Source: Chloroflexota bacterium (GTDB taxonomy: Bacteria; Chloroflexota; Anaerolineae; Aggregatilineales; Ch27). Taken from it: a stretch of DNA of 64,000 nucleotides. The stretch spans positions 1 through 64,000 of the forward strand of contig JAIOAT010000006.1 of NCBI GenBank assembly GCA_019873685.1. Direction: 5' to 3'. This document shows positions 1 to 64,000 of this stretch, piece after piece. The notes under the pieces were generated by a model, which was given only the letters and a program-made list of their open reading frames with translations, was not told the DNA's origin and did no database searches. The position numbers were made by a program, and so were the translations under genes. The first letter of the stretch is position 1. Every line of letters begins with the position of its first letter.

Positions 1-1095
1 GACTGGCTCAACCAGGTCGGCGGTGCGGAAGATGTGCTGGCCGACCTGACTGCGCTTTACCCCGACGCGCCGATCTACACCAGCATCTACGCCCCGGCGC
101 GGATGCCCGCCGCCCTGCGCGACCGGGACGTACGCACCCTGTGGCTGGATCGCCTGCCGGGCATTCATGATCACCACCAGCCCTACCTGCCGCTTTACCC
201 GCTGGGCTGGGATGGGCTGGACCTCTCTGACTATGACGTGATCCTGAGCAACAAGAGCGGCTTCTGCCACGGTGTGCGGCACGGGCCGCGGACGCTGCAC
301 ATCTGCTACTGCCTGGCGCCCACCCGCTATGTCTGGCAATTCGAGAGTTACGTTCAGCGGGAGGCCCTCGGCCCGGCGCAGGTGGCTCTGCTGCGCCCGC
401 TGATCGCCCTGCTGCGCCGCTGGGATCGCGCCGCCGCCGACCGCGTCGACCATTTCGTCGCCATCAGCACGGAGATTCAGGAGCGTATCCGGCGCTTCTA
501 CGGGCGCGAGTCAACGATCATCTACCCGCCGGTGGAAACTGCCCGCTTCCAGCCTGTCCCGCTGGAGGAAGTCGGGGACTATTTCCTGGTCGTTTCCCGC
601 CACATTCCTTACAAGCGCCTGGACCTGGCCGTGCAGGCCTGTACGGCGCTGGGTCTGCCGCTCAAGGTCGGCGGGCGCGGGCGCGATACGGAGCGCCTGC
701 GGGCGCTGGCCGGGCCAACGGTCGAATTCCTGGGCTACGTCCCGGAGGATGAGTTGCCCGGTCTGATGGCCCGCTGCCGGGCATTCCTCTTTCCGGGGCT
801 GGAAGACTTCGGAATCGCACCGCTGCAGGCCAACGCCGCCGGACGGCCGGTGATCGCCTACGCGGGCGGCGGCGCACTGGAGACCGTGATCCCCGGCGTA
901 ACCGGCGAGCACTTCCCGGAGCAAACGGTGGAAAGTCTGGCGGCGGTTCTGCGGGCCTTTGATCCGGCCCGCTACGATCCGGCGGCGCTGCGCGCCCATG
1001 CCCTCAGGTTCGACACAGGCGTGTTCCGGCGGCAAATCGCCGCCTATGTCGAGGAGGCCTGGGCGGATTTCCAGCGGGGTCAGCGGCGGCGCTGA
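1..1095 (+). CDS. GT4-family glycosyltransferase, 5' end cut by the window
   Basis: Probable retaining GT-B glycosyltransferase that moves a sugar from a nucleotide-sugar to a glycan or lipid acceptor at the cytoplasmic face. The frame is open to base 1, so the first residues lie outside the window. GGAEDVL near the visible start is the usual N-terminal loop of GT4 enzymes. The C-terminal Rossmann half shows GYVPEDELPGL and FPGLEDFGIAPLQA, the donor-nucleotide region with its conserved Glu, then a helical tail. VVSRHIPYKRLD resembles the inter-domain strand of mannosyltransferases of the WbaZ type. Donor and acceptor cannot be read from the sequence. It ends 11 bases before the stop of a convergent gene. 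Confidence 0.85.
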   Translation, partial: DWLNQVGGAEDVLADLTALYPDAPIYTSIYAPARMPAALRDRDVRTLWLDRLPGIHDHHQPYLPLYPLGWDGLDLSDYDVILSNKSGFCHGVRHGPRTLHICYCLAPTRYVWQFESYVQREALGPAQVALLRPLIALLRRWDRAAADRVDHFVAISTEIQERIRRFYGRESTIIYPPVETARFQPVPLEEVGDYFLVVSRHIPYKRLDLAVQACTALGLPLKVGGRGRDTERLRALAGPTVEFLGYVPEDELPGLMARCRAFLFPGLEDFGIAPLQANAAGRPVIAYAGGGALETVIPGVTGEHFPEQTVESLAAVLRAFDPARYDPAALRAHALRFDTGVFRRQIAAYVEEAWADFQRGQRRR

Positions 1096-1106
1096 CCGGG
1101 GCGGCC

Positions 1107-2861
1107 TTAATCTGTGGGCCAGCCTTCGGCCTCACCGGGCATGTAGTCGCGCAGGATTGACCCGCCGATGAACTCCCGCAGCAGCGAGTCATAAGGGATA
1201 AAGCGCACCAGGTCCTCCGGCATCGGTCGCACCCAGCTCAGGAAGGAAAGCAGCCGCTTGGCTTCGGTGTAGTTGCGCGAATGGCGGCTGACCTGGCGCA
1301 ACAACGGCTCCGCCAGCGGGCGTAACACGGCCAGCTCGTAGACCAGCGACGTGTTGAACATCACATCGGCGTTTTCCTGGTAGGGGAAGATGTACTGTTT
1401 TTCCCCGCGCCGGACACTGGGCCAGCGCTCCAGCGTATCCATAACGGTGTAGCCGCGGTAGGTAGCATCGCGCACGATCCGCCGCAACATGCGCACGTCG
1501 GTCGTCGGGATGCGGTTGTGCCGGTCGATGTTCAACTGGGTCAGGGCGGAGACGTAGATCCGGTACGTCATATCGGTCGGGATGTCCGGCAGCAGCGCCG
1601 GGTTCAGGCCGTGAATGCCTTCCACAATCAGGATGTGCTCCGGCGAAAGCTGGACGGTTTGCCCCGGCTGTGACTTGCCGGTGAGGAAGTCAAAGTGGGG
1701 GATGGTCACCGCTTTGCCGCGCATCAGGGCCAACAACTGCTCATTGAGCAGCGGACGGTTGAGCGCCTCCAGCGCCTCGAAGTTGTACTGACCCTGCTCG
1801 TCGCGGGGGGTTTTTTCCCGGTCAACGAAGTAGTGATCCATTGCCAGCGGGTAGGGCTTGAGACCCTGGGCCAGCAACTGCACGGCCAGACGTTTGGAGA
1901 AGGTGGTCTTGCCGGAGGAAGACGGCCCGGCGATCAACACCAGGCGCACCCCCTCCTGATGGCGGGCGGCAATGCGGTCAGCAATCTCCGTGATGTGCTG
2001 GTCGTGCAACGCTTCGGCCACCAGCACCAGCTCCCGCCCGCGCCCATTGCTGACGGCGTCGTTAAGCGCGCCGATATCTTCCACGCCGAGTAGTTCCAAC
2101 CAGCGCTGCTGACGCTCAAACACGTCGGCGATCTTGTCGCTCGGCTCGTAGGGGCGGATGACCTCCGGGCTTTCCTGGCGGGGATACATGATCAGGAAGC
2201 CATCCGGGGGATAGGGCCGCAGCTTGAACGTCTTGAGGTAGCCGGTGGAAGGCACCATGTAGCCGAAGAAATAATCGGCAATCCCGCGCAGGGTATACAG
2301 CACCAGGTAATCCTTCTCGCGGATGCTCATCAGGCGCAGCTTGTCATCATCGCCGCGCATCTTGAACAGGGCGATGGCGTCTTCCAGCGGCACCTGACGA
2401 CGGCGGATCGGGTCATCGGCGGCGACGATGGCCTGCATGTGCTGCTCAAGCTGCGCCAGTTCGGCCTCGCTCAGGCGCGGACGACCGCGCAGGCGGCAAT
2501 AGTAGGCGCCGGTCGGCAGCGAGTGGTCGACCACCACCTGCGCCTCCGGGAAGAGTTCCGCCGCTGCTACCACCAGCAGGAAGACCAGCGAGCGGCGGTA
2601 GATGCGCCCGCCGTCGCTGCTGCGCAGCGTCACCGGTTCAACGGTCAGATCGTGCTCGACCGGGATGGTCAGTTCGCGCAATTCGTTTTCAACCAGGGCC
2701 GCAATCGGACGGTCGCCGCCTTTCATGGCGTGCCAGGCGCGGAAGTATTCCTCCAGCGGTGTGCCGATCGGGGCGCTGAGGATTGTCCCGTCAGTGAAGG
2801 TGACCAGCGCCTCCTTGCGCGGTTCAGCCGGAGTGACGAGTACGGGGTGGTTGGTGGTCAT
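1107..2861 (-). CDS. Nucleoside (uridine-like) kinase with N-terminal TGS/ThrRS-like domains
   Basis: Predicted P-loop kinase of the uridine kinase/phosphoribulokinase fold, likely phosphorylating a nucleoside with ATP in the cytoplasm. Residues about 18-80 form a TGS-like domain (FTDGTILSAPIGTPL). This is followed by a stretch like the second additional domain of threonyl-tRNA synthetase, with no synthetase catalytic core. The Walker A motif GPSSSGKTT lies near residue 312, and DHYF and VEGIHGLNP follow as in uridine kinases. This TGS-kinase fusion is a known bacterial family of about 550-580 residues, so the 584-residue length is normal. The gene stands alone on the minus strand. A weak -10 (GATAAT, 2883-2888 reversed) lies about 25 bases upstream of the start. 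The substrate is inferred. Confidence 0.85.
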   Translation of the reverse strand: MTTNHPVLVTPAEPRKEALVTFTDGTILSAPIGTPLEEYFRAWHAMKGGDRPIAALVENELRELTIPVEHDLTVEPVTLRSSDGGRIYRRSLVFLLVVAAAELFPEAQVVVDHSLPTGAYYCRLRGRPRLSEAELAQLEQHMQAIVAADDPIRRRQVPLEDAIALFKMRGDDDKLRLMSIREKDYLVLYTLRGIADYFFGYMVPSTGYLKTFKLRPYPPDGFLIMYPRQESPEVIRPYEPSDKIADVFERQQRWLELLGVEDIGALNDAVSNGRGRELVLVAEALHDQHITEIADRIAARHQEGVRLVLIAGPSSSGKTTFSKRLAVQLLAQGLKPYPLAMDHYFVDREKTPRDEQGQYNFEALEALNRPLLNEQLLALMRGKAVTIPHFDFLTGKSQPGQTVQLSPEHILIVEGIHGLNPALLPDIPTDMTYRIYVSALTQLNIDRHNRIPTTDVRMLRRIVRDATYRGYTVMDTLERWPSVRRGEKQYIFPYQENADVMFNTSLVYELAVLRPLAEPLLRQVSRHSRNYTEAKRLLSFLSWVRPMPEDLVRFIPYDSLLREFIGGSILRDYMPGEAEGWPTD

Positions 2862-3079
2862 AGTGGTACTGCATACCTCGCAATTATCGAACCTGAAGCG
2901 TTACGACTGACCCAGGGGTAGCCTGAGATTACCCGCCACATCCCGGAAATGTCCCCCAAAGATTGGCGGTTTTTTGTTCCGGCGGCCCACCTGCGGGATG
3001 GCGCCACCGGTGAAAAGAAGGGCACGGCCCGCCGCGCCCCTCGTCACAGTAATCATCATACCGCATCCAGCCTGCCGCG

Positions 3080-4507
3080 CTAATGCTCCGCCAGCAATAC
3101 CGCCCCGCTGCGTGCCGGTAGAGTCAGGCGGAGCCGCCCATCAGTAGCCTGCACGTCCGCTGGCGCGCCATAGGCCACTGTGAAGGCTCGCTCAAAGGGC
3201 AGGTCAAAGGCGGCAGGCGCTGTCCCTGTGTTGAAGATGACCAGCGCTGCGTCGCCGCCCAGATCGCGGCGGTAGGCCAGCCGGTCGCCTTCCGCCAGCA
3301 CAGTCGTGTACGTCCCGCGCCGCAGGACCGAATGCGCCCGGCGCAGCGCGATCGTCTCCCGCGTGACCTGCCATAGCTCACCCTGCAGGGCTTCCAGCCG
3401 ATCCCAGGGGATAGTATTGCGGCAGGCAGGCTCGTACCCGCCGGTCAGCCCCAGTTCGTCGCCGTAGTAGACGCATGGTGCGCCGGGCAGGGTCATCTGG
3501 CACAGGGTAGCCAGCTTGAACGCGCTGGCGTCCTCCCCGACCATGGTCAGGAAGCGCGGCGTATCATGGCTACCCAGCAGGTTCAGCTGAGCCTGCACAA
3601 TTTCCCAGTCGTACAGGCTGATCGTCTCCTCAATCTTGCGGGCGAAGCCCCCGGCGTCCAGCGGCTCAATCTCATACGGCCCATGGTGCAGCCCGCTGAG
3701 CGTCCGCCGACCGAAGTAGCCGATGGCCGGGCGGGTGAACAGGTAGTTCATCACCGCGTCGAACTGGTCGCCGGCCAGCCAGCGCTGAGCCGGGAACCAG
3801 ATCTCGCCGACGATATACGCCTCCGGGTTGGCGGCCTTGACCCGCCGCCGGAACTCCCGCCAGAATTCGTCATCGTCGATCTCCTCCGGCACGTCCAGCC
3901 GCCAGCCGTCCGCGCCGAAGCGGATCCAGTGCTCCGCCACACCCCAGATGAATTCGCGCACGGCGGGCGTCCTGGTGTTGAACTTGGGCAGCGCCGGCAA
4001 ATCCCACCAGGCCGCATAGTTGGGCTTACGAACACCGTACGCCTTGACCGGGAAATCGTAAAAAGTGAACCAGTCCCGGTAGGGGGAATGTTCCCCGCAT
4101 TCGAGAGCCATGTTGAACTGGAAGAAGCCGCGGCTGGCGTGGTTGAACACGCCGTCGATCACGATGCGCATGCCGCGGGCGTGGGCAGCATCCAGCAGAG
4201 CGCGGAACGCCGCATCGCCGCCCAGCAGCGGATCGACGTGGCGGTAGTCATGGGTGTGATACCGGTGGTTGGAGGCCGATTGAAAGATCGGGTTGAAGTA
4301 AATGGCCGTGACGCCCAGCGCCTCCAGGTAATCCAGACGCTCCATCACCCCCAGCAGGTCGCCGCCCTTGAAGCCGTGAACCGTCGGCGGGCTATCCCAG
4401 CTTTCCAGGTTGCCGGGCTTGGGAACCGCCGCGCTGCGGGCGAAGCGATCGGGGAAAATCTGGTAGAAGACGGCATCTTTCACCCATTCGGGCGTTTGCA
4501 CGGTCAT
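3080..4507 (-). CDS. GH13 alpha-amylase-family glycosidase (neopullulanase/cyclomaltodextrinase-like)
   Basis: Retaining alpha-glucan hydrolase with a (beta/alpha)8 barrel. All four GH13 regions are visible: DGVFNH (about 118-123), GWRLDVP with nucleophile Asp205, VGEIW with acid Glu235, and GSHDTPR with Asp315. The early motifs YQIFPDRFA and the insertion around NHRYHTHDY match the neopullulanase/cyclomaltodextrinase subgroup. The usual N-terminal starch-binding domain of those enzymes is absent, because the barrel begins at about residue 10. No signal peptide is seen, so it probably acts on maltodextrins or cyclodextrins inside the cell. The C-terminal 80 residues look like the usual beta-sandwich. 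No sugar transporter gene adjoins it. Confidence 0.9.
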   Translation of the reverse strand: MTVQTPEWVKDAVFYQIFPDRFARSAAVPKPGNLESWDSPPTVHGFKGGDLLGVMERLDYLEALGVTAIYFNPIFQSASNHRYHTHDYRHVDPLLGGDAAFRALLDAAHARGMRIVIDGVFNHASRGFFQFNMALECGEHSPYRDWFTFYDFPVKAYGVRKPNYAAWWDLPALPKFNTRTPAVREFIWGVAEHWIRFGADGWRLDVPEEIDDDEFWREFRRRVKAANPEAYIVGEIWFPAQRWLAGDQFDAVMNYLFTRPAIGYFGRRTLSGLHHGPYEIEPLDAGGFARKIEETISLYDWEIVQAQLNLLGSHDTPRFLTMVGEDASAFKLATLCQMTLPGAPCVYYGDELGLTGGYEPACRNTIPWDRLEALQGELWQVTRETIALRRAHSVLRRGTYTTVLAEGDRLAYRRDLGGDAALVIFNTGTAPAAFDLPFERAFTVAYGAPADVQATDGRLRLTLPARSGAVLLAEH

Positions 4508-4568
4508 CTAAGCTGCTCTCCTATCGAATGAAGGCAGATGAACAGGGAGGACACACCGGCGGCGCGGG

Positions 4569-6515
4569 CTATTCCTCTTCGGGCGGGGAATCCTCCTCGA
4601 TGTACTGCGGCGGCTGGAAGTCCTCGCGCGGCCCTTCCGGCGGGATCATCTGCATCCGCGCCGGTCGCCCCAGCTCAATCAGCTCACGGTCGGTGATCTC
4701 GCGGCCATTATAGCGGCGGTAGAGGGCGGGATTCTCGTCGCCGTCGACCGTGTAGCGCCAGCGCGCCCGCCCGACCTGCCGCAGCACCGAGCCGCAATAG
4801 TCGCAGTGGACGGTCCGCCGCACCCGCGGGATGCCCAGCAGGCGCCGTTCGCGGTTGACCACCGTCAGCGCGCCGCGCTGGCAGACGGGGCAGGTTTCGA
4901 TCACGAAGCCGCCCGCGTAACGGGCCGCGCCGATCGCGCCCAGGGCATAGAGGATGGCATAGACAACCACCAGCACGGCCAGCCCGCCGCCGATCAGGAC
5001 ATCCCGCGGCAGGGCCGCCAGCCGGGCCAGCAGCCCGCCGTCCGCTGCAGCATCCTCGCCCGCCGCCGGAAGGCTGGCGGTGGCGGTCGGCGCGGAAGTT
5101 GGGCCGGGGGGCGGAGTCGCCGAGGGCGGCACAGGGGTCGCTGCCGGCGACGGGGTGCGCGTGGGCGTCTCGTTTGCCGGGCGCGGCGTTGGCATCGGCG
5201 TGAAGGTCGGCGGGACGGCCAGCGCCACTGCTGTGGCTGATGGCCGCTCCGCTGGCGTGGGCGTCGTCGCGCTCGGCGTGGCTGTCGCTGACGGCGTCAG
5301 GGTCGCTGACGGCGTCACCATTGTTGTCGCGCTCGGCGTGTGCGTGGCCGAGGGCGTGTCGGTTGGCGTGGCTGAAGGCGTCACCGTGGCGGTCGACGTG
5401 TGGGAAGGCGTCAGCGTCGGCGTGGATGTGCTGGTCGCTGACACCGTCAGCGACGCCGACGGCGTAGCGGTCGCTGACGGTGTCAGCGTCAGCGTGGGTG
5501 TGTCCGTCGCCGATGGGGTGGCTGTCGGCGTCGCCGAAGGGGTGAGTGTGGCCGTGGCTGTGGCGGTCGCAGTATCGGACGGCGTCAGGGTTAAAGTCGG
5601 TGTCAGCGTCACCGTCGCCGACGGCGTTGCTGTCGCCGACGGCGTCACCGTCGCCGTGTCAGTCGGCGTCAATGTGCCGGTTGGCGTGTTTGATGGCGTC
5701 AGAGTCGCTGAAGGTGTCAGCGTTGAGGATGGCGTCGCTGTGGCTGACGGCGTCAGGGTTGCTGACGGCGTCGCTGTGGCCGAAGGTGTCAGCGTCAGAG
5801 TCGGGGATGGCGTGCCGGTCATCGTGCTGGTCGGCGTGAATGTCAACGACGGGGTGAGGTTCAGTGGATCGCTGGTATCCACCACCGGCAGCGCGTCCAG
5901 ATCGTCCTGCCAGCGGACGAGATCGGCCCGCACCCAGGCGAATCCCTCGCCGAGCCGGACCATGATCCAGGATGTTTCTGCGTTCCTGGCGACCGGCTCA
6001 ACCACATCCCCGGCATGAAGGGCGCCCATGACCTGGTAGGTGCGGCCTGGCCCGGCCCGCAGGTACGCGCCCTGCGGCCCGACATTGGCCCAGTTGCCCC
6101 GGGGCGTAGGCGTGGGGAAGAACGGCGTGGCCGTGTAGCGGGACGGGCTGACCGACGGCGTCAGCGCGTCGGGGCTGAGCACCGGCAGGGCGCTCAGATC
6201 GGTGGCCCAGGAGACCAGATCGGCGCGGATCCAGCCGAAGCCTGCGCCATAGAGCAGCATCACCCAGCTCTGGTCGGCATTGCGTCCGACCGGGATCACC
6301 CGCTGGCCGCGGATCACCCGCCCGACGGCCAGGTATTCGCGCCCCGGCCCACCGCGCAGGTAGGCGTCATCGGCCAGCACGTAGTCGCCGACCGGCGTCC
6401 AGGTAGCGGTTGGCCCCTCCTGGGCCGCCAGTGGCCGGAGATCAAGGATCGTGCCGCCCGTGATCAGCACGAAGGAGATGACAAGAAGCAGGGACAGCCG
6501 CGCCCGGTAGGCCAC
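4569..6515 (-). CDS. Membrane protein: two SH3 domains, Thr/Pro/Ser linker, one TM helix, C-terminal zinc ribbon
   Basis: Not assignable to a named family as a whole. After a signal-like N-terminus (about 5-30) there are two SH3-type repeats, each with a Y(V/L)...LRGGPGR or LRAGPGR core (about 45-105 and 145-205), as in cell-wall-binding bacterial SH3 proteins. Residues about 220-500 are a low-complexity linker of repeated TPSAT units. One hydrophobic helix follows (DVLIGGGLAVLVVVYAILYA, about 530-550). The C-terminal part has CPVC and CDYC pairs, a plausible zinc ribbon. Predicted topology is SH3 domains outside and zinc ribbon inside, joined by a mucin-like stalk. It could sense or tether the envelope. 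No partner gene is obvious. Confidence 0.8.
   Translation of the reverse strand: MAYRARLSLLLVISFVLITGGTILDLRPLAAQEGPTATWTPVGDYVLADDAYLRGGPGREYLAVGRVIRGQRVIPVGRNADQSWVMLLYGAGFGWIRADLVSWATDLSALPVLSPDALTPSVSPSRYTATPFFPTPTPRGNWANVGPQGAYLRAGPGRTYQVMGALHAGDVVEPVARNAETSWIMVRLGEGFAWVRADLVRWQDDLDALPVVDTSDPLNLTPSLTFTPTSTMTGTPSPTLTLTPSATATPSATLTPSATATPSSTLTPSATLTPSNTPTGTLTPTDTATVTPSATATPSATVTLTPTLTLTPSDTATATATATLTPSATPTATPSATDTPTLTLTPSATATPSASLTVSATSTSTPTLTPSHTSTATVTPSATPTDTPSATHTPSATTMVTPSATLTPSATATPSATTPTPAERPSATAVALAVPPTFTPMPTPRPANETPTRTPSPAATPVPPSATPPPGPTSAPTATASLPAAGEDAAADGGLLARLAALPRDVLIGGGLAVLVVVYAILYALGAIGAARYAGGFVIETCPVCQRGALTVVNRERRLLGIPRVRRTVHCDYCGSVLRQVGRARWRYTVDGDENPALYRRYNGREITDRELIELGRPARMQMIPPEGPREDFQPPQYIEEDSPPEEE
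5110..5850 (-). repeat. Degenerate in-frame repeat encoding the TPSAT-rich linker
   Basis: Short units of about 12-18 bp (GGCGTCNCNGTCGCTGAC-like on the plus strand) repeat dozens of times with drift, encoding Thr-Pro-Ser-Ala-Thr. Similar linkers are encoded near 48200-48550 and 50440-50950. Such stretches are prone to slippage, so copy number may differ between strains or assemblies. Confidence 0.8.
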
Positions 6516-6560
6516 GTTCGCTCGCTTTTCCGCCCGGCAGGTGCGCCCGCGCTGCGCTGT

Positions 6561-6589
6561 ATGGTATCACGAGACGCCTTCCGCTCCAA
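6561..6589 (-). promoter_or_regulatory. Candidate sigma70-type promoter for the SH3/zinc-ribbon gene
   Basis: On the minus strand TTGGAG (6584-6589) is followed after 17 bases by TACCAT (6561-6566), about 45 bases before the start codon at 6515. The match is by eye only. Confidence 0.45.
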
Positions 6590-6738
6590 GTCGCGGTGCA
6601 TTGATACAATTTCTCTCCCTCCTCAGAGCTTGATTCTATCTGAGGTACGCATGTGATAGCGTTCTGAAAAGCCAGTTGCCGTTTTTTTTATCAACAGCGG
6701 TCTTGTGTCACGCAACTCTCGATAGAAGTCATCTATGC

Positions 6739-6767
6739 TTGCGAATGATGTCATTTACAACTATCGA
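6739..6767 (+). promoter_or_regulatory. Weak candidate promoter for the DUF4177-like gene
   Basis: TTGCGA (6739-6744), 17-base spacer, TATCGA (6762-6767), about 50 bases before the GTG start at 6820. Imperfect match, in an A+T-rich stretch where chance hits are common. Confidence 0.35.
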
Positions 6768-6819
6768 TATTAGACATAGAATGTGTTTACTTACTGGAAA
6801 ACTTTCAAGGAGACACAAC

Positions 6820-7215
6820 GTGGTATCTCGCACAGCCAGAATCATTGCGCTTGTGGTGATCGTCCTAGCCGGTTTCGGCGTCGTTGGTGTGAAAACTGAT
6901 CTGTTCGGATATACAAGTATCAGGGCAGCGGATCGCCAACGGTGGGAGTATCTAACGGTTTCCTACAGCCAGCTGGATTGGGAGGGTGATGACAATCAAA
7001 CTGAAATAGTGTACTCAAATGACCCGGCATACGATCAGGCGCTATTCGGCGAACTGATCTGCCCGGATCTATTCGACGACTCCTGCGAGGATTTGTTCCG
7101 TGGTATGGCGTATTACCTGAATCTCTGGGGGAACGATGGGTGGGAATTAGTCAGCGTCGTTGACAAGAGCACTAGCATGTATTCGGTAGAGATGATCTTC
7201 GAGCGCCCACGCTAA
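6820..7215 (+). CDS. Small membrane-anchored DUF4177-like protein
   Basis: A 131-residue protein with an N-terminal hydrophobic segment (IIALVVIVLAGFGVVGV, about 8-24), acting as a membrane anchor or uncleaved signal. The soluble part has WEYLTVSY near the start and LNLWGNDGWELVSVV then a terminal FERP. This is the pattern of the DUF4177 fold (WEY..., LN-x-x-G-x-x-GWELV). Function of that family is unknown. The GTG at 6820 is chosen because CAAGGAG lies seven bases upstream; the frame extends further up but without a ribosome site. Two Cys (CPDLFDDSC) lie in an insertion and could form a disulfide if exported. It lies in the A+T-rich island, 115 bases before the next gene. Confidence 0.65.
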   Translation: MVSRTARIIALVVIVLAGFGVVGVKTDLFGYTSIRAADRQRWEYLTVSYSQLDWEGDDNQTEIVYSNDPAYDQALFGELICPDLFDDSCEDLFRGMAYYLNLWGNDGWELVSVVDKSTSMYSVEMIFERPR

Positions 7216-7330
7216 ACTAACTCTGGTGATCGATTGATCCGATTGCCGGGCGCTCCCAGTCAAAGGGATGCGCCCAGCTTCTCCTCGCTCGTGAAGACTC
7301 GAATCATAACAAAGGAGGTCACACAGGATC

Positions 7331-7648
7331 ATGAACACTATTCTTAATCTTGCCGCCGCCGGTGCATTCGTATGGGGAGCGTTCCAGTTTCTGTCAACTG
7401 TGATTGCGCTACCCAGATATGACCTGTGGGGCGCATCCGCTGTCCAGGTCACGCAGGTCTACACAGAGGCTACCTACCATGTCGCTTCGGCGGCAGCGCT
7501 CTTCCTGCTGGCGATTCTGCTGGAACTCGTTGTTTGTATCCGGAAAGTTGGCGAAGCCCAGGACAGCGGGGAGATACTCCGGGGCATAGAGAAAACCAAT
7601 GAATTGCTGCACCGAATTGAAGCAGCGCTTACTAGTCGAGAACATTGA
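7331..7648 (+). CDS. Small protein with two predicted TM helices, unknown function
   Basis: A 105-residue hypothetical protein. Hydrophobic segments lie at about 5-27 and 48-70, followed by a charged amphipathic tail (GIEKTNELLHRIEAAL) that could form a short coiled coil in the cytoplasm. The start is well supported by AAAGGAGGT at 7311-7319, twelve bases before ATG. It shares the A+T-rich island and orientation with the DUF4177-like gene and may be co-transcribed. No family recognised. Confidence 0.6.
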   Translation: MNTILNLAAAGAFVWGAFQFLSTVIALPRYDLWGASAVQVTQVYTEATYHVASAAALFLLAILLELVVCIRKVGEAQDSGEILRGIEKTNELLHRIEAALTSREH

Positions 7649-7887
7649 GAACATTGAAAGCCGCGATCCTGGAAACAAAGAGGGGTTTAAGGATTAGACA
7701 ACACATCCTTACAACCAACTAGTGGTTACTCAACACAAGAGTGAGGGCGAGCAACACACGGACAAAGCGGGCGGGGTGTATCGGCACGAGAGCTACCGGT
7801 TGCTGTAGCTCTTGTACATCTTCCGACAGAAATTCTCGTGTTGTCCAGATAGTCTGGCTCATGGCGATACCCCCCGCCGCGCCATGC

Positions 7888-7893
7888 TATAAT
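7888..7893 (+). promoter_or_regulatory. Extended -10 element (TGC-TATAAT) upstream of the adenine methylase
   Basis: TATAAT at 7888-7893 is preceded by TGC, an extended -10, with no convincing -35. Transcription would begin near 7900, only a few bases before the possible GTG start at 7904. Confidence 0.5.
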
Positions 7894-7903
7894 TGCCAGC
7901 CGC

Positions 7904-8806
7904 GTGCTCCTGTTCCTCTCCATGGGGGTGCCTGTGCCTGAGCGCCTGGCTGATGACGGCATGGCCGCTGGCCCGTTCCTCAAGTGGGCTGGCGGCAAGA
8001 GCCAGCTGCTGGCCCAGTACGCGCCGCTTTTCCCGGCGGAGCGCCCGGCGCGGTACTTTGAGCCGTTCGTGGGCAGCGGGGCCGTCTTCTTTTACCTGCG
8101 CGGACGGGACTTCGCCGGGAGTTACACGCTGTGGGATGTCAATGCGGAGCTGATCAACGTCTACCGGGCGGTGCGTGATGAGGTGGAGGCGGTGATCGCC
8201 CTGCTGGCGGCTCACCGCGACGCTCACGCCGCCGATGGCCGCGGCCACTATGCCGCCGTCCGCGCCCTGGATCGCCAGCCCGGCTGGCCGGAATCGCTGC
8301 CTCCGGCGGCGCGCGCGGCGCGGATGATCTACCTCAACAAGACCTGCTATAACGGGCTATGGCGCGTCAACAGCCGGGGGCATTTCAACGTGCCGCCGGG
8401 CCGCTACCGCAACCCGCCGATCCTGGACGCCGGGCGGCTGCGGGCAGCAGCAGCGGCGCTGCAGGGCGTTGACCTGGCCGTCCGCGATTTCCGCACCGTG
8501 GTCGACGAGGCCCGGCCCGGCGACTTCGTCTACTTCGACCCGCCCTACGTGCCGCTCAGCCCGACGGCCAGCTTCACCAGCTACGCCAGGGAAGACTTCG
8601 GCGAATCCGACCAGCGGGCGCTGGCCGATGTTTTCCGCACGCTGGATCGCCAGGGCGTGCGGGTCATGCTCAGCAACGCGGACGCGCCGCTGGTGCACGA
8701 ATTGTACCGGGGCTTCCGGATCGAGATCGTGCAGGCGCGGCGGGCGATCAACTCCCGCGCTGCCCGTCGCGGCCCGATCAGCGAGGTGGTCGTCCTGAAT
8801 GCCTGA
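7904..8806 (+). CDS. DNA adenine (N6) methyltransferase, Dam/M.DpnII-like (D12 class)
   Basis: Class-alpha N6-adenine methyltransferase. FLKWAGGK is the signature N-terminal motif, FEPFVGSGA the SAM-binding loop, and DPPY (in YFDPPYVPL) the catalytic motif. These are in the order and spacing of Dam-type enzymes, and the length of about 295-300 residues is normal. The target is likely a short palindrome such as GATC, but specificity is not readable. The start is uncertain: GTG 7904 or ATG 7922, neither with a Shine-Dalgarno site, while a TATAAT ends at 7893. No restriction endonuclease or McrBC-type gene is nearby, so it looks like an orphan methylase. It sits at the edge of the A+T-rich island. 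Confidence 0.88.
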   Translation: MLLFLSMGVPVPERLADDGMAAGPFLKWAGGKSQLLAQYAPLFPAERPARYFEPFVGSGAVFFYLRGRDFAGSYTLWDVNAELINVYRAVRDEVEAVIALLAAHRDAHAADGRGHYAAVRALDRQPGWPESLPPAARAARMIYLNKTCYNGLWRVNSRGHFNVPPGRYRNPPILDAGRLRAAAAALQGVDLAVRDFRTVVDEARPGDFVYFDPPYVPLSPTASFTSYAREDFGESDQRALADVFRTLDRQGVRVMLSNADAPLVHELYRGFRIEIVQARRAINSRAARRGPISEVVVLNA

Positions 8807-8891
8807 TGCCGCCCGGCCTGCAACCTGCCCCGCCCGCCCTGCGTATACATGGACAGAATGTGCATGTGACAACACGGGGGAGGTCAATGGT

Positions 8892-9572
8892 ATGAGTCAG
8901 GCACAATCCGGATCAGGGCGGACGGCAGCGGCAATCGTCATCATCGGTGTGGGGGTGTTCCTGCTGCTGGCCCAGTTTGGTCTCTTTTCGTTTAGCCTGA
9001 TCGGCCTGCTGTGGCCGTTTTTCATCATCATCCCGGGGCTGGCCTTTCTGTACCCGGCGTGGAAGGGCGGCCCGGATGCGGCGCCGCTGGCGATCCCCGG
9101 CGCGATCATCACCGGGACCGGCGCGCTCCTGTTGCTGCAGAGCGTGACCGGCCGCTGGGAAAGCTGGGCTTATGTCTGGACGTTGTACCCGGTCTTTCTG
9201 GGGCTGGGGTTCATGTTGATGGGCCGCCGCACCGGCAACCGTAAGACGCTGGCTTCCGGGCGTGGGCTGGTGCGCTGGGGGATGATCGCCTTCATCATCT
9301 TCGCCGCGTTCTTTGAACTGTTCATCTTCACCGGGGCCAGGTTTGGCCGCTATATGCTGCCCGCCGCGCTGATCCTGATCGGCCTGTGGCTGCTGCTCCG
9401 CCGCGATCGGGCCAGCCGGCGCGAAGAAGAGGAAGACGACATCTTCACGACACCCCCATCAGGCAAGCCCAAGCGCACGACGACACCCGTCAGCGACGAA
9501 CTGCGCCGCCGCATCGACCTGGCCCTGGCCGATGACGAGAAGCCAGAGCCGCGTGACCCGACCGAAGGCTGA
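8892..9572 (+). CDS. Multi-pass membrane protein of LiaF/DUF5668-like style
   Basis: A 226-residue integral membrane protein with about five or six hydrophobic helices (near 12-30, 35-55, 68-85, 93-112, 128-150 and 155-172). The C-terminal tail is acidic then Pro/Thr-rich (REEEEDD onward) and probably cytoplasmic. The N-terminal hairpin (GVGVFLLLAQFGLF...GLLWPFFIIIPGL) resembles the small membrane domain of LiaI/LiaF-type envelope-stress proteins. That is a loose likeness. ATG 8892 is chosen for GGGGGAGG at 8876-8883. A terminator follows immediately, so the gene is probably monocistronic or ends a transcript with the methylase. Confidence 0.6.
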   Translation: MSQAQSGSGRTAAAIVIIGVGVFLLLAQFGLFSFSLIGLLWPFFIIIPGLAFLYPAWKGGPDAAPLAIPGAIITGTGALLLLQSVTGRWESWAYVWTLYPVFLGLGFMLMGRRTGNRKTLASGRGLVRWGMIAFIIFAAFFELFIFTGARFGRYMLPAALILIGLWLLLRRDRASRREEEEDDIFTTPPSGKPKRTTTPVSDELRRRIDLALADDEKPEPRDPTEG

Positions 9573-9597
9573 GCCTTTGCCCGCCGTAGTCTTCCGG

Positions 9598-9634
9598 GAG
9601 CCGCTCCCTGTACGCAGCAGGGAGCGGCTCTTTT
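9598..9634 (+). terminator. Intrinsic terminator
   Basis: A perfect 13-bp stem (9598-9610 with 9618-9630), a 7-base loop and TTTT, 25 bases after the stop of the preceding membrane protein gene. Confidence 0.85.
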
Positions 9635-9706
9635 GTCCTCTGGACAATCCTGCCGCGAACGGCTAACATCGACTCCGCTGCATCCCACCGGGGAGGATAG
9701 TGAACC

Positions 9707-11005
9707 GTGCCCCTGGCCGGCGACAGGCCCCTGCGCATCCTGCTGATCTCCCGCTGCCCACCTTATCCGCTGTATCTGGGCGACCGGCTGATTCCGTACC
9801 ATCTGGTGCGGGAGCTTTCCCGCCGCGGTCACCAGGTGGACCTGCTGGCCTTCTACCAGCAGCCGGAAGATACGGCTGATGTGCCGCATTACCGCCAGTT
9901 TTTCGCGAGCGTGACCCTGATCCGGGAGCCAGCCCGCAGCCTGCTGAGTCTGTTAACGCGCGCCCTGCGCCCCGATCGTCGCTTTCCCACCCGCCGGGAA
10001 CAGAGCTGGTCGCCGGAGATGTGGGATGCCATCGCCGATTGCCTGGCCAATCAGCCGCCAGTGGATGTGGTGCACCTGTTCGGCGGCGTGCAGGTCTACG
10101 AATTCCGGGCGCTGGCCCGCGCTTACCCCAACCTGATCACGCCTTACGAGAGCTACAGCCTGTTTCTGGAACGGGCGCTGGAACAGGCCAGCCATCCATT
10201 TGCGCGGGTGCGGATAGGACTGCAGCTGCTCATGGCCCGCCATTACGAGTCGTGGATGTTCACCGGCTACCAGCGCACGGTGGTGGTTTCCGAGCAGGAT
10301 GCCCGCACCCTGCGCCGTCTCACGCCGGAGCTGCCGGTTGCCGTTATCCCCAACGGCGTTGACCTGGAGCGCTTTGTCCCGACCGATCATGAGGCGGATA
10401 CGCCGACGCTGATCTTCACCGGCAACTATGACTACGCCCCGAATGTGGACGCCGCCCTGCTGTTGATCCGGGAGGTTTTCCCGGCGGTCAGGCGGGCGGT
10501 TCCGGAGGCGGAACTGCTGATCGTGGGGCATAATCCGCCCGCCGAACTGCGCCGGCTGGCAGGCGGCGGCGTGCAGGTGACCGGGCGTGTGCCGGATCTG
10601 CGGCCTTACCTGGATGATGCCCATGTGTACGTCAGCCCGTTGCGGGTAGGCGCGGGCATCAAGAACAAGATTCTGGAGGCGATGGCCATGCAAACCGCGG
10701 TGGTCGCCACGCCGATCAGCTGCGACGGCATCGATGTCCGCGATGAGCAGGACGTGATTCTCGCCAGGGAGCCAGCCGAGATCAGCCAGGCGGCGATCCG
10801 GCTGCTGCAGGACGCCGAATTGCGTCGCCGGATCGCCCGCCAGGGCCGCCGTCTGGTGGAGACCCGCTACACCTGGGGGCATGTCGCCAGCGCCTATGAA
10901 GACCTTTACAGCCAGGTGATCCGCGAGCATGGCAGGCCCGGCAATGCCCGCCCGGATTCCAGTCGCCCAGCCGGGACGCCCGCCACGAGGCGCAGCGACC
11001 CATGA
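9707..11005 (+). CDS. GT4-family glycosyltransferase
   Basis: GT-B fold glycosyltransferase. The N-terminal half begins LRILLISRCPPYPLYLGDR, typical of the acceptor domain. The C-terminal half has PNGVDLERF, IFTGNYDY, GRVPDLRPYL and SPLRVGAGIKNKILEAMA, the donor-binding region with the conserved Glu. This arrangement matches enzymes of exopolysaccharide or lipopolysaccharide-type assembly loci. GTG 9707 has GGGGAGG ten bases upstream. The stop overlaps the start of the next glycosyltransferase by ATGA, so the two are translationally coupled. The last 20 residues are Pro/Arg-rich and dispensable-looking. Confidence 0.85.
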   Translation: MPLAGDRPLRILLISRCPPYPLYLGDRLIPYHLVRELSRRGHQVDLLAFYQQPEDTADVPHYRQFFASVTLIREPARSLLSLLTRALRPDRRFPTRREQSWSPEMWDAIADCLANQPPVDVVHLFGGVQVYEFRALARAYPNLITPYESYSLFLERALEQASHPFARVRIGLQLLMARHYESWMFTGYQRTVVVSEQDARTLRRLTPELPVAVIPNGVDLERFVPTDHEADTPTLIFTGNYDYAPNVDAALLLIREVFPAVRRAVPEAELLIVGHNPPAELRRLAGGGVQVTGRVPDLRPYLDDAHVYVSPLRVGAGIKNKILEAMAMQTAVVATPISCDGIDVRDEQDVILAREPAEISQAAIRLLQDAELRRRIARQGRRLVETRYTWGHVASAYEDLYSQVIREHGRPGNARPDSSRPAGTPATRRSDP

Positions 11006-11766
11006 TCCAGACCACGGTTCCCGCCCCCATTCAGATAGCTTCCGGCGATTCCGCCGCCCGTGTGGTGGTGATCATCCCGGCCTACAACGAGGCAGGCCAT
11101 ATCGCCCAGATCATCGACCGGGTACGCGCCAGCGTACCGGGGGCCGCCGTCTGCGTGATCAACGATGGCAGCAAAGATGACACCGGGCGCGTCGCTGCCG
11201 CCGCCGGGGCCATCACCCTCAACATGCCCTTCAACGTCGGGATCGGCGCGGCTGTCCAGACCGGCTTTCTTTACGCCTACCGCCACGATTACGCCATGGC
11301 CGTGCGGCTGGATGGCGACGGCCAGCACCCGCCGGAGATCATCCCGGCATTGCTGGAGGCGTTGCAGCGCGGCGACGCGGACATGATCATCGGCTCGCGC
11401 TTCCTGACGGCGGAGCCGGCCGGCTACCGCGGTACGCTGCCGCGCCGGATCGGCATCCGCCTGCTGGCCTGGGTGATCGGCTGGCTGACCGGCGAGCCGC
11501 CGACCGACCCTACCAGCGGCCTGCTGGCTGCCAACCGCCGGGCGATCGCCTTTTGCGCCCACGAATACCCCCACGATTACCCGGAGCCGGAAGCCCGCGT
11601 GCTGATGCACCGGGCGGGGTTGCGCGTGCGGGAAGTGCCGGCGGCCATGCGGGAGCGGCTGGGCGGTGTCTCGTCGATCACCACCGCGCGATCAGTGTAT
11701 TATATGAGCAAAGTGCTGCTGGCCCTGCTGCTGGACGCGATCCGCATGCCGCGCTGGAAGGGCTGA
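11002..11766 (+). CDS. GT2-family glycosyltransferase (dolichyl-phosphate-mannose-synthase-like)
   Basis: GT-A fold enzyme expected to make a polyprenyl-phosphate sugar or extend a glycan. VIIPAYNEAGHI and INDGSKDDT form the nucleotide-binding strand and turn, and RLDGDGQHPPEII carries the metal-binding Asp-x-Asp. IIGSRF and DPTSGLLAANR follow as in DPM1-like proteins. There is no C-terminal membrane domain, so it is the short form. It is coupled by an ATGA overlap to the upstream GT4 gene. A DUF2304 gene lies 950 bases downstream; DUF2304 proteins commonly adjoin such GT2 enzymes, which supports a cell-surface glycan role. Confidence 0.87.
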   Translation: MIQTTVPAPIQIASGDSAARVVVIIPAYNEAGHIAQIIDRVRASVPGAAVCVINDGSKDDTGRVAAAAGAITLNMPFNVGIGAAVQTGFLYAYRHDYAMAVRLDGDGQHPPEIIPALLEALQRGDADMIIGSRFLTAEPAGYRGTLPRRIGIRLLAWVIGWLTGEPPTDPTSGLLAANRRAIAFCAHEYPHDYPEPEARVLMHRAGLRVREVPAAMRERLGGVSSITTARSVYYMSKVLLALLLDAIRMPRWKG

Positions 11767-11832
11767 TCGGCAGCCGCAGGGGCGGGTGTTTGCTGCTTTG
11801 CCCGTACAGAGGGTAGGAAACCAGGAGCGTCG

Positions 11833-12645
11833 GTGAACGATTACGCCCAGCAGATCGCCCGCCTGCAGGCGGAAATCGAAGAGCAGCAGGTCATCCTGAG
11901 CGATCTTGAAGCCGAAGTCGCCGATCTGCGCCGCGATGTGGAAGCGTTCCAGAAGCGGTACGAACGCATCGTCCACCCTGTTGAGGTGCGCCTGGAAGCG
12001 GCGCGAGCGGCCATTGCCGAGCTGGAACGCCAGCAGTACCTGCGGCGCGCTCATCCCCTGGGCGGCGGCAGACCACTGGAAGAAATCTGGCAGCCGCCGG
12101 AAGGCTATGTGCCGGTGGAGGAGCAATACCGGCGAACCTGGCAGGAGCCTCCTCCACCGCCGGAGGAGCCTTCACCGGTGCGCCCGGCGGCGACGGATCC
12201 TGAGGGGATGAGCATCAAGCAACTCTACCGCCAGCTGGCCCGCCGCTATCACCCTGATCTGGCGACGGAGCCGGCGGAACGCGCCTTCCGCAACGACCTG
12301 ATGGCCCGCATCAACGCCGCGTACACCGCCCGCGATCTGGGGGCGCTGCAGGCGCTGGCCCGCCAGCCGGAGGGCGCTCACCCGGAGCAGCCGCTGGCTG
12401 CCCTGCGCCTGCAGGAACTGGAGCAGATCGCCCGCCAGCTCAAGCGCCGCATCGCCGATCTCAAGCTGGAAAAGGCCGGCCTGCTCTATGGTGATATGCT
12501 GCGCCTGTCGCTGGAAGAGAAGCTGGTCCGCCGGCAGGGCCGCAACCTGCTGGCGGAGATGGCCGCCCGGCTGGAGCGCGAATATGATGAGGCCATGGCC
12601 CGCCTGGAGCAACTCCGGCGCAGCCAGCGCAGCAGCGATGGCTGA
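11833..12645 (+). CDS. Coiled-coil protein with an internal J-domain-like segment
   Basis: A 270-residue protein. Residues 1-70 are heptad-like (IARLQAEIEEQQVILSDLEA) and predicted coiled coil. A Pro-rich bridge (about 90-115) leads to a J-domain-like segment: IKQLYRQLARRYHPDLA with the HPD tripeptide at 140-142, then a helix with RINAAYTARD. A second long coiled coil (about 195-270) ends the protein. J-domains recruit and stimulate Hsp70; here it sits in the middle, unlike DnaJ. No Cys-rich or client-binding domain is present. GTG 11833 has CAGGAG just upstream. It lies between a GT2 gene and a DUF2304 gene on the same strand. Confidence 0.7.
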   Translation: MNDYAQQIARLQAEIEEQQVILSDLEAEVADLRRDVEAFQKRYERIVHPVEVRLEAARAAIAELERQQYLRRAHPLGGGRPLEEIWQPPEGYVPVEEQYRRTWQEPPPPPEEPSPVRPAATDPEGMSIKQLYRQLARRYHPDLATEPAERAFRNDLMARINAAYTARDLGALQALARQPEGAHPEQPLAALRLQELEQIARQLKRRIADLKLEKAGLLYGDMLRLSLEEKLVRRQGRNLLAEMAARLEREYDEAMARLEQLRRSQRSSDG

Positions 12646-12715
12646 TGGTTCGCCGGGCGGCCAACCCGGCAGGATCGATTGAGCATCACAAACGCCGCCT
12701 GAAACAGGAAATCCC

Positions 12716-13090
12716 ATGATGGATCGTCAAACGCTGGTAGGTCTGATTGTCACGCTGGGCATCCTGCTGGGGGTGCTGGAACTGGTGCGCCGGCGGCGGT
12801 TGCGCGAGGAATACTCGCTGCTGTGGATTCTGACCGCTCTTGCCCTGACGGTGCTCAACCTGTGGAGCGCGCCGCTGGACTGGTTTGCCGCATTGACCGG
12901 CATTTTCCGTCCAACGGTGCTGTTCGTGATTGCGGTGGGGTTCTTCCTGCTGATTCTGCTCTACTACAGCACGGTGCTGACCCGCCTGGCTGACCAGAAC
13001 AAAGACCTGGCTCAGGAGATCGCGCTGCTGCGCCATGAGATCGAGCAATTGCGCCGCGCCGGGCAGGATCATCCCCCGGCGGAGGGCTGA
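12716..13090 (+). CDS. DUF2304 membrane protein
   Basis: A 124-residue protein with three predicted membrane helices (about 8-24, 38-56 and 68-90) and a C-terminal coiled-coil tail (LAQEIALLRHEIEQLR). This is the layout of DUF2304, a family of unknown function usually encoded beside GT2 polyprenyl-phosphate glycosyltransferases, as here. An R-R-R-R-L-R-E-E loop separates helices one and two. AGGAAA precedes the start. It ends 19 bases before the convergent acetyltransferase stop. Confidence 0.8.
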   Translation: MMDRQTLVGLIVTLGILLGVLELVRRRRLREEYSLLWILTALALTVLNLWSAPLDWFAALTGIFRPTVLFVIAVGFFLLILLYYSTVLTRLADQNKDLAQEIALLRHEIEQLRRAGQDHPPAEG

Positions 13091-13109
13091 GGCAGCAGCG
13101 GCGGGTAGC

Positions 13110-14111
13110 TCATTCCCGCAGGATCAGGCCCATGCGCCGGTAGATGCAACGCTGCCGGAAGCCCAGCGTCCTCGCCGCTGCCAGCAGCGGCGGCTGCCAC
13201 GCGGCAATGGATAGTTCAATCCGCCGCCCCGGACTGGCCCAGATCGTTTCCCGGAGCAATGTGGCCAGCAGCGCCGCCTGCGGCGCGGGATGGGCGGGGT
13301 CAGCCTGCACGCTGAGCGCATTGGTGCCGCCGGGACGAGTCCGGACGCTGCACCCGCCCAGGGCGACGGTCGTGCCGTCCAGCGTGCGCAGGGCGAACAG
13401 CAGGGCGTGCTGGCCGGAGAGGCGCTCAAACAGTGGGACGGCAAGGCGCAGCGGGCGCGGCATACGGAAGCGGCGGGGTTCCACCGGCTCAAAGCGCTTG
13501 ACCGCCCCGGGCGTGATCCGCCGGGCCAGCGCCAGGCGCGTTTCCCAGTCAAAGCGATCCAGCGGGCCGAGCGCGTAGCCATCCGGCAGCAACATGTCCG
13601 GTAAGGTCTGCCCATCTTCCGGCAGGTAATCCAGCTCAACACTGCCTGAATAATGGACGAAGCCCAGGCGCTCATACAACGCGCAGGCCGGGACATTCCC
13701 CTCCACTACGTCAAGGATCACCCGCGCTGCGCCCCGTGCGCGGGCCAGCGCCAGCGCCGCTTCCACCAGTTGCCGGGCGATTCCCCGCCGCCGGTATTCC
13801 GGCAGGACAGCCACGTTGCCGATCAGCCAGGTGTCCGACGCGCCCTGCCGGGTCACGTTGATTACGCCGACCGGGCGGCCATCCTCCTCCCAGACAAAGC
13901 CGCGCATGATATCCCGCAGCGGCGGGTGAAGCAGCCCCAGCAGGCGCAGCAGTGGCCACGTGCGTCGCAGCCCGCGCAGCGATTCCAGCAGCCCTTCGCG
14001 CTGGTCGGTTTCCAGCGACCATTCGGGATGCTCCGGGTACTGGAAGGCGGAAGGCAGCACTTCGGCCAGGGTAGCCGCATCCGCAGGAAGGCGGAATGGC
14101 CGGATGGGCAT
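13110..14111 (-). CDS. GNAT-family N-acetyltransferase
   Basis: Acyl-CoA-dependent acetyltransferase. The N-terminal GNAT domain has VINVTRQGASDTWLIGNVAV, then VLPEYRRRGIARQLVEAAL (the R/Q-x-x-G-x-G/A acetyl-CoA loop) and ALYERLGFVH. A second half of about 150 residues looks like a degenerate GNAT repeat (IELSIAAWQPPLLAAARTLGF near the C-terminus). ATG 14111 is preferred over an in-frame ATG 72 bases upstream because GAAAGGGG lies seven bases before it on the minus strand. The substrate is unknown. Confidence 0.8.
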   Translation of the reverse strand: MPIRPFRLPADAATLAEVLPSAFQYPEHPEWSLETDQREGLLESLRGLRRTWPLLRLLGLLHPPLRDIMRGFVWEEDGRPVGVINVTRQGASDTWLIGNVAVLPEYRRRGIARQLVEAALALARARGAARVILDVVEGNVPACALYERLGFVHYSGSVELDYLPEDGQTLPDMLLPDGYALGPLDRFDWETRLALARRITPGAVKRFEPVEPRRFRMPRPLRLAVPLFERLSGQHALLFALRTLDGTTVALGGCSVRTRPGGTNALSVQADPAHPAPQAALLATLLRETIWASPGRRIELSIAAWQPPLLAAARTLGFRQRCIYRRMGLILRE

Positions 14112-14184
14112 GATCGATCCCCTTTCAGGCAGGCGGCGTAGTGGTGCTGAAGGCTCGCCGCGCGGTTTGGCGCCAGGCTGCAAA

Positions 14185-14210
14185 GGGGGCGCCCCGGCTG
14201 GGACGCCCCC
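14185..14210 (-). terminator. Possible terminator after the BMP gene
   Basis: GGGGGCG (14185-14191) pairs with CGCCCCC (14204-14210). Read on the minus strand it is followed by TTTG. Short stem and weak T-run. Confidence 0.35.
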
Positions 14211-14294
14211 GCTATCCGCTATTGGACCAGCCTGGAACCTACCTGCAGATTGCTCTCAGACGCTCAGACAGGGGGCTTAGGCCCCTTGCCCTCA

Positions 14295-16199
14295 CTATTC
14301 CGGCAGTTGCTGCAGGACGACGATCTCGCCAGACTTGATGGCCTCGATGGCGGCGTTGGCCGCGTCGATCACCTCAGCGGGGATGTCCACCCCGCCGTAG
14401 ACGATCTTCAGGCCGCCGTTGGCGAAGGTCAGGCTGTAGGCTTCGCCGCCATAGACGCCGGTCGCTACCAGCTCGACCATACGACCCAGCACCGGCGTCC
14501 AGTTGAAGACCTGCGACGCCACGACCGTCTGCGGCCACGCGCCGCTCTGGTCGCTCTGCGTGCCAAACCAGTAGCCGCCCGCTGCCTGGATGGCCTCGAT
14601 CGCGCCGATCACCTGCTGAGCGGAGCCAGAGAGCACGTCAGCGCCAGCGGCGATCTGGGTCTGGGCCGCTTCGGCGGCGGCGGCTGTATCGCTGAAGGAG
14701 CCGGTGTAGGTCAGCAGGATTTCCGCGTCGGGGTTGCTGGCCTTGATGCCCTGCTGGAAGCCGTTGATGTACAGCAGCGCGTCGCCAGCGGGGACGGGGC
14801 CGACGATCCCGATCACGTTGCTCTTGGTCAGCAGCCCGGCCATCACGCCGTTGACATAGCCGCCCTGTTCAGCGTTAGCCTCGTAGGCGAAGATGTTCTC
14901 GGCGGTTTCAGAGGCGGTGCCCCAGGCGAAGGCGGTCTCCGGGTAATCCTGGGCCAGCTCGAAGAGCGAGGTGCCGTACTGCGTGCCATGGGCGATGACC
15001 AGATCGTAGCCGTCCTCAGCATAGTCGCGGAGGGCCTGGGCGGCGGCGGTCACGTCAAACATGCCTTCGGTGTAGGCAATCTCCAGCTTCTCCGGCCCGC
15101 CAAGTTGCTGCTGCAGCTCAAGCAGGGCGCTGAAGATCGCCTGGCTCCAGGCCAGGTCAGTGATGCTGCTGGGCATCACAATAGCGATGCGGAACTGCTC
15201 CTCCGGCAGCGTACCGAGCGGGTAGACTTCCTTGGCCATAATGCGGGCCATGGCGGCGCGGCCAGCCTCAAAGACTTCCGCGGGCACGCCTTCCAGAGCC
15301 TCGTTGAAGGCCATCTGCAGGGCGCCGTCGCCCAGCGTGGGCTGGAAGGCAATGCCGCCCTTGACGCCGCTGGCGCGGGCATCCAGCATGGCCTGGATCA
15401 CGGGCTGCCAGTTGTAGACCTGGGCGGCGACCACGGTATCCGGCCAGACTTCAGCCTGGTTGGTATCGGTGGCGAACCAGTACCCCTTGGCGCTCTGGAT
15501 GGCTTCCACCGCGCCGGGCACCTGCTGGGCGGAGCCGGTCAGGATGTCGGCCCCGGCGGCGATGTGGGCCTGCGCAGCGCTGGCGGCGGCGGCGGTATCG
15601 CCGAATGAGCCGGTGTAGGTGATCAGCACTTCAGCGTCGGGGTTAGAGGCGTTGACGCCCTGGACAAAGCCGTTGTTGTACAGGATGGCGTCGCCAGCGG
15701 GGACGGGGCCGACAATGCCGATGATGTTGCTCTTGGTCAGCAGCCCGGCCATCACGCCGTTGACATAGCCGCCTTCCTGCGCCCGCGCGCCGTAGGCGAA
15801 GACGTTGGTGATCCCGCGGTCAGCGCCGGTGTCAGAGGCGGTGCCCCAGGCAAACGAGGTCTCCGGATATTCCGGGGCCAGCTCAAAGAGCGAGGTGCCG
15901 TACTGCGCGCCGTGGGCGATCACCAGGTCGTAGCCTTCATCGCCGAAGTCGCGCATTGCTTCTGTGGCGGCGGTCACATCGAACATGCCCTCGATGTAGG
16001 TGATCTGCAGCGCGCTCTCGCCGCCCATGGCTTCCTGGACGGCCAGCAGACCCTCGTACATGCTCTGGCTCCAGGCCAGGTCATTGCCGCTGCTGGGCAG
16101 GATCAGGCCAACCTTGATCGGCTCCTGGGCGCTGACTGATCCCAGGGCAGCCACCAGCAGGGCGACAATCAACAGGCTGATCAGCATTTGTCTACGCAT
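14295..16199 (-). CDS. BMP-family (nucleoside/simple sugar) binding protein, tandemly duplicated
   Basis: Extracytoplasmic solute-binding protein of the BMP (basic membrane protein/PnrA) family, which delivers nucleosides or related ligands to ABC permeases. A signal peptide occupies about residues 1-24, with no lipobox Cys. Residues about 26-330 and 335-634 are two complete BMP modules, each with (M/L)PSS...DLAWSQ, EGMFDVTAA, DLVIAHG-QYGTSLFEL and SGSAQQV or TGSAQQV. The offset is about 308 residues. A normal BMP protein is one module (about 320-370 residues), so this is a double-headed binder. The two permease genes lie directly upstream on the same strand. Ligand unknown. Confidence 0.88.
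   Translation of the reverse strand: MRRQMLISLLIVALLVAALGSVSAQEPIKVGLILPSSGNDLAWSQSMYEGLLAVQEAMGGESALQITYIEGMFDVTAATEAMRDFGDEGYDLVIAHGAQYGTSLFELAPEYPETSFAWGTASDTGADRGITNVFAYGARAQEGGYVNGVMAGLLTKSNIIGIVGPVPAGDAILYNNGFVQGVNASNPDAEVLITYTGSFGDTAAAASAAQAHIAAGADILTGSAQQVPGAVEAIQSAKGYWFATDTNQAEVWPDTVVAAQVYNWQPVIQAMLDARASGVKGGIAFQPTLGDGALQMAFNEALEGVPAEVFEAGRAAMARIMAKEVYPLGTLPEEQFRIAIVMPSSITDLAWSQAIFSALLELQQQLGGPEKLEIAYTEGMFDVTAAAQALRDYAEDGYDLVIAHGTQYGTSLFELAQDYPETAFAWGTASETAENIFAYEANAEQGGYVNGVMAGLLTKSNVIGIVGPVPAGDALLYINGFQQGIKASNPDAEILLTYTGSFSDTAAAAEAAQTQIAAGADVLSGSAQQVIGAIEAIQAAGGYWFGTQSDQSGAWPQTVVASQVFNWTPVLGRMVELVATGVYGGEAYSLTFANGGLKIVYGGVDIPAEVIDAANAAIEAIKSGEIVVLQQLPE
14310..16130 (-). repeat. Internal tandem duplication in the BMP gene
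   Basis: The two halves match over their whole length at the protein level, and many stretches are nearly identical in DNA. One example is the block encoding GVMAGLLTKSN-IGIVGPVPAGDA, present at both about 14790-14850 and 15700-15770. The period is about 925 bases. This points to an in-frame gene duplication that has since diverged. Confidence 0.85.
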
Positions 16200-16347
16200 C
16201 CGTTTTTCTCCTCAACTTAACCAAGAGAACGAACTTTGACCGCACAGGCCGGAGCCTGGGGACAACAAGAACCCTATTTGACTCTCACTGTAGGGGCGGT
16301 TCCGCCGGGCTGTCAAGCCGACAGCACTGGCGTCGCCCCTCCCGCTG

Positions 16348-17304
16348 CTAGCCCTCCTCGCGCTCGAACGGCTTGGTGAGCGCTGCCGGTTCCACGCGCT
16401 TGCGTTCCCGCGCGAAGATCAACACCACGATGATCAACACGTAAGGGACCATGATCAGCAGGTTGGGGGGGATATTGATCGTCACGCCCCGCAGGCTGTT
16501 GAAGATCTGAACGAAGTTCTGCAGGATGCTGGCCGCGCTGAACAGCAGCGCCCCACCCATCACCCGCCAGGGCGACCACGCTCCAAAGTATACCAGCGCC
16601 ACGGCGATGAAGCCCGCGCCAGCTGTCATATTCTCCTGAAAGACGTTGGTGATGGCGATCGACAGCGATGCGCCCGCCAGCCCGGCCATCATCCCGCCCA
16701 GGGTGACGGTGATGTAGCGCACGCGGGCCACACTGACACCCACCGAGTCGGCGGCGGCGGGGTTCTGCCCGACGGCGCGCACCTGTAGCCCGAAGCTGGT
16801 GCGGTTGAGCACCCAGACCGAGATCGGTACCAGGGCGAAGGCGATGTAAACCAGGATGTTGTGCTGAAAAAGCGCCGTGCCAAAGAACGGCAGGCCGCTC
16901 AGCACCGGGAAGGTAATCGGCTGAAAGCCCCGGACAGTGATCACGCCCCCGGCCAGCACCTTGAACAGCAGGCTGGACATGCCCTGCCCGAACAGGGTGA
17001 AGCCAATCCCGCTGATGCCCTGCTGGGCCTGTAGCGTGACGCTGACGAAGGCCATCGCCAGCCCCATCAGGCCGCCGACGATCAACGCTGCCAGCACACC
17101 CGCCCAGGGTGAAAGGGCCAGCCCTTTGTCGGAAACGACAAAGATGGCGAAGAAAGCGCCCATCAGCATGATGCCCTCGACGCCCAGGTTCAGCACGCCT
17201 GACCGCTGGGCGAAGACTTCCCCCAGGGAGGCGAACAGAAACGGCGTGGCAAAAAGCAGCGTTAGCCGCACAATCTCGGAGATAACGCCCACAATGTCGG
17301 TCAT
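16348..17304 (-). CDS. ABC transporter permease (YufQ/BmpC-like)
   Basis: Inner-membrane permease of the simple-sugar/nucleoside BPD_transp_2 class. It has about nine hydrophobic helices and the signature RSGVLNLGVEGIMLMGAF near the N-terminus. The region ending VRAVGQNPAAADSVGV is the ATPase-contact loop. ATG 17304 overlaps the stop of the upstream permease by ATGA; longer frames upstream lie inside that gene. It forms a heterodimer partner for the next gene, with the BMP protein as receptor. The family length (about 305-320) fits its 318 residues. Confidence 0.88.
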   Translation of the reverse strand: MTDIVGVISEIVRLTLLFATPFLFASLGEVFAQRSGVLNLGVEGIMLMGAFFAIFVVSDKGLALSPWAGVLAALIVGGLMGLAMAFVSVTLQAQQGISGIGFTLFGQGMSSLLFKVLAGGVITVRGFQPITFPVLSGLPFFGTALFQHNILVYIAFALVPISVWVLNRTSFGLQVRAVGQNPAAADSVGVSVARVRYITVTLGGMMAGLAGASLSIAITNVFQENMTAGAGFIAVALVYFGAWSPWRVMGGALLFSAASILQNFVQIFNSLRGVTINIPPNLLIMVPYVLIIVVLIFARERKRVEPAALTKPFEREEG

Positions 17305-18434
17305 GCGGAAGCCTCCTGCCGGGCGACGGGGGCCGCTTCTGCCGCGCTGACCTGACGACGGGCCGACCGGCGGCGCACCCAGATTTCGCTGCTGACCACG
17401 AAGACCACCACCAGCCCCTGCAGGGCGATGATCGTCGCTGAGGGCACCTGCACCGTGCGCTGCATCCGGTCCGCGCCGACCAGCAGCGCCCCGAACAGGA
17501 TGGCCGAGGGCACCGCTCCGATCGGATGCAGCCGTCCGAAGAGCGCCACCACGATCCCGGAGAAACCGTAGCCGACGGCGAAACCTTCCACCATCCGGTG
17601 AGTGACCCCGGTGACTTCCACCGCGCCGGCCAGCCCGGCCAGCGCCCCGCTGAGGATCAGCGACAGGGCCAGGTAACGCGGCACCGAGATGCCAGCGTAG
17701 CGGGCAGCGTCGCGATTCTCGCCGACGGCGCGGATGCGGTAACCGATCGTCGTCCGCCACAGCAGGGCGTAGACAATCACCGCCATCGCCAGCGCTATAA
17801 ACAGGCCAATGTGAATCTGGGAGGGCGGAGCCAGCCGCCCCAGCCAGACATCTTCCGGCAGGGCGGAGGATTGTGGCACCCGTGTGCCCAGCTTGACCTG
17901 CTCCGGATCGATCATCGGGCCGCTGAGCAGGTAGATCAGGAGCTGGATGGCGATCTCGTTCATCATCACGGTGCTGAGAATCTCGTTGACGTCGAAGCGG
18001 GCTTTGAGGATGCCCGGCACCGCGCCCCAGATCGCCCCCGCTGCCGCGCCTACGATCAGCGTCAGGATGGCCAGCAGCCCGCCCGGCAGCCGCCCGGACA
18101 GCGCCAGCGAAAAGGCGGTGGCGCTGATCGCCCCGATGAACAGTTGCCCCTCCGCGCCGATGTTGATCATCCCGCCGCGGAAGGCGACACAGATGCCGAT
18201 GGCCACCAGCAGCAGCGGCGTGGCGCGGGTCAGCGTGCGGAACAGGCTGCGGTCGTCGCCAAAAGCGCCGTTGATCATCGCGCTGTAGGCTTCGATGGGG
18301 TTCTTGCCGAGGGCCAGGAGGATGATCGCGCCTACCGAAAGCGCCAGCAACACGGCGACCAGCGGGGCCAGGGCCGCCACCGGGTCGCCGCCCAATAAAC
18401 GGGTGAGCCTGGGTCGTGAGGACATAGGGGACAT
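17301..18434 (-). CDS. ABC transporter permease (YufP/BmpB-like)
   Basis: Second permease of the BMP-type transporter. RGGMINIGAEGQLFIGAI is the family signature, and IRAVGENRDAARYAGI is the coupling loop. About eight to ten membrane helices are predicted. It starts the operon permease-permease-binding protein (minus strand). In the usual order an ATPase with duplicated nucleotide-binding domains (YufO/NupO type) lies between binding protein and permeases, but none is present here. The C-terminus (about 345-377) is a charged cytoplasmic tail. The exact start may be 18434 or a codon nine bases further in. Confidence 0.88.
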   Translation of the reverse strand: MSPMSSRPRLTRLLGGDPVAALAPLVAVLLALSVGAIILLALGKNPIEAYSAMINGAFGDDRSLFRTLTRATPLLLVAIGICVAFRGGMINIGAEGQLFIGAISATAFSLALSGRLPGGLLAILTLIVGAAAGAIWGAVPGILKARFDVNEILSTVMMNEIAIQLLIYLLSGPMIDPEQVKLGTRVPQSSALPEDVWLGRLAPPSQIHIGLFIALAMAVIVYALLWRTTIGYRIRAVGENRDAARYAGISVPRYLALSLILSGALAGLAGAVEVTGVTHRMVEGFAVGYGFSGIVVALFGRLHPIGAVPSAILFGALLVGADRMQRTVQVPSATIIALQGLVVVFVVSSEIWVRRRSARRQVSAAEAAPVARQEASA

Positions 18435-18658
18435 AGGGGCCTCAAAGCCGTAGATGCGCTTCGCCTGTCTGACTTTAGTGTACCTGATACTGCCCTGTCA
18501 AGGAATTTGACTCCAGCCGAAGCCGGGAAGAACCGTCAGCAGCCCTGGCTGCCGCCCCGCCTGCAACTTCCGGCGGGCTGGCGCGTCTAACCAGGCAGCG
18601 CCATACTTCTGGCGCGGAGCAGTTCTCAAAGCCTATGTGACTCTGGAGGGATGACTTC

Positions 18659-19093
18659 ATGCGCACCATTCGCTGGTTCTTCCCGGCGTTGCTCATACTG
18701 ATCGCTGTCGCCGCCGGTTGTGGTTCCGCCGCCCCGCAGAGCGCCGATCTGCCCCGCTTAATCAGCCCGCAGGACGCCGCGGCGCGGCTGGCCGCGGATG
18801 AGCATGCCGTCCTGCTGGACGTCCGCACGCCGGAAGAGTGGGCCAACGATGGCCGTTCGCCGGACGCGATCCTGATCCCTCTGCAGGAGCTGGAAGCGCG
18901 GGTGAACGAGCTGGACAAGAACGACACCATCATCGTCATCTGCCGCAGCGGCAACCGCAGCCAGCCCGCCGCCGAATTCCTGCGTCAGCAGGGCTTCAGC
19001 CGGGTGACCGAGGTTGAGGGCGGGATGCGCGCCTGGGCCAGCCAGGGGCTGCCCATCGAGTGCGACGTGGCTACCTGCGCCCTGGCCCAGTAA
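18659..19093 (+). CDS. Exported rhodanese-domain protein, probable lipoprotein
   Basis: Single rhodanese domain of the sulfur-carrier class, placed outside the membrane by an N-terminal signal (about 1-20) ending AVAAGC, an acceptable lipobox. LLDVRTPEEW and the active loop CRSGNRS with Cys95 are intact, so persulfide transfer or thiol chemistry is possible. GGMRAWASQG closes the domain. Length (144) fits a one-domain rhodanese. TGGAGGG precedes ATG by about eight bases. The next gene starts 22 bases downstream with its own ribosome site, so the two may be co-transcribed without an obvious shared function. Confidence 0.85.
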   Translation: MRTIRWFFPALLILIAVAAGCGSAAPQSADLPRLISPQDAAARLAADEHAVLLDVRTPEEWANDGRSPDAILIPLQELEARVNELDKNDTIIVICRSGNRSQPAAEFLRQQGFSRVTEVEGGMRAWASQGLPIECDVATCALAQ

Positions 19094-19115
19094 GCGCCGG
19101 GCGCGAGGAGTAGCG

Positions 19116-20129
19116 ATGAACATCCTGATTCTGGGTGGGACGCGCTTCATCGGCGTGCCGGTGGTATGGCAGCTTCAGGCGGCGGGCCACCGTGTAGCCG
19201 TCTTCACGCGCGGGCGGAGCGACGCCCCGTTGCCGGATGGCGTGACGCGCCTGACCGGCGATATCGCCGCGCTGGACGAGGCACGGGACGCTTTTGCCGC
19301 CTTCGCGCCGGAGGTGATCCTGCACAATGTGATCCTCACGGCGGAGCACGCCGCCGCCCTGATGCGCGTCGGCAAAGGACTGGCGCGGCGCGTGGTCATG
19401 CTCAGCAGCCTGGATGTCTACCGCGCCTATGGCCGCCTGCATGGCTCGGAACCGGGGCCGCTGGAGGCGCTGCCGCTGACGGAGGACTCGCCCCTGCGGG
19501 AGCAACGTTACCCCTACCGGGCCACGGCCCCATCGCCGGATCACCCCTTCTACAACTACGACAAAATCCCCGCCGAGCAAATCGTGCTCGGCGATCCTGA
19601 TCTGCCGGGCACCGTCCTGCGCCTGCCGATGGTGATCGGCCCGCGCGACTACCAGCGCCGCCTGTTGCCCTTCCTGAAGCCGATGCTGGATGGGCGGCCA
19701 GCCATCGTCATGGCGGCCAGCTACGCCGCCTGGCGCTCCACCTATGGCTATGTGGACAACGTGGCGGCGGCGATTGCCCTGGCCTGCACCGATGAACGCG
19801 CCGCCGGGAGAGTCTACAACGTCGCTGACGCCAGCCCGACTATCCACGAACTGGCCGGGCTGGTGGCGGAGGCAGCCGGCTGGACAGGACGCCTGGTCAT
19901 CCGCCCGGACGAAACGCTCCCGCCGGAACTGCGCCCGGAAGCCAACCTCAGCCAGCACCTGGTAGCCTCGGCGGCGCGTCTGGCCGCCGAACTGGGCTAC
20001 CGCCCGCCCGTGCCGCTGGCGGAAGCTATCCGGCGGACGGTGGCCTGGGAGCGCGACAACCCGCCCGCTTCCCTGCCGGAGGGCCTGCTCCACTATGAGG
20101 CCGAGGACGAAGTCCTGCGCGGTCTGTAA
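19116..20129 (+). CDS. NAD(P)-dependent epimerase/dehydratase-like protein (extended SDR)
   Basis: Rossmann-fold protein with NILILGGTRFIGVPVV, the glycine-rich dinucleotide loop of the extended SDR/epimerase family. LSSLDVYRAYG supplies the Ser region. FYNYDKIPAEQ takes the place of the usual YxxxK, giving YDK with shorter spacing, so catalysis may be altered. YGYVDNVAAAIALA and YNVADASPTIHELA are the typical substrate-side motifs. GAGGAG (19105-19110) fixes ATG 19116; the frame runs further upstream inside the rhodanese gene. The substrate is unknown. Confidence 0.82.
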   Translation: MNILILGGTRFIGVPVVWQLQAAGHRVAVFTRGRSDAPLPDGVTRLTGDIAALDEARDAFAAFAPEVILHNVILTAEHAAALMRVGKGLARRVVMLSSLDVYRAYGRLHGSEPGPLEALPLTEDSPLREQRYPYRATAPSPDHPFYNYDKIPAEQIVLGDPDLPGTVLRLPMVIGPRDYQRRLLPFLKPMLDGRPAIVMAASYAAWRSTYGYVDNVAAAIALACTDERAAGRVYNVADASPTIHELAGLVAEAAGWTGRLVIRPDETLPPELRPEANLSQHLVASAARLAAELGYRPPVPLAEAIRRTVAWERDNPPASLPEGLLHYEAEDEVLRGL

Positions 20130-20172
20130 GCGGGCGCACCGCCCGGGCAACTATCTGCCGCCCGGCCTGGTC

Positions 20173-20178
20173 TATAAT
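20173..20178 (+). promoter_or_regulatory. -10 element TATAAT for the Mth938-like gene
   Basis: TATAAT at 20173-20178, 35 bases before ATG 20213, with no clear -35. It makes an in-frame ATG at 20177 unlikely as start, because that lies inside the -10. Confidence 0.45.
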
Positions 20179-20212
20179 GAAGGCAACGGAAGCGGCAATT
20201 CCGGAGGCGGCC

Positions 20213-20566
20213 ATGAAAGCCAGACTGGTCAAATTCGGGGAGATCCGGGTCGAAGGGCGCACCTACGACTATGACATCGTGATCACCGCTGGCGTGGTCA
20301 GCAAGCGGCGCAAGAAACCCTCCAAACCGTTCCGCGACCAGTACAACCACACCCCCCTCTCAGCCCAGGAGGACATCCCCTGGGGCGGCAGGCGGTTGAT
20401 CATCGGCACCGGCGCGGAGGGCAGGCTGCCGATCATGCCGGAGGTCTACGCGGAGGCGGCGCAGCGCGGCATTAAGATCGTGGCTGTGCCCACCGGGGAA
20501 GCCTGTGAGTTGCTGCGCGAGATGGAAGCGACCGACGTGCACGCCATCCTGCACGTCACCTGCTGA
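20213..20566 (+). CDS. Mth938-like domain protein (DUF498)
   Basis: A 117-residue cytoplasmic protein of the Mth938/NDUFAF3-like fold. LVKFGEIRVEGRTYDYDIVI starts the domain; RLIIGTGAEGRLP and GIKIVAVPTGEACELL are the conserved glycine-rich strands. The biochemical role of bacterial members is unknown; a eukaryotic relative assists complex I assembly. ATG 20213 follows GGAGGCGGCC. The stop abuts the ATG of the next gene (TGAATG), suggesting coupling. Confidence 0.8.
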   Translation: MKARLVKFGEIRVEGRTYDYDIVITAGVVSKRRKKPSKPFRDQYNHTPLSAQEDIPWGGRRLIIGTGAEGRLPIMPEVYAEAAQRGIKIVAVPTGEACELLREMEATDVHAILHVTC

Positions 20567-22990
20567 ATGGGGCGGGCCATGGCGGCACTGCTGGGCATGG
20601 GGTTGCTTTCCGCGGCGGCGCTGCTGCTGCAGGTGGCGCTGACCCGCGTCTTTTCCATCGCCCAGTTTTACCATTTCGCCTTCCTGGTGATCAGCCTGGC
20701 CCTGCTGGGCTTCGGGGCCAGTGGGTCGCTGCTGGCGCTGTGGCCGGGCCTGCGCCGCCCGGAGCGCGGAGCGTGGCACGCGCTGGGTTTCGCCCTCAGC
20801 AGCGTCGCCGCTTACCTGTTCGTCAACCTCCTGCCCTTTGATTCGTACAGCATCGCCTGGGATCGGGCGCAGGTAGCCCTGCTGGCGGCTAACCTGCTGG
20901 CGCTGGCCGTGCCCTTCGCCTTCGCCGGGGCGCTGATCGCCGCCCTGCTCAGCGCGGAAGCCGCCCGCGCCGGGCGGATCTACAGCGCCAACCTGGTCGG
21001 CTCGGCGGCGGGGGCAGCGCTGGCCCCGCTGCTGATCGGCGCACTGGGCAGTGAGCGGGCCGTCCTGCTGGGCGCGGCGCTGGGGGCGGTTGCGGCGCTT
21101 ATCCTGGCGGAACGCCGGCGGCGCGCCCTGCGGGTTGCCTCCTGGGGGGCGCTGGCCACTATCCTGCTGCTGATGGTGGCGCTCCCGGCCCCACTACAAA
21201 TCCACCCCTCCCCCTACAAGCGGCTCAGCCAGTTCCGCCTGAACCCGGACGCTACGATCGCCGCCACGCGCCAGAACGCCTACGCCCGGCTGGATATCGT
21301 CGTCAGCCCGACGATTCATGTTGCGCCGGGCCTCAGCCTGACCTACATCGGCAACCTGCCGCCGCAGACCGGCCTGTTGATCGATGGGGACGCCCTGCTG
21401 CCGGTCATGGAGACGCACGGCGCACCGCTGGCGCTGGCCCGCGCCCTGCCAACCGCGCCCGCCTATGCCCTGCGCCCCGGCGCCAGCGTCGTCGTGCTCG
21501 GCTCCGGCGGCAATATGGAGACCTGGGCGGCGCTGGCGAATGGCGCACGGGCGGTGACGGTTGTCGAGCCGAACCGCCTGATCTACGACGCGCTGACAGG
21601 CGACCTGCGCGGCGTAGCCGGGATCGCCGGCTACCCGCATGTGGACATCCTCCACCGCGAGATCCGCACCTTTGCCCAGGAACGGCCCGCCCGTTATGAC
21701 GTGGCCGTGCTGACGCTGGCCGACAACTACCGCCCGATCACCTCCGGCGCGTTCACCCTGACCGAGAACTACACGCTGACCGTCGAAGCCTTCCGCGCTT
21801 ACCTGGACCTGCTCAATCCGGACGGCCTGCTGGTCTTCAGCCGCTGGCTGCAATCGCCGCCCAGCGAGACTCCGCGCGCCCTGGCGCTTGTGCTGGAGGC
21901 GCTGGCTGATCGCGTCCCCGATCCGCGCGACCACATCTTCGTTTTCCGCTCCTTCCAGACGGCGACCTTTCTCGTCAAACCGACGCCATTCACGGCGGCG
22001 GAGGTTGAGGCGCTGCTGGACGCCATCGAGCGCCTGCGCTACGACCTGATTCTGGCCCCGGATATACCCGCTCTGGCGGAACGGATGGCCGGGCTGGTCA
22101 ACCGCTTCGCCCGGCTGGAGACGCCGATCTACCACGAGACGCTCACCGCCCTGGCGGACGCGCCCGACCGGGCGGCTTTCTACGCCGCCTACGACTTCGA
22201 CATCCGCCCGCCCACCGACGATCACCCGTTCTTCTTCCACTTTTTCCGCTGGCGGCAAACGCCGGAAGTGCTGCAAAATCTGGGGACGCGCTGGCAGCCG
22301 TTCGGGGGGAGCGGGTTCTTCGTCCTGCTGGCGTTGCTGATCTTCGCCGTGGTGGCGGCCCTGCTCCTGGTGCTGGTCCCGGTGGGGCTGCGGGCGCAGT
22401 TGCGGGCCCGCTTCCGGGCGGCGCTGCACGGGGCGGGGCGTGGGCGGGCGCTGCGCGTTGCCGCCTATTTCGCCGCGATCGGGCTGGCCTACCTGCTGGT
22501 GGAGGTCGCCCTGATCCAGGCATACATGCTGACGCTGGGCCAGCCGACGCTGGCCGTAGCGGTCGTGATCGGGGCGCTGTTGCTGTGGTCAGGCGTCGGG
22601 AGCGCCCGGCTGGGCCAGCGGGCCGGGCGAGGGTGGATTGCGGCGCTGGCCGCCATCATTGCCGTGACCCCGTTGATCGTCCGGCTGCTGACGCCGCTGC
22701 TCTTGCCGCTGCCCCTGGCGCTGCGCGCCGCGGCGGTGATCGCCCTGATCGCGCCAGCGGGCCTGCTGATGGGCGTGCCCTTCCCGCGCGGGATCGCCGC
22801 CCTGCGCGGCACGCCGGATCTGGTGCCGTGGGCCTGGGCGGTCAATGGCGGGGCGTCGGTGATCAGCGCCGTGCTGGCCGTGATCATCGCCCTGTCGTGG
22901 GGGTTCACAGCAGTGTTGCTTGGCGGCGGCGGGCTGTACCTGCTGGCGGCAGTGCTGGCTGATTCAGAGCGGAAGGAAGGTGAAGGATGA
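20567..22990 (+). CDS. Membrane-embedded spermidine-synthase-like protein
   Basis: An 807-residue protein. Residues about 1-215 hold some six to seven hydrophobic helices, and about 580-800 another six to eight. Between them is a soluble methyltransferase-like fold related to polyamine aminopropyltransferases: VVVLGSGGNMETWAAL (SAM/dcSAM loop), VEPNRLIYDA, and a DVAVL strand. The usual GGGDG becomes GSGGN, and the catalytic Asp of spermidine synthase is not clearly present, so polyamine synthesis is doubtful. Such triple-part proteins are known in several phyla, without an agreed function. It is coupled upstream (TGAATG) and downstream (ATGA overlap). Confidence 0.75.
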   Translation: MGRAMAALLGMGLLSAAALLLQVALTRVFSIAQFYHFAFLVISLALLGFGASGSLLALWPGLRRPERGAWHALGFALSSVAAYLFVNLLPFDSYSIAWDRAQVALLAANLLALAVPFAFAGALIAALLSAEAARAGRIYSANLVGSAAGAALAPLLIGALGSERAVLLGAALGAVAALILAERRRRALRVASWGALATILLLMVALPAPLQIHPSPYKRLSQFRLNPDATIAATRQNAYARLDIVVSPTIHVAPGLSLTYIGNLPPQTGLLIDGDALLPVMETHGAPLALARALPTAPAYALRPGASVVVLGSGGNMETWAALANGARAVTVVEPNRLIYDALTGDLRGVAGIAGYPHVDILHREIRTFAQERPARYDVAVLTLADNYRPITSGAFTLTENYTLTVEAFRAYLDLLNPDGLLVFSRWLQSPPSETPRALALVLEALADRVPDPRDHIFVFRSFQTATFLVKPTPFTAAEVEALLDAIERLRYDLILAPDIPALAERMAGLVNRFARLETPIYHETLTALADAPDRAAFYAAYDFDIRPPTDDHPFFFHFFRWRQTPEVLQNLGTRWQPFGGSGFFVLLALLIFAVVAALLLVLVPVGLRAQLRARFRAALHGAGRGRALRVAAYFAAIGLAYLLVEVALIQAYMLTLGQPTLAVAVVIGALLLWSGVGSARLGQRAGRGWIAALAAIIAVTPLIVRLLTPLLLPLPLALRAAAVIALIAPAGLLMGVPFPRGIAALRGTPDLVPWAWAVNGGASVISAVLAVIIALSWGFTAVLLGGGGLYLLAAVLADSERKEGEG

Positions 22991-23496
22991 TCCGTCTGTT
23001 ACGCAGCGGGCCGCTGGCCGTCCTGCTCTCGCTGGTTCTGCTGGTGATCCTGGTCGTGGTACTGGTGGACGGCGCGTATAGCCTGCTGACACGCCCGCAG
23101 TACGTGACGGTCGAACTCCCTCTGCCGGGGGGCGAAGCCTGGGGGCCCGCCCAGACCGCCCGCGCGACCTTCAACGAGGGGGCGGCTGCGCTGGACGTGC
23201 GCTGGCAGGCAGCGACGCTGACCGGCGGGACAAGCTGGGAAGAAGCTCTGACGACCTTCCGCGATGCCCTGGCTAGCCAGAACTGGGCGCCGCTGGCCGC
23301 GCCCCCGGCTATCGATCCCTGCCCGGCTGTCCTGGAGGAGCTGGGGATGGACGGCGCGGAGACGACCTGCTTCGGCCCGGCGGATCACGACCGCCCGGAT
23401 CGCCAGCCGCCGCTGGTCTGCGTGGCCGGGGAAGCGACTGGCGACGGCCTGCGCGTGGCGCTGATCACGGCCTCCGCTCCCCATGCCAACTGGTAA
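22987..23496 (+). CDS. Membrane-anchored protein of unknown function
   Basis: A 169-residue hypothetical protein with one N-terminal helix (LAVLLSLVLLVILVVVLVDG, about 11-30) and a soluble, probably external domain. Two Cys pairs (CPAVLEELG, TTCFG, LVCVAG) could form disulfides. It overlaps the membrane spermidine-synthase-like gene by ATGA, so it is most likely made with it and may be its partner. No family recognised. It ends seven bases before a convergent gene. Confidence 0.65.
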   Translation: MIRLLRSGPLAVLLSLVLLVILVVVLVDGAYSLLTRPQYVTVELPLPGGEAWGPAQTARATFNEGAAALDVRWQAATLTGGTSWEEALTTFRDALASQNWAPLAAPPAIDPCPAVLEELGMDGAETTCFGPADHDRPDRQPPLVCVAGEATGDGLRVALITASAPHANW

Positions 23497-23502
23497 CCCC
23501 TA

Positions 23503-24327
23503 TCAGGGCCAGACGCCGTCCGGCGGCGTGCGGGTCAGCGCCGATTCGATCACCCGCCGATCGATCCCGAAGATGCCGCTGAGCAATTGCGGCAGCGGAC
23601 GGGCCGCCGTGACCGCCAGGTGCACCGGTTCCTCCCGTCCAACGGTGCGCCGCACCAGTCCCTTGTCCTCGCTGTAGCGCCAGAACTGCCCGCCGCGCAG
23701 CTTCTGGATGATCACCTCGTCCAGGAAGAGGCCGTCCGGCGCATGGTCGCGCAGCAGCCGGGCGTGAAAGCGCTCCGGATCGACCGGCGCGCCGTTGACC
23801 CAGAAGGAAATCTGCTCAAACTGGCGGCTGGTGCGCCTGACCAGCCAGCGATCGGCGGCCACCGGCGTAGCATGATAGTCGTAGACTGGCGTGGCGACGG
23901 ATGTGCTGACTTCCGGGTCGAGCGGCAGGGCCGCCGGGATCGGGTAGCCGACATCGGCCACATAGCGCATCCCGTCCAGCGTGACGATCAGGGCGCAGTG
24001 CGGCTCGATCGTCTTGGTGGTCATGTCGCACAGGGCCAGCGTGCTGTGGAAGCCGATCGCATCCAGTACGGCCTTGAGCGCCAGGTTGCTCTCAAAGCAC
24101 GTCCCGCCGGTTCCCAGCCGCAGCGCATCGGCGAAGAACGCTTCCGGCAGTCGGGCGTAGTCAGCGGGCGCGCCGGGCCGCTGGTGGCGGGCGATACGGG
24201 AGGCCGATTCCCAGGGGATATGCGTGGCCCAGGCCAGCAGCAGACGGTTGAGATCGGGCAGCGTCGGCGCAGGCGGCGCGTCGTTGAGGTGCAGATGAGT
24301 CAGGATGGCGGGCAGGGGCAGGGACAT
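23503..24327 (-). CDS. Arylamine N-acetyltransferase
   Basis: Acetyl-CoA:arylamine N-acetyltransferase, a cytoplasmic ping-pong enzyme for aromatic amines, hydrazines or unknown natural acyl acceptors. The papain-like triad is complete: Cys77 in GTGGTCFE, His110 in PHCAL, Asp125 in VADVGYP. IPWES near residue 38 and the C-terminal third domain give the normal length (274). No polyketide or ansamycin genes, where NATs often occur, are nearby. It is followed on the same strand by a GNAT gene 40 bases upstream of its start, perhaps one transcript. Confidence 0.92.
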   Translation of the reverse strand: MSLPLPAILTHLHLNDAPPAPTLPDLNRLLLAWATHIPWESASRIARHQRPGAPADYARLPEAFFADALRLGTGGTCFESNLALKAVLDAIGFHSTLALCDMTTKTIEPHCALIVTLDGMRYVADVGYPIPAALPLDPEVSTSVATPVYDYHATPVAADRWLVRRTSRQFEQISFWVNGAPVDPERFHARLLRDHAPDGLFLDEVIIQKLRGGQFWRYSEDKGLVRRTVGREEPVHLAVTAARPLPQLLSGIFGIDRRVIESALTRTPPDGVWP

Positions 24328-24366
24328 GGCAGGGCATCTCCCGACCGGACAGCTGATCAGGAACGG

Positions 24367-24825
24367 CTACACATCCTCGCGGTCGCGCTTGGTAAAGTAG
24401 ATCACGCCCTCAAAGCGGCTATAGCCAGCCTTCTCAAAGAGGGCGATGCTGGCCTCGTTCCAGGCTTCGACATGGGCGGCCAGGACGTGCAGACCGCGCT
24501 CGTCGCGCAACACGCGCTCGCATTCCCGGATCAGGCGCAGGCCCAGCCCGCGCCGCCGATAGTCAGGATGGACAGCCAGCCGGTTGATCCAGCCACGGCG
24601 GCTGTCGGTGGTAGCCAGCGCTACGCCTACCAACCGCTTCGGCCCATCCTCTGGCCCTGCCTCCAGGCCGATCGCTACCTGGCAGCCAGAGGCGAGCTGG
24701 GCGGCAAACTCCTCCCGCGAGTCGCGGCCTACCGGGCGGATGTGCAACCCGGCGGCTTCCCACAGGGCGCGCACGGCGTCATAGTCGGCAGCGGTCAGGA
24801 TACGGACGGTGATGGTGTCGGTCAT
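24367..24825 (-). CDS. GNAT-family N-acetyltransferase
   Basis: A 152-residue single GNAT domain. RILTAADYDAVRALWEAAG opens the fold. LAVHPDYRRRGLGLRLIRE is the acetyl-CoA loop (R-x-x-G-x-G), and EASIALFEKAGYSRFEGVI closes it. The catalytic base and substrate cannot be told. ATG 24825 is preferred; the longer frame adds 15 non-conserved residues. It lies between nuoE and the NAT gene, all on the minus strand. Confidence 0.85.
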   Translation of the reverse strand: MTDTITVRILTAADYDAVRALWEAAGLHIRPVGRDSREEFAAQLASGCQVAIGLEAGPEDGPKRLVGVALATTDSRRGWINRLAVHPDYRRRGLGLRLIRECERVLRDERGLHVLAAHVEAWNEASIALFEKAGYSRFEGVIYFTKRDREDV

Positions 24826-24912
24826 CGGTCTGCAAGACCCCTGAATCAGCAGGGGCGTAGCAAAGATCATACGCCCCTGGCGCTGATGTCGATGGCAACC
24901 CGGTGGGGAGGT

Positions 24913-25440
24913 TTACCCGGCGTCGCCGTCGCCGGATGGCTGCCCGGCGCTGGCTGCCGCTTCCGCGGCTGCGGCGGCCCGCCAGCCCGCGATCAGTTCG
25001 CGGATCACGGCCATGTCCAGGTTCTCATAGTAATGGAAGTTGCACTGCAGCACCGGCGCTTTGTCACAGGCGGCCAGGCACATCACCCGTTCTACCGTGA
25101 ACAGGCCGTCAGCGGTTGTGCCGCCGTCTTCCACGCCCAGCTCGGCCAGCAGCTTCTGGTAGAACTCCTCCGCGCCGCGCAGGGCGCAGGGCAGATCGGT
25201 GCAGACCTGGAGCCAGTACTTGCCCTTCGGCTCCTCGCGGAACATGGTGTAGAAACCGGCGATGGAGCGCACCTGGGTGGGGTCCACGCCGATCAACTCG
25301 CCGATCTCCACCAGCGCCCCGTCGGTGATGTAGCCATATTCCTCCTGCGCCAGGTAAAGCAGGGGCATCACCGCCGAACGACGATCAGGGTACTTGGCAA
25401 AGATCGCTTCGATGCGATCGGGATATTTCTCTTTGAGCAT
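24913..25440 (-). CDS. nuoE: NADH:quinone oxidoreductase subunit E-like [2Fe-2S] protein
   Basis: Thioredoxin-like ferredoxin that holds the N1a-type 2Fe-2S cluster next to the FMN subunit of complex I or of formate/NAD-reducing hydrogenases. Ligands are visible as CTDLPC (C-x4-C) and CLAAC (C-x3-C). The N-terminal helical domain (YPDRRSAVMPLLYLAQEEYG) is typical. The last 20 residues are an Ala/Gly-rich extension. The partner genes nuoF and nuoG are not adjacent on either side, which is unusual. A possible -10 (TATAGT, 25486-25491 reversed) lies about 45 bases upstream, and a DnaA-box array 200-290 bases upstream. Confidence 0.88.
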   Translation of the reverse strand: MLKEKYPDRIEAIFAKYPDRRSAVMPLLYLAQEEYGYITDGALVEIGELIGVDPTQVRSIAGFYTMFREEPKGKYWLQVCTDLPCALRGAEEFYQKLLAELGVEDGGTTADGLFTVERVMCLAACDKAPVLQCNFHYYENLDMAVIRELIAGWRAAAAAEAAASAGQPSGDGDAG

Positions 25441-25637
25441 GAGCGCGCATCACCTCTTGAATTGCGTGGCCGGGCACTGGAGCAAACTATAACACATCGC
25501 GCCTGCTCCGCCAGCGGTGATAGTGTATCGAATTCGGTTGAAATGCGAACTGGCTGTGCACTGCGATTCATCCCCATTGCGCTACGCGCGGATTCCCCCA
25601 TCGCCGAATAATGGGGGGAACACGGGCCGGGACTGCC

Positions 25638-25730
25638 TGTGGATAAGCGGGCGGAACGCTGTGGATAAGGCGGGCGGAAGTTGTGGATGGCTGGGGATGG
25701 GCGGGTGGATAAGCGGACGAGTTATCCACA
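25638..25730. promoter_or_regulatory. DnaA-box array: four direct boxes in 22-bp register plus one inverted
   Basis: 9-mers at 25638-25646 (TGTGGATAA), 25660-25668 (TGTGGATAA), 25682-25690 (TGTGGATGG) and 25704-25712 (GGTGGATAA) begin exactly 22 bases apart, two helical turns. A perfect inverted box TTATCCACA is at 25722-25730. The boxes sit in a degenerate 22-bp tandem repeat, like plasmid iterons. TTATCCACA is the established DnaA consensus. Three of the five are exact. It could be part of a replication origin, a DnaA-titration site or a DnaA-controlled promoter for nuoE. Which of these is not decidable from this window; no dnaA, dnaN or rep gene is present. Confidence 0.75.
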
Positions 25731-25755
25731 GGTAGTCTGGCTAACCCTGCGGACG

Positions 25756-25802
25756 GCAAAAACGGAGCGGGAAGGTACGGTCGGCGTGCCGTACCTTCCC
25801 GC
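25756..25802 (-). terminator. Strong intrinsic terminator of the propeller gene
   Basis: A perfect 14-bp stem (25767-25780 with 25789-25802), an 8-base loop and, on the minus strand, a T5 run (25758-25762). It lies 27 bases past the stop of the secreted propeller protein. It isolates that gene from the DnaA-box region. Confidence 0.88.
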
Positions 25803-25828
25803 AGGCGGAAAAGTGCGTTCAGGGCGAA

Positions 25829-26872
25829 TTATTCGCGGGTCACGGTGCCGGTCGCCAGCCCGATTGACAGGCTGGTATCCCGCGCCGCAGGGATGCCATA
25901 GTAAAGATAGTACGTTTCGTCCACGGCCACCAGCGTTGGCCACCATGGTGCATCCAGGGCGTTCAAAGCCACGACCGGCGCATCGCCGATGCGCGTCCAG
26001 TGGATGCCGTCCGCGCTGCTGGCGTAGCCGATGCCGGGCAAGACTCCTGCCTCGGCGTGGGCGCAGGGCAAACCGAAGTAGACCATATCCCAGCCCGCTG
26101 GCCCGGCCCACACACTGGCTTTTTGCACCGCGCCGCTATCCCACGAACCCGGCGGCCCGACATCCAGCACCGGATCGTAGCGCATGAATGGCCGCAACTC
26201 GACCTCTGGATCGTCATACTTCTCAAACGTCAGACCATCCGGGGAGATGGCCAGGCCGATCGATGGCCGCAGGTAGGTATCCCAGCCGGTATAGTAGAGC
26301 AGGACCGTGTCATCCTGGCGGACAGCGTCCGTCGCCGCGATATAGTGATCCCATGAGCCGGACGTGCCTTCCAGCACCGGCTGGCTCTCGATCGTCCAGG
26401 GGCCGGTCGGCGCGGCGGAAGTCGCCCGCAGGATCGAGCGGGCGGGCATAATCCCCGGCAGAGGGTGAGGATTGAGGTACAGCACCCAGCCGCCATCATG
26501 CAGAACCGCCCCAACCGAAACGCCGCACTCAAAGGGGCGGCGGCAGCGCTGAATAATCGGGTTGCCGACATAGCGGGTCCAGGTCACGCCGTCTTCCGAT
26601 GTGGCGTAGCCGACCGCCCAGGCTTCATGTTCCAGGGAAGTACCGCCGGTGTAGAACAGGTGGAAGCGCCCGTCCGCATAGATCACATCGCCGGGCATGA
26701 CAAAGCCAGAATCCCAGGCCCCTGCCGGGCCTGGCCGCAGCACAGGCGCGGCCTGTGGCGTAAACGTCACTTCCGTGACTGCTCCGCCGGTCTGGGCGGC
26801 CAGGGCAGCGGGGAACAACAAACTGATGCATGCTGCCAGCGCAAGCGCGAAGATGCGGCGATAGAGCATCAC
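25829..26872 (-). CDS. Secreted five-bladed beta-propeller, glycoside-hydrolase-like (GH43/GH32/GH130 superfamily style)
   Basis: A signal peptide (about 1-28, ending AALAAQ) precedes a propeller whose blades share the pattern (D)G-x-(F/W)-x-L-(F/Y)-Y-(T/G) and YATSEDGVTWTR, seen at least four times. The pattern suits the five-bladed fold of GH43, GH32 and GH130, which cleave arabinans, fructans or mannosides. Clear catalytic Asp and Glu cannot be assigned, so a non-catalytic or unrelated sugar-binding role is possible. It stands alone, with a strong terminator behind it. Confidence 0.7.
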   Translation of the reverse strand: MMLYRRIFALALAACISLLFPAALAAQTGGAVTEVTFTPQAAPVLRPGPAGAWDSGFVMPGDVIYADGRFHLFYTGGTSLEHEAWAVGYATSEDGVTWTRYVGNPIIQRCRRPFECGVSVGAVLHDGGWVLYLNPHPLPGIMPARSILRATSAAPTGPWTIESQPVLEGTSGSWDHYIAATDAVRQDDTVLLYYTGWDTYLRPSIGLAISPDGLTFEKYDDPEVELRPFMRYDPVLDVGPPGSWDSGAVQKASVWAGPAGWDMVYFGLPCAHAEAGVLPGIGYASSADGIHWTRIGDAPVVALNALDAPWWPTLVAVDETYYLYYGIPAARDTSLSIGLATGTVTRE

Positions 26873-27109
26873 ACCTTACCTCCTTCGGTGAAAGCTACCG
26901 CAGACAGGCGGCTTGCGGCAGCAGCTGCCGGGGGTCGCCGTGGGTGTGATGGGGGCGGAAAGGGCGGAACAACGGGCGCCGGTCGGCGGACGACCGGAGA
27001 GCGAGATGACCAGCAAGCCATCGCCAGAGCATGCCAGACGAGGCAGAGCGAACCGTCTACTATCCTTATTAAACGGCAGGCAGCGAGGGGTGTCAATATT
27101 GCCGGGCGA

Positions 27110-27436
27110 TCACCCGGCGAAAAAGCCAAAATCCACATACCCGCACGGCGCGCCCTGAAAGGTCAGCAGGCCGTGGTCTTTGAAGACGAAGACGCGCTGG
27201 TCATGCCGCTTGAGCTTCTTCTTCAGGCTGTTCCACTGTGAGCGCGTCGGGGTGCTTTGCCCTTCCGCCAGGGTGAAATAGTCCAGGCTAAAGATGGCGC
27301 GGAAATGCCCATCCTCGTAGCGGTTAAGCTGGCGCAGGCTGGTCTTATCCCGGCCAGGGGCGGTAAGCACCGTGGCGGCGAAGCGGTGGACGGCGTCATA
27401 GGGACGCGGATGGAAACGGGGTAGGGCATCGCTCAT
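27110..27436 (-). CDS. Conserved-looking small cytoplasmic protein, unknown
   Basis: A 108-residue protein with basic and aromatic clusters (RPYDAVHRFA, LKKKLKRHDQRVFVFKDHG) and a terminal GYVDFGFFAG. No signal, membrane segment or known motif is seen. ATG 27436 is chosen because AGGAG lies 11 bases upstream; the longer frame adds 51 unlikely residues. It is divergent from the SIMPL gene across 187 bases, which must hold both promoters. No family recognised. Confidence 0.55.
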   Translation of the reverse strand: MSDALPRFHPRPYDAVHRFAATVLTAPGRDKTSLRQLNRYEDGHFRAIFSLDYFTLAEGQSTPTRSQWNSLKKKLKRHDQRVFVFKDHGLLTFQGAPCGYVDFGFFAG

Positions 27437-27623
27437 GGTCGGACAGGCTCCTGACGTGATCGTGCTTTCCTGCGGCGGGGATGGCACGCCCGGCAGCCCC
27501 GCCGCGATTTCAGTATAGCCGGGAACTTTTCCGGCGCGACAGGCGTCATAGGGTATGGCGGGCCATGCCCGCCGCCATCGACCTATCAATTCTGGATGTA
27601 CACACAGAGGGGAGTTTTACACC

Positions 27624-28361
27624 ATGAGGAAGCACTGGATGATCACCGGCGTGGCTGCTCTGGCGCTGACCATTCTGGCGGCGGCGCTTGTTGTCAGCGG
27701 TGTTCCCGGCGGGCCGGTCGCCGCACAAAGCCCTGCCCCCGGCACGATTACCGTGCGCGGACTCGGCGAAGCCAGCGGCGCGCCTGATGTCGCCTATGTA
27801 TCGCTGGGCGTCGATACGCGCAATGCCAGCCTGAGCGAGGCAATGAGCGAGGCGAACAGCGTGATGGACGCCGTGATCGAGGCCGTGCGCGGCCTGGAGA
27901 TCGCCGCTGAGGATATTCAGACCGTCGATTTCAGCGTCTGGTCGGACGAGCCGATGACCCCGGAAGGCGCTCCCGCTGAAGGGACGCGCTTCTACCGCGT
28001 GACCAATGTCGTGCGCATCACCGTCCGCGACACGGGTTTGATGCAGAACGTGATTGATGCGGCGGTCGCCGCCGGCGCCAACCGCATCTACGGCGTGACC
28101 TTTGGCCTGGAGGACCCCGCCGCCCTGGAGCGCGACGCCCGCCTGGCCGCCCTGGAAAACGCCCGCGAACGCGCCGCGCAGATCGCTGAAGCGATCGGCG
28201 TAACCCTGGGCGAGCCGACCATCGTGGTCGAAGGCGACTCCTTCGGTCAGGGCGTGGTCATGGACATGGCGGCCCGCGGCCTGGGTGGGGGCGGCGGAAT
28301 CCAGCAGGGCCAGCTCAGCGTCCAGGTGCAGGTGCAGGTCACCTTTGAAACCGTGCGCTGA
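27624..28361 (+). CDS. SIMPL-domain (DUF541) exported protein
   Basis: A 245-residue secreted protein of the SIMPL/DUF541 family (relatives: BP26/Omp28 of Brucella, YggE of E. coli). A signal peptide covers about 1-35. The mature part opens TITVRGLGEASGAPDVAYVS, the family hallmark. ALENARERAAQIAEAIGVTLG is the conserved helix, and VQVQVQVTFE the final strand. These proteins form channel-like oligomers and are linked to oxidative or envelope stress; the role here is inferred. ATG 27624 follows AGGGGAG; the longer frame lacks any ribosome site. Confidence 0.9.
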   Translation: MRKHWMITGVAALALTILAAALVVSGVPGGPVAAQSPAPGTITVRGLGEASGAPDVAYVSLGVDTRNASLSEAMSEANSVMDAVIEAVRGLEIAAEDIQTVDFSVWSDEPMTPEGAPAEGTRFYRVTNVVRITVRDTGLMQNVIDAAVAAGANRIYGVTFGLEDPAALERDARLAALENARERAAQIAEAIGVTLGEPTIVVEGDSFGQGVVMDMAARGLGGGGGIQQGQLSVQVQVQVTFETVR

Positions 28362-28385
28362 TAGTCTATAGCCGCAGGTCATAGA

Positions 28386-28423
28386 ACAGGCGGGGCGCAT
28401 CCCACCGGGCGCGCCCCGCCTGT
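28386..28423 (+). terminator. Hairpin, probable terminator of the SIMPL gene
   Basis: A perfect 13-bp G+C-rich stem (28386-28398 with 28411-28423), a 12-base loop, 25 bases after the stop. The following sequence has only a weak T-run. Confidence 0.55.
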
Positions 28424-28927
28424 ACGTCTTACCGGCGACCATTCGCTCCTGGCAGGGTTAGGCACGTTGCACAGGCAGGCTTGATCCCCGGGCAGAGTCG
28501 TTGTAGAGTGAAAGTAACAACGGCCCGTAACCAAACAATGCCCATTGGCCGGGGCCACCAATGGGGGAGCCGCCTGAATACCCGCCAACGGCTGGCAGTC
28601 GGGATAGCGGGCGCGGGACGCCTCATCTACAACAGATCGTTGTAAGTACGCCGGAATGGCGCCAATGGAGGGCAGTCTCCGCCAGGGAAAAAGGTCCCAC
28701 CACCGCGCGGAAAGAAGCGATTCAGCTGGCTCCAGTTTCAAGTGCAGCGGTCCGTCCAGGGGGCGGACCGCTTGCTTTTGTGGGCGCTCAACGCTGGCGC
28801 ACCCCTGCTCACCGGGCGCTATCCCCACCGCGGAGGCCGGTGTACAATCCGTGCAGCCGCTGTTAGCGCCGCAACCAGCGTTGCTGCCAGCGCCAATCCA
28901 ACCGGTGACAGGGAGAGCCACAGACCT
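28424..28927. other. 504-base gene-free stretch with several hairpins
   Basis: No convincing coding frame. An 8-bp stem CCCATTGG/CCAATGGG and a GTTGT/ACAAC hairpin lie at about 28507-28566. A terminator-like hairpin (28746-28754 with 28764-28772, 9 bp) is followed by TTGCTTTTG. A plus-strand RNA may therefore end near 28780. No known RNA family recognised. Confidence 0.45.
28746..28780 (+). terminator. Terminator-like hairpin inside the gene-free stretch
   Basis: AGCGGTCCG (28746-28754) pairs with CGGACCGCT (28764-28772), followed by TTGCTTTT. No protein gene ends just upstream, so it would close an untranslated RNA or a leader. Confidence 0.5.
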
Positions 28928-29551
28928 ATGCGCGAGAATGAGGAAGCACGGGCCAGCGCACTGGAAGAGATCAAGACGGTCATGACCCGCCGCCAGCAGC
29001 AGGTAGAGCTGCTGGAACGGCGCATGGAAACTTTTACCGCCCGGCTGTTCGCCGGTTTTGAGGAAGGTATTCGCCGCCTGAACGAGGCGGGCGTACAGAA
29101 CATCAGCGCCCCGCGCTACTCCAAGCACCCGGTAGGTGGCTGGCGGCGCGTCCTGCAGATCGGGATCGAAGACTGGCGGATCGCCGCCGTGCCGCTGGCG
29201 GGCGTCGCCTGGCCCAACGTCAACGATGAGGCCATGATCCCCGGCTATGCCTTCAAGGAGCCATGCGGGCGGCTGGCCTTCTTCCTTTTGCAGGGCGACG
29301 ACCTGCAGGCTACCGCTTTCTACGACGTGATTGTGCTGCTCAACGGTTCCTGGTTTGCCTGGGGCTATGGCTGGCCCAAGCAACAGGACGACATGGACAA
29401 CACCGATTTTGTCGCCCTGGCGCTGGATTTGCTGGCCACCTTCGTCAAGGACATCCACCTGACCTGGGGCACGCGCGATGAGACCACGCTGACCGACGCC
29501 ATGGACCCCAAGCGGCGGGCCTACCGCTTTGGCCTGCCCGGACGGGAATAA
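28928..29551 (+). CDS. Hypothetical cytoplasmic protein with N-terminal coiled coil
   Basis: A 207-residue protein of unknown family. Residues about 1-55 are helical and heptad-like (RRQQQVELLERRMETF). The rest looks like a mixed alpha/beta domain with Trp-rich strands (GGWRRVLQIGIEDWRIAAV, GSWFAWGYGWPKQ). No signal, membrane segment or catalytic motif is seen. ATG 28928 is chosen because GGGAG lies about 12 bases upstream and because upstream codons show no conserved character. It ends eight bases before the convergent hisA stop. Confidence 0.55.
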   Translation: MRENEEARASALEEIKTVMTRRQQQVELLERRMETFTARLFAGFEEGIRRLNEAGVQNISAPRYSKHPVGGWRRVLQIGIEDWRIAAVPLAGVAWPNVNDEAMIPGYAFKEPCGRLAFFLLQGDDLQATAFYDVIVLLNGSWFAWGYGWPKQQDDMDNTDFVALALDLLATFVKDIHLTWGTRDETTLTDAMDPKRRAYRFGLPGRE

Positions 29552-29558
29552 GCCCGGC

Positions 29559-30290
29559 TCAGGACGGATCGGCGGCGGCGTGCAGGGCTTCGGCCAGGCT
29601 GAAGATGCCCTCGTACAGCGCCTTGCCCACTACCGCCCCCGCCACCTGGCCGGTTGCCCGCAGGGCGCGGATGTCTTCCAGGCTGGCCACGCCGCCGGAA
29701 GCGATCACCTGCAGGCCGGTTTCCGCCGCCAGGCGGGCCGTACCGGCCACGTCCACCCCCTGCAGCCCGCCATCGCGGGCGACATCGGTGTACAGGGCGT
29801 GCACCGCCCCGCGCTGCGCCAGCGCCCGCCCCAGCGCAACCGGCGTCCAGGCGGAAGCTGCCTGCCAGCCATGGATAGCGACCTGCCCGCCACGCGAATC
29901 TAGGGCGACGGCCAGCCGTTCCGCTCCCCAGCGGGCCACGAACGCCTCGACCAGCGCCGGGTCCTGAGCAACCGCCGTGCCCAGGATCACCCGCGCCGCG
30001 CCCGCGTCAAACGCCTGCGCCGCGTCCTCCAGCGAACGGATTCCCCCGCCAAACTGGATCGGGATACCCAGTCCAGCCAGCCGGGCCAGGACGGCCAGGT
30101 TATCGTTGGCCGCCTGAAAGGCGCCATCCAGGTTGATCACGTGCAGCCAGGCCGCCCCGGCCTCCTGCCAGCGGCGGGCGACGGCCAGCGGGTCGGCGCT
30201 GTAATGGGTCTGGCGGGCGGGATCGCCCTGTTGCAGGCGGACAACCTGCCCGCCGCGTAGATCGATAGCAGGATAGAGAATCATGGGCAA
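29559..30290 (-). CDS. hisA: HisA, ProFAR isomerase
   Basis: 1-(5-phosphoribosyl)-5-[(5-phosphoribosylamino)methylideneamino]imidazole-4-carboxamide isomerase of histidine biosynthesis. It is a TIM barrel. The N-terminal catalytic Asp is in ILYPAIDLRGGQVVRL, and the half-barrel repeat in ALDSRGG and LYTDVARDG carries the second acidic residue. ASGGVASLEDI and GAVVGKALYEG are the two phosphate-binding loops. Length 243 is normal. It follows hisH on the same strand after 60 bases. No other his gene is in the window. Confidence 0.95.
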   Translation of the reverse strand: MPMILYPAIDLRGGQVVRLQQGDPARQTHYSADPLAVARRWQEAGAAWLHVINLDGAFQAANDNLAVLARLAGLGIPIQFGGGIRSLEDAAQAFDAGAARVILGTAVAQDPALVEAFVARWGAERLAVALDSRGGQVAIHGWQAASAWTPVALGRALAQRGAVHALYTDVARDGGLQGVDVAGTARLAAETGLQVIASGGVASLEDIRALRATGQVAGAVVGKALYEGIFSLAEALHAAADPS

Positions 30291-30350
30291 CCTGTCCGTA
30301 AGAACTGCTAGGCAGGCGCAAACCGGAAGCCTGCACGGCCAGAGAAGTGC

Positions 30351-30974
30351 TCAACCAACCATGGTCACAAAATTCTGCAGCAAGCGCAGCCCAACCGCCT
30401 GGCTCTTTTCCGGGTGGAATTGCACGCCGTAGACGTTATCCCGCGCCACCACCGCCGGGAAGGCCACGCCGTAATCGCAGGTGGCCAGCACGTCAGCGGG
30501 ATCGGTCGGAGCGCAGAGATAACTGTGGACGAAGTAGGCATAGTCACCGGCGGCGATCCCGGCCAGCAGCGGCGACTCCTGGACGGGCTGCAGCTGGTTC
30601 CAGCCCATGTGCGGGACCTTCAGGCCGGGCAGCGCCGGGAAGCGGATGACCCGCCCGGCCAGCAGGCCCAGCCCGGTATGTTCACCCTGTTCCTCGCTGA
30701 CCTCAAAGAGGAACTGCATCCCCAGGCAGATGCCCAGCAGCGGCACGCCGCGCTCGACGGATTCCCGGATGGCCGGTTCAAAGCCCCGCGCCCGCAGGCG
30801 GGCCATGCCCGCTCCAATAGCGCCCACCCCCGGCAGGATGATCGCCCGCGCGCCCGCCAGATCATCCGGCGTCGCGGCCACACGGGCCGCCGCGCCCAGG
30901 TGGCTGAGAGCGTGAAGTACGCTGCGCAGGTTGCTGGCCTCGTAGTCAATGACTGCGATCATGGTTGTCGCCAT
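30351..30974 (-). CDS. hisH: HisH, glutamine amidotransferase subunit of IGP synthase
   Basis: Class I glutaminase that feeds ammonia to HisF for imidazole-glycerol-phosphate formation. The triad is present: Cys in GICLGMQFLFE, His and Glu in VQFHPEKS. The N-terminus MIAVIDYEASNLRSV and VPHMGWNQL are family hallmarks. Length 207 fits. Either ATG 30974 or 30962 may start the protein; GAGGG lies just upstream. It is preceded within four bases by the DUF503 gene and followed by hisA. HisF is not in the window. Confidence 0.94.
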   Translation of the reverse strand: MATTMIAVIDYEASNLRSVLHALSHLGAAARVAATPDDLAGARAIILPGVGAIGAGMARLRARGFEPAIRESVERGVPLLGICLGMQFLFEVSEEQGEHTGLGLLAGRVIRFPALPGLKVPHMGWNQLQPVQESPLLAGIAAGDYAYFVHSYLCAPTDPADVLATCDYGVAFPAVVARDNVYGVQFHPEKSQAVGLRLLQNFVTMVG

Positions 30975-30977
30975 CCC

Positions 30978-31268
30978 TCACACATGAATGGCTTCGATGG
31001 CGTAGTCCACAACCTCCAGGTCGGGACGGTAGTCTTCGATCCAGTGCACCACGGCTTCCAGCACCTGTTCGGCATGGCTGGCGCTGGTGCTGACGGCAGC
31101 CAGCCCGATCGTGCTGGATTGCCACACATCATGCAGGTCGACCTCTGCCGCGGCGACATGGAACTTCTTGTGCACGCCGGCGATCAGACCCCTGAGCACG
31201 CTGCGCTTTTGCTTGAGCGAGCTGACACCCGGCAAAGTCAGTTCAATCTGGCAGGTTGCCACAACCAT
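30978..31268 (-). CDS. DUF503 (YlxP-like) protein
   Basis: A 96-residue protein of the DUF503/YlxP family. CQIELTLPGVSSLKQKRSVLRGLI is cut here to its motif: SLKQKRSVL, followed by HKKFHVAAAEVD and a C-terminal VVDYAIEAI. Members are often encoded near rbfA, nusA and infB; here it instead heads the DUF503-hisH-hisA run. Function is unknown; a ferredoxin-like fold with a basic face has been proposed to bind RNA. The stop lies three bases before the hisH start. Confidence 0.85.
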   Translation of the reverse strand: MVVATCQIELTLPGVSSLKQKRSVLRGLIAGVHKKFHVAAAEVDLHDVWQSSTIGLAAVSTSASHAEQVLEAVVHWIEDYRPDLEVVDYAIEAIHV

Positions 31269-31364
31269 AGTTCACCTACCGGCGGCGCGCCGGATCGTGC
31301 TGCGCGTACAGCCCGCCAGCATACCATCCCCGCTGCAAATTGCACACTGGAAAACAGGCGAAAA

Positions 31365-31562
31365 GGGAGGCCAGGGGACCAGAGGCCAGGACGCCGGGAG
31401 ATCAGGAGACCGGTCAGGGCGTGGCACGGCAGCGCGTTGTGCACCGGGCGTCACGTCACTCCCAGCATGGCAGCGACGGTATGACCCGCTGCCAGCGGCT
31501 ACCCGGACTTGTGCCACCGTCATGAGCTGGCTCTGGCCTCCCGGCCTTCTGGTCTCTCTCTG
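31365..31562. repeat. Intergenic repeat element with GA-rich and CT-rich arms
   Basis: A GA-rich arm (31365-31417, GACCAGAGGCCAGGA near its centre) and a CT-rich arm (31535-31562) are imperfect inverted copies about 150 bases apart. The same arms recur at 56158-56355, and single arms occur near 34736, 36930 and 44580. It lies in the 391-base gene-free gap before a methyltransferase gene. No coding frame is supported. Confidence 0.5.
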
Positions 31563-31659
31563 ATTGTCTCGCCCGCTTGACAGACCTCCCCCGGCGGGAT
31601 AACACTGGCAGGTAGCGGCGTGCCGGGATACTGTCCGAGGTCGGAGGAGGGCCAGAGCC

Positions 31660-32433
31660 GTGAACCGCAACCCGCTTTCCCGCGAGCATCTGCTGGCGGT
31701 GGCGGCGCGGGTCGGGGGGTGGCATCGGCGGGATTACACCCGCGTACGCGCCACCCGCGACCCGGTGCCCTGGTATTACGCCGAGATCGTGCGCCGCTAC
31801 CTGCGCCCGACTGACTGCGTGCTGGATATCGGTACAGGCAGCGGGCGGCAATTCCTGAGCCTGGCCCGTTTCTTTGCCCAGGGGGTGGGAATCGACCCGG
31901 ACGAAGCGTTGATCCAGGCGGCCCAGGCCAACCTGCCGCCTGCACTGGCAGGGCGGATCGCCTTCCTGACGATGCCCGTCCATGACCTGCATTTCCCTGA
32001 TGAGTCGTTTGACGTGGTGCTCAACCGCCAGGCCATCATCCATGCGGACGAAACGGTGCGCGTGTTGCGGCCCGGCGGCCTGTTCATCACCCAGCAGGTC
32101 GGCCCGCGTAACGCCGAAAACATCACCCGCGTCTTTGGCTGTACGGCAAGCGGGCAGTACCGCGCCGTGGCCGGGCAGGACCCGGACAGCGTGGCGGCGG
32201 CCTTCCAGGCCCGCGGCTGCGCGATTGTGTGCCGGGCGGAGTACAATGTGCCGTACTACTACACCGACCTGAATTCGCTGGTTTTCTGGCTGCAGGCGGT
32301 TCCCCTGCCGGAGGACTTTGACATGGCCCGCCACTGGGAACAGGTGGCGCATATCGCCGCCGCCTATACCACACCGCGCGGCATTGCCACCAACGAACAT
32401 CGCCTGCTGCTCATTGTTCGCAAAGCGCCGTGA
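31660..32433 (+). CDS. Class I SAM-dependent methyltransferase
   Basis: Rossmann-fold methyltransferase. VLDIGTGSGRQFLSLA is motif I, GIDPDEALI motif II, FDVVLNRQAIIHA the motif IV region, and LRPGGLFITQQVG motif V. YNVPYYYTDLNSLVFWLQAV in the C-terminal part resembles a known group of bacterial methyltransferases of unknown substrate. GTG 31660 has GGAGGAGGG about ten bases upstream. The next gene (MFS) begins 31 bases downstream and may be in the same operon, suggesting modification and export of one small molecule. That is speculative. Confidence 0.85.
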   Translation: MNRNPLSREHLLAVAARVGGWHRRDYTRVRATRDPVPWYYAEIVRRYLRPTDCVLDIGTGSGRQFLSLARFFAQGVGIDPDEALIQAAQANLPPALAGRIAFLTMPVHDLHFPDESFDVVLNRQAIIHADETVRVLRPGGLFITQQVGPRNAENITRVFGCTASGQYRAVAGQDPDSVAAAFQARGCAIVCRAEYNVPYYYTDLNSLVFWLQAVPLPEDFDMARHWEQVAHIAAAYTTPRGIATNEHRLLLIVRKAP

Positions 32434-32464
32434 TCTGCACCGAAAGGGAAACAAGCGCATCCGT

Positions 32465-33715
32465 ATGTCTCAGACCACCATCCCCCGCACCGAAGCATCC
32501 CGCCCTGCCTGGCGGAGCCTGCCGCGCAATGTCTGGGTGGTCACCGCCACCAGCTTCCTGACCGATGTCTCCAGCGAGATGCTGCTCAACCTGATGCCGC
32601 TTTTCCTGGCCAATGTGCTGGGCGTCAAAACCAACGTCATCGGCCTGATCGAAGGCATCGCGGAAACAACCGCCAGCCTGCTCAAGATCTTCTCCGGCTG
32701 GCTTTCCGACCGGCTGCGTGCGCGCAAGTGGCTGACCGTGACCGGGTACGGCCTGTCAACCGTCGTCAAACCATTCCTGTACATTGTCACGTCGTGGTGG
32801 GGGGTGCTGGCCGTGCGCATCGTCGATCGCATCGGCAAGGGCATCCGTACCGCCCCGCGTGACGCGCTGGTCGCCGCCAGCATTGACGCCGATCACCGCG
32901 GCCTGGCCTTTGGCCTGCACCGCATGGGCGACACGCTCGGCGCGGCGACCGGCATCCTGATTGCCCTGCTGATCGTGCTGGCGACGCAGGCCGGCGCGGT
33001 GACCCTCAGCCGGGAAACCTTCCAGGTGGTGGTCATCGCCAGTATCATCCCGGCAGTGCTGGCCGTGATTGTCCTGGCTGCCGGGGCGCAGGATGTGCCC
33101 GTTACCGGCCAGGCGGAAGCGCCGCGCCTGACCCTGTGCGGCTTTGACCGGCGCTTCTATGGCTTTCTGCTGGCGGTGGCAGTCTTCACGCTGGGCAATT
33201 CGGCGGACGCCTTCCTGATCCTGCGCGCCCAGGAGCGCGGTCTGAGTGTAGCCGGGGTGATGGGGATGGTGCTGACCTTCAACCTGATCTACGCCCTGAT
33301 CTCCGGCCCGGCGGGTGTGCTCTCCGACCGGATCGGACGCTACCGGCTGATCGTCGGCGGCTGGCTGGTCTACGGCCTGCTGTACCTCGGCTTTGCTATG
33401 GTGGAACAGGCATGGCAGATGTGGGCGCTGTACGGCCTGTACGGCATCTATTACGGTGCGGTGGAGGGCAACGCCCGTGCGCTGGTCGCCGACCTGGTTC
33501 CGGAGGAAAAGCGCGGCACGGCTTACGGCGTGTATAATGCGGCGGTGGGCGTGCTGACCCTGCCCGCCAGTGTGATCGCCGGCCTGCTGTGGAGCGGGGT
33601 CGGCGGCTGGACGGGCTTTGGGCCGCGCGCGCCGTTTCTCTTCGGGGCGGCTCTGGCCCTGGTTGCGGTGGTCCTGCTACGGGTTGGGCTGACCCCGCCG
33701 GCTGCCGACCGCTAG
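32465..33715 (+). CDS. MFS transporter
   Basis: A 416-residue transporter with about 12 predicted membrane helices. Motif A-like loops are visible as SGWLSDRLRARKW between helices 2 and 3, and GVLSDRIGRYRL in the second half. GKGIRTAPRDALVAAS is typical of a bacterial MFS group annotated as drug or metabolite exporters. ATG 32465 is chosen because the upstream frame lies in the methyltransferase gene and GAAAGGGAAAC precedes it. The substrate is unknown. Confidence 0.88.
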   Translation: MSQTTIPRTEASRPAWRSLPRNVWVVTATSFLTDVSSEMLLNLMPLFLANVLGVKTNVIGLIEGIAETTASLLKIFSGWLSDRLRARKWLTVTGYGLSTVVKPFLYIVTSWWGVLAVRIVDRIGKGIRTAPRDALVAASIDADHRGLAFGLHRMGDTLGAATGILIALLIVLATQAGAVTLSRETFQVVVIASIIPAVLAVIVLAAGAQDVPVTGQAEAPRLTLCGFDRRFYGFLLAVAVFTLGNSADAFLILRAQERGLSVAGVMGMVLTFNLIYALISGPAGVLSDRIGRYRLIVGGWLVYGLLYLGFAMVEQAWQMWALYGLYGIYYGAVEGNARALVADLVPEEKRGTAYGVYNAAVGVLTLPASVIAGLLWSGVGGWTGFGPRAPFLFGAALALVAVVLLRVGLTPPAADR

Positions 33716-33743
33716 GAATGGGACGGCTCTTGGGGAGGCAGGG

Positions 33744-34706
33744 ATGAAGATCACGGTGTTTGCGCCGGGGGAGGTCCACGAGGCCGCGCCGGAGGAATTG
33801 CCTGCCCTGCTGGCGACGGACGGCGCGCTCTTCTGGGTCGATATGACCGGCCCGACAGAGGACGACCTGCACGTCCTCAGCGAGGTGTTCCATTTCCACC
33901 CGCTGGCCATCGAGGACACCCACAACCAGGAACAGCGGCCCAAGGTGGAGACCTACGCCAACGAGACGTTCATCATTTTCAACGCGGTGACGCTGGATGG
34001 GGACGAGGCGTTTGCCACCCGCGAACTGGATGTGTTTCTGGGCGCGCGCTTCCTGGTCACCGTGCATGCGGCCCCGGAGCCACTGGTAGAGGAGGCGCTG
34101 CGCCGGGTTTGCCGCGCCCCGGCGCACCTGGCCGCTTCCGCCCGTCATCTGTGCTACGTGCTGGCGGATGTGCTGGTTGACCACATTTTCCCGGTGATGG
34201 ACGCGATTGAGCAGGAGAGCGAAACACTCAGCGACATCATCCTGGCTCAACCGGATCAGGGCAGTCTCAACCGTCTGTTCACGCTCAAACGCTGGGGGGC
34301 GGAGGTGTGGCGGCTGGTCTGGGTGCAGCGGGAGATGCTCAACGATCTGGCCCATGAGTGGGATATTCAGGGCGGCGGCACCGATCTGCGCTACTACATG
34401 CGCGATGTGATCGACCACCTGACCCTGCTGGCCGATATGATGAGCGTCCAGCGCGACATGATCACCGGCCTGATCGACCTGTACATGTCGGCCACCTCAA
34501 ACCGCCTCAATGTCATCGTTAACCGCCTGACGGTGATCACGGTTGCCATCGGCGCGCTGACCGTCTTCGGTGGCTTTTACGGGATGAACTTCGTGCACAC
34601 CTGGCCGCCATTTGAAGCCTGGTGGGGCGTGCCGGTGGTTATCCTGATGATGGCGGCGGTGGTGGCCGTACTGCTGCGGGAGTTCCGGCGACGCGGATAC
34701 CTGTAG
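33744..34706 (+). CDS. corA: CorA-family divalent cation (Mg2+) transporter
   Basis: Pentameric inner-membrane channel for Mg2+ (or Co2+/Ni2+). A long cytoplasmic N-terminal domain begins FWVDMTGPTEDDLHVL and includes HPLAIEDTHNQEQRPKVE, both family hallmarks. The two C-terminal helices are present, with the obligatory selectivity motif GMN in FYGMNF. Length 320 is normal. Gene start ATG 33744 has GGGAGGCAGGG upstream. It follows the MFS gene by 28 bases. Confidence 0.95.
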   Translation: MKITVFAPGEVHEAAPEELPALLATDGALFWVDMTGPTEDDLHVLSEVFHFHPLAIEDTHNQEQRPKVETYANETFIIFNAVTLDGDEAFATRELDVFLGARFLVTVHAAPEPLVEEALRRVCRAPAHLAASARHLCYVLADVLVDHIFPVMDAIEQESETLSDIILAQPDQGSLNRLFTLKRWGAEVWRLVWVQREMLNDLAHEWDIQGGGTDLRYYMRDVIDHLTLLADMMSVQRDMITGLIDLYMSATSNRLNVIVNRLTVITVAIGALTVFGGFYGMNFVHTWPPFEAWWGVPVVILMMAAVVAVLLREFRRRGYL

Positions 34707-34735
34707 TGGCCGGAGGCGGGGAGGGAGAACGCCAG

Positions 34736-34778
34736 TTTTCCCGGCCTCCTGGCCTCCTGATCTCCCGGTCTCTCTCTG
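34736..34778 (+). repeat. CT-rich arm of the dispersed intergenic repeat
   Basis: Alternating CCCGGCCTCCTGG and TCTCCCGGTCTCTC units after the corA stop and before a promoter. They match the right arms at 31535 and 56327. May also act as a weak terminator by pairing with GGCCGGAGG at 34709-34717. Confidence 0.45.
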
Positions 34779-34779
34779 C

Positions 34780-34808
34780 TTGCTGGTCAGTTTCCGGACT
34801 GTTATAAT
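34780..34808 (+). promoter_or_regulatory. sigma70-type promoter for the cytochrome c gene
   Basis: TTGCTG (34780-34785), 17-base spacer, TATAAT (34803-34808), 46 bases before ATG 34855. Among the best -35/-10 pairs seen in the window. Confidence 0.65.
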
Positions 34809-34854
34809 CCAATTCGTTTGTTGCGCTTTTCACAGCCACCCGGAGCAAAAGACC

Positions 34855-35433
34855 ATGACCGGAACCTTACGCACGGCGGTGATCCTCGCCCTGGCGGCGC
34901 TGTTGCTGGCGGCCTGCGGCGCGCCCGCTTCGGTCAGGGAAGGCGAACACCCTGCCGAAAGCGAGTCCAATAGTACGGTTGCCGCCGCAGACGGGCACAT
35001 GCATGCAGCGACCCCAACCATCGACAGCGCCGGGCATGCCCACGCGGACGCCGGGGCTGCCGATAGTGCCGGGCACACGCACACCGAAGCTGCCGGTGGC
35101 GGCCAATCGCCCGTCCCGCTGGGCGATCCAGCGCGTGGGGCGGCGTTGTTCACCACCATGTTCAGCGAAGTTGGCTTTGCCTGCGCCACCTGCCACCGCG
35201 TTGATTCGGACGAGCAGCTGGTCGGCCCCGGTCTGCTCAACGTGGCCAGCCATGCCGCCGGGCACGTCCCCGGCCTGAGTGTGGAGGAATACCTGTACCA
35301 GTCGATCACCGATCCGGGCGCGTATGTGGTGCCGGGCTTCCCGGATAACCTGATGCCCCGTACGTACCGCGAGCTGTTCACCGACGAGCAGATCGGCGAC
35401 CTGATGGCTTACCTGCTGTCGCTGGGCGGCTAG
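34855..35433 (+). CDS. His-rich c-type cytochrome lipoprotein
   Basis: A 192-residue exported lipoprotein: hydrophobic signal then lipobox LLAAC with Cys21. Residues about 46-78 carry two copies of a DSAGH(A/T)H unit and further His, a likely metal-binding stretch. A monohaem cytochrome c domain follows: FACATCH with Cys110, Cys113 and His114 for haem attachment, and LMP (Met167) as probable axial ligand. The domain end DEQIGDLMAYLLSLGG is typical. It would pass electrons outside the membrane. ATG 34855 is supported by a promoter ending at 34808. No oxidase genes are adjacent. Confidence 0.88.
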   Translation: MTGTLRTAVILALAALLLAACGAPASVREGEHPAESESNSTVAAADGHMHAATPTIDSAGHAHADAGAADSAGHTHTEAAGGGQSPVPLGDPARGAALFTTMFSEVGFACATCHRVDSDEQLVGPGLLNVASHAAGHVPGLSVEEYLYQSITDPGAYVVPGFPDNLMPRTYRELFTDEQIGDLMAYLLSLGG

Positions 35434-35438
35434 GACGC

Positions 35439-35460
35439 CCCAACCCGCTACCGGGGTTGG
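35439..35460 (+). terminator. Possible terminator after the cytochrome gene
   Basis: CCAACCC (35440-35446) pairs with GGGTTGG (35454-35460) just after the stop. No T-run. Confidence 0.35.
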
Positions 35461-35484
35461 ATAGCCCTGCTGGCCCGGCTTCAC

Positions 35485-35490
35485 TATAAT
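35485..35490 (+). promoter_or_regulatory. -10 element TATAAT for the SH3/Ig-like gene
   Basis: TATAAT at 35485-35490, 42 bases before ATG 35532; no -35 at proper spacing. Confidence 0.4.
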
Positions 35491-35531
35491 GGGGCTACAG
35501 GCATGGAGAGCAGCAGGAGAGGACAGAGGCC

Positions 35532-36911
35532 ATGCACACGGCGGTGAGGTTGCGCGGCGGAAGGATCGGGAGCGGGTCGGGGCGGCTGGCGCTGTTGATC
35601 GCCCTGCTGGCCGGGCTGGCGCTGGCGTTCGGCGGCGCGGCAGGGATTGCCGCTCAGGAGGAGGCTACGCCGGTGGTGCTGGTCACGACGGCCAACCTGC
35701 ATCTGCGTGCTGCGCCAAGCACGGCCTCGGCCATTTATTACACCGCTCCACAGGGCACGACCGTGACCGCCACAGCCATCAGCCCCAACTTCAACTGGCT
35801 GCGTGTGACCTATAACGGCCAGGGCGGCTGGATGGCCCGCCAGTACCTGGAGCTGCAATCCGGCGACGTGGCAACGCTGCCTGTTTCCAGCGATCACGTG
35901 CCCCCGGCGGTGATCTCCCCTTCGCCGATACTGGGTCTGGGCGATGTCATCGTCGAGGCGCTGGTCGATGTCCACCTGCGAACCGATCCTGAGGTGGTGG
36001 AGGACGACCCGAACACCACATTTGAAGAGACCAATATCATCACGGTCATCCCCGCCGGGCGTACCGTTTCGGCGCGTTCGATCAGCGCGGATGGGCTGTG
36101 GGTGTTCGTGGAATACGGCTCTTACCGCGGCTGGGTGCGCGGGCGCTACCTGAACGCCGTTGGTGGGCGGGTGCCGCCGCCGTTCATCGCCTCTGTGCCA
36201 ATCGATGAGGGCGGGATCGGCTTCGTCGCCGATTCGACAGCGATCCTGCCGGGTCAGTGCACCACCCTGCGCTGGGCAGTGCAGGGCGATGGCTCGGTCT
36301 ACTACAAAGCGCGGGCGGTGGCCAGCCAGGGCGCGCGTCAGGAATGCCCCACGCAGACTACCCGTTACAGTCTGACGGTCGTCCGGCCCGGCTACCGGAT
36401 CGAGCAGCGCTTTGTGACGGTAGCTATCATCCAGGCCCGCGCTGAATTCCGGGCCACAGCCCAGATGATCCAACTGGGCCAGTGTGTCACCCTGAGCTGG
36501 GAGACCCAGGCCATCGACCGGGTGTACTACAACGGTGAACCGGCGCCGGTGGCCCTCAACGGCTCCCGCGAGGAATGCCCGCGCCAGACGACCACCTACC
36601 GCCTGCGGGCCGTCACCCTGACCGGGCAGACCATCGACCGCGAACTGACCATCACGGTCTATTCCGGTCCACAACCCGGCCAGCAGGTGATTGTCGCCTT
36701 CTACGCTAACCCGGCCCTGATCTCCGCCGGCCAGTGCGTTGACCTGATCTGGAACACGTCCGGCGCGGTGCAGATTTACTACCAGGGGCAGCCGGTTGGA
36801 CCGAACGGCACGCGCCAGGAATGCCCCCTGGCCACCACAACCTACATCCTGCGCGTCTATACCATCGACAATCGGACGCTGGAATACCAGGCGATGGTGA
36901 CCGTGCAGTAG
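35532..36911 (+). CDS. Exported protein with two SH3 domains and three Cys-bridged Ig-like repeats
   Basis: A 459-residue secreted protein. A long signal region (about 1-42) is followed by an SH3_3-type domain (TTANLHLRAAPSTASA, about 50-112). A second one includes VDVHLRTDPEV and WVFVEYGSYRGWVRGRYL (about 140-208). Then come three repeats of about 75 residues, each with GQC near the start and ECP about 35 residues later, followed by TT-(R/T)-Y. They probably form beta-sandwiches with one disulfide each. SH3 repeats commonly bind peptidoglycan or glycans, so a surface-binding role is likely. The start has GGAGAGGACAGAGG upstream. Confidence 0.8.
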   Translation: MHTAVRLRGGRIGSGSGRLALLIALLAGLALAFGGAAGIAAQEEATPVVLVTTANLHLRAAPSTASAIYYTAPQGTTVTATAISPNFNWLRVTYNGQGGWMARQYLELQSGDVATLPVSSDHVPPAVISPSPILGLGDVIVEALVDVHLRTDPEVVEDDPNTTFEETNIITVIPAGRTVSARSISADGLWVFVEYGSYRGWVRGRYLNAVGGRVPPPFIASVPIDEGGIGFVADSTAILPGQCTTLRWAVQGDGSVYYKARAVASQGARQECPTQTTRYSLTVVRPGYRIEQRFVTVAIIQARAEFRATAQMIQLGQCVTLSWETQAIDRVYYNGEPAPVALNGSREECPRQTTTYRLRAVTLTGQTIDRELTITVYSGPQPGQQVIVAFYANPALISAGQCVDLIWNTSGAVQIYYQGQPVGPNGTRQECPLATTTYILRVYTIDNRTLEYQAMVTVQ

Positions 36912-37004
36912 AGGCAAGCAATCAGCGGAGTCGGGAGGCCGGGGGTGAGGCAGGCCAGCATTGCCCGCGATCCGGCCTCCTGCGTTCTTGACCGCCAAAA
37001 GCGG

Positions 37005-37010
37005 TATAAT
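37005..37010 (+). promoter_or_regulatory. -10 element TATAAT, leaderless start
   Basis: TATAAT 37005-37010 ends seven bases before ATG 37018, so transcription should begin at or next to the start codon. No room exists for a ribosome-binding site. A long CT/GA repeat arm (about 36925-36960) lies upstream. Confidence 0.55.
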
Positions 37011-37017
37011 CCCTGCT

Positions 37018-37800
37018 ATGGACGACCGGCCAACACCTTCACCTACGCCTGCATCGCCGCCCGTGCCGCTGGATGAGTACGGCCGGAAATACTTCCAGAG
37101 CTACAACTACGCCGACCGCCCGCTGGGTCGCTTCAGCATGTACTGGTTCGCCCGGCGCTACTACGCCGCGCTGGTGCGCCGCTACGCGCCGCCCGGCGGG
37201 CCGGAACGCGCCCTGCTGGAGCTGGGCAGCGGGCTGGGCCATCTGCTCGGCTTGCTGCAGGATGACTTCGCCTGCACCGGCATCGACCTGGACGCCTGGA
37301 CGGTCGCCCAGACGCAGCGCAACGCGCCGCGCGCCCGCGCTCTGGTGCAGAGCGCCGATGATCTGAGTAGCTTCCCTGACGGCGCATTCCATGTCGTGGT
37401 GGCGCTGCATGTCGTCGAGCACCTGCCTGACCCGGCCCGTACCATCCGCGAGGTGTACCGCCTGCTGCAGCCGGGCGGGCTGTGGCTCTTTGCCACGCCC
37501 AACCCCGGCTACAGCCTGCGCCGCTTCAAAGACCCGGCGACGGACGCGATCGGCAAGGACCCGACGCACATCAACTGCCAGCCTCCAGCGCAGTGGCGGG
37601 CCTGGTGCCAGGCGGCAGGCTTCCGGATGCTGCGCCACTTTGGTGATGGTCTGTGGGATGTGCCCTATCTGCCGGTCATCCCCAGAGTCGTACAGTTCGG
37701 GTTGTTTGGCTTCCCGGCGTTTTTGCAGGTGATCACGCGGACGACGATCACACCGCTGAGCCTGGGCGTCAACCAGATCGGCATTGCCCGCCGGCCCTGA
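37018..37800 (+). CDS. Class I SAM-dependent methyltransferase (Methyltransf_11-like)
   Basis: A 260-residue methyltransferase. LLELGSGLGHLLGLL is motif I, GIDLDAWTV motif II, FHVVVALHVVEHLPDP motif IV, and LLQPGGLWLFATPNP motif V. The DPTHIN segment after it is common in glycan- or lipid-modifying methyltransferases. The N-terminus is Pro-rich. ATG 37018 sits seven bases after a TATAAT, which suggests a leaderless mRNA; the longer frame would begin inside that promoter. The substrate is unknown. Confidence 0.85.
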   Translation: MDDRPTPSPTPASPPVPLDEYGRKYFQSYNYADRPLGRFSMYWFARRYYAALVRRYAPPGGPERALLELGSGLGHLLGLLQDDFACTGIDLDAWTVAQTQRNAPRARALVQSADDLSSFPDGAFHVVVALHVVEHLPDPARTIREVYRLLQPGGLWLFATPNPGYSLRRFKDPATDAIGKDPTHINCQPPAQWRAWCQAAGFRMLRHFGDGLWDVPYLPVIPRVVQFGLFGFPAFLQVITRTTITPLSLGVNQIGIARRP

Positions 37801-37849
37801 GGCGGGCGCTTGGCAACGCGCTGTTGCCTGGAGATGGGATCAAATCAAC

Positions 37850-39124
37850 ATGAATCGTTTTGCCCTGTGGATCGTGCTGTGCTTCGCTCTTCTCTTCGTC
37901 CTGCCTGCCAGCCCGGCGTTGGCCCAGGGCGGAGAGGCCGTCACCTTCACCCCCTTCACCGATCACAACATGGGCTTCAGCGGCCTTGCCCCGGACGGCT
38001 GGACGCGCGTTGGCGCGGGAACCTACCGCCGCAACGCCCAAGACGCCGTGTTGCTCTTGCAGCAATTCCTACCAGGCTTGTCCCGCGACTTCGTAGCGAT
38101 AGTGCTTGCCCAGCAGGCCGGCGCCTCCGCTCTGCCGGAAGATTCCACTACCCTGGAAACCACCGCGCTGACCTGGGAACTGTACCGCCTGAATGTGGAG
38201 GCGTCGCAGGTGGGGCCGCTGGTCATGGACATGGCGCTGGCCAGCATCGACAACCCGCTGGGCACTTACGTGGTGGCGATGCTGACGCCGGAGGCCGAAC
38301 GCGACACTCTGTTTGAGGAGATCTTCGGCCCCGTCCTGGAGGCTTTTGATCCGTTCAGCCTGAACTGGGGTCGCGAAGATGGCCCCGCGCCGCTGGAGGC
38401 AGGCTTCCAGCCAGCCCAGCTGCGGCCAGAAGTGCTGGGCGTCCGCCCGCATGACCCGACCGCTTATACGCAGGGTCTGCTGCTGCACAACGGCTCCCTC
38501 TACGAGAGCGCCGGGCTGTACGGCGAATCCACCCTGCGCGAGGTCAACCCGGAGACCGGCGAGGTTATCCGCAGTGTCCCGGTCGATGAGGCGTACTTTG
38601 CCGAAGGGCTGGCGCTCGTCGATGACCGCCTGATCCAGTTGACCTGGAAGGAAGGCACCGCCTTCGTTTATGACCTGAACACCTTCGAGCAGGTGGGTAG
38701 CTACACCTACGAGGGCGAAGGCTGGGGCCTCTGCTATGACGGCCAGTACCTCTACATGAGCGATGGCAGCGCCTTCATCACCCTGCGCGATCCGCAGACC
38801 TTCGAGGTGATCGACCGCGGTCTGGTGACCTACCAGGGCCAGTCAGTCAATGGCCTGAACGAACTGGAGTGCATCGGCGATTACCTGTACGCCAACATTT
38901 ACCCGCTCGATTACATCGTCCAGATCGACAAGACCAACGGCAATGTGGTCGCCCTGATCAATGCCGCCGACCTGCTGGATGCCGAACAGCAGGCGGCGCT
39001 GCAATCCGGCGAGGTGCTCAACGGCATCGTCTACCTGCCGGAAAGCGAGACCTTCCTGCTGACCGGCAAGCACTGGCCGAGCATGTTCGAGGTGCGTTTC
39101 GTCGAGGGGGAGCCGGCGGAATAG
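37850..39124 (+). CDS. Secreted glutaminyl-peptide cyclotransferase (plant/papaya type) with extra N-terminal domain
   Basis: A signal peptide (about 1-26, ending PALAQ) leads to a domain of about 160 residues without recognised family. From about 200 there is the beta-propeller of Glu_cyclase_2: RPHDPTAYTQGLLL, YESAGLYGESTLREV, FAEGLALVDDRLIQLTWKE, EGWGLCYDG and VNGLNELE. These enzymes convert N-terminal Gln to pyroglutamate, stabilising exported peptides. The 424-residue length exceeds the usual 250-280 because of the N-terminal domain. ATG 37850 is chosen since a signal peptide starts there. The next gene begins four bases after its stop. Confidence 0.85.
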   Translation: MNRFALWIVLCFALLFVLPASPALAQGGEAVTFTPFTDHNMGFSGLAPDGWTRVGAGTYRRNAQDAVLLLQQFLPGLSRDFVAIVLAQQAGASALPEDSTTLETTALTWELYRLNVEASQVGPLVMDMALASIDNPLGTYVVAMLTPEAERDTLFEEIFGPVLEAFDPFSLNWGREDGPAPLEAGFQPAQLRPEVLGVRPHDPTAYTQGLLLHNGSLYESAGLYGESTLREVNPETGEVIRSVPVDEAYFAEGLALVDDRLIQLTWKEGTAFVYDLNTFEQVGSYTYEGEGWGLCYDGQYLYMSDGSAFITLRDPQTFEVIDRGLVTYQGQSVNGLNELECIGDYLYANIYPLDYIVQIDKTNGNVVALINAADLLDAEQQAALQSGEVLNGIVYLPESETFLLTGKHWPSMFEVRFVEGEPAE

Positions 39125-39128
39125 CGCC

Positions 39129-39992
39129 ATGCTGCGATTCCCGGGGAAGGCAGCGATCCTGATCGCGGGCGCGGGCCTCTGGCGGGCCAGCACCATCCTG
39201 CTGCGCCGCCGCGTCCCCGATCGGCCTGATCCTCCTTCCGCCTATGGACTGGCCTGTGAGCCGGTCGAGTTCGCCGCGCAGGATGGCACGCTCCTGCGCG
39301 GCTGGTGGATCCAGCCACCACAGCCAGCCGACGGCACGATCGTGATTGTCCACGGTCACAACGGCAGCATGGACGGGGACACAGCCACAGCCGCCCGGCT
39401 GGCAAAGGCCGGCTGGCGCATCCTGATGTTTGACCTGCGGGCGCATGGCCGCAGCGGCGGGCATGCTGTGACCTTCGGGGCGCGGGAATACCTGGATGTG
39501 CTGGCCGCCCTGGACTGGTTGCAGGGGACGCACGGGATCACCGCCGTCGGCCTGCTTGGTTTCAGCATGGGGGCGGGCGTGGCGCTGATCGCGGCGGCGC
39601 TGGATGGGCGCGTCCGGGCGGTGGTGGCCGATGGCGCGATCGGGCGCATCGCTGACGCCATCGTCGGCCTAGGACGGACAAAGGGCATCCCCCCGGCGCT
39701 GATGATCCTGCCGGCGCGGGCGATCCTGCTGGCAGCGTCAGTGCGGGCCGGGGTGTGGATTCCGTGGGCCGACCCGTTGCGCTGGGCCGGGCGCGTCCCG
39801 TGCCCTGTGCTGTTCATCCACGGGGTGGAAGATCCTTTCAATACCGTTGCCGGGGCGCGCCGCCTGGCGGCGCTGGCTCCGCGCGGGCAATTATGGCTGG
39901 TGGCCGGGGCGGGCCACCGCGACGCCTGCCGCCGCAATCCGGAGACCTATGACACCCGCGTGCTGGCCTTCTTTGCCGAATGCCTGTCCTGA
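39129..39992 (+). CDS. Alpha/beta hydrolase
   Basis: A 287-residue serine hydrolase. VIVHGHNGS is the oxyanion strand, GFSMGAG the nucleophile elbow, VLFIHGVEDPF carries the probable Asp, and AGHRDA the His. A hydrophobic N-terminus (about 5-20) may anchor it in the membrane. This is the BAAT/YqkD-like type seen in many bacteria. It starts four bases after the cyclotransferase stop and is likely co-transcribed with it. The substrate is unknown. Confidence 0.85.
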   Translation: MLRFPGKAAILIAGAGLWRASTILLRRRVPDRPDPPSAYGLACEPVEFAAQDGTLLRGWWIQPPQPADGTIVIVHGHNGSMDGDTATAARLAKAGWRILMFDLRAHGRSGGHAVTFGAREYLDVLAALDWLQGTHGITAVGLLGFSMGAGVALIAAALDGRVRAVVADGAIGRIADAIVGLGRTKGIPPALMILPARAILLAASVRAGVWIPWADPLRWAGRVPCPVLFIHGVEDPFNTVAGARRLAALAPRGQLWLVAGAGHRDACRRNPETYDTRVLAFFAECLS

Positions 39993-40008
39993 CGGCGGCT
40001 CAGGGGGG

Positions 40009-40036
40009 CGCGATCAGGATGTGCAAGCTGATCGCG
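40009..40036 (+). terminator. Hairpin, possible terminator after the hydrolase
   Basis: CGCGATCAG (40009-40017) pairs perfectly with CTGATCGCG (40028-40036), 17 bases after the stop. No T-run follows. Confidence 0.4.
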
Positions 40037-40056
40037 TCAGATTGGAACAGATGTGC

Positions 40057-40110
40057 TATAATATCGGTGCAGTGTTGTGTGGAAGGCATTACCCCGCCGG
40101 GGTGTATACT
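40057..40110 (+). promoter_or_regulatory. Two -10 elements upstream of ssb
   Basis: An extended -10 (TGC-TATAAT, hexamer 40057-40062) and a second hexamer TATACT (40105-40110), 87 and 39 bases before ATG 40149. The -35 regions are weak. Confidence 0.45.
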
Positions 40111-40148
40111 AAGGGCTGTAGCCCGGCGCGTGTGAGAAGGAGAAGCGT

Positions 40149-40559
40149 ATGTACCAGTATACGGTGATTGTGGGCAATGTGGGCCGCGACCCTGAGTTGC
40201 GCTATACGCCCGGCGGGCAGGCGGTATGCGACTTTTCGGTGGCCGTCAGCCGCCGCTGGACCGACCGCACCAGCAACGAGCAGCGTGAGAAAACGACCTG
40301 GTTCCGCGTGACCTGCTGGAACAAACTGGCCGAGACGGTCAACCAGTATGTGAGCAAAGGCCGCCAGGTGCTGGTCACCGGCGAGGTCGACGCTTCCGCC
40401 TGGATCGACAGCGAAGGCAACGCCAGGGCCACGCTGGAACTGACGGCCCGCGATGTCAAATTCCTGGGCCGCCGCGAAGAAGGCGGAACCGCTTATACCC
40501 CCAGCGAAGGCGAATACAACACCTCTGCCCCGGAAGACCTGCAGGATATTCCGTTCTAG
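40149..40559 (+). CDS. ssb: Single-stranded DNA-binding protein
   Basis: OB-fold ssDNA-binding protein for replication, recombination and repair. YTVIVGNVGRDPELRYTP opens the fold; FSVAVSR, WFRVTCWNKLAE and VLVTGEVD follow in standard order. The C-terminal tail ends DIPF, the partner-docking acidic tip. At 136 residues the linker is short but normal. GAGAAGGAGAAG lies upstream of ATG 40149. Unusually it is not beside rpsF/rpsR. It heads an operon with DUF3467 and a translin-like gene (gaps of nine bases and an eight-base overlap). Confidence 0.95.
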   Translation: MYQYTVIVGNVGRDPELRYTPGGQAVCDFSVAVSRRWTDRTSNEQREKTTWFRVTCWNKLAETVNQYVSKGRQVLVTGEVDASAWIDSEGNARATLELTARDVKFLGRREEGGTAYTPSEGEYNTSAPEDLQDIPF

Positions 40560-40568
40560 GATGGCCCA

Positions 40569-40955
40569 ATGACCGACCGTATCCCGCGTGATGGCCCGGC
40601 CAATGAATCTGCTCAGCCGCTGCGCCGCGCCCAGATCAAAGTTGAAGTGCCTGCTGACCTGCCGGGCCAGTACATGAACCTGGCGATGATCACCCATTCG
40701 CTCTCCGAGGTCATCCTGGACTTTGCCCAGGTGCTGCCCGGCGTGTTCAAGACCCGCGTCCAGACGCGCCTGATCCTCAGCCCGACCAACGCCAAGCTGC
40801 TGCACAAGGCGCTCGGCGAGAGCCTGGCCAAGTACGAGGCCGCTTACGGTGAGATCAAAACCCCGCCGTCGCTGGCTGATCAGCTGTTCAGCGTCACCCG
40901 CCCGATCGGCGGGACAACGCCCGAAGAATCGAGCGGGGATAGCGGCCATGAATAA
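40569..40955 (+). CDS. DUF3467 protein
   Basis: A 128-residue protein. The core (KVEVPADLPGQYMNLAMITH, then EVILDFAQVLPG and ILSPTNAKLLHKAL) is DUF3467, a small bacterial and archaeal family of unknown function with an alpha/beta fold. Both ends are polar and probably disordered. It starts nine bases after ssb, and its stop overlaps the start of the translin-like gene by eight bases. A role in nucleic-acid handling is inferred only from these neighbours. Confidence 0.82.
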   Translation: MTDRIPRDGPANESAQPLRRAQIKVEVPADLPGQYMNLAMITHSLSEVILDFAQVLPGVFKTRVQTRLILSPTNAKLLHKALGESLAKYEAAYGEIKTPPSLADQLFSVTRPIGGTTPEESSGDSGHE

Positions 40956-41589
40956 TCTGGACGCCATTGCTGCTGCCATTCACGCTGAATTCGAGGCTAT
41001 GAACGCCCGCCGCGACGCCGTGCTCAACCACACCCGTGAACTGATCCGCCTGTGCGCGGAGATGATCCGCACCGTGCTGCGCCGCCAGTGGGACGCCGTC
41101 GATGAGCAGGCGCAGGCGCTTCAGGCCGCCGCCGACGAATTGCGGGCTTTTGTGGCCGAGTACCCCGTGCTGGAGCATACCGGCTACACCCAGGATGCCT
41201 TCAAGGAATACGTCGAGGCCATGATCACCCGTGCGCTGGTGCGCGGCGACGCCGACCTGCCCACGCCGGAAGCGCTGGGTGTGCTGACCAGCACTTACCT
41301 CAACGGGCTGGCCGAGGCCGCCTCCGAACTGCGGCGGCATGTCCTCAATCTGCTGCGCGACGGCGAGATGGACGAGGCGCGGCGCTTGCTGGATGTGATG
41401 GATACCATCTACGACGTGCTGTTCAGCTTCGGTTATCCGGACGCGATCACCGGTGGCCTGCGCCACCGCGTCGATCAGCTCCGGGCCGTGCTGGAACGCA
41501 CGCGGGGAGACGTGACCGCCAGCCTGCGCCAGGAACTGCTGCTCAGCGCCATGCGCCAGCTGGAAGACCGCCTGGGTGTACAGGGCTAG
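40948..41589 (+). CDS. Translin-family (archaeal/bacterial type) protein
   Basis: A 213-residue all-helical protein. The N-terminal helix FEAMNARRDAVLNHTRELIR and the C-terminal MDTIYDVLFSFGYPDAITGGLRH with ERTRGDVTASL match the translin/TRAX fold, in which barrel-shaped oligomers bind or cleave single-stranded RNA or DNA. TRAX-like catalytic acids cannot be assigned with confidence. ATG 40948 is coupled to the DUF3467 stop (overlap ATGAATAA). The operon ssb-DUF3467-translin brings single-strand-binding functions together. Confidence 0.8.
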   Translation: MNNLDAIAAAIHAEFEAMNARRDAVLNHTRELIRLCAEMIRTVLRRQWDAVDEQAQALQAAADELRAFVAEYPVLEHTGYTQDAFKEYVEAMITRALVRGDADLPTPEALGVLTSTYLNGLAEAASELRRHVLNLLRDGEMDEARRLLDVMDTIYDVLFSFGYPDAITGGLRHRVDQLRAVLERTRGDVTASLRQELLLSAMRQLEDRLGVQG

Positions 41590-41698
41590 GCCGGTACCGG
41601 GGAACTATTGCCCCCGCACCGGCTGATAAGCAGATACTGATAACGGCAGGCCGAATCGCCAGCCTGCCGCTAATGGGTTATCATGGGGCAAGCGCTCC

Positions 41699-42409
41699 AT
41701 GCCGCAGCCTGTGCGCCTTTCAGGCGCGGGGCATCAGCAGGGCAAAGTACCTGTGAGCGAACCATCACCCCGCCACGAACCCTATTTCACTATCCGCCAG
41801 GATGCTCGACGTGCCCGGCGGGTAACCCTGAGCGAGTTTCCCTTCACCATTGGCCGCGCCCGCGACTGTGACCTGGTGCTGGATGAAAGCGGCGTTTCCC
41901 GGTTGCACGCCCGGCTGGATTTCACCCACGATCAGGTGACCATCACCGATCTGGGCAGCACTAATGGCACCTATGTCAACCGCCAGCGCATCGAACCGCA
42001 CAAGCCGCGCCGCCTGCGCTCCGGCGATGTGATCAATCTGGGGGGCGAGTGCCAGATCGAATTTGACGATCCCGCCTCCACAGCGACGATCCCGCTGGTG
42101 GATGCGCCGATCCCGGGGCTGGTACTGGATGACGCGCTGGCGGCGGTCAGCATCGACGGGCGGCGGCTGGAGCCGCCGCTCAGTCCGGGGCAGTTTGCGT
42201 TGCTGCGCCTGCTGGTCGAGCGGGCAGGCGCGGTGGTCACCCGGGAGGAAATCCGCCAGGAAGTCTGGGGCGGCGAAGGGCCGATCAGCGATCAGACGCT
42301 CGACGCGCTGGTCAGCCGCCTGCGCAAGCGCCTGGCTGAAGCCGACCCGACGCACGAGTACATCGTCACCCGGCGCGGCTTTGGCCTGATCTTCCGCAAC
42401 AAAATCTAG
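41699..42409 (+). CDS. FHA domain fused to OmpR-type winged helix (transcription regulator)
   Basis: N-terminal FHA domain (about 35-115): FTIGRARDCDLVL, SRLHARL and LGSTNGTYVN carry the Gly-Arg, Ser/His and Asn residues that bind phosphothreonine. The C-terminal winged helix of the OmpR/Trans_reg_C class is at about 145-235 (LSPGQFALLRLLVE, VTREEIRQEVW, RRGFGLIF). There is no receiver domain, so the input is a phosphothreonine partner rather than a histidine kinase. Two Ser/Thr-kinase-like genes lie 5-10 kb downstream. GTG 41753 is an alternative start; a TATCAT at 41679-41684 just precedes ATG 41699. Confidence 0.87.
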   Translation: MPQPVRLSGAGHQQGKVPVSEPSPRHEPYFTIRQDARRARRVTLSEFPFTIGRARDCDLVLDESGVSRLHARLDFTHDQVTITDLGSTNGTYVNRQRIEPHKPRRLRSGDVINLGGECQIEFDDPASTATIPLVDAPIPGLVLDDALAAVSIDGRRLEPPLSPGQFALLRLLVERAGAVVTREEIRQEVWGGEGPISDQTLDALVSRLRKRLAEADPTHEYIVTRRGFGLIFRNKI

Positions 42410-42671
42410 CCCGATCCTCCCGGCGGTAGCGCTGCTGCCGCGCAGCGGCGCTGCTACGACGAAAAAAGAAAAGTCTTCTTGAAAATAGTGTTTGTTTTTG
42501 GGCTGCAATAACTATTCCGCTGCAATGCAAGCCTGGCGTCAGCCAAGCGCAAGGATGCCGCATGGCAGCCGTCAAGCACACCCCTGTCACTGACTGTATC
42601 GTTAGATTGTGGCGCGGGATTGGTGGCCCCCCACAATCCCGGTAAGACCACACCCCCAAATTCCCCGAATG
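42410..42671 (+). other. Gene-free stretch, candidate 3' region or small RNA
   Basis: Between the FHA gene and a strong terminator. A hairpin near 42425-42457, an A/T-rich stretch 42460-42520, and a hairpin pairing GGGATT with AATCCC and GTGG with CCAC (about 42617-42640) precede the terminator. No coding frame or known RNA family was recognised. Confidence 0.4.
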
Positions 42672-42709
42672 CCCGGCGCTCCTTTTTCCTCAGGAGCGCC
42701 GGGGTTTTT
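42672..42709 (+). terminator. Strong intrinsic terminator
   Basis: A 12-bp stem (42672-42683 with 42692-42703), an 8-base loop and T5 (42705-42709). It lies 263 bases past the FHA-gene stop. Confidence 0.88.
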
Positions 42710-42769
42710 GGGGCCAATTGCCCCCGCCAGACATCCGCGCCGCATTCCTGCATCTGCCGGGAATCGGCC

Positions 42770-42775
42770 TATAAT
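42770..42775 (+). promoter_or_regulatory. -10 element TATAAT for the metallopeptidase gene
   Basis: TATAAT at 42770-42775, 44 bases before ATG 42820, after the terminator. No clear -35. Confidence 0.45.
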
Positions 42776-42819
42776 GAAGCCAGGGGATTGAATGCCGCCG
42801 GGAACAGGGGAGCGACACC

Positions 42820-44547
42820 ATGAAGCGGAATCTGGCGAGTCTGGCAGCGCTGTCAATGGTGCTGCTGGCAACGCTGCTGGTGGCTGCCGGGCCGATTCAG
42901 GCCCAAAGCGGAACGCCACGCGTACAGGTTTTCACCGGCACTGTGAACGACAACGCCGAAGTGGTGCTCTATAACCTGCGCGGCTTGCCCGCCGGCCACA
43001 CCCTGTACGCCTACGCCCAGGCGACTTCCGGCGGGTTGGACACTTACCTGGGGCTGGGCACCTCTGGCTTTGCGCGGGTACTGCGCGAGGATGATGACAG
43101 CGGCGGCAACTACAACGCTGCGCTCAGTTACACCATTGTCGAGGCCGGGGACTATCAGCTCGCTGTCACCCGCTACGATGAAACCACCGCTGGCGGCTTT
43201 CGCCTGCTGATCGGCCTGGATGAACCAGCCATCCTCAACGGACGGGGCACGCCAACCGGCGCTCCTTTTGCCGTCGAGGGCGGGACTGCTGCCCGTTCCG
43301 CTATCCCCCTGAACGGCATGGGTATCAACTTCACTGACTGCTCGGTGCTGGAGGAGCGCCCGCAACTCAGCGGCCCGGAGGAGACGCTGGAAACGCGCTT
43401 CTTCATCCTGCACTATACCCGCAGCGGAGCCGACGCGGTCACCAGCCAGTATGCGGCGGCGGTCGCGGCCATCATCGATTCGGTCTGGAAGCGGGAGATC
43501 AACGAATTCGGCTGGCCTGCCCCGCCCGCCGATTGTGGCGAAGGCGGCGACACACGCTACGACGTATACCTGATCGACACCCTGGCCGACGGCACCATGC
43601 TGGGCTATACCGAGCCGCAGGCGCTCCTGGGCGATAACCCTGCCACCAGCGCCACAGAAGGCTGGGCTTCCTACAGTTACCTGGCCATTGAAAATGACTT
43701 TGACAATGATCCGGACGCCCTGGCCTTGATGCGGGCAACGCTGGCCCATGAATTCCACCACGCCATTCAGTTCGGCTACGATCTGAACGACATCGGCGGC
43801 CAGTGGTACTACGAGGCTACGGCGACCTGGATGGAAACCCAGGTCTTTCCGGAAGAAGAAGATGCCTCCCCCTATGTGGGCGATCTCTTTGCCACGCCCG
43901 ACCTGTGCGTGGGCAGCACACCCGCGGACGGCCGGTATGATATGCGCGTCTATGCGGAATGGCTGCTGATCGATTCGCTGGCCAGGGATTACGGGCGGCG
44001 GGCGGTACAGCGCCTGTGGGAACTGATCGTCGACCACGAAGGCATGGCCAGTTTCTACGCGCTGGCGGAGGAGCTGGGCACCACGCCCCAGCAGATCATC
44101 CAGCGTTACGCTATTCGCAACCTGCTGCGCGACTACGCCCTGGCGGATAACTTCAATGCCCGCGTGCGGGTGGAAAGCCTGGTGGAAGGCCCCGGGGAGG
44201 TCAGACCGCGTCAGTCGGGCGTCCAGCCGCTTGCGGTGGACTATGTGCTGGTCACCCAGCCGGGCATCTATACTTTCGAGATCTACCCGCCCAACCTCCG
44301 GCTGGTTGGCGTAGGGGTCATCCCCAAGACGGCGGAGGCGCATGTTTACACGCTGGGCCAGCGCGCCACGCTGAACACCATGCCCTACCCCTACACGTAC
44401 CTGCTGGTGCTCAACCCGGATACCTTCGAGGATAATGCCGCCTGTCCAACGGTGGACTGGCGGCTGACCGTGCGCGATGGCCGGGGGCAGACGCTGGTCG
44501 GCAACCCCAAGCGCTGGCCTGCGCCACACTTCGCCCCAACACGCTAG
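42820..44547 (+). CDS. Secreted zinc metallopeptidase with PPC-like N-terminal domain
   Basis: A 575-residue exported protein. A signal peptide (about 1-30, ending PIQAQ) precedes a PPC-like beta domain (about 38-140: LPAGHTLYAYAQA, LREDDDSGGNYNA). A peptidase domain follows with HEFHH (His310, Glu311, His314) and a downstream YYEATATWME whose Glu332 could be the third zinc ligand. This is the gluzincin/M6-like pattern of putative Myxococcus-type proteases. RFFILHYTRSG before it is the start of the catalytic fold. The C-terminal 120 residues look like a beta-domain. Own promoter and ribosome site; monocistronic. Confidence 0.85.
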   Translation: MKRNLASLAALSMVLLATLLVAAGPIQAQSGTPRVQVFTGTVNDNAEVVLYNLRGLPAGHTLYAYAQATSGGLDTYLGLGTSGFARVLREDDDSGGNYNAALSYTIVEAGDYQLAVTRYDETTAGGFRLLIGLDEPAILNGRGTPTGAPFAVEGGTAARSAIPLNGMGINFTDCSVLEERPQLSGPEETLETRFFILHYTRSGADAVTSQYAAAVAAIIDSVWKREINEFGWPAPPADCGEGGDTRYDVYLIDTLADGTMLGYTEPQALLGDNPATSATEGWASYSYLAIENDFDNDPDALALMRATLAHEFHHAIQFGYDLNDIGGQWYYEATATWMETQVFPEEEDASPYVGDLFATPDLCVGSTPADGRYDMRVYAEWLLIDSLARDYGRRAVQRLWELIVDHEGMASFYALAEELGTTPQQIIQRYAIRNLLRDYALADNFNARVRVESLVEGPGEVRPRQSGVQPLAVDYVLVTQPGIYTFEIYPPNLRLVGVGVIPKTAEAHVYTLGQRATLNTMPYPYTYLLVLNPDTFEDNAACPTVDWRLTVRDGRGQTLVGNPKRWPAPHFAPTR

Positions 44548-44576
44548 CCGGAGGGGGAATGGGGAATAGGGAGTGG

Positions 44577-44665
44577 GCAGTCTCCCGGCCGCTTTTTCTT
44601 ACCTCGTGCCTCTTGTCCCTTGCCTCCCGGTTTCCCGGCCTCCTGCCCCTTGCCACCGGCCTCTT
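44577..44665 (+). repeat. CT-rich member of the dispersed intergenic repeat
   Basis: Runs of TCCCGGCC, TTGCCTCCCGG and CCCGGCCTCCTGCCCCTTGCC between the metallopeptidase stop and the next promoter. They resemble the arms at 31535, 34736 and 56327. Confidence 0.4.
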
Positions 44666-44678
44666 ATCCCGGCATAAT
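44650..44678 (+). promoter_or_regulatory. Promoter for the PfkB-type kinase gene
   Basis: TTGCCA (44650-44655), 17-base spacer, CATAAT (44673-44678), 20 bases before GTG 44699. Confidence 0.5.
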
Positions 44679-44698
44679 GGCCCTGCCACGCCCGCCCT

Positions 44699-45598
44699 GT
44701 GAACGCGCCCGCCGCTAGAAATGACGCCATCATGACTTCAGCCGTTGACTACCTGGTACTGGGCCATGTCGCCCATGACCGCACGCCGGCCGGCCCACAA
44801 CTGGGCGGCACAGTCGCCTACTCGTCGGTAGTGGCGCGGGCGATGGGCCTGCGCGTTGGCATCGTGACCAGCGCTCACCCCGCCGATCCCGTCCTGGCCG
44901 GTTTGCACGGCCTGGATGGCCTGGATGTGCACCTCATCCCGGCGGAAAGTTCCACCATCTTTGTCAACACGTATACGGAAGCCGGGCGCGTCCAGGTGGT
45001 GGAAGGCCATGCGCGGACGTTGCGACTGGCCGATGTGCCCGACGGCTGGCGGCGTGCGCCGATCGTCCACCTCGGCCCGATCACGCCCAGCCTGGACGCC
45101 TCCATCCGCCCGGAGAACTTTCCCGGTGCGCTGGTAGGCATCACACCGCAGGGGTATATGCGCACCTGGGACGAGGCCGGACATGTGTCGCCGGTGCCAT
45201 GGGCGCAGGCAGCGGCCATGCTGCCCCATGCCGTGACCGTCCTCAGTGATGAAGACCTGGGCCATTCCGAGGCGCTGGAACAGGAATACGCGGCCCTGGC
45301 GCGGGCGCTGGTGGTCACACGCAACTATAACGGCGCATCGCTCTACCTGGGCGGCGTGCGCCGCGACTATGCCGCGCCACAGATCGCCCGGCTGTGCCAT
45401 CCAACCGGCGCGGGCGATGTCTTTGCGGCGGCGCTATTCGTCACCCTGCTACGCCACCCTGGCGACTGGGATCGGGCGATGGTCGTGGCGGTCAACGTGG
45501 CCAGTTCGTTTGTGGAGTATTGCGGCGACCCCGGCGCGCCATCACTGGAAAGCATGCGCCGCGTGCTGGAGGCCCCGCGCCTGCGGGCTTTGCTCTAG
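44699..45598 (+). CDS. PfkB-family carbohydrate/nucleoside kinase
   Basis: Ribokinase-like enzyme. DYLVLGHVAHD and GPQLGGTVAYSSVVARAMG form the substrate lid region. PTGAGDVFAAALF is the anion hole with the catalytic Asp. The central part is more diverged (TVLSDEDLGHSEAL). Length 299 is normal. The substrate, for example a sugar, adenosine or inositol, cannot be told. The start is GTG 44699 or ATG 44732. The gene ends four bases into the convergent MFS gene. Confidence 0.82.
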   Translation: MNAPAARNDAIMTSAVDYLVLGHVAHDRTPAGPQLGGTVAYSSVVARAMGLRVGIVTSAHPADPVLAGLHGLDGLDVHLIPAESSTIFVNTYTEAGRVQVVEGHARTLRLADVPDGWRRAPIVHLGPITPSLDASIRPENFPGALVGITPQGYMRTWDEAGHVSPVPWAQAAAMLPHAVTVLSDEDLGHSEALEQEYAALARALVVTRNYNGASLYLGGVRRDYAAPQIARLCHPTGAGDVFAAALFVTLLRHPGDWDRAMVVAVNVASSFVEYCGDPGAPSLESMRRVLEAPRLRALL

Positions 45599-46818
45599 CG
45601 CATACGGGCGCTGTTCCGCCCCGGCAACAGGGCCACTGCCGGTACGCTCAATAAAGCCAGGACCGCACTGATCGTAAACGCGGTCGGCATCCCCAGCCCA
45701 TCCGCCAGCAACCCCAGCACGATCACCGCCCCGGAACGGATGGTGAAGCTGAGCGCCATATAGATGCCGTTGGCCAGGGCGCGATTTTCCGGGTAGCTTT
45801 CCTGCACCAGCGCCATGATCACCGGCGTGATCGCCAGTGTGAAGAAGCCCATCAGGATCAGCAGCGGCAGGCGGGCCATCCCCTGTACCGCCAGAAAGAC
45901 CAGCAACAGCAGCGGCGCGACCAGCATCGCCCCGGCCAGCGATGGCCGCCGCCCGATCCGGTCGCTGATCGAGCCGCCCAGCAAGGCCCCGGCTACGCCC
46001 GCCGCCTGCAGGATGGCCAGCGCCGCCCCGGCCAGCTGCAGGCTATCGCCTTCTTCCGTCAGGAAGGTGGGCAGGTAGGTGGTCAGCGCCACATTCAGCA
46101 ACATCGGCAGGGCCAGAATCAGCGAGAGCGGCAGCAGGAACGGCCCCATGCTCCGCAGGGCCGTCCGCACCGGCAGGGGTTGCTCCAGACGGACAGCAAC
46201 CGTCGGCTCCGGGCCGCGCCGCAGGACAAAGACCAGCAGCCCTGAGGCCAGCAGGCCGAAGACCATTAACCAGGAAGCATTCAGGAGGCTGCCCTCGCCG
46301 ATGGCGCTGACGATCAGCAGCGGCCCGACCGTCCGCCCCAGTTCCCCGCCCACCATCCACAGGCTCATGCCGCGCCCCAGCGCCGCTCCGGAGTGCCGCC
46401 CGACCATGACCGGCCCCACACTGTGCAGCCCGGCGGAGATCAGCCCGGTCAGTGTCAGCAGGAAAGCCAGCATCACATAGCTGGAGGCTACGCCCAGCAA
46501 ACTCATCAGGATGCCTGCCGCCGCCGGGGCCAGAATCACCAGGGCGCGCAGGGCATAGCGATCAGCCAGATGGCCGATCGCTGGCTGTAGCAGTGAGGGG
46601 AACTGCATGAAGACGGTCAGCGTCCCGGCCTGGGTTTTGGAAAGCGCCAGCGCCGCGATGAAGTGCGGCAGCAGCGGCGCCAGGAAGGCCGTATACATGT
46701 CGTGCACCGCATGTGCGGCGGCAGTGACCACCACCCGCCCGGCCTGAAAGCGCCTGTCCTCTACAGCAGGAACCGGGGTAGCGGCAGGGTGCAGGGCAGT
46801 ACGAGCGGCTGGAGGCAT
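45595..46818 (-). CDS. MFS transporter (fosmidomycin-resistance-like)
   Basis: About 12 membrane helices. [20 protein letters not shown] at the first helix and [24 protein letters not shown] (the motif A region) match the Fsr/YnfM-like exporter group. [16 protein letters not shown] is the second-half motif. The N-terminus is uncertain: ATG codons occur at 46863, 46830 and 46818; the last is used here because GGA lies at a fair distance and no extra residues look conserved. The substrate is unknown. The start region is divergent from the downstream probable pseudokinase gene. Confidence 0.82.
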
Positions 46819-46975
46819 GAGGGCGATCATCCTTGCTGGCGACAGGCGGCGCATGGCCAACAACTATACCCTGCCTGCGCCGCGCCGGGTGGGGTGCAGG
46901 CAAAACCGGGAGGCACGAGGCAGGCGGCCCGATTGCTCACTGCCTGCCCCCATTCCCCCTGCGGTATTCGGTCAG

Positions 46976-47005
46976 TTGAGGGGGACGCCAGTCTGCCGGT
47001 ATAAT
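46976..47005 (+). promoter_or_regulatory. Promoter of the kinase-pair operon
   Basis: TTGAGG (46976-46981), 18-base spacer, TATAAT (47000-47005), nine bases before ATG 47015. Position argues for a leaderless or near-leaderless mRNA and excludes the longer reading frame that starts at 46817. Confidence 0.65.
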
Positions 47006-47014
47006 AGCCTGCCA

Positions 47015-49354
47015 ATGAGCATGTTCACCGCGCAGGCAACCCTTCTTCATGATCGATACCGACCCGGCCAGCTGCTTGAGCACGGGCCGATGGGTGATGT
47101 CTTCCTGGCGGAAGACCTGGAAACCGGCTACCTGGTAGTCATCCGCACCCTGGCCCCCAACCTGGCGCTGAACGCCGACGTCCTGGCCGCGTTTGAGGGC
47201 GACGCAGCCAAGCTGCGTTCCCTGAACCTGCCGACCATTGCCGCCTACGAAGACATTTTCTTTCACCGCAACAGCCTGCATATGGTGCGGCCTTACCTGC
47301 CCGGCCCGCCGCTGGACAAATTCCTGGCGGAACACGGGCCGTTGCCCCCGGCGCAATGGCGCCAGTGGGCGCTTTCCCTGGCCCGCACACTGGCTGCCGC
47401 TCACGTCGAAGGCGTCGTGCATGGCGACCTGCGGCCTGGCAACATCTATGTCGTGCCCAAGCGCGCCCTGCCCGCGCTGGCCGCCGCCCATCCCCACCAT
47501 GGCGGCCAGCCGCCCGGCGCGGAAGAGGACACCCGGCCCATTGTTGACCGCCAAGTCCCGACCCGTCCTGTGCTGAGCAGCGAGGACCATCCCGCCGATA
47601 CGCCCGGCGACTTCCGGCTGGTGATCACCAATTTCTCGTCCTACCGGCTGCTGGAGAACCGGCGGCTGGTGACGACCAGCGCCCGCTTGCGGGTTTCCAG
47701 CTACACCAGCCCGCAGCGCTGGCAGGGCCAGCCCACGACCATGTCCGACGACATCTGGAATCTGGGCGTGCTGCTGTTCCAGATGGCCAGCGGGCGGCTG
47801 CCGTTCGAGGGCGGCAATGACGCCGACATCATGAACCGGGTGCTCTACCAGGCGACGCCAAACCTGCGCGGACGTGTGCCGCGCGGCCTGGTGGCGATCA
47901 TCGAGCGCCTGCTGGAGAAAGACCCCTGGCGGCGTTACCGCAGCCTGGGCGCCGTGATCTCCGACCTGGAACGCGGGACGGTGCGCTGGCCGGGGCGGCG
48001 CTCCGGCCTGATGCCGCGCCGGCGCAGCCCGTTGCTTTCCTGGGGGCTGTTCCTGCTCTTTGTGCTCTTGCTGCTGGCCATCCCGGCGGGCGGCGGGGTA
48101 GCCCTGGTGACCGGCAACCAGCCCACCCCCACGCCGATCCGGGTCGCGGGGGTGATTGTCTTCTCCACGCCGACGCCCACCCCCTCCCCGATCATCCTGC
48201 CTTTCCAGCCGGGCGGGCCGCCGACGGCCACCCTGACGCCCAGCGCCACCTGGACGCCGCTGGTGATCACCAACACGCCCCTGCCGACCTTCACGCCTTC
48301 CGATACGCCGACGGCGACCTTCACGCCCTCGATCACGCCATCGCCGACGGTCACGCCCAGCGCCACGGCTACGGCCACCGCCACGGCCACAGAGACGCCC
48401 ACGCTCTCGCCGACGCCCACACCGCCGCCCACGGCGACCGCCACGCCGACAGCGACCGATACGCCCACGGCCACCGCCACCGCCACATGGACGCCCTCGC
48501 CGACCCTTTCGCCCACGCCTACGGCGACGGCCACCAGCACGCCCAACGCCACGGCCACGGCTAACCTGGAAGCGTTCCTGACCCGCGCCGCCATCATCGC
48601 GGCGACGCAGACGGCGCTGGAGACCCGCCTGGCTCCCACGCCAACGCCTGATCTGGCCGCCACCAGTATCGCCCTGACGCCAGCCGCCGCCGTCCTCCGC
48701 CAGCTTCACCCGGCCCGTACCGCTTCCAGCGCCCTGCCGCAATGCTTTGCCGGGGAGCAACTGATCTTCTTCAGCGATTTCACTACCCTTAGCGGTCTGC
48801 CGGGGACGCTGCCCGGCGGCTTCCTCAACGAGCAGATTGGCCGGGACGCCGCCCTGCACCTGACACAAACCGGCACCTGGGCCATCCCCATCCCGGCAGG
48901 ATACGCCCGCGTTCGCTTCGACATGCTGGCCCCGCGCGCTGTGACCCCGCCCCTGACGCTCAGCTTCGTACCGGCAGGGACGGCGGCCAACCGCATCGGC
49001 TGGCGGCTGACCTGGGCGCTGGGCGATGCGGAGACGAATACCGGCCTGCTACTGGAAAAAGTGCGCGGCGGCCAGCCGGAGACAGTATCCTCGCTGGTGT
49101 CGGTGCCCTTTGACGAATGGGTGACGGTGGACATGGGCTTCCAGCCGCTGGTGGAAGGACGCAGCGTCTTCCAGCTTAACGTCTACACGGCGGCGGGATC
49201 GCGGGCCGCGCTGCTGGTGATCGACAATGACGAACTGGCGCCGTTCAGCGCCCTGGCCATCAACGCTACCATTGACAGCGCGCCCTGGCTGGATAACCTG
49301 CAGATTTGCGCCCGGCCCGGCCCCTGGCCGCCGCAGGCGTCGACCGGCTCATGA
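47015..49354 (+). CDS. Transmembrane Ser/Thr-kinase-like protein, probable pseudokinase
   Basis: A 779-residue protein in the layout kinase fold, membrane helix, Thr/Pro linker, external beta domain. The kinase fold (about 15-330) is degenerate. The ATP-binding Lys of strand 3 is Arg44 (VVIRTL). HRDLKPEN reads HGDLRPGN (Asp138 and Asn143 kept), and DFG reads NFS (206-208), losing the main metal ligand. An insertion of about 50 residues separates the last two motifs. A TM helix lies at about 345-368. A TPT-rich linker (about 370-540) leads to an outer beta-sandwich (about 575-770) with [15 protein letters not shown] and VRFDMLAP. It probably signals without phosphotransfer. ATGA overlap downstream. 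Confidence 0.85.
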
Positions 49355-49448
49355 GCGCACCCTGTGGCTACGACGATGACGATGATATGGATTCGCGGGA
49401 GGAAGCGGCGCTGTTCCTGAAGCGCTCGCTGGAACCGGCAGGACACCG

Positions 49449-49452
<4 letters not shown>
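49351..49452 (+). CDS. 33-codon acidic ORF bridging the two kinase genes
   Basis: ATG 49351 overlaps the stop of the upstream gene (ATGA), and its TGA at 49450-49452 overlaps the ATG of the next gene (ATGA). The peptide starts [18 protein letters not shown] and ends [11 protein letters not shown]: a Cys, an acidic run, then a short amphipathic helix. No signal or membrane segment is seen. The double overlap in frame with both neighbours suggests real translational coupling. It may be a functional micropeptide, or only a ribosome bridge that carries translation to the active kinase. No homologue is known to me. Confidence 0.5.
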
Positions 49453-52289
<2,837 letters not shown>

Positions 52290-52311
52290 CGGTTCGCCCC
52301 CGGAGGCTTCC

Positions 52312-52845
52312 GTGAGTACCCTGGAAACCGACCTGGAGCGCATCGCTGCCCTGGCCACCGCCCGGCAGGATGAATTCGAGGTGCTGCGTTACACCCTGGA
52401 ACTGCTGGAAGATGAATTGCCCGATCCGGCGCTGGATGCGCTGGTGGAGACGGTGGCCGCGCCGATCATCGCCGCCATCGACTGCACGCAGTGCGCCCAC
52501 TGTTGCCGGACGCTGGATGTGTACCTGACTCCGGCAGACGCTGCGCGGCTGGCCGAAGGACTGGGCCTGCCGGTTGAGGACGTGATCGCCCGGCACATCG
52601 ACCGCGATACCGCAGCGGTCGAAGAATGGGGCAAACTCAACTGCCGTCCCTGCGCCTTTCTGGATGGTCAGTTGTGCCGGGTCTACGCCCATCGCCCGGA
52701 ATCCTGCCGCATTTATCCGGCGTTCACCCCTGACTTCCGCTGGACTCTGGCCGATACACTGGCGGGGGCGGGCGCCTGCCCGATCATTTACCACGTGCTG
52801 GATGCGCTCAGCCGCCGCTTCAATGGCGACCTCTTCGGTGTATAA
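52312..52845 (+). CDS. YkgJ-family cysteine-cluster protein
   Basis: A 177-residue protein with CTQCAHCC, CRPCAFL, LCRVYAHRPESCR and GACP, the Cys pattern of the YkgJ/Fli-B-like zinc- or iron-binding family. The N-terminal 45 residues are helical. The family's metal and function are unsettled. GTG 52312 is supported by CGGAGG six bases upstream and lies 22 bases after the kinase stop, so it may be the last gene of the kinase operon. Confidence 0.85.
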   Translation: MSTLETDLERIAALATARQDEFEVLRYTLELLEDELPDPALDALVETVAAPIIAAIDCTQCAHCCRTLDVYLTPADAARLAEGLGLPVEDVIARHIDRDTAAVEEWGKLNCRPCAFLDGQLCRVYAHRPESCRIYPAFTPDFRWTLADTLAGAGACPIIYHVLDALSRRFNGDLFGV

Positions 52846-52846
52846 T
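52841..52846 (+). promoter_or_regulatory. -10 element TATAAT overlapping the cysteine-cluster gene stop
   Basis: TATAAT 52841-52846 coincides with the TAA stop of the upstream gene, 112 bases before ATG 52959. TTCAAT at 52819-52824 is a weak -35. Confidence 0.4.
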
Positions 52847-52958
52847 GAGGGTGATCGGGTGTCTGTCGTCCCCGCTGCATCGCCGCCCCCTCTGACACTG
52901 CCGCGCCGCCTTCCATGGCGGCTCTCCCGTCCGAAGCAGTCCGTTCGGGAGGCAGATT

Positions 52959-53294
52959 ATGAGCAAGCGCCTTGTACCGATCCTCGTCTGCGACGGCTGC
53001 GGCACCGAGATCACCGTCGATTTCTACATTACCCGCCAGCCCGGCAACCAGAAGGTCATCCAGCGGGATCGCCATGCATCGCCGGAGCGTCATTTCTGCT
53101 GCGCCGCCTGTGAAGGCTGGTGGGATGCCCAGTTCCCACCCCAAGGACCCTGGGGGCCGGCCTGGGATGAGCGCGACTGGTGGTGCGAGCATGTCGGCCC
53201 CTGCGCGGAGCGCGCCCGCGTGCGCACCGTCCACGTGGAAGAGCCGCTCGTCGACCTGGAGTTCCACGACCGCGATCCGGAGCCGATTGGCTAA
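52959..53294 (+). CDS. Small Cys-rich protein, probable zinc binding
   Basis: A 111-residue protein with CDGCGTE at 11-17, FCCAAC in the middle and WWCEHVGPC later. These are paired Cys that could hold one or two zinc ions in a ribbon-like fold. The C-terminus is acidic. No signal or membrane segment is seen. GGGAGGCAG precedes ATG 52959. No family recognised. It is separated from the previous gene by 113 bases with its own -10, and ends at a convergent terminator shared with rny. Confidence 0.7.
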   Translation: MSKRLVPILVCDGCGTEITVDFYITRQPGNQKVIQRDRHASPERHFCCAACEGWWDAQFPPQGPWGPAWDERDWWCEHVGPCAERARVRTVHVEEPLVDLEFHDRDPEPIG

Positions 53295-53330
53295 GGCGGC
53301 CCTCCCCGGCCAGCAAACCAGAAAACGAAC

Positions 53331-53361
53331 AGCGGAGGCGTCCGGGTGGAGCGCCTCCGCT
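53331..53361. terminator. Bidirectional terminator between the Cys-rich gene and rny
   Basis: A perfect 10-bp stem (53331-53340 with 53352-53361) lies between convergent stops at 53294 and 53386. On the minus strand it is followed by GTTCGTTTTC. Confidence 0.6.
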
Positions 53362-53385
53362 GGCGATGCTGCTTCGAACTAACGA

Positions 53386-54915
53386 TCAGCGGGCGTAATC
53401 CGTTGAGCGCGTCTCCCGGATGACCTGCACTTTGATCTGGCCGGGGTACTGCATCGTCTCTTCGATCTTGCGGGCGATGTCGCGGGCCAGCCGCAGCGCA
53501 GCCAGGTCGTCGATCTCCTCCGGGCGGACGATGATGCGCACCTCACGCCCGGCCTGCAGCGCATAGCATTGTTCCACGCCGGGGAAGGCCGCTGCCAGGT
53601 CTTCCAGCGCCTTGACGCGCTTGATGTAGGATTCCAGGCTTTCCCGCCGGGCGCCGGGCCGGGCGCCGCTGATGGCGTCGGCGGCCTCCACAATCACCGC
53701 TTCCACGCACGTTTGCTCTTCCTCATGGTGGTGGGAAGCGATGCAGTTGACCACCTTCTCCGGCACTTTGTAGCGGCGGGCCAGTTCTGCGCCCAGGGCG
53801 GCGTGCGTGCCTTCCATGTCGTGGTCGACGGCCTTGCCGATGTCATGCAGCAGGCCGCCCATCTTGGCGACGGTGACATCGGCGCCCAGTTCGGCGGCGA
53901 TGATCCCGGCGATATGGGCGGTTTCGATGGCATGGGCGTGCTGGTTCTGGCCGTAGCTGGTGCGGAACTTGAGCTGGCCGACCAGCTTGATCAGTTCCGG
54001 ATGCAGGCCGGGCAGGCCGACTTCGTAGACGGCGCGTTCGCCCTCTTCCTGGATTACCCGCTCGACTTCCTTGCGCGAATCTTCCACCAGTTTTTCGATC
54101 CGGGCCGGGTGGATGCGGCCATCCACCACCAGCTTGGCCAGCGCCCGCTTGGCGACCTCGCGCCGCACGGGATTGAAGCTGCTGATGGTGACGGCTTCCG
54201 GCGTGTCGTCAACAACGACATCGACGCCGGTGGCCTGCTCAAAGGCGCGGATGTTGCGCCCGTTGCGCCCGATGATGCGGCCCTTCATCTCGTCGGAGGG
54301 CAGGGCCACCACGCTGACCGCCGTTTCGGAGACATGCTCGGACGCGATGCGCTGGATGGCCAGCGAGATGATATCGCGGGCGCGGTCATCGGCGGTGGCT
54401 TTTAGCTCGGCCTCAACCTCGCGGATGCGGCGGGCCATATCCTGGCGGGCTTCCTGTTCGACCGCGTTGAGCAGATGCTCGCGCGCTTCATCAACCGTCA
54501 TCTGCGCCACGCGCTGCAGTTCATCCAGGTGCTGCTGGTACAGGGCGTCAATCTCGGCAGCCCGCTTATCGATCTTGCTCTGGCGTTTATTCAGGGCCTG
54601 TTCACGCTGGTCCAGGCGCTCGATGCGCTGATCGAGGTCTTCACGGCGTTTTTGCAGGCGGTCTTCCTCGCGTTCCAGTTCGCGCCGGCGACGCTCGACC
54701 AGCTTGCTGGCCTCCCGTTCTACTTCCAGCGCATTGCTCTTGGCCTGGTCCTCGATCTCAAGGGCGCGGGCTTCAGCCTCCGCGATCAGACGGGCGGCTT
54801 CTTCTTCCGCCGCCAGCCGTCGCTTGTTGGAGCGGCTGTTGGCGTAGTACCACACCGCCCCGCCCCCGATGATCAGGCCCACTACAGCGGCCACGATCAC
54901 GGCGAATACTTCCAT
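53386..54915 (-). CDS. rny: Ribonuclease Y
   Basis: Membrane-anchored endoribonuclease that initiates mRNA decay. The N-terminal helix (FAVIVAAVVGLIIGGGAV), a long coiled coil (about 25-185), a KH domain (GRIIGRNGRNIRAFE), and an HD domain with the catalytic motif LLHDIGKAVDHD give the standard order and length (509). ATG 54915 is chosen because AGGAGT lies eight bases upstream; an in-frame ATG at 54933 would overlap recX. It is the second gene of a recX-rny unit. The usual recA is not upstream in this window. Confidence 0.95.
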   Translation of the reverse strand: MEVFAVIVAAVVGLIIGGGAVWYYANSRSNKRRLAAEEEAARLIAEAEARALEIEDQAKSNALEVEREASKLVERRRRELEREEDRLQKRREDLDQRIERLDQREQALNKRQSKIDKRAAEIDALYQQHLDELQRVAQMTVDEAREHLLNAVEQEARQDMARRIREVEAELKATADDRARDIISLAIQRIASEHVSETAVSVVALPSDEMKGRIIGRNGRNIRAFEQATGVDVVVDDTPEAVTISSFNPVRREVAKRALAKLVVDGRIHPARIEKLVEDSRKEVERVIQEEGERAVYEVGLPGLHPELIKLVGQLKFRTSYGQNQHAHAIETAHIAGIIAAELGADVTVAKMGGLLHDIGKAVDHDMEGTHAALGAELARRYKVPEKVVNCIASHHHEEEQTCVEAVIVEAADAISGARPGARRESLESYIKRVKALEDLAAAFPGVEQCYALQAGREVRIIVRPEEIDDLAALRLARDIARKIEETMQYPGQIKVQVIRETRSTDYAR

Positions 54916-54920
54916 GCTGT

Positions 54921-55583
54921 TTACTCCTGCCATTCGTCATCATCAATCCGGTCGTCAGCGGGCAGCTCAAGCTCCGCCAGCAGCCGATCAAGCACTTCCC
55001 GGCAGGTTTCGGTCGGGAAGCCGCGGCGGGCCAGGTAGGCGTACAGCCGGTGCCGGAAGACCTGGCGGCTCAGGGTTGCCCAGCGGGTCGCCTGCGCCCT
55101 GGCCGCCCGGTAAGCGGCCTCGGCGAAGTCAACTTCGCTGAGCACCTGAGTGATGATCGCGCCTGAGATACCCTTTTGCTTAAGCTCCTGCCGCAATGCC
55201 AGGGGGCCACGCGGGCGGAATTCGTCCCGGTTCTGCACCCAGTAGCGGGCAAAGGCCAGGTCGTCCACGTAACCCAGGCGTTCAAGCTCAGCGATGACCT
55301 GATCGATCACCGGCGGCTCAACGCCTTTTTCCTGCAGGTTGCGGCGCACCTCGCTGATGGAGCGAGGGCGGTAAGAGAGGAAGCGCACGGCCCGATCCAG
55401 CGCGGTCGCGACCGCGTCACGCGCCTTCAGTTCGGCGATCTCCGCTTCTGTCAGCACCTGGCCGCGTCGCAGGCGGGCGGCTTCTACCAGTGGCAGCGCA
55501 AAAGCGTATTCGCCGTCAAGGTAGACATTCACCCGCTCCTTGTTGCGGGCCTGGACTTCCAGAGCGGTGATCTGGCCGGGCAC
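54921..55583 (-). CDS. recX: RecX-family regulator
   Basis: Three-helix-repeat protein that modulates RecA filaments. The repeats are visible: ARDAVATALDRAVRFLSYR then RSISEVRRNLQEKG, LGYVDDLAFARYWV, GPLALRQELKQKGIS, and FLARRGFPTETCREVL-like at the end. The N-terminal 65 residues form a small beta domain (ALEVQARNKERVNVYLDGEYAF), and 220 residues is the usual long form. The start is ATG 55583. A terminator hairpin ends only 13-27 bases upstream, so recX may be read from its own start or through an attenuator. Confidence 0.9.
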   Translation of the reverse strand: MPGQITALEVQARNKERVNVYLDGEYAFALPLVEAARLRRGQVLTEAEIAELKARDAVATALDRAVRFLSYRPRSISEVRRNLQEKGVEPPVIDQVIAELERLGYVDDLAFARYWVQNRDEFRPRGPLALRQELKQKGISGAIITQVLSEVDFAEAAYRAARAQATRWATLSRQVFRHRLYAYLARRGFPTETCREVLDRLLAELELPADDRIDDDEWQE

Positions 55584-55595
55584 GGGCTGCCCTCC

Positions 55596-55631
55596 TCAAA
55601 AACACAAAAGCCGTGGCGGGTTCGCCACGGC
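55596..55631 (-). terminator. Intrinsic terminator or attenuator just upstream of recX
   Basis: On the minus strand, GCCGTGGCG and CGCCACGGC (55610-55618 with 55623-55631, 9 bp, 4-base loop) are followed by TTTTGTGTTTTT. It ends a transcript that must start upstream, inside the gene-free region. Confidence 0.8.
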
Positions 55632-56121
55632 AAAGCTTGGCGGCCAGTGTATGCAACCGGCGCAGCGACAGAACAACGGACTCAGGCGCGGAAAACGGTC
55701 AATTCTTCAGGTCAACATGCCCTGAAGAACCTGTTGGGTCCAGGCTGACGGCCGCCCCGCAGCAACCTTCTGCAGGCTGTCTCCGGGGCCGGGGTCGTTC
55801 GTCAACCAGATCAGTAAACCGAATGGCGGGTTTTCACCCATCTATCCATCTCCCCCGGAAGGGGTGGTGATCGATCTTCGGCTGCCCAGGGCCGCACCGG
55901 CCCGCTACCTGTCACGTCCGCCCGGATGGTGCCGGCCCGCTGGTGGGCCGGTAATCCTGCGGCTGAACCCGGCTACGAGAGCCTGTTTGCTTTGCTGAAT
56001 GCGCTAACCGGGTTCCGCCAGCCAATCCTGTAACGGCGGAGTCAATAGACCAGACTGGTATGTTCTATCGGATGCAAGCTTTGCGCGTGGCAGAATACCA
56101 CGCTCATGACACAAATTCTTA
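55600..56121 (-). ncRNA. Candidate structured RNA or recX leader
   Basis: About 520 bases without a supported coding frame, bounded on the minus strand by a promoter (56128-56156) and a terminator (55596-55631). Many hairpins are visible. They include a 9-bp stem TTCTTCAGG/CCTGAAGAA (55703-55711 with 55721-55729), a GGGT-GAAA-ACCC GNRA tetraloop hairpin (about 55829-55840), CCGGCCC/GGGCCGG (about 55933-55953) and ACCCGG/CCGGGT. The lack of the P4 motif and ACAGAA argues against RNase P RNA, and no tag ORF or CCA end argues against tmRNA. The family is unknown. Confidence 0.5.
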
Positions 56122-56127
56122 ACATCT

Positions 56128-56156
56128 ATTATGCGCTGTTGCATCCGATTATGCAA
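56128..56156 (-). promoter_or_regulatory. Minus-strand promoter for the candidate RNA
   Basis: TTGCAT (56151-56156), 17-base spacer, CATAAT (56128-56133). It overlaps an inverted repeat pair: TTGCATCCGAT at 56139-56149 and ATCGGATGCAA at 56067-56077 (11 of 11), a possible operator or looping site. Confidence 0.55.
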
Positions 56157-56157
56157 G

Positions 56158-56355
56158 AAAGAGACCGCGAGACCGGGAGGTCAGGCGACCGGGAGAAGCG
56201 CAGTCCTATCTCCCGCCCCGCCCATGCTAACCGTCGGCGCAGGCTGCCGCGCCGAAAAACGCACAGGGGTGTAGCGGCCCGCGCGCCCTGTTGCCCTGCG
56301 GGCGCAGCGCCGCTACACCCCACAAGTTCCCGGTCTCCCGGCCTCCTGGTCTCTT
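56158..56355. repeat. About 200-bp palindromic element with inverted terminal arms (MITE-like)
   Basis: The left arm 56158-56195 (AAAGAGACCGCGAGACCGGG...) and right arm 56327-56355 are imperfect inverted copies. Inside, GGGGTGTAGCGGC (56266-56278) pairs perfectly with GCCGCTACACCCC (56309-56321), and GCCCGC with GCGGGC further in. The whole can fold into a long hairpin. No transposase frame and no clear target duplication are visible. Confidence 0.55.
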
Positions 56356-56358
56356 CTC

Positions 56359-58455
56359 CTACCAGTCCGGTTCCAGGCCGCCAGAAGCCAGCAGCGTCTC
56401 CCCGGAGCCATCGCGCCAGGCGCGGTAGACCGCCCAGGAGCCGCCGTTGTCGCGGTAGTAGACCACCCAGTTTCCATCCCCTGACCAGGCCGGCCAGCGG
56501 TTGGGCGGGCTGGTCACCAGCCGGGTCTGACTGGAGCCATCGCCATTCATCACGAAGATGTCGAAGCTCCCGCCGTCGCGATTCGAAGCGAAGGCAATCC
56601 GCCCGTTAGCGCCCCAGTCGGGTTCAACGTTGGCGCCGCTGGACGTCAATTGCTGTTCCCCGCCGCCATCGCTGGCCCGGATCGAGTAGATCTGGATGCT
56701 GCCGCCGCTGTCACGCTGGAAGGCGATGCGTTGCCCGTCCGGCGAATAGGTCGGGTGCTGGTCGCTGACGAAGTTGCTGGTCAGGCGGGTGGGGGATGCG
56801 CCGCTGGCCTGTATCCGCCAAATCTCGGCGCTGTCGTTGCGGTCAGAGACAAAGGCGATGAAGTTGCCATCCGGCGACCAGGCCGGCTGGCTATCAGCAG
56901 CCGGGTCAGTGGTCAGGGCGGTCACACCGGAGCCATCCACGTTCATCACGTAGATGTTAGCGTTGCCGTCGCGGGTGGACATGAAGGCGATCCGGGAGCC
57001 ATCCGGCGAGAGGGCCGGCTGGCGCTCATCCGACGCCGGCGCGTTGGAGACGTTGGTGATGGCGGAGCCGTCTGCGTTCATGGTGTAGATTTCCCAGTTC
57101 CCGCTGCTGTTGGAGGCAAAGACGATCTTGCCAGTTGGCGGGGGCGGGGTGACGTTGAGCGTGATCGTGCCCTGGGCATAGGCGGGGCTGCTATCTGTCA
57201 CGCTCCAGACGAACTGGGTTGTGCCGGTAAAGCCCGCCGGCGGGGTGTAATAGTACTTGAATTTATCCGTGCCGTCGGGCGTCAGCGTGCCCTGTGCTGG
57301 CGCTGTGACGATCGTCACCGTGGTGTACGGCGGTACGCCGTTGCGGGCCTGCAGCGTGATCGGGAAGTTGACCGCATTCAGCGGGACGCTGATCGTCTGG
57401 CTGACCGCCTCCAGCGGGTTAGAGCCGACGGTCACGCGCACAATACCCACATCGGACTGCCCGCTGCTGTCGTTGGCCAGGTACGTAAAGGTGTCATTGC
57501 CCAGGAAGCCCGCATTGGGCCGATACTCAACCGTCTGAGCGTCCAGCACGATCAGCCGCCCGTTGGCCGGGTTGCTGTTGATCAGGAAGCGGTAAGGCGG
57601 TGTGCCGTTCACAGCGGCAAAGGTGACGCGGATGGGCGTCTGGTAAGGCGTGGTCAGGTCAAAATCGGCGGCGCGGAAGGCCAGCGGGTTGCCCCCGCCG
57701 CCAAAAACGGCCAGCGCAGTCGCCGTCAGGGCGTTGGTGGCGGCGGCGGCAGCGGTAGCGTTCAGCGCGTTGACATCGCATTCGGCGATGGTGATCTGCT
57801 GCGGGTCGGTGGTGACCCATTTGCCCCAGTTATCGGCCATCGACAGCCAGTAGGCCACCTGCCCCGGCTGGTCAAACGGACCCAGTTCGGCGGTGTACAG
57901 GTTGCCCTCCTGGTTGACCATCGGGATGACCTGCCCCGGCTGGGTGTTGTAGACGTAGTTCAGGCGCAGCGTATACAGCCCGACGCTGGATTCGATGTTG
58001 GCCGTGATCGTGGTTGTGGTGGGCAAGCAGCGCGGATCGCGCGGCGTGACCAGCCCCGGCACATCCGGCGCCACCGCCACCACCACCGGCGCGGGCTGAT
58101 CCTGGGTCGGCGTGAAGGTGGGCGGCGGAGAAGGCGTGAACGTGTCGGTGGGGGTGGGTGTGTTGGACGGCGTGTAGGTCAGGCTGGGCGTATAGGTGAT
58201 CGACGGCGTATAGGTAGCGATGATGATGTAAGGGGTCCAGGTGGAAGACGGCGTCAGGGTCAGGCTGGGGGTCAGGGTGATGGTCGGCGTGACGAATGGT
58301 GTGGCGGTCGGCGGCACGGGCGTGTCCGTCTGGGTGGCGGTGGGCAAGACAGCCACGCGCGGAATCTCCGGGGTGGGCGTGGGCTGGCAGGCTGCCAGCG
58401 TCAGCAGCACACTGAGCAGCGCCAGAACCGCCCTGCGCATCTGCACCTGACTCAT
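56359..58455 (-). CDS. Lipoprotein with Ig-like repeats and a six-bladed TolB-type propeller
   Basis: A 698-residue surface lipoprotein with signal and lipobox LAAC near residue 23. A Thr/Pro-rich stalk (about 25-120) is followed by an unclassified domain (about 130-235). Two Ig/cadherin-like repeats with Y(R/T)P-x-(A)GF-x-G-x-(D/T)-x-F come next (about 260-345 and 350-445). The C-terminal half has six WD40-like PD40 repeats (RIAF-S-x-R-D-G, IY-MN-DGS), as in TolB. No Pal or Tol genes are near, so a Tol role is unlikely; a surface binding role fits better. First-transcribed partner unknown. Confidence 0.85.
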   Translation of the reverse strand: MSQVQMRRAVLALLSVLLTLAACQPTPTPEIPRVAVLPTATQTDTPVPPTATPFVTPTITLTPSLTLTPSSTWTPYIIIATYTPSITYTPSLTYTPSNTPTPTDTFTPSPPPTFTPTQDQPAPVVVAVAPDVPGLVTPRDPRCLPTTTTITANIESSVGLYTLRLNYVYNTQPGQVIPMVNQEGNLYTAELGPFDQPGQVAYWLSMADNWGKWVTTDPQQITIAECDVNALNATAAAAATNALTATALAVFGGGGNPLAFRAADFDLTTPYQTPIRVTFAAVNGTPPYRFLINSNPANGRLIVLDAQTVEYRPNAGFLGNDTFTYLANDSSGQSDVGIVRVTVGSNPLEAVSQTISVPLNAVNFPITLQARNGVPPYTTVTIVTAPAQGTLTPDGTDKFKYYYTPPAGFTGTTQFVWSVTDSSPAYAQGTITLNVTPPPPTGKIVFASNSSGNWEIYTMNADGSAITNVSNAPASDERQPALSPDGSRIAFMSTRDGNANIYVMNVDGSGVTALTTDPAADSQPAWSPDGNFIAFVSDRNDSAEIWRIQASGASPTRLTSNFVSDQHPTYSPDGQRIAFQRDSGGSIQIYSIRASDGGGEQQLTSSGANVEPDWGANGRIAFASNRDGGSFDIFVMNGDGSSQTRLVTSPPNRWPAWSGDGNWVVYYRDNGGSWAVYRAWRDGSGETLLASGGLEPDW

Positions 58456-58546
58456 GGATCAACCCTTCCCTGCCAGTGGTCAGCCACCAAAACTAACGCC
58501 ATGATACCACAACTGCCCGTTGCCGATGGCTAGGAAAGGGTGGCTA

Positions 58547-59719
58547 TCAGCCGCCCGCCGCACCGCCCGGCTGGCTCACGCTCAGGCGGTAAGCGCCCTG
58601 CCCGGCGGCCAGGTAAGCGCGCACGCGCAGGGTGTATACCCCGGCGGCAGGCAGGCGCAGGGCTGGTAGACGGCTGCTCACACCCCCGCTGCCATCGTCA
58701 TCGCGGGCCAACAGGACGCCATCCGGCCCGATCACTTCCAGCAGCGTGTCCAGCGCCCCGGCGGTCCCTTCCAGCCGCACATCAAGCTGCAGCGGGCCGT
58801 CCACCGTCAGCGTCCAGAGGTGCATCGTCCCGGCGGGTAACAGGCCGCTGACCACCTCGCCGGGGGCGATTGTCCCGATCTGGCTGACCGGCGGCAGCGC
58901 CTCTGGCAGTGGCGAAGGCGTCGGGGTAGGCATAGCAGGGACGGGAGTCGGTGCGCGCGCACCTTCCAGCAGATGCAGGGTATACGGCCCGGTTGAGGCG
59001 TGGCCCCAGGCGCGGACGACAATCACGTACGGCCCGTTGTACGGCAGGGCCAGGCCGTTGATCAGGCTATTGCGTCCGCCGCCTTCATCGTCGCTCGTCG
59101 CCAGCGGGGAGCCATCCGCCGCCAGCAGTTCCAGCAGCGGGTCGAGGCCAGAACCGGGCGCAGCGTCCAGGGCGATGCTGATAACCTGCCCGGCGACGCC
59201 TTCAAACCGCCAGCGGTCGACCTGCCCGGCGGCGCGAATCTCTCCCGTGACCGTCTCGCCGATCCCGATCGGCGTGCTTTCGGCCAGCATCCCGGCGCGG
59301 CGACTGGACGCTTCCAGCGTGTATGCGCCGCCGCCCCGCCGGCCATAGGAACGGGCCACCAGCGTGTAGACTCCGGGCGCGGTCAGCGGCACATCAACCA
59401 GGGCTGCGTTGCGCTGGCCGGGGGCCGCGTCATCGTTGAAGGCGATCAGCGCACCCGCCGGATCAACCAGGACGAGAACCGGATCAAGCGCCGGATCCGT
59501 GGTGGTCATGGTGGCGCTCACCCGATCCTGCCCCTCGCTGCAGAAAGTGTAGGCGTGGATCGCGCCCGGCGGCAGGATGGCCTCGATCGGCTGGCCGAAA
59601 GTCAGGGGGCCGCCCTGGGCCTGCGCGGGGCCGACCGGGAGGCAGGTAGCGATGATAGCCAGCAAGCAGATGAGGCTCAGGCGTCGGATCATCGTCATCT
59701 CTGGCGGATGGCCTGTCAT
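58547..59719 (-). CDS. Exported protein with three PPC-type domains
   Basis: A 390-residue secreted protein. After a signal peptide (cleavage after PAQAQ, about 30-35) come three beta-sandwich modules of the bacterial pre-peptidase C-terminal (PPC) type. Each has G-(E/Q)-x-(V/I)-x-(G/A)-x-(L/I) at the start, LD-(P/T)-(L/V)-LE-(L/V) in the middle and DD(D/E)G followed by (Y/V)TL at the end. PPC domains assist secretion or bind other proteins and glycans. There is no peptidase here. The start overlaps the upstream PPC lipoprotein stop by ATGA (59716-59719). An inner ATG at 59698 is possible. Confidence 0.82.
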   Translation of the reverse strand: MTGHPPEMTMIRRLSLICLLAIIATCLPVGPAQAQGGPLTFGQPIEAILPPGAIHAYTFCSEGQDRVSATMTTTDPALDPVLVLVDPAGALIAFNDDAAPGQRNAALVDVPLTAPGVYTLVARSYGRRGGGAYTLEASSRRAGMLAESTPIGIGETVTGEIRAAGQVDRWRFEGVAGQVISIALDAAPGSGLDPLLELLAADGSPLATSDDEGGGRNSLINGLALPYNGPYVIVVRAWGHASTGPYTLHLLEGARAPTPVPAMPTPTPSPLPEALPPVSQIGTIAPGEVVSGLLPAGTMHLWTLTVDGPLQLDVRLEGTAGALDTLLEVIGPDGVLLARDDDGSGGVSSRLPALRLPAAGVYTLRVRAYLAAGQGAYRLSVSQPGGAAGG

Positions 59720-61254
59720 CCGCCGTCCACACGGAACAACAGCAACCGGTACGGACCGAACGTCTGAGAGCGGTAGCTGGAAGCGACAATGCGGTACGTG
59801 CCATCCACTGGCAGGCGCACACGCTCCAGACGGGCGTCCAGTGTGCTGGCGCCGCGCAGATCATCGTTGGAGGCGATCTGAGCGCCGGTGGGGTCGAACA
59901 GTTGCAGGTAGGAATCGACCCCGGCGCCTTTCATCATAATGGTGACCCGGTCGCCGGCCCGCCCTTCGAATGTCCAGACGTCTTCCTGGCCGGGGAAGAT
60001 CAGCGCGCCGCTGACGCCCTGGCCATAGGCCAGCGGCCCGCCGCCTGCCCCGGTGGTAAAGTCCACCCGGTTGATCAGCAGCCGGTAGTCGATGAAGCGG
60101 CTTTCCACGCCCAGCACGCGGAAGGCGTACTCGCCGCGCATGCGCAGGAAGATGCTGGGCAGGTACACCACTGAGGACGCAGCGTTGTAATCCACCAGCA
60201 TCTGGCTGCCGGAAACCGGCTCCGTCATCTCCAGGTAGAGGTTGAGCTGCTCGTTCAGCGCCTCCAGCAGGATTTCCACCGCCATCGGCTCCTCGACGTA
60301 CAGACGGTACGTGTCGCCGCCGACATGGGGCCGCAGTTGCGCCTCCACCGGTTCGCCCAGGGTGAGGACACGGACAAACGGCGTGGGCGAGGGGCCGGGG
60401 GTGGGCGACGGAGGGGTGGGTGTGGGCGGCCGGCCGGCCTGCAGGGCTAGCTCGTAAGCGCCCACGCTACCGCCCACGCTGGTGACGCGCAGGGTATAAG
60501 TGCCGCTGCGGGTCAGGGGCAGGTCGGTGATGCGGGCGTCCAGCCTGTCGCCGCTGTCATCGTCAGCGCGCACGACGATGCCATCAGGATCAAGCACTTC
60601 CAGATAGGGGTCAAGAGCGGTGCCGCTGACCGCCCGCAGATTAATGGTGACATACTGGCCAGGCCGGGCGGAAAGTTGCCAGAGATCAACCTGGCCGGAG
60701 GTGTTGATCGCCCCGCTGCGCGTCTCGCCGATGCTGATCGGCCCGCCGCCGGGACGCTGGGTTGGCGTAGGGGTAGGCGTCGGGACAGGCGTCCCCAGGC
60801 TCAGGCGCAGGCCGTAACTGCCGAAGCTGGCATGGTTGAAACCGTACGCCAACAGCGTGTACTCCCCGCTGACCGGCAGGATGAAGTTGTTAATGCGGCT
60901 ATCAACGCCGCCCCCGCCGTCGTCGTTGACGACCAGCGTTGCGCCATCCGGCCCGCGCAACTCCAGGTAGCTGTCCAGCAGGCCGCCGGGCGGGGCCTGC
61001 ATCACAATCGTGACCGCCTGGCCAGCCTCAGCATGGAAGGTGTAGCGGTGCTCCTCGCCCGGCGCCTGAATCGCGCCAGCCATCGGCGCCTCCGGAGTCA
61101 GGATGATCGTCTCCGCCCCGCTGACCGGCGTGCCCGGCGGTGGAGGAGCTGTTGGCGCGAAGGTGGTCGATGCCACCGACAGCGGCGACGACTCACAGGC
61201 GGTCAGCAGCAGTCCACCCAGCGCAATCAGCGCGATGACGCCCGTGCGCCTCAT
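59716..61254 (-). CDS. Lipoprotein with about four PPC-type domains
   Basis: A 512-residue lipoprotein: signal and lipobox LLTAC near residue 19. At least four PPC-like modules follow, such as GETRSGAINTSGQVDLWQL, LDPYLEVLDPDG and DDDSGDRLDARI, linked by short Pro/Thr stretches. The third module is degenerate (no DDxG). The last ends YRLLLFRVDGG at the C-terminus. It is coupled by ATGA to the next PPC gene, so the pair is probably made in a fixed ratio on the cell surface. No catalytic domain. Both may be recent relatives by duplication. Confidence 0.82.
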   Translation of the reverse strand: MRRTGVIALIALGGLLLTACESSPLSVASTTFAPTAPPPPGTPVSGAETIILTPEAPMAGAIQAPGEEHRYTFHAEAGQAVTIVMQAPPGGLLDSYLELRGPDGATLVVNDDGGGGVDSRINNFILPVSGEYTLLAYGFNHASFGSYGLRLSLGTPVPTPTPTPTQRPGGGPISIGETRSGAINTSGQVDLWQLSARPGQYVTINLRAVSGTALDPYLEVLDPDGIVVRADDDSGDRLDARITDLPLTRSGTYTLRVTSVGGSVGAYELALQAGRPPTPTPPSPTPGPSPTPFVRVLTLGEPVEAQLRPHVGGDTYRLYVEEPMAVEILLEALNEQLNLYLEMTEPVSGSQMLVDYNAASSVVYLPSIFLRMRGEYAFRVLGVESRFIDYRLLINRVDFTTGAGGGPLAYGQGVSGALIFPGQEDVWTFEGRAGDRVTIMMKGAGVDSYLQLFDPTGAQIASNDDLRGASTLDARLERVRLPVDGTYRIVASSYRSQTFGPYRLLLFRVDGG

Positions 61255-61291
61255 ATCCCGTCTCCTGTAGCTGTTCCCGGCAAGTGGAGTT

Positions 61292-61528
61292 TTACACCTT
61301 CCAGTGAGCCAGCCACTTGCTGCCGGTCACCGCAACACCGGCCATCATCCCGAATGCGGCGCCCCAGGCGATGGCGTTCATCCAGCTCTCCGGGCGGACG
61401 CCGATCAGGATGGAAAAGGCCAGCAATCCCAGCGCTCCGATGGCCGGCCCCAGAATCAACCAGCTGCCGATATCCCAGGCGGCGCGCAGGAACTGCGTCG
61501 TATCCGTACTGTCCGGTCGAAACCACAT
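61292..61528 (-). CDS. Small membrane protein
   Basis: A 78-residue protein with two hydrophobic segments (about 22-42 and 52-70). A GxxxG-like run (GWGAAFGMMAG-type) lies in the second. No family recognised. On the minus strand a TATAAT occurs at 61564-61569, about 35 bases before ATG 61528. It precedes the PPC lipoprotein gene by 37 bases and may be the first gene of that operon. Confidence 0.55.
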   Translation of the reverse strand: MWFRPDSTDTTQFLRAAWDIGSWLILGPAIGALGLLAFSILIGVRPESWMNAIAWGAAFGMMAGVAVTGSKWLAHWKV

Positions 61529-61563
61529 TGCCGCCGTCCTCAGAGTCGCTGACTGTTGTTTTG

Positions 61564-61569
61564 ATTATA
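61564..61569 (-). promoter_or_regulatory. -10 element TATAAT (minus strand)
   Basis: ATTATA on the plus strand at 61564-61569 reads TATAAT on the minus strand, 35 bases before the small membrane protein start. The -35 is poor (GCTGAC at 17 bases). Confidence 0.4.
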
Positions 61570-61740
61570 CCCCACCGGCAGGCGCGGTCAGCGGGAAAGC
61601 CGGAAAGCCATCCCTATCGCTATATTCTCCGGGTAACACGCCCTCATCCGCTGTCCCCCACCACCTTGCAGGATAGCGTTCTTGTGCCATGATCAGCCCT
61701 GTCGCGCCGATGCAGGTCCGTTTGGCCAGGTATACTGCCC

Positions 61741-62826
61741 GTGTCCCGATCCCGCGTATTCCGAACTTTTGGTGCATTCTTCTTCGGCCCAGTGACGTCG
61801 CCTTTCCAGGTGGGAATGATTATGGCGGTCGCGCTGGCCTTCGCATTCACACCTCAGTTTGACTACAACGACTGGATGCGCAATACGGAAGGGTTACAGC
61901 GCGGCCTGCGCATCTACGACAATCCTGACACCGTCTATCTCCCGTGGGACCTGGTGCTGCTCTGGCCGTACTATCTGCTTACCGCAGCTGGCGCGCGTGT
62001 GGCTTCGGTGCTGGTTGTCGGGTGGCTGACAATACGTTGTCACTGGCCGCTGATGTACTTTCTGGCAGTTCTTTCCAGCCCGTATTTCATCTGGACAATG
62101 CTGATCAGCAACATCGATGTGCTGGCCCTGCTGCTGCCGGTGGTGCTATGGGAAAGCGTTAAGGGGACACGCTGGCAGACGGCAGGCTGGACAGTAGCGA
62201 TAGCGCTACTGCTGATTAAGCCGCAGGGCAGCTTCCTGCTGATCGCTTACTGGATCTGGAGCTGCCGGCGTAACTGGCGAGAGTTGTTCTGGCCGCTGGC
62301 TGTCGCCGGGTTGCTGGTCGTCTCGACCAGCCTGATCGGCCAGCCACCCCTCCTGTTGCAGTGGCTCGATAATGTGCAGAATCCTTCAGCGGATAACCGG
62401 CTCTTCTGGTCGATCAACAATGTCTCACTGTCGGAGACTCTGGGGCTGCTTCCGGCGGTGGCAGTCGTCAGCGCCGCGCTAATCGGCGTCAGGTTGCTCC
62501 TGCAGCGGCGGGGATTCTGGACAAAGAACCACACCTACGCCTCTCTGTTGCTGGCGGCAATGCTACTTTCGCCGTACGCCAGCAGCCAAGGTGTCATCGC
62601 TCCGCTGGCATTTCTGCCATCGGCGTCCGGCGTGGTGATCCAGTATGTGCTAATCTTTGGCGCAGCGGCGCTTGGTCTTTATAGCGGCCCTTATGACGCC
62701 TGGTGGGCGCTCCTGCTGGGCGTGATTTTACTATATCTCTACCGATCGCCGGATACCATCGACCACAGTCCCACGCCGGAGAACCTCAACGCCACAGACG
62801 ACAAGACCGTGTCTTTGCCGGGGTGA
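61741..62826 (+). CDS. Multi-pass membrane protein, possible GT87-like glycosyltransferase
   Basis: A 361-residue protein with about nine to ten predicted membrane helices. The first external loop carries FDYNDWMRNTEGL with acidic residues followed by RIYDNPDTVYLPW, reminiscent of the Asp-bearing loop of polyprenyl-phosphate-sugar-dependent GT87 enzymes. LLIKPQGSFLLIAYW in the middle also recalls that group (KPQ motif). The match is partial. GTG 61741 lies only four bases after a TATACT (61731-61736), so the true start could be the next in-frame ATG or the mRNA is leaderless. Confidence 0.6.
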   Translation: MSRSRVFRTFGAFFFGPVTSPFQVGMIMAVALAFAFTPQFDYNDWMRNTEGLQRGLRIYDNPDTVYLPWDLVLLWPYYLLTAAGARVASVLVVGWLTIRCHWPLMYFLAVLSSPYFIWTMLISNIDVLALLLPVVLWESVKGTRWQTAGWTVAIALLLIKPQGSFLLIAYWIWSCRRNWRELFWPLAVAGLLVVSTSLIGQPPLLLQWLDNVQNPSADNRLFWSINNVSLSETLGLLPAVAVVSAALIGVRLLLQRRGFWTKNHTYASLLLAAMLLSPYASSQGVIAPLAFLPSASGVVIQYVLIFGAAALGLYSGPYDAWWALLLGVILLYLYRSPDTIDHSPTPENLNATDDKTVSLPG

Positions 62827-62837
62827 GACCTGCAGTT

Positions 62838-63794
62838 TCAGCGTGAAGCCTCTTCATCCGGCGGGGAAGCCTCCGGCGGAGAGTCTTCAGGTTGCAGGTT
62901 GGGCACCGCACGAGGGGCCGGGATGGACTGCAGAATCTCGTCAATCGTGGCGGCAGTGCGTTTGCTGTAGAGCCAGACCATGCCCGGCTTGACATCCACC
63001 GGGCAGATCACCGCCAGCGAGACCAGATAAGGCCGCCCGAACTCAATGATGTAGACGCCGCTATGTTCCCCCTCAAAGTAGGTCGAATGGAAGCGGTTCT
63101 CGTCCAGGATGGCCGCCAGCGACTTGGTCGCGTCGTGGTCGATGGCCAGGGCTTTGGTCAGCAGCGTCAGGTCGTAGTCCTCCAGCGTGCCTGCCGCGCC
63201 GATCATGTTGCCGTCGGTATCCACCAGGCCGACGAAATTGGCCCGTACATGAGCGCGCAGCCGGTTGAGTTCAACGGTGATGCGCTTGAACTGAGCGCGA
63301 TTGAGCATCAGGGCGGCGGCGCGGGTATCGGGGTTGAGCCGCAATTCGCGGTTGCGGGGCGAAACATGGCGCGGCGGCTCCGGCGGCGGTGGGACAGCGC
63401 GGGCGCGCTTGGCCATCATCTCCCGCTCAACCTGCATCAGGATGAATTCCAGGTTGACCGGCTTGTACAGATAATCCACCGCGCCCAGGCGGAAGGCCGC
63501 CACAGCTGATTTGGCTGAGAGATCGTCGTCGATCATCATCACTGAGATGCCAGGGCGCAGCCCGCCGACCACAGCCAGCAGATCCATACCGCTCAGGTCG
63601 GGCAACTCGGTCTCGGTGATCACCAGGCTGAAGTCGCTGAGCAGCAGCTCGCTCAGGGCCTCCTCGAAACTGGTGGCCTGACTGGTCAGGTAGCCGCCGG
63701 CGTTCTCCAGCGTGTCGACCAGCGCTTCGCGCAGCTCGTCATCCCTGGCGACGATCAGGATGCGTTCGTGGCGCTTGAACTCTTGCTCGGTCAT
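62838..63794 (-). CDS. Receiver-domain protein with Roadblock/LC7 domain, phospho-acceptor Asp replaced by Glu
   Basis: The N-terminal receiver fold (about 10-125) has RILIVARDDE with acidic-pocket Asp18/Asp19 and the switch Lys111 in YLYKPVN. The acceptor position reads VITETELPD, so Glu61 replaces Asp. The conserved Ser/Thr of strand 4 is also missing (VMMIDDD). A linker of about 50 residues leads to a Roadblock/LC7 domain (about 165-295: LRAHVRANFVGLVDTDGN, IIEFGRPYLVSLAV), a fold that controls small Ras-like GTPases. A Pro/Glu-rich tail ends it. Its start overlaps the cheW-like stop by ATGA. It may act as a fixed-state adaptor in a chemosensory or GTPase pathway. Confidence 0.85.
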   Translation of the reverse strand: MTEQEFKRHERILIVARDDELREALVDTLENAGGYLTSQATSFEEALSELLLSDFSLVITETELPDLSGMDLLAVVGGLRPGISVMMIDDDLSAKSAVAAFRLGAVDYLYKPVNLEFILMQVEREMMAKRARAVPPPPEPPRHVSPRNRELRLNPDTRAAALMLNRAQFKRITVELNRLRAHVRANFVGLVDTDGNMIGAAGTLEDYDLTLLTKALAIDHDATKSLAAILDENRFHSTYFEGEHSGVYIIEFGRPYLVSLAVICPVDVKPGMVWLYSKRTAATIDEILQSIPAPRAVPNLQPEDSPPEASPPDEEASR

Positions 63795-64000
63795 GCCATT
63801 CTCTCACCGATCAGATCGGGCGGCGCGTAAGCGCGCAGCAGCGCCGCAACATCCAGCACCAGCACCGGCGCATCATCGACAATCGCCATGCCGCGCACAA
63901 AAGGGCCGCCGGTAGCCGGGAGTTGCATGGCGGTCGCTGGCAGGTGGATCACCCCGCGGATGTCATCGGTGATCAGGCCGGCCATCCCCTGCCTGCCGGT
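63791..64000 (-). CDS. CheW-like domain, 5' end cut by the window
   Basis: The last 69 residues of a CheW-type scaffold domain: GLITDDIRGVIHLPATA, FVRGMAIVDDAPVLVLDVAALL. This matches the second subdomain of CheW, which couples chemoreceptors to CheA. The upstream part is outside the window, so it could be CheW itself or the end of a larger protein. Its stop overlaps the start of the receiver-Roadblock gene by ATGA, so the two are made together. Confidence 0.82.
   Translation of the reverse strand, partial: TGRQGMAGLITDDIRGVIHLPATAMQLPATGGPFVRGMAIVDDAPVLVLDVAALLRAYAPPDLIGERMA

Follow-up and report, generated by a model that had tools for sequence, protein, structure and literature searches.

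The datA locus of E. coli is a non-coding region away from oriC with five DnaA boxes, the sequence and spacing of which are conserved among strains, and DARS1 and DARS2 of E. coli are likewise small non-coding sets of DnaA boxes (PMC4585315). datA stimulates the hydrolysis of DnaA-ATP and requires an IHF site between its essential boxes, whereas DARS, of which Fis/IHF sites are features, has the opposite effect on DnaA. Titration of DnaA on the E. coli chromosome is also described (PMC12371093). For B. subtilis, the review PMC5295017 describes DnaA-box clusters (DBCs) outside the origin, and early initiation when all six are deleted (Okumura et al. 2012).

We analyzed a window of 64,000 nucleotides (the whole stretch of DNA under study, C6:1-64000), which belongs to a 4.1-Mb draft genome in 109 contigs (G000). 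The nearest genome compared, G001, is from the same genus. The array at 25638-25730 comprises three exact boxes, one box with one mismatch, and one with two, as follows:

25638..25646, minus strand: DnaA box 1, TTATCCACA, exact; same in G001
25660..25668, minus strand: DnaA box 2, TTATCCACA, exact, 22 bp from box 1; same in G001
25682..25690, minus strand: DnaA box 3, CCATCCACA, two mismatches, 22 bp from box 2; same in G001
25704..25712, minus strand: DnaA box 4, TTATCCACC, one mismatch, 22 bp from box 3; same in G001
25722..25730, plus strand: DnaA box 5, TTATCCACA, exact, inverted; same in G001

A preliminary description of this DNA had placed box starts at 25638, 25660, 25682, and 25704 and an inverted box at 25722, and these coordinates and the 22-bp steps were found again, the first four boxes reading on the minus strand. 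The box at 25722, which it had called a perfect inverted copy, is an exact TTATCCACA on the plus strand, and the 22/22/22 spacing of the four same-strand boxes bears out the helical phasing that it had described; the DnaA-box cluster is real.

Like datA, the array has five boxes, is non-coding, and is conserved in spacing and sequence; for datA, an IHF requirement and an action on DnaA-ATP are known in addition. The resemblance to DARS1 and DARS2 lies in being a small non-coding box set; DARS has its own box arrangement, Fis/IHF sites, and an effect on DnaA opposite to that of datA. As in the B. subtilis DBCs, boxes are clustered outside the origin, but here their register is strictly 22 bp, and only one or two clusters of this kind were found per genome. 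A chromosomal oriC shares the box consensus and the two-turn spacing; the array differs in having fewer boxes and no clear unwinding region, with a conserved origin-like cluster lying elsewhere. The dense, phased, and conserved boxes, taken with a canonical DnaA and a separate origin-like cluster, suggest to us a secondary cluster of DnaA boxes on the chromosome, outside oriC, i.e., a datA- or DBC-like sink or activity modulator, a reading to which we give a probability of about 0.62. The evidence from the array fits a passive sink and a datA- or DARS-like nucleotide-state element alike.

The number of boxes in the whole window is ordinary, with three occurrences of TTWTNCACA against 0.89 expected and 7 of 100 shuffles reaching three. 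It is the clustering, not the count, that stands out: 8 Mb of DNA simulated with a first-order Markov model of the window's dinucleotide composition had no place with three boxes (≤1 mismatch) within 93 bp. The local box density in the array is far above chance, as in a DBC, and 3 of the 15 exact boxes in the draft genome lie within it. The preliminary description had named many equally dense clusters genome-wide as grounds for refutation; the only others seen were a cluster on contig C36 and a row of three boxes on C8, clusters without exact boxes having been sought only by a TTATCC pair pattern.

Comparison with G001, whose NuoE is 99% identical, speaks to conservation. The whole array is present there at C23:16250-16342, and the alignment of the two genomes shows identity at 45/45 box bases, with all spacings kept, versus 38/48 linker bases (Fisher p 0.0008). 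The spacer toward nuoE is identical at 31 of 111 bases (28%). Because the array has been kept whole while this adjacent spacer diverged, it looks selected as a unit within the genus, as judged from the sequences of two species. It had also been held that the 22-bp phase should not be lost among close relatives, and within the genus the phase and all boxes are indeed kept. The array shows two further marks of a DBC, namely, separation from the origin-like cluster on C36 and conservation in one same-genus genome. DnaA binding to the array is a prediction, and the boxes could in principle be the sites of another regulator with a DnaA-box-like motif; we consider this very unlikely, given that three boxes have the exact 9-base consensus and that motif and two-turn spacing are as in oriC-like clusters.

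The array lies in the intergenic region upstream of a nuoE-like gene, with the following neighbors:

24913..25440, minus strand: nuoE-like gene (thioredoxin-like [2Fe-2S] ferredoxin, NADH dehydrogenase subunit E; PF01257, E 8e-47), downstream of the array
25488..25496, minus strand: probable nuoE -10 region, TGTGTTATA, 56 bp before the ATG, as judged by comparison
25767..25802, minus strand: hairpin (perfect 14-bp stem, then TTTTT), the probable terminator of the upstream gene
25829..26872, minus strand: glycosidase-like upstream gene (weak, below-cutoff GH43 match), ending 98 bp before the array

The hairpin, including its loop, is the same in G001 at 43/43 bases, and the T tract that follows it in G000 is missing there; it was ruled out as a repeated element, being single copy in the genome. 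No match to the GH43-like gene was found in G002 or G003. A sigma-70 consensus scan gave no match at TGTGTTATA. Since this element is shared 56 bp before the nuoE ATG by G000, G001, and G002, and occurs at -143 in G003, the nuoE promoter is probably there, ∼140-235 bp downstream of the array.

A regulatory role for an array in a promoter-bearing intergenic region is possible. DnaA bound there could activate or repress the nuoE promoter ∼140 bp downstream, so that respiratory complex I would be expressed according to the state of replication; a DnaA-controlled nuoE switch had been proposed next to titration in the preliminary description. The array occupies the region upstream of nuoE in both species of the genus, and rows of DnaA boxes elsewhere in the order also precede genes, e.g., lexA in G004. 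However, the nearest box is ∼140 bp upstream of the probable -10, G000 and G001 differ by 29 bp in the distance from promoter to array while the internal spacing is constant, and none of 38 other nuoE loci has two boxes within 150 bp despite the conserved promoter element. In other genera, the nuoE locus lacks the array, and its distribution marks the array as genus-specific at nuoE and no fixed part of nuoE regulation. The TGTGTTATA element is present in three genera, two of them without the array, and its retention there counts for a secondary cluster. Titration stays the best of the readings first proposed, and a nuoE switch is possible yet weakened; we hold it unlikely, if worth keeping in view. 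We are also doubtful that the array is a genus-specific, DnaA-controlled element by which the NADH dehydrogenase (nuoE) promoter follows the state of replication or, alternatively, a Chloroflexota datA/DARS-like nucleotide-switch site on a strict two-turn register.

The preliminary description had offered a replication origin as another reading, and five boxes, with exact tandem and inverted ones among them, could be taken to mark a second or bipartite origin. A larger oriC-like cluster with family-wide architecture lies elsewhere, at C36:35810-36272 (L020:9811-10273), with 11 boxes of ≤1 mismatch each. Its counterparts are on G001:C29, G002:C10, G003:C223, and G004:C216; box order is kept in these five genomes of the family, and the boxes lie at nearly equal distances from an inverted anchor box (offsets 165/186/206 etc.) across G000-G004. 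The cluster has a cytidylate-kinase-like gene on one side and a GAF-histidine kinase gene on the other. The histidine kinase gene adjoins it in G000, G001, G003, and G004, and in G051, which belongs to another family, a homologue is the neighbor of the origin-like cluster. From this architecture, the C36 cluster is likely the chromosomal oriC of the family. It is not next to dnaA, which is on C46 with no box of ≤1 mismatch within ∼1.5 kb. The dnaA product has the GGRDHTTVMH motif and matches both E. coli domain IV (1j1v) and a full-length DnaA (8btg); the genome encodes a canonical DnaA. Of the papers found on Chloroflexota origins, none was on point by title and abstract.

The array itself has neither a family-conserved box architecture nor a clear AT-rich unwinding region (no 50-bp window beside it exceeds 0.54 AT), and cumulative GC skew over joined C16 and C6 has no clear extremum there. 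We note that skew is weak and noisy at C36 too, and it was rejected as too noisy for placing the origin on these contigs. C6 and C16 are probably adjacent, the start of C6 (window 1-111) overlapping the end of C16 by 111 bases. In G002, the origin-like cluster has a homologue of the C6:1-1095 glycosyltransferase ∼2 kb away; a link of C6 to the origin by synteny was set aside because, given this overlap, C6 probably does not abut C36. An origin at the array was set aside in favor of the C36 cluster, and we regard a second origin as highly improbable. The non-origin role that had also been suggested is upheld by the separateness of the two clusters.

A likeness to plasmid iterons had been drawn as well. 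The 22-bp periodicity and the occurrence of phased triples in viral contigs are compatible with iterons or the remnant of a plasmid or integrated-element origin, and Tandem Repeats Finder (TRF) reports 2.4 copies, with an indel, at 25637-25688. The degenerate 22-bp tandem repeat first described is in that respect only weakly true, but the linkers, set side by side in the 22-bp register, give 13 matches, no better than shuffled linkers do (mean of 15.5), so that whole repeat units are not alike, as those of iterons are, and the likeness falls. The neighbors of the array are syntenic with G001, and no Rep-like gene was recognized by eye among the ORFs of 18-36 kb. We judge an iteron origin extremely improbable.

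In each family genome examined, further phased boxes occur outside oriC at other genes, which supports the interpretation as a secondary cluster. A phased cluster precedes an rlmI-like methyltransferase gene in G000 (C8), G001 (C15), and G002 (C182), with the common order TTATCCCAA-20-TTATCCACA-22-TTRTCCACA, and phased boxes precede a DUF6544 gene in G003. Most spacings in these extra clusters are near multiples of 10.5-11 bp. The rlmI-like clusters are at L107:7394-7480 (G000:C8), L106:7375-7461, and L104:4509-4842, that of G002 being larger. DnaA-like boxes with steps of 10-11 and 21 bp lie directly upstream of lexA at L114:2431-2545 (G004:C64). In G015, three boxes 20 and 22 bp apart (L105:6563-6613) lie just past the 3' end of dnaA (L105:6718-8106, minus strand).

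Across 400 Chloroflexota genomes, 113 of the 143 tandem exact-box pairs listed are 20-22 bp apart; these pairs are not independent, many being from homologous origins. Spacings among the pairs listed are 19 (6), 20 (37), 21 (66), 22 (10), 41-42 (15), and 12 bp (5), with four others, and reversed-pattern controls gave nil. Exact box triples in viral contigs form 57 stretches at 21 bp, 53 at 22, 8 at 24, and one at 27. Triples at one of the first two spacings occur in more than 100 of these contigs, e.g., L168-L220 and L223-L278. Because the same spacing recurs in Chloroflexota pairs and viral triples, the two-turn register is a general trait of DnaA-box rows and not peculiar to this array; it is probably due to the geometry of DnaA oligomers on DNA.

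As a secondary cluster, the array might work as follows. DnaA would bind the exact boxes and spread cooperatively along the same side of the helix onto boxes 3 and 4, which are weaker and spaced by two helical turns; it would then meet a monomer on the inverted box 5, so that several DnaA molecules would be held or inactivated. The sink would double as the fork passes, and re-initiation would be restrained, as with datA of E. coli and the DnaA-box clusters of B. subtilis and Streptomyces; any influence on nuoE transcription would be secondary.

To the best of our knowledge, control of initiation by DnaA sites outside the origin is established in only a few model bacteria. The array is a well-bounded candidate for such control in Chloroflexota, and would be an element of a known kind. 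The analysis also locates a likely oriC for the family that is not next to dnaA. The two-turn spacing, common across the phylum, suggests that DnaA favors a particular geometry on double-stranded DNA, which is testable.
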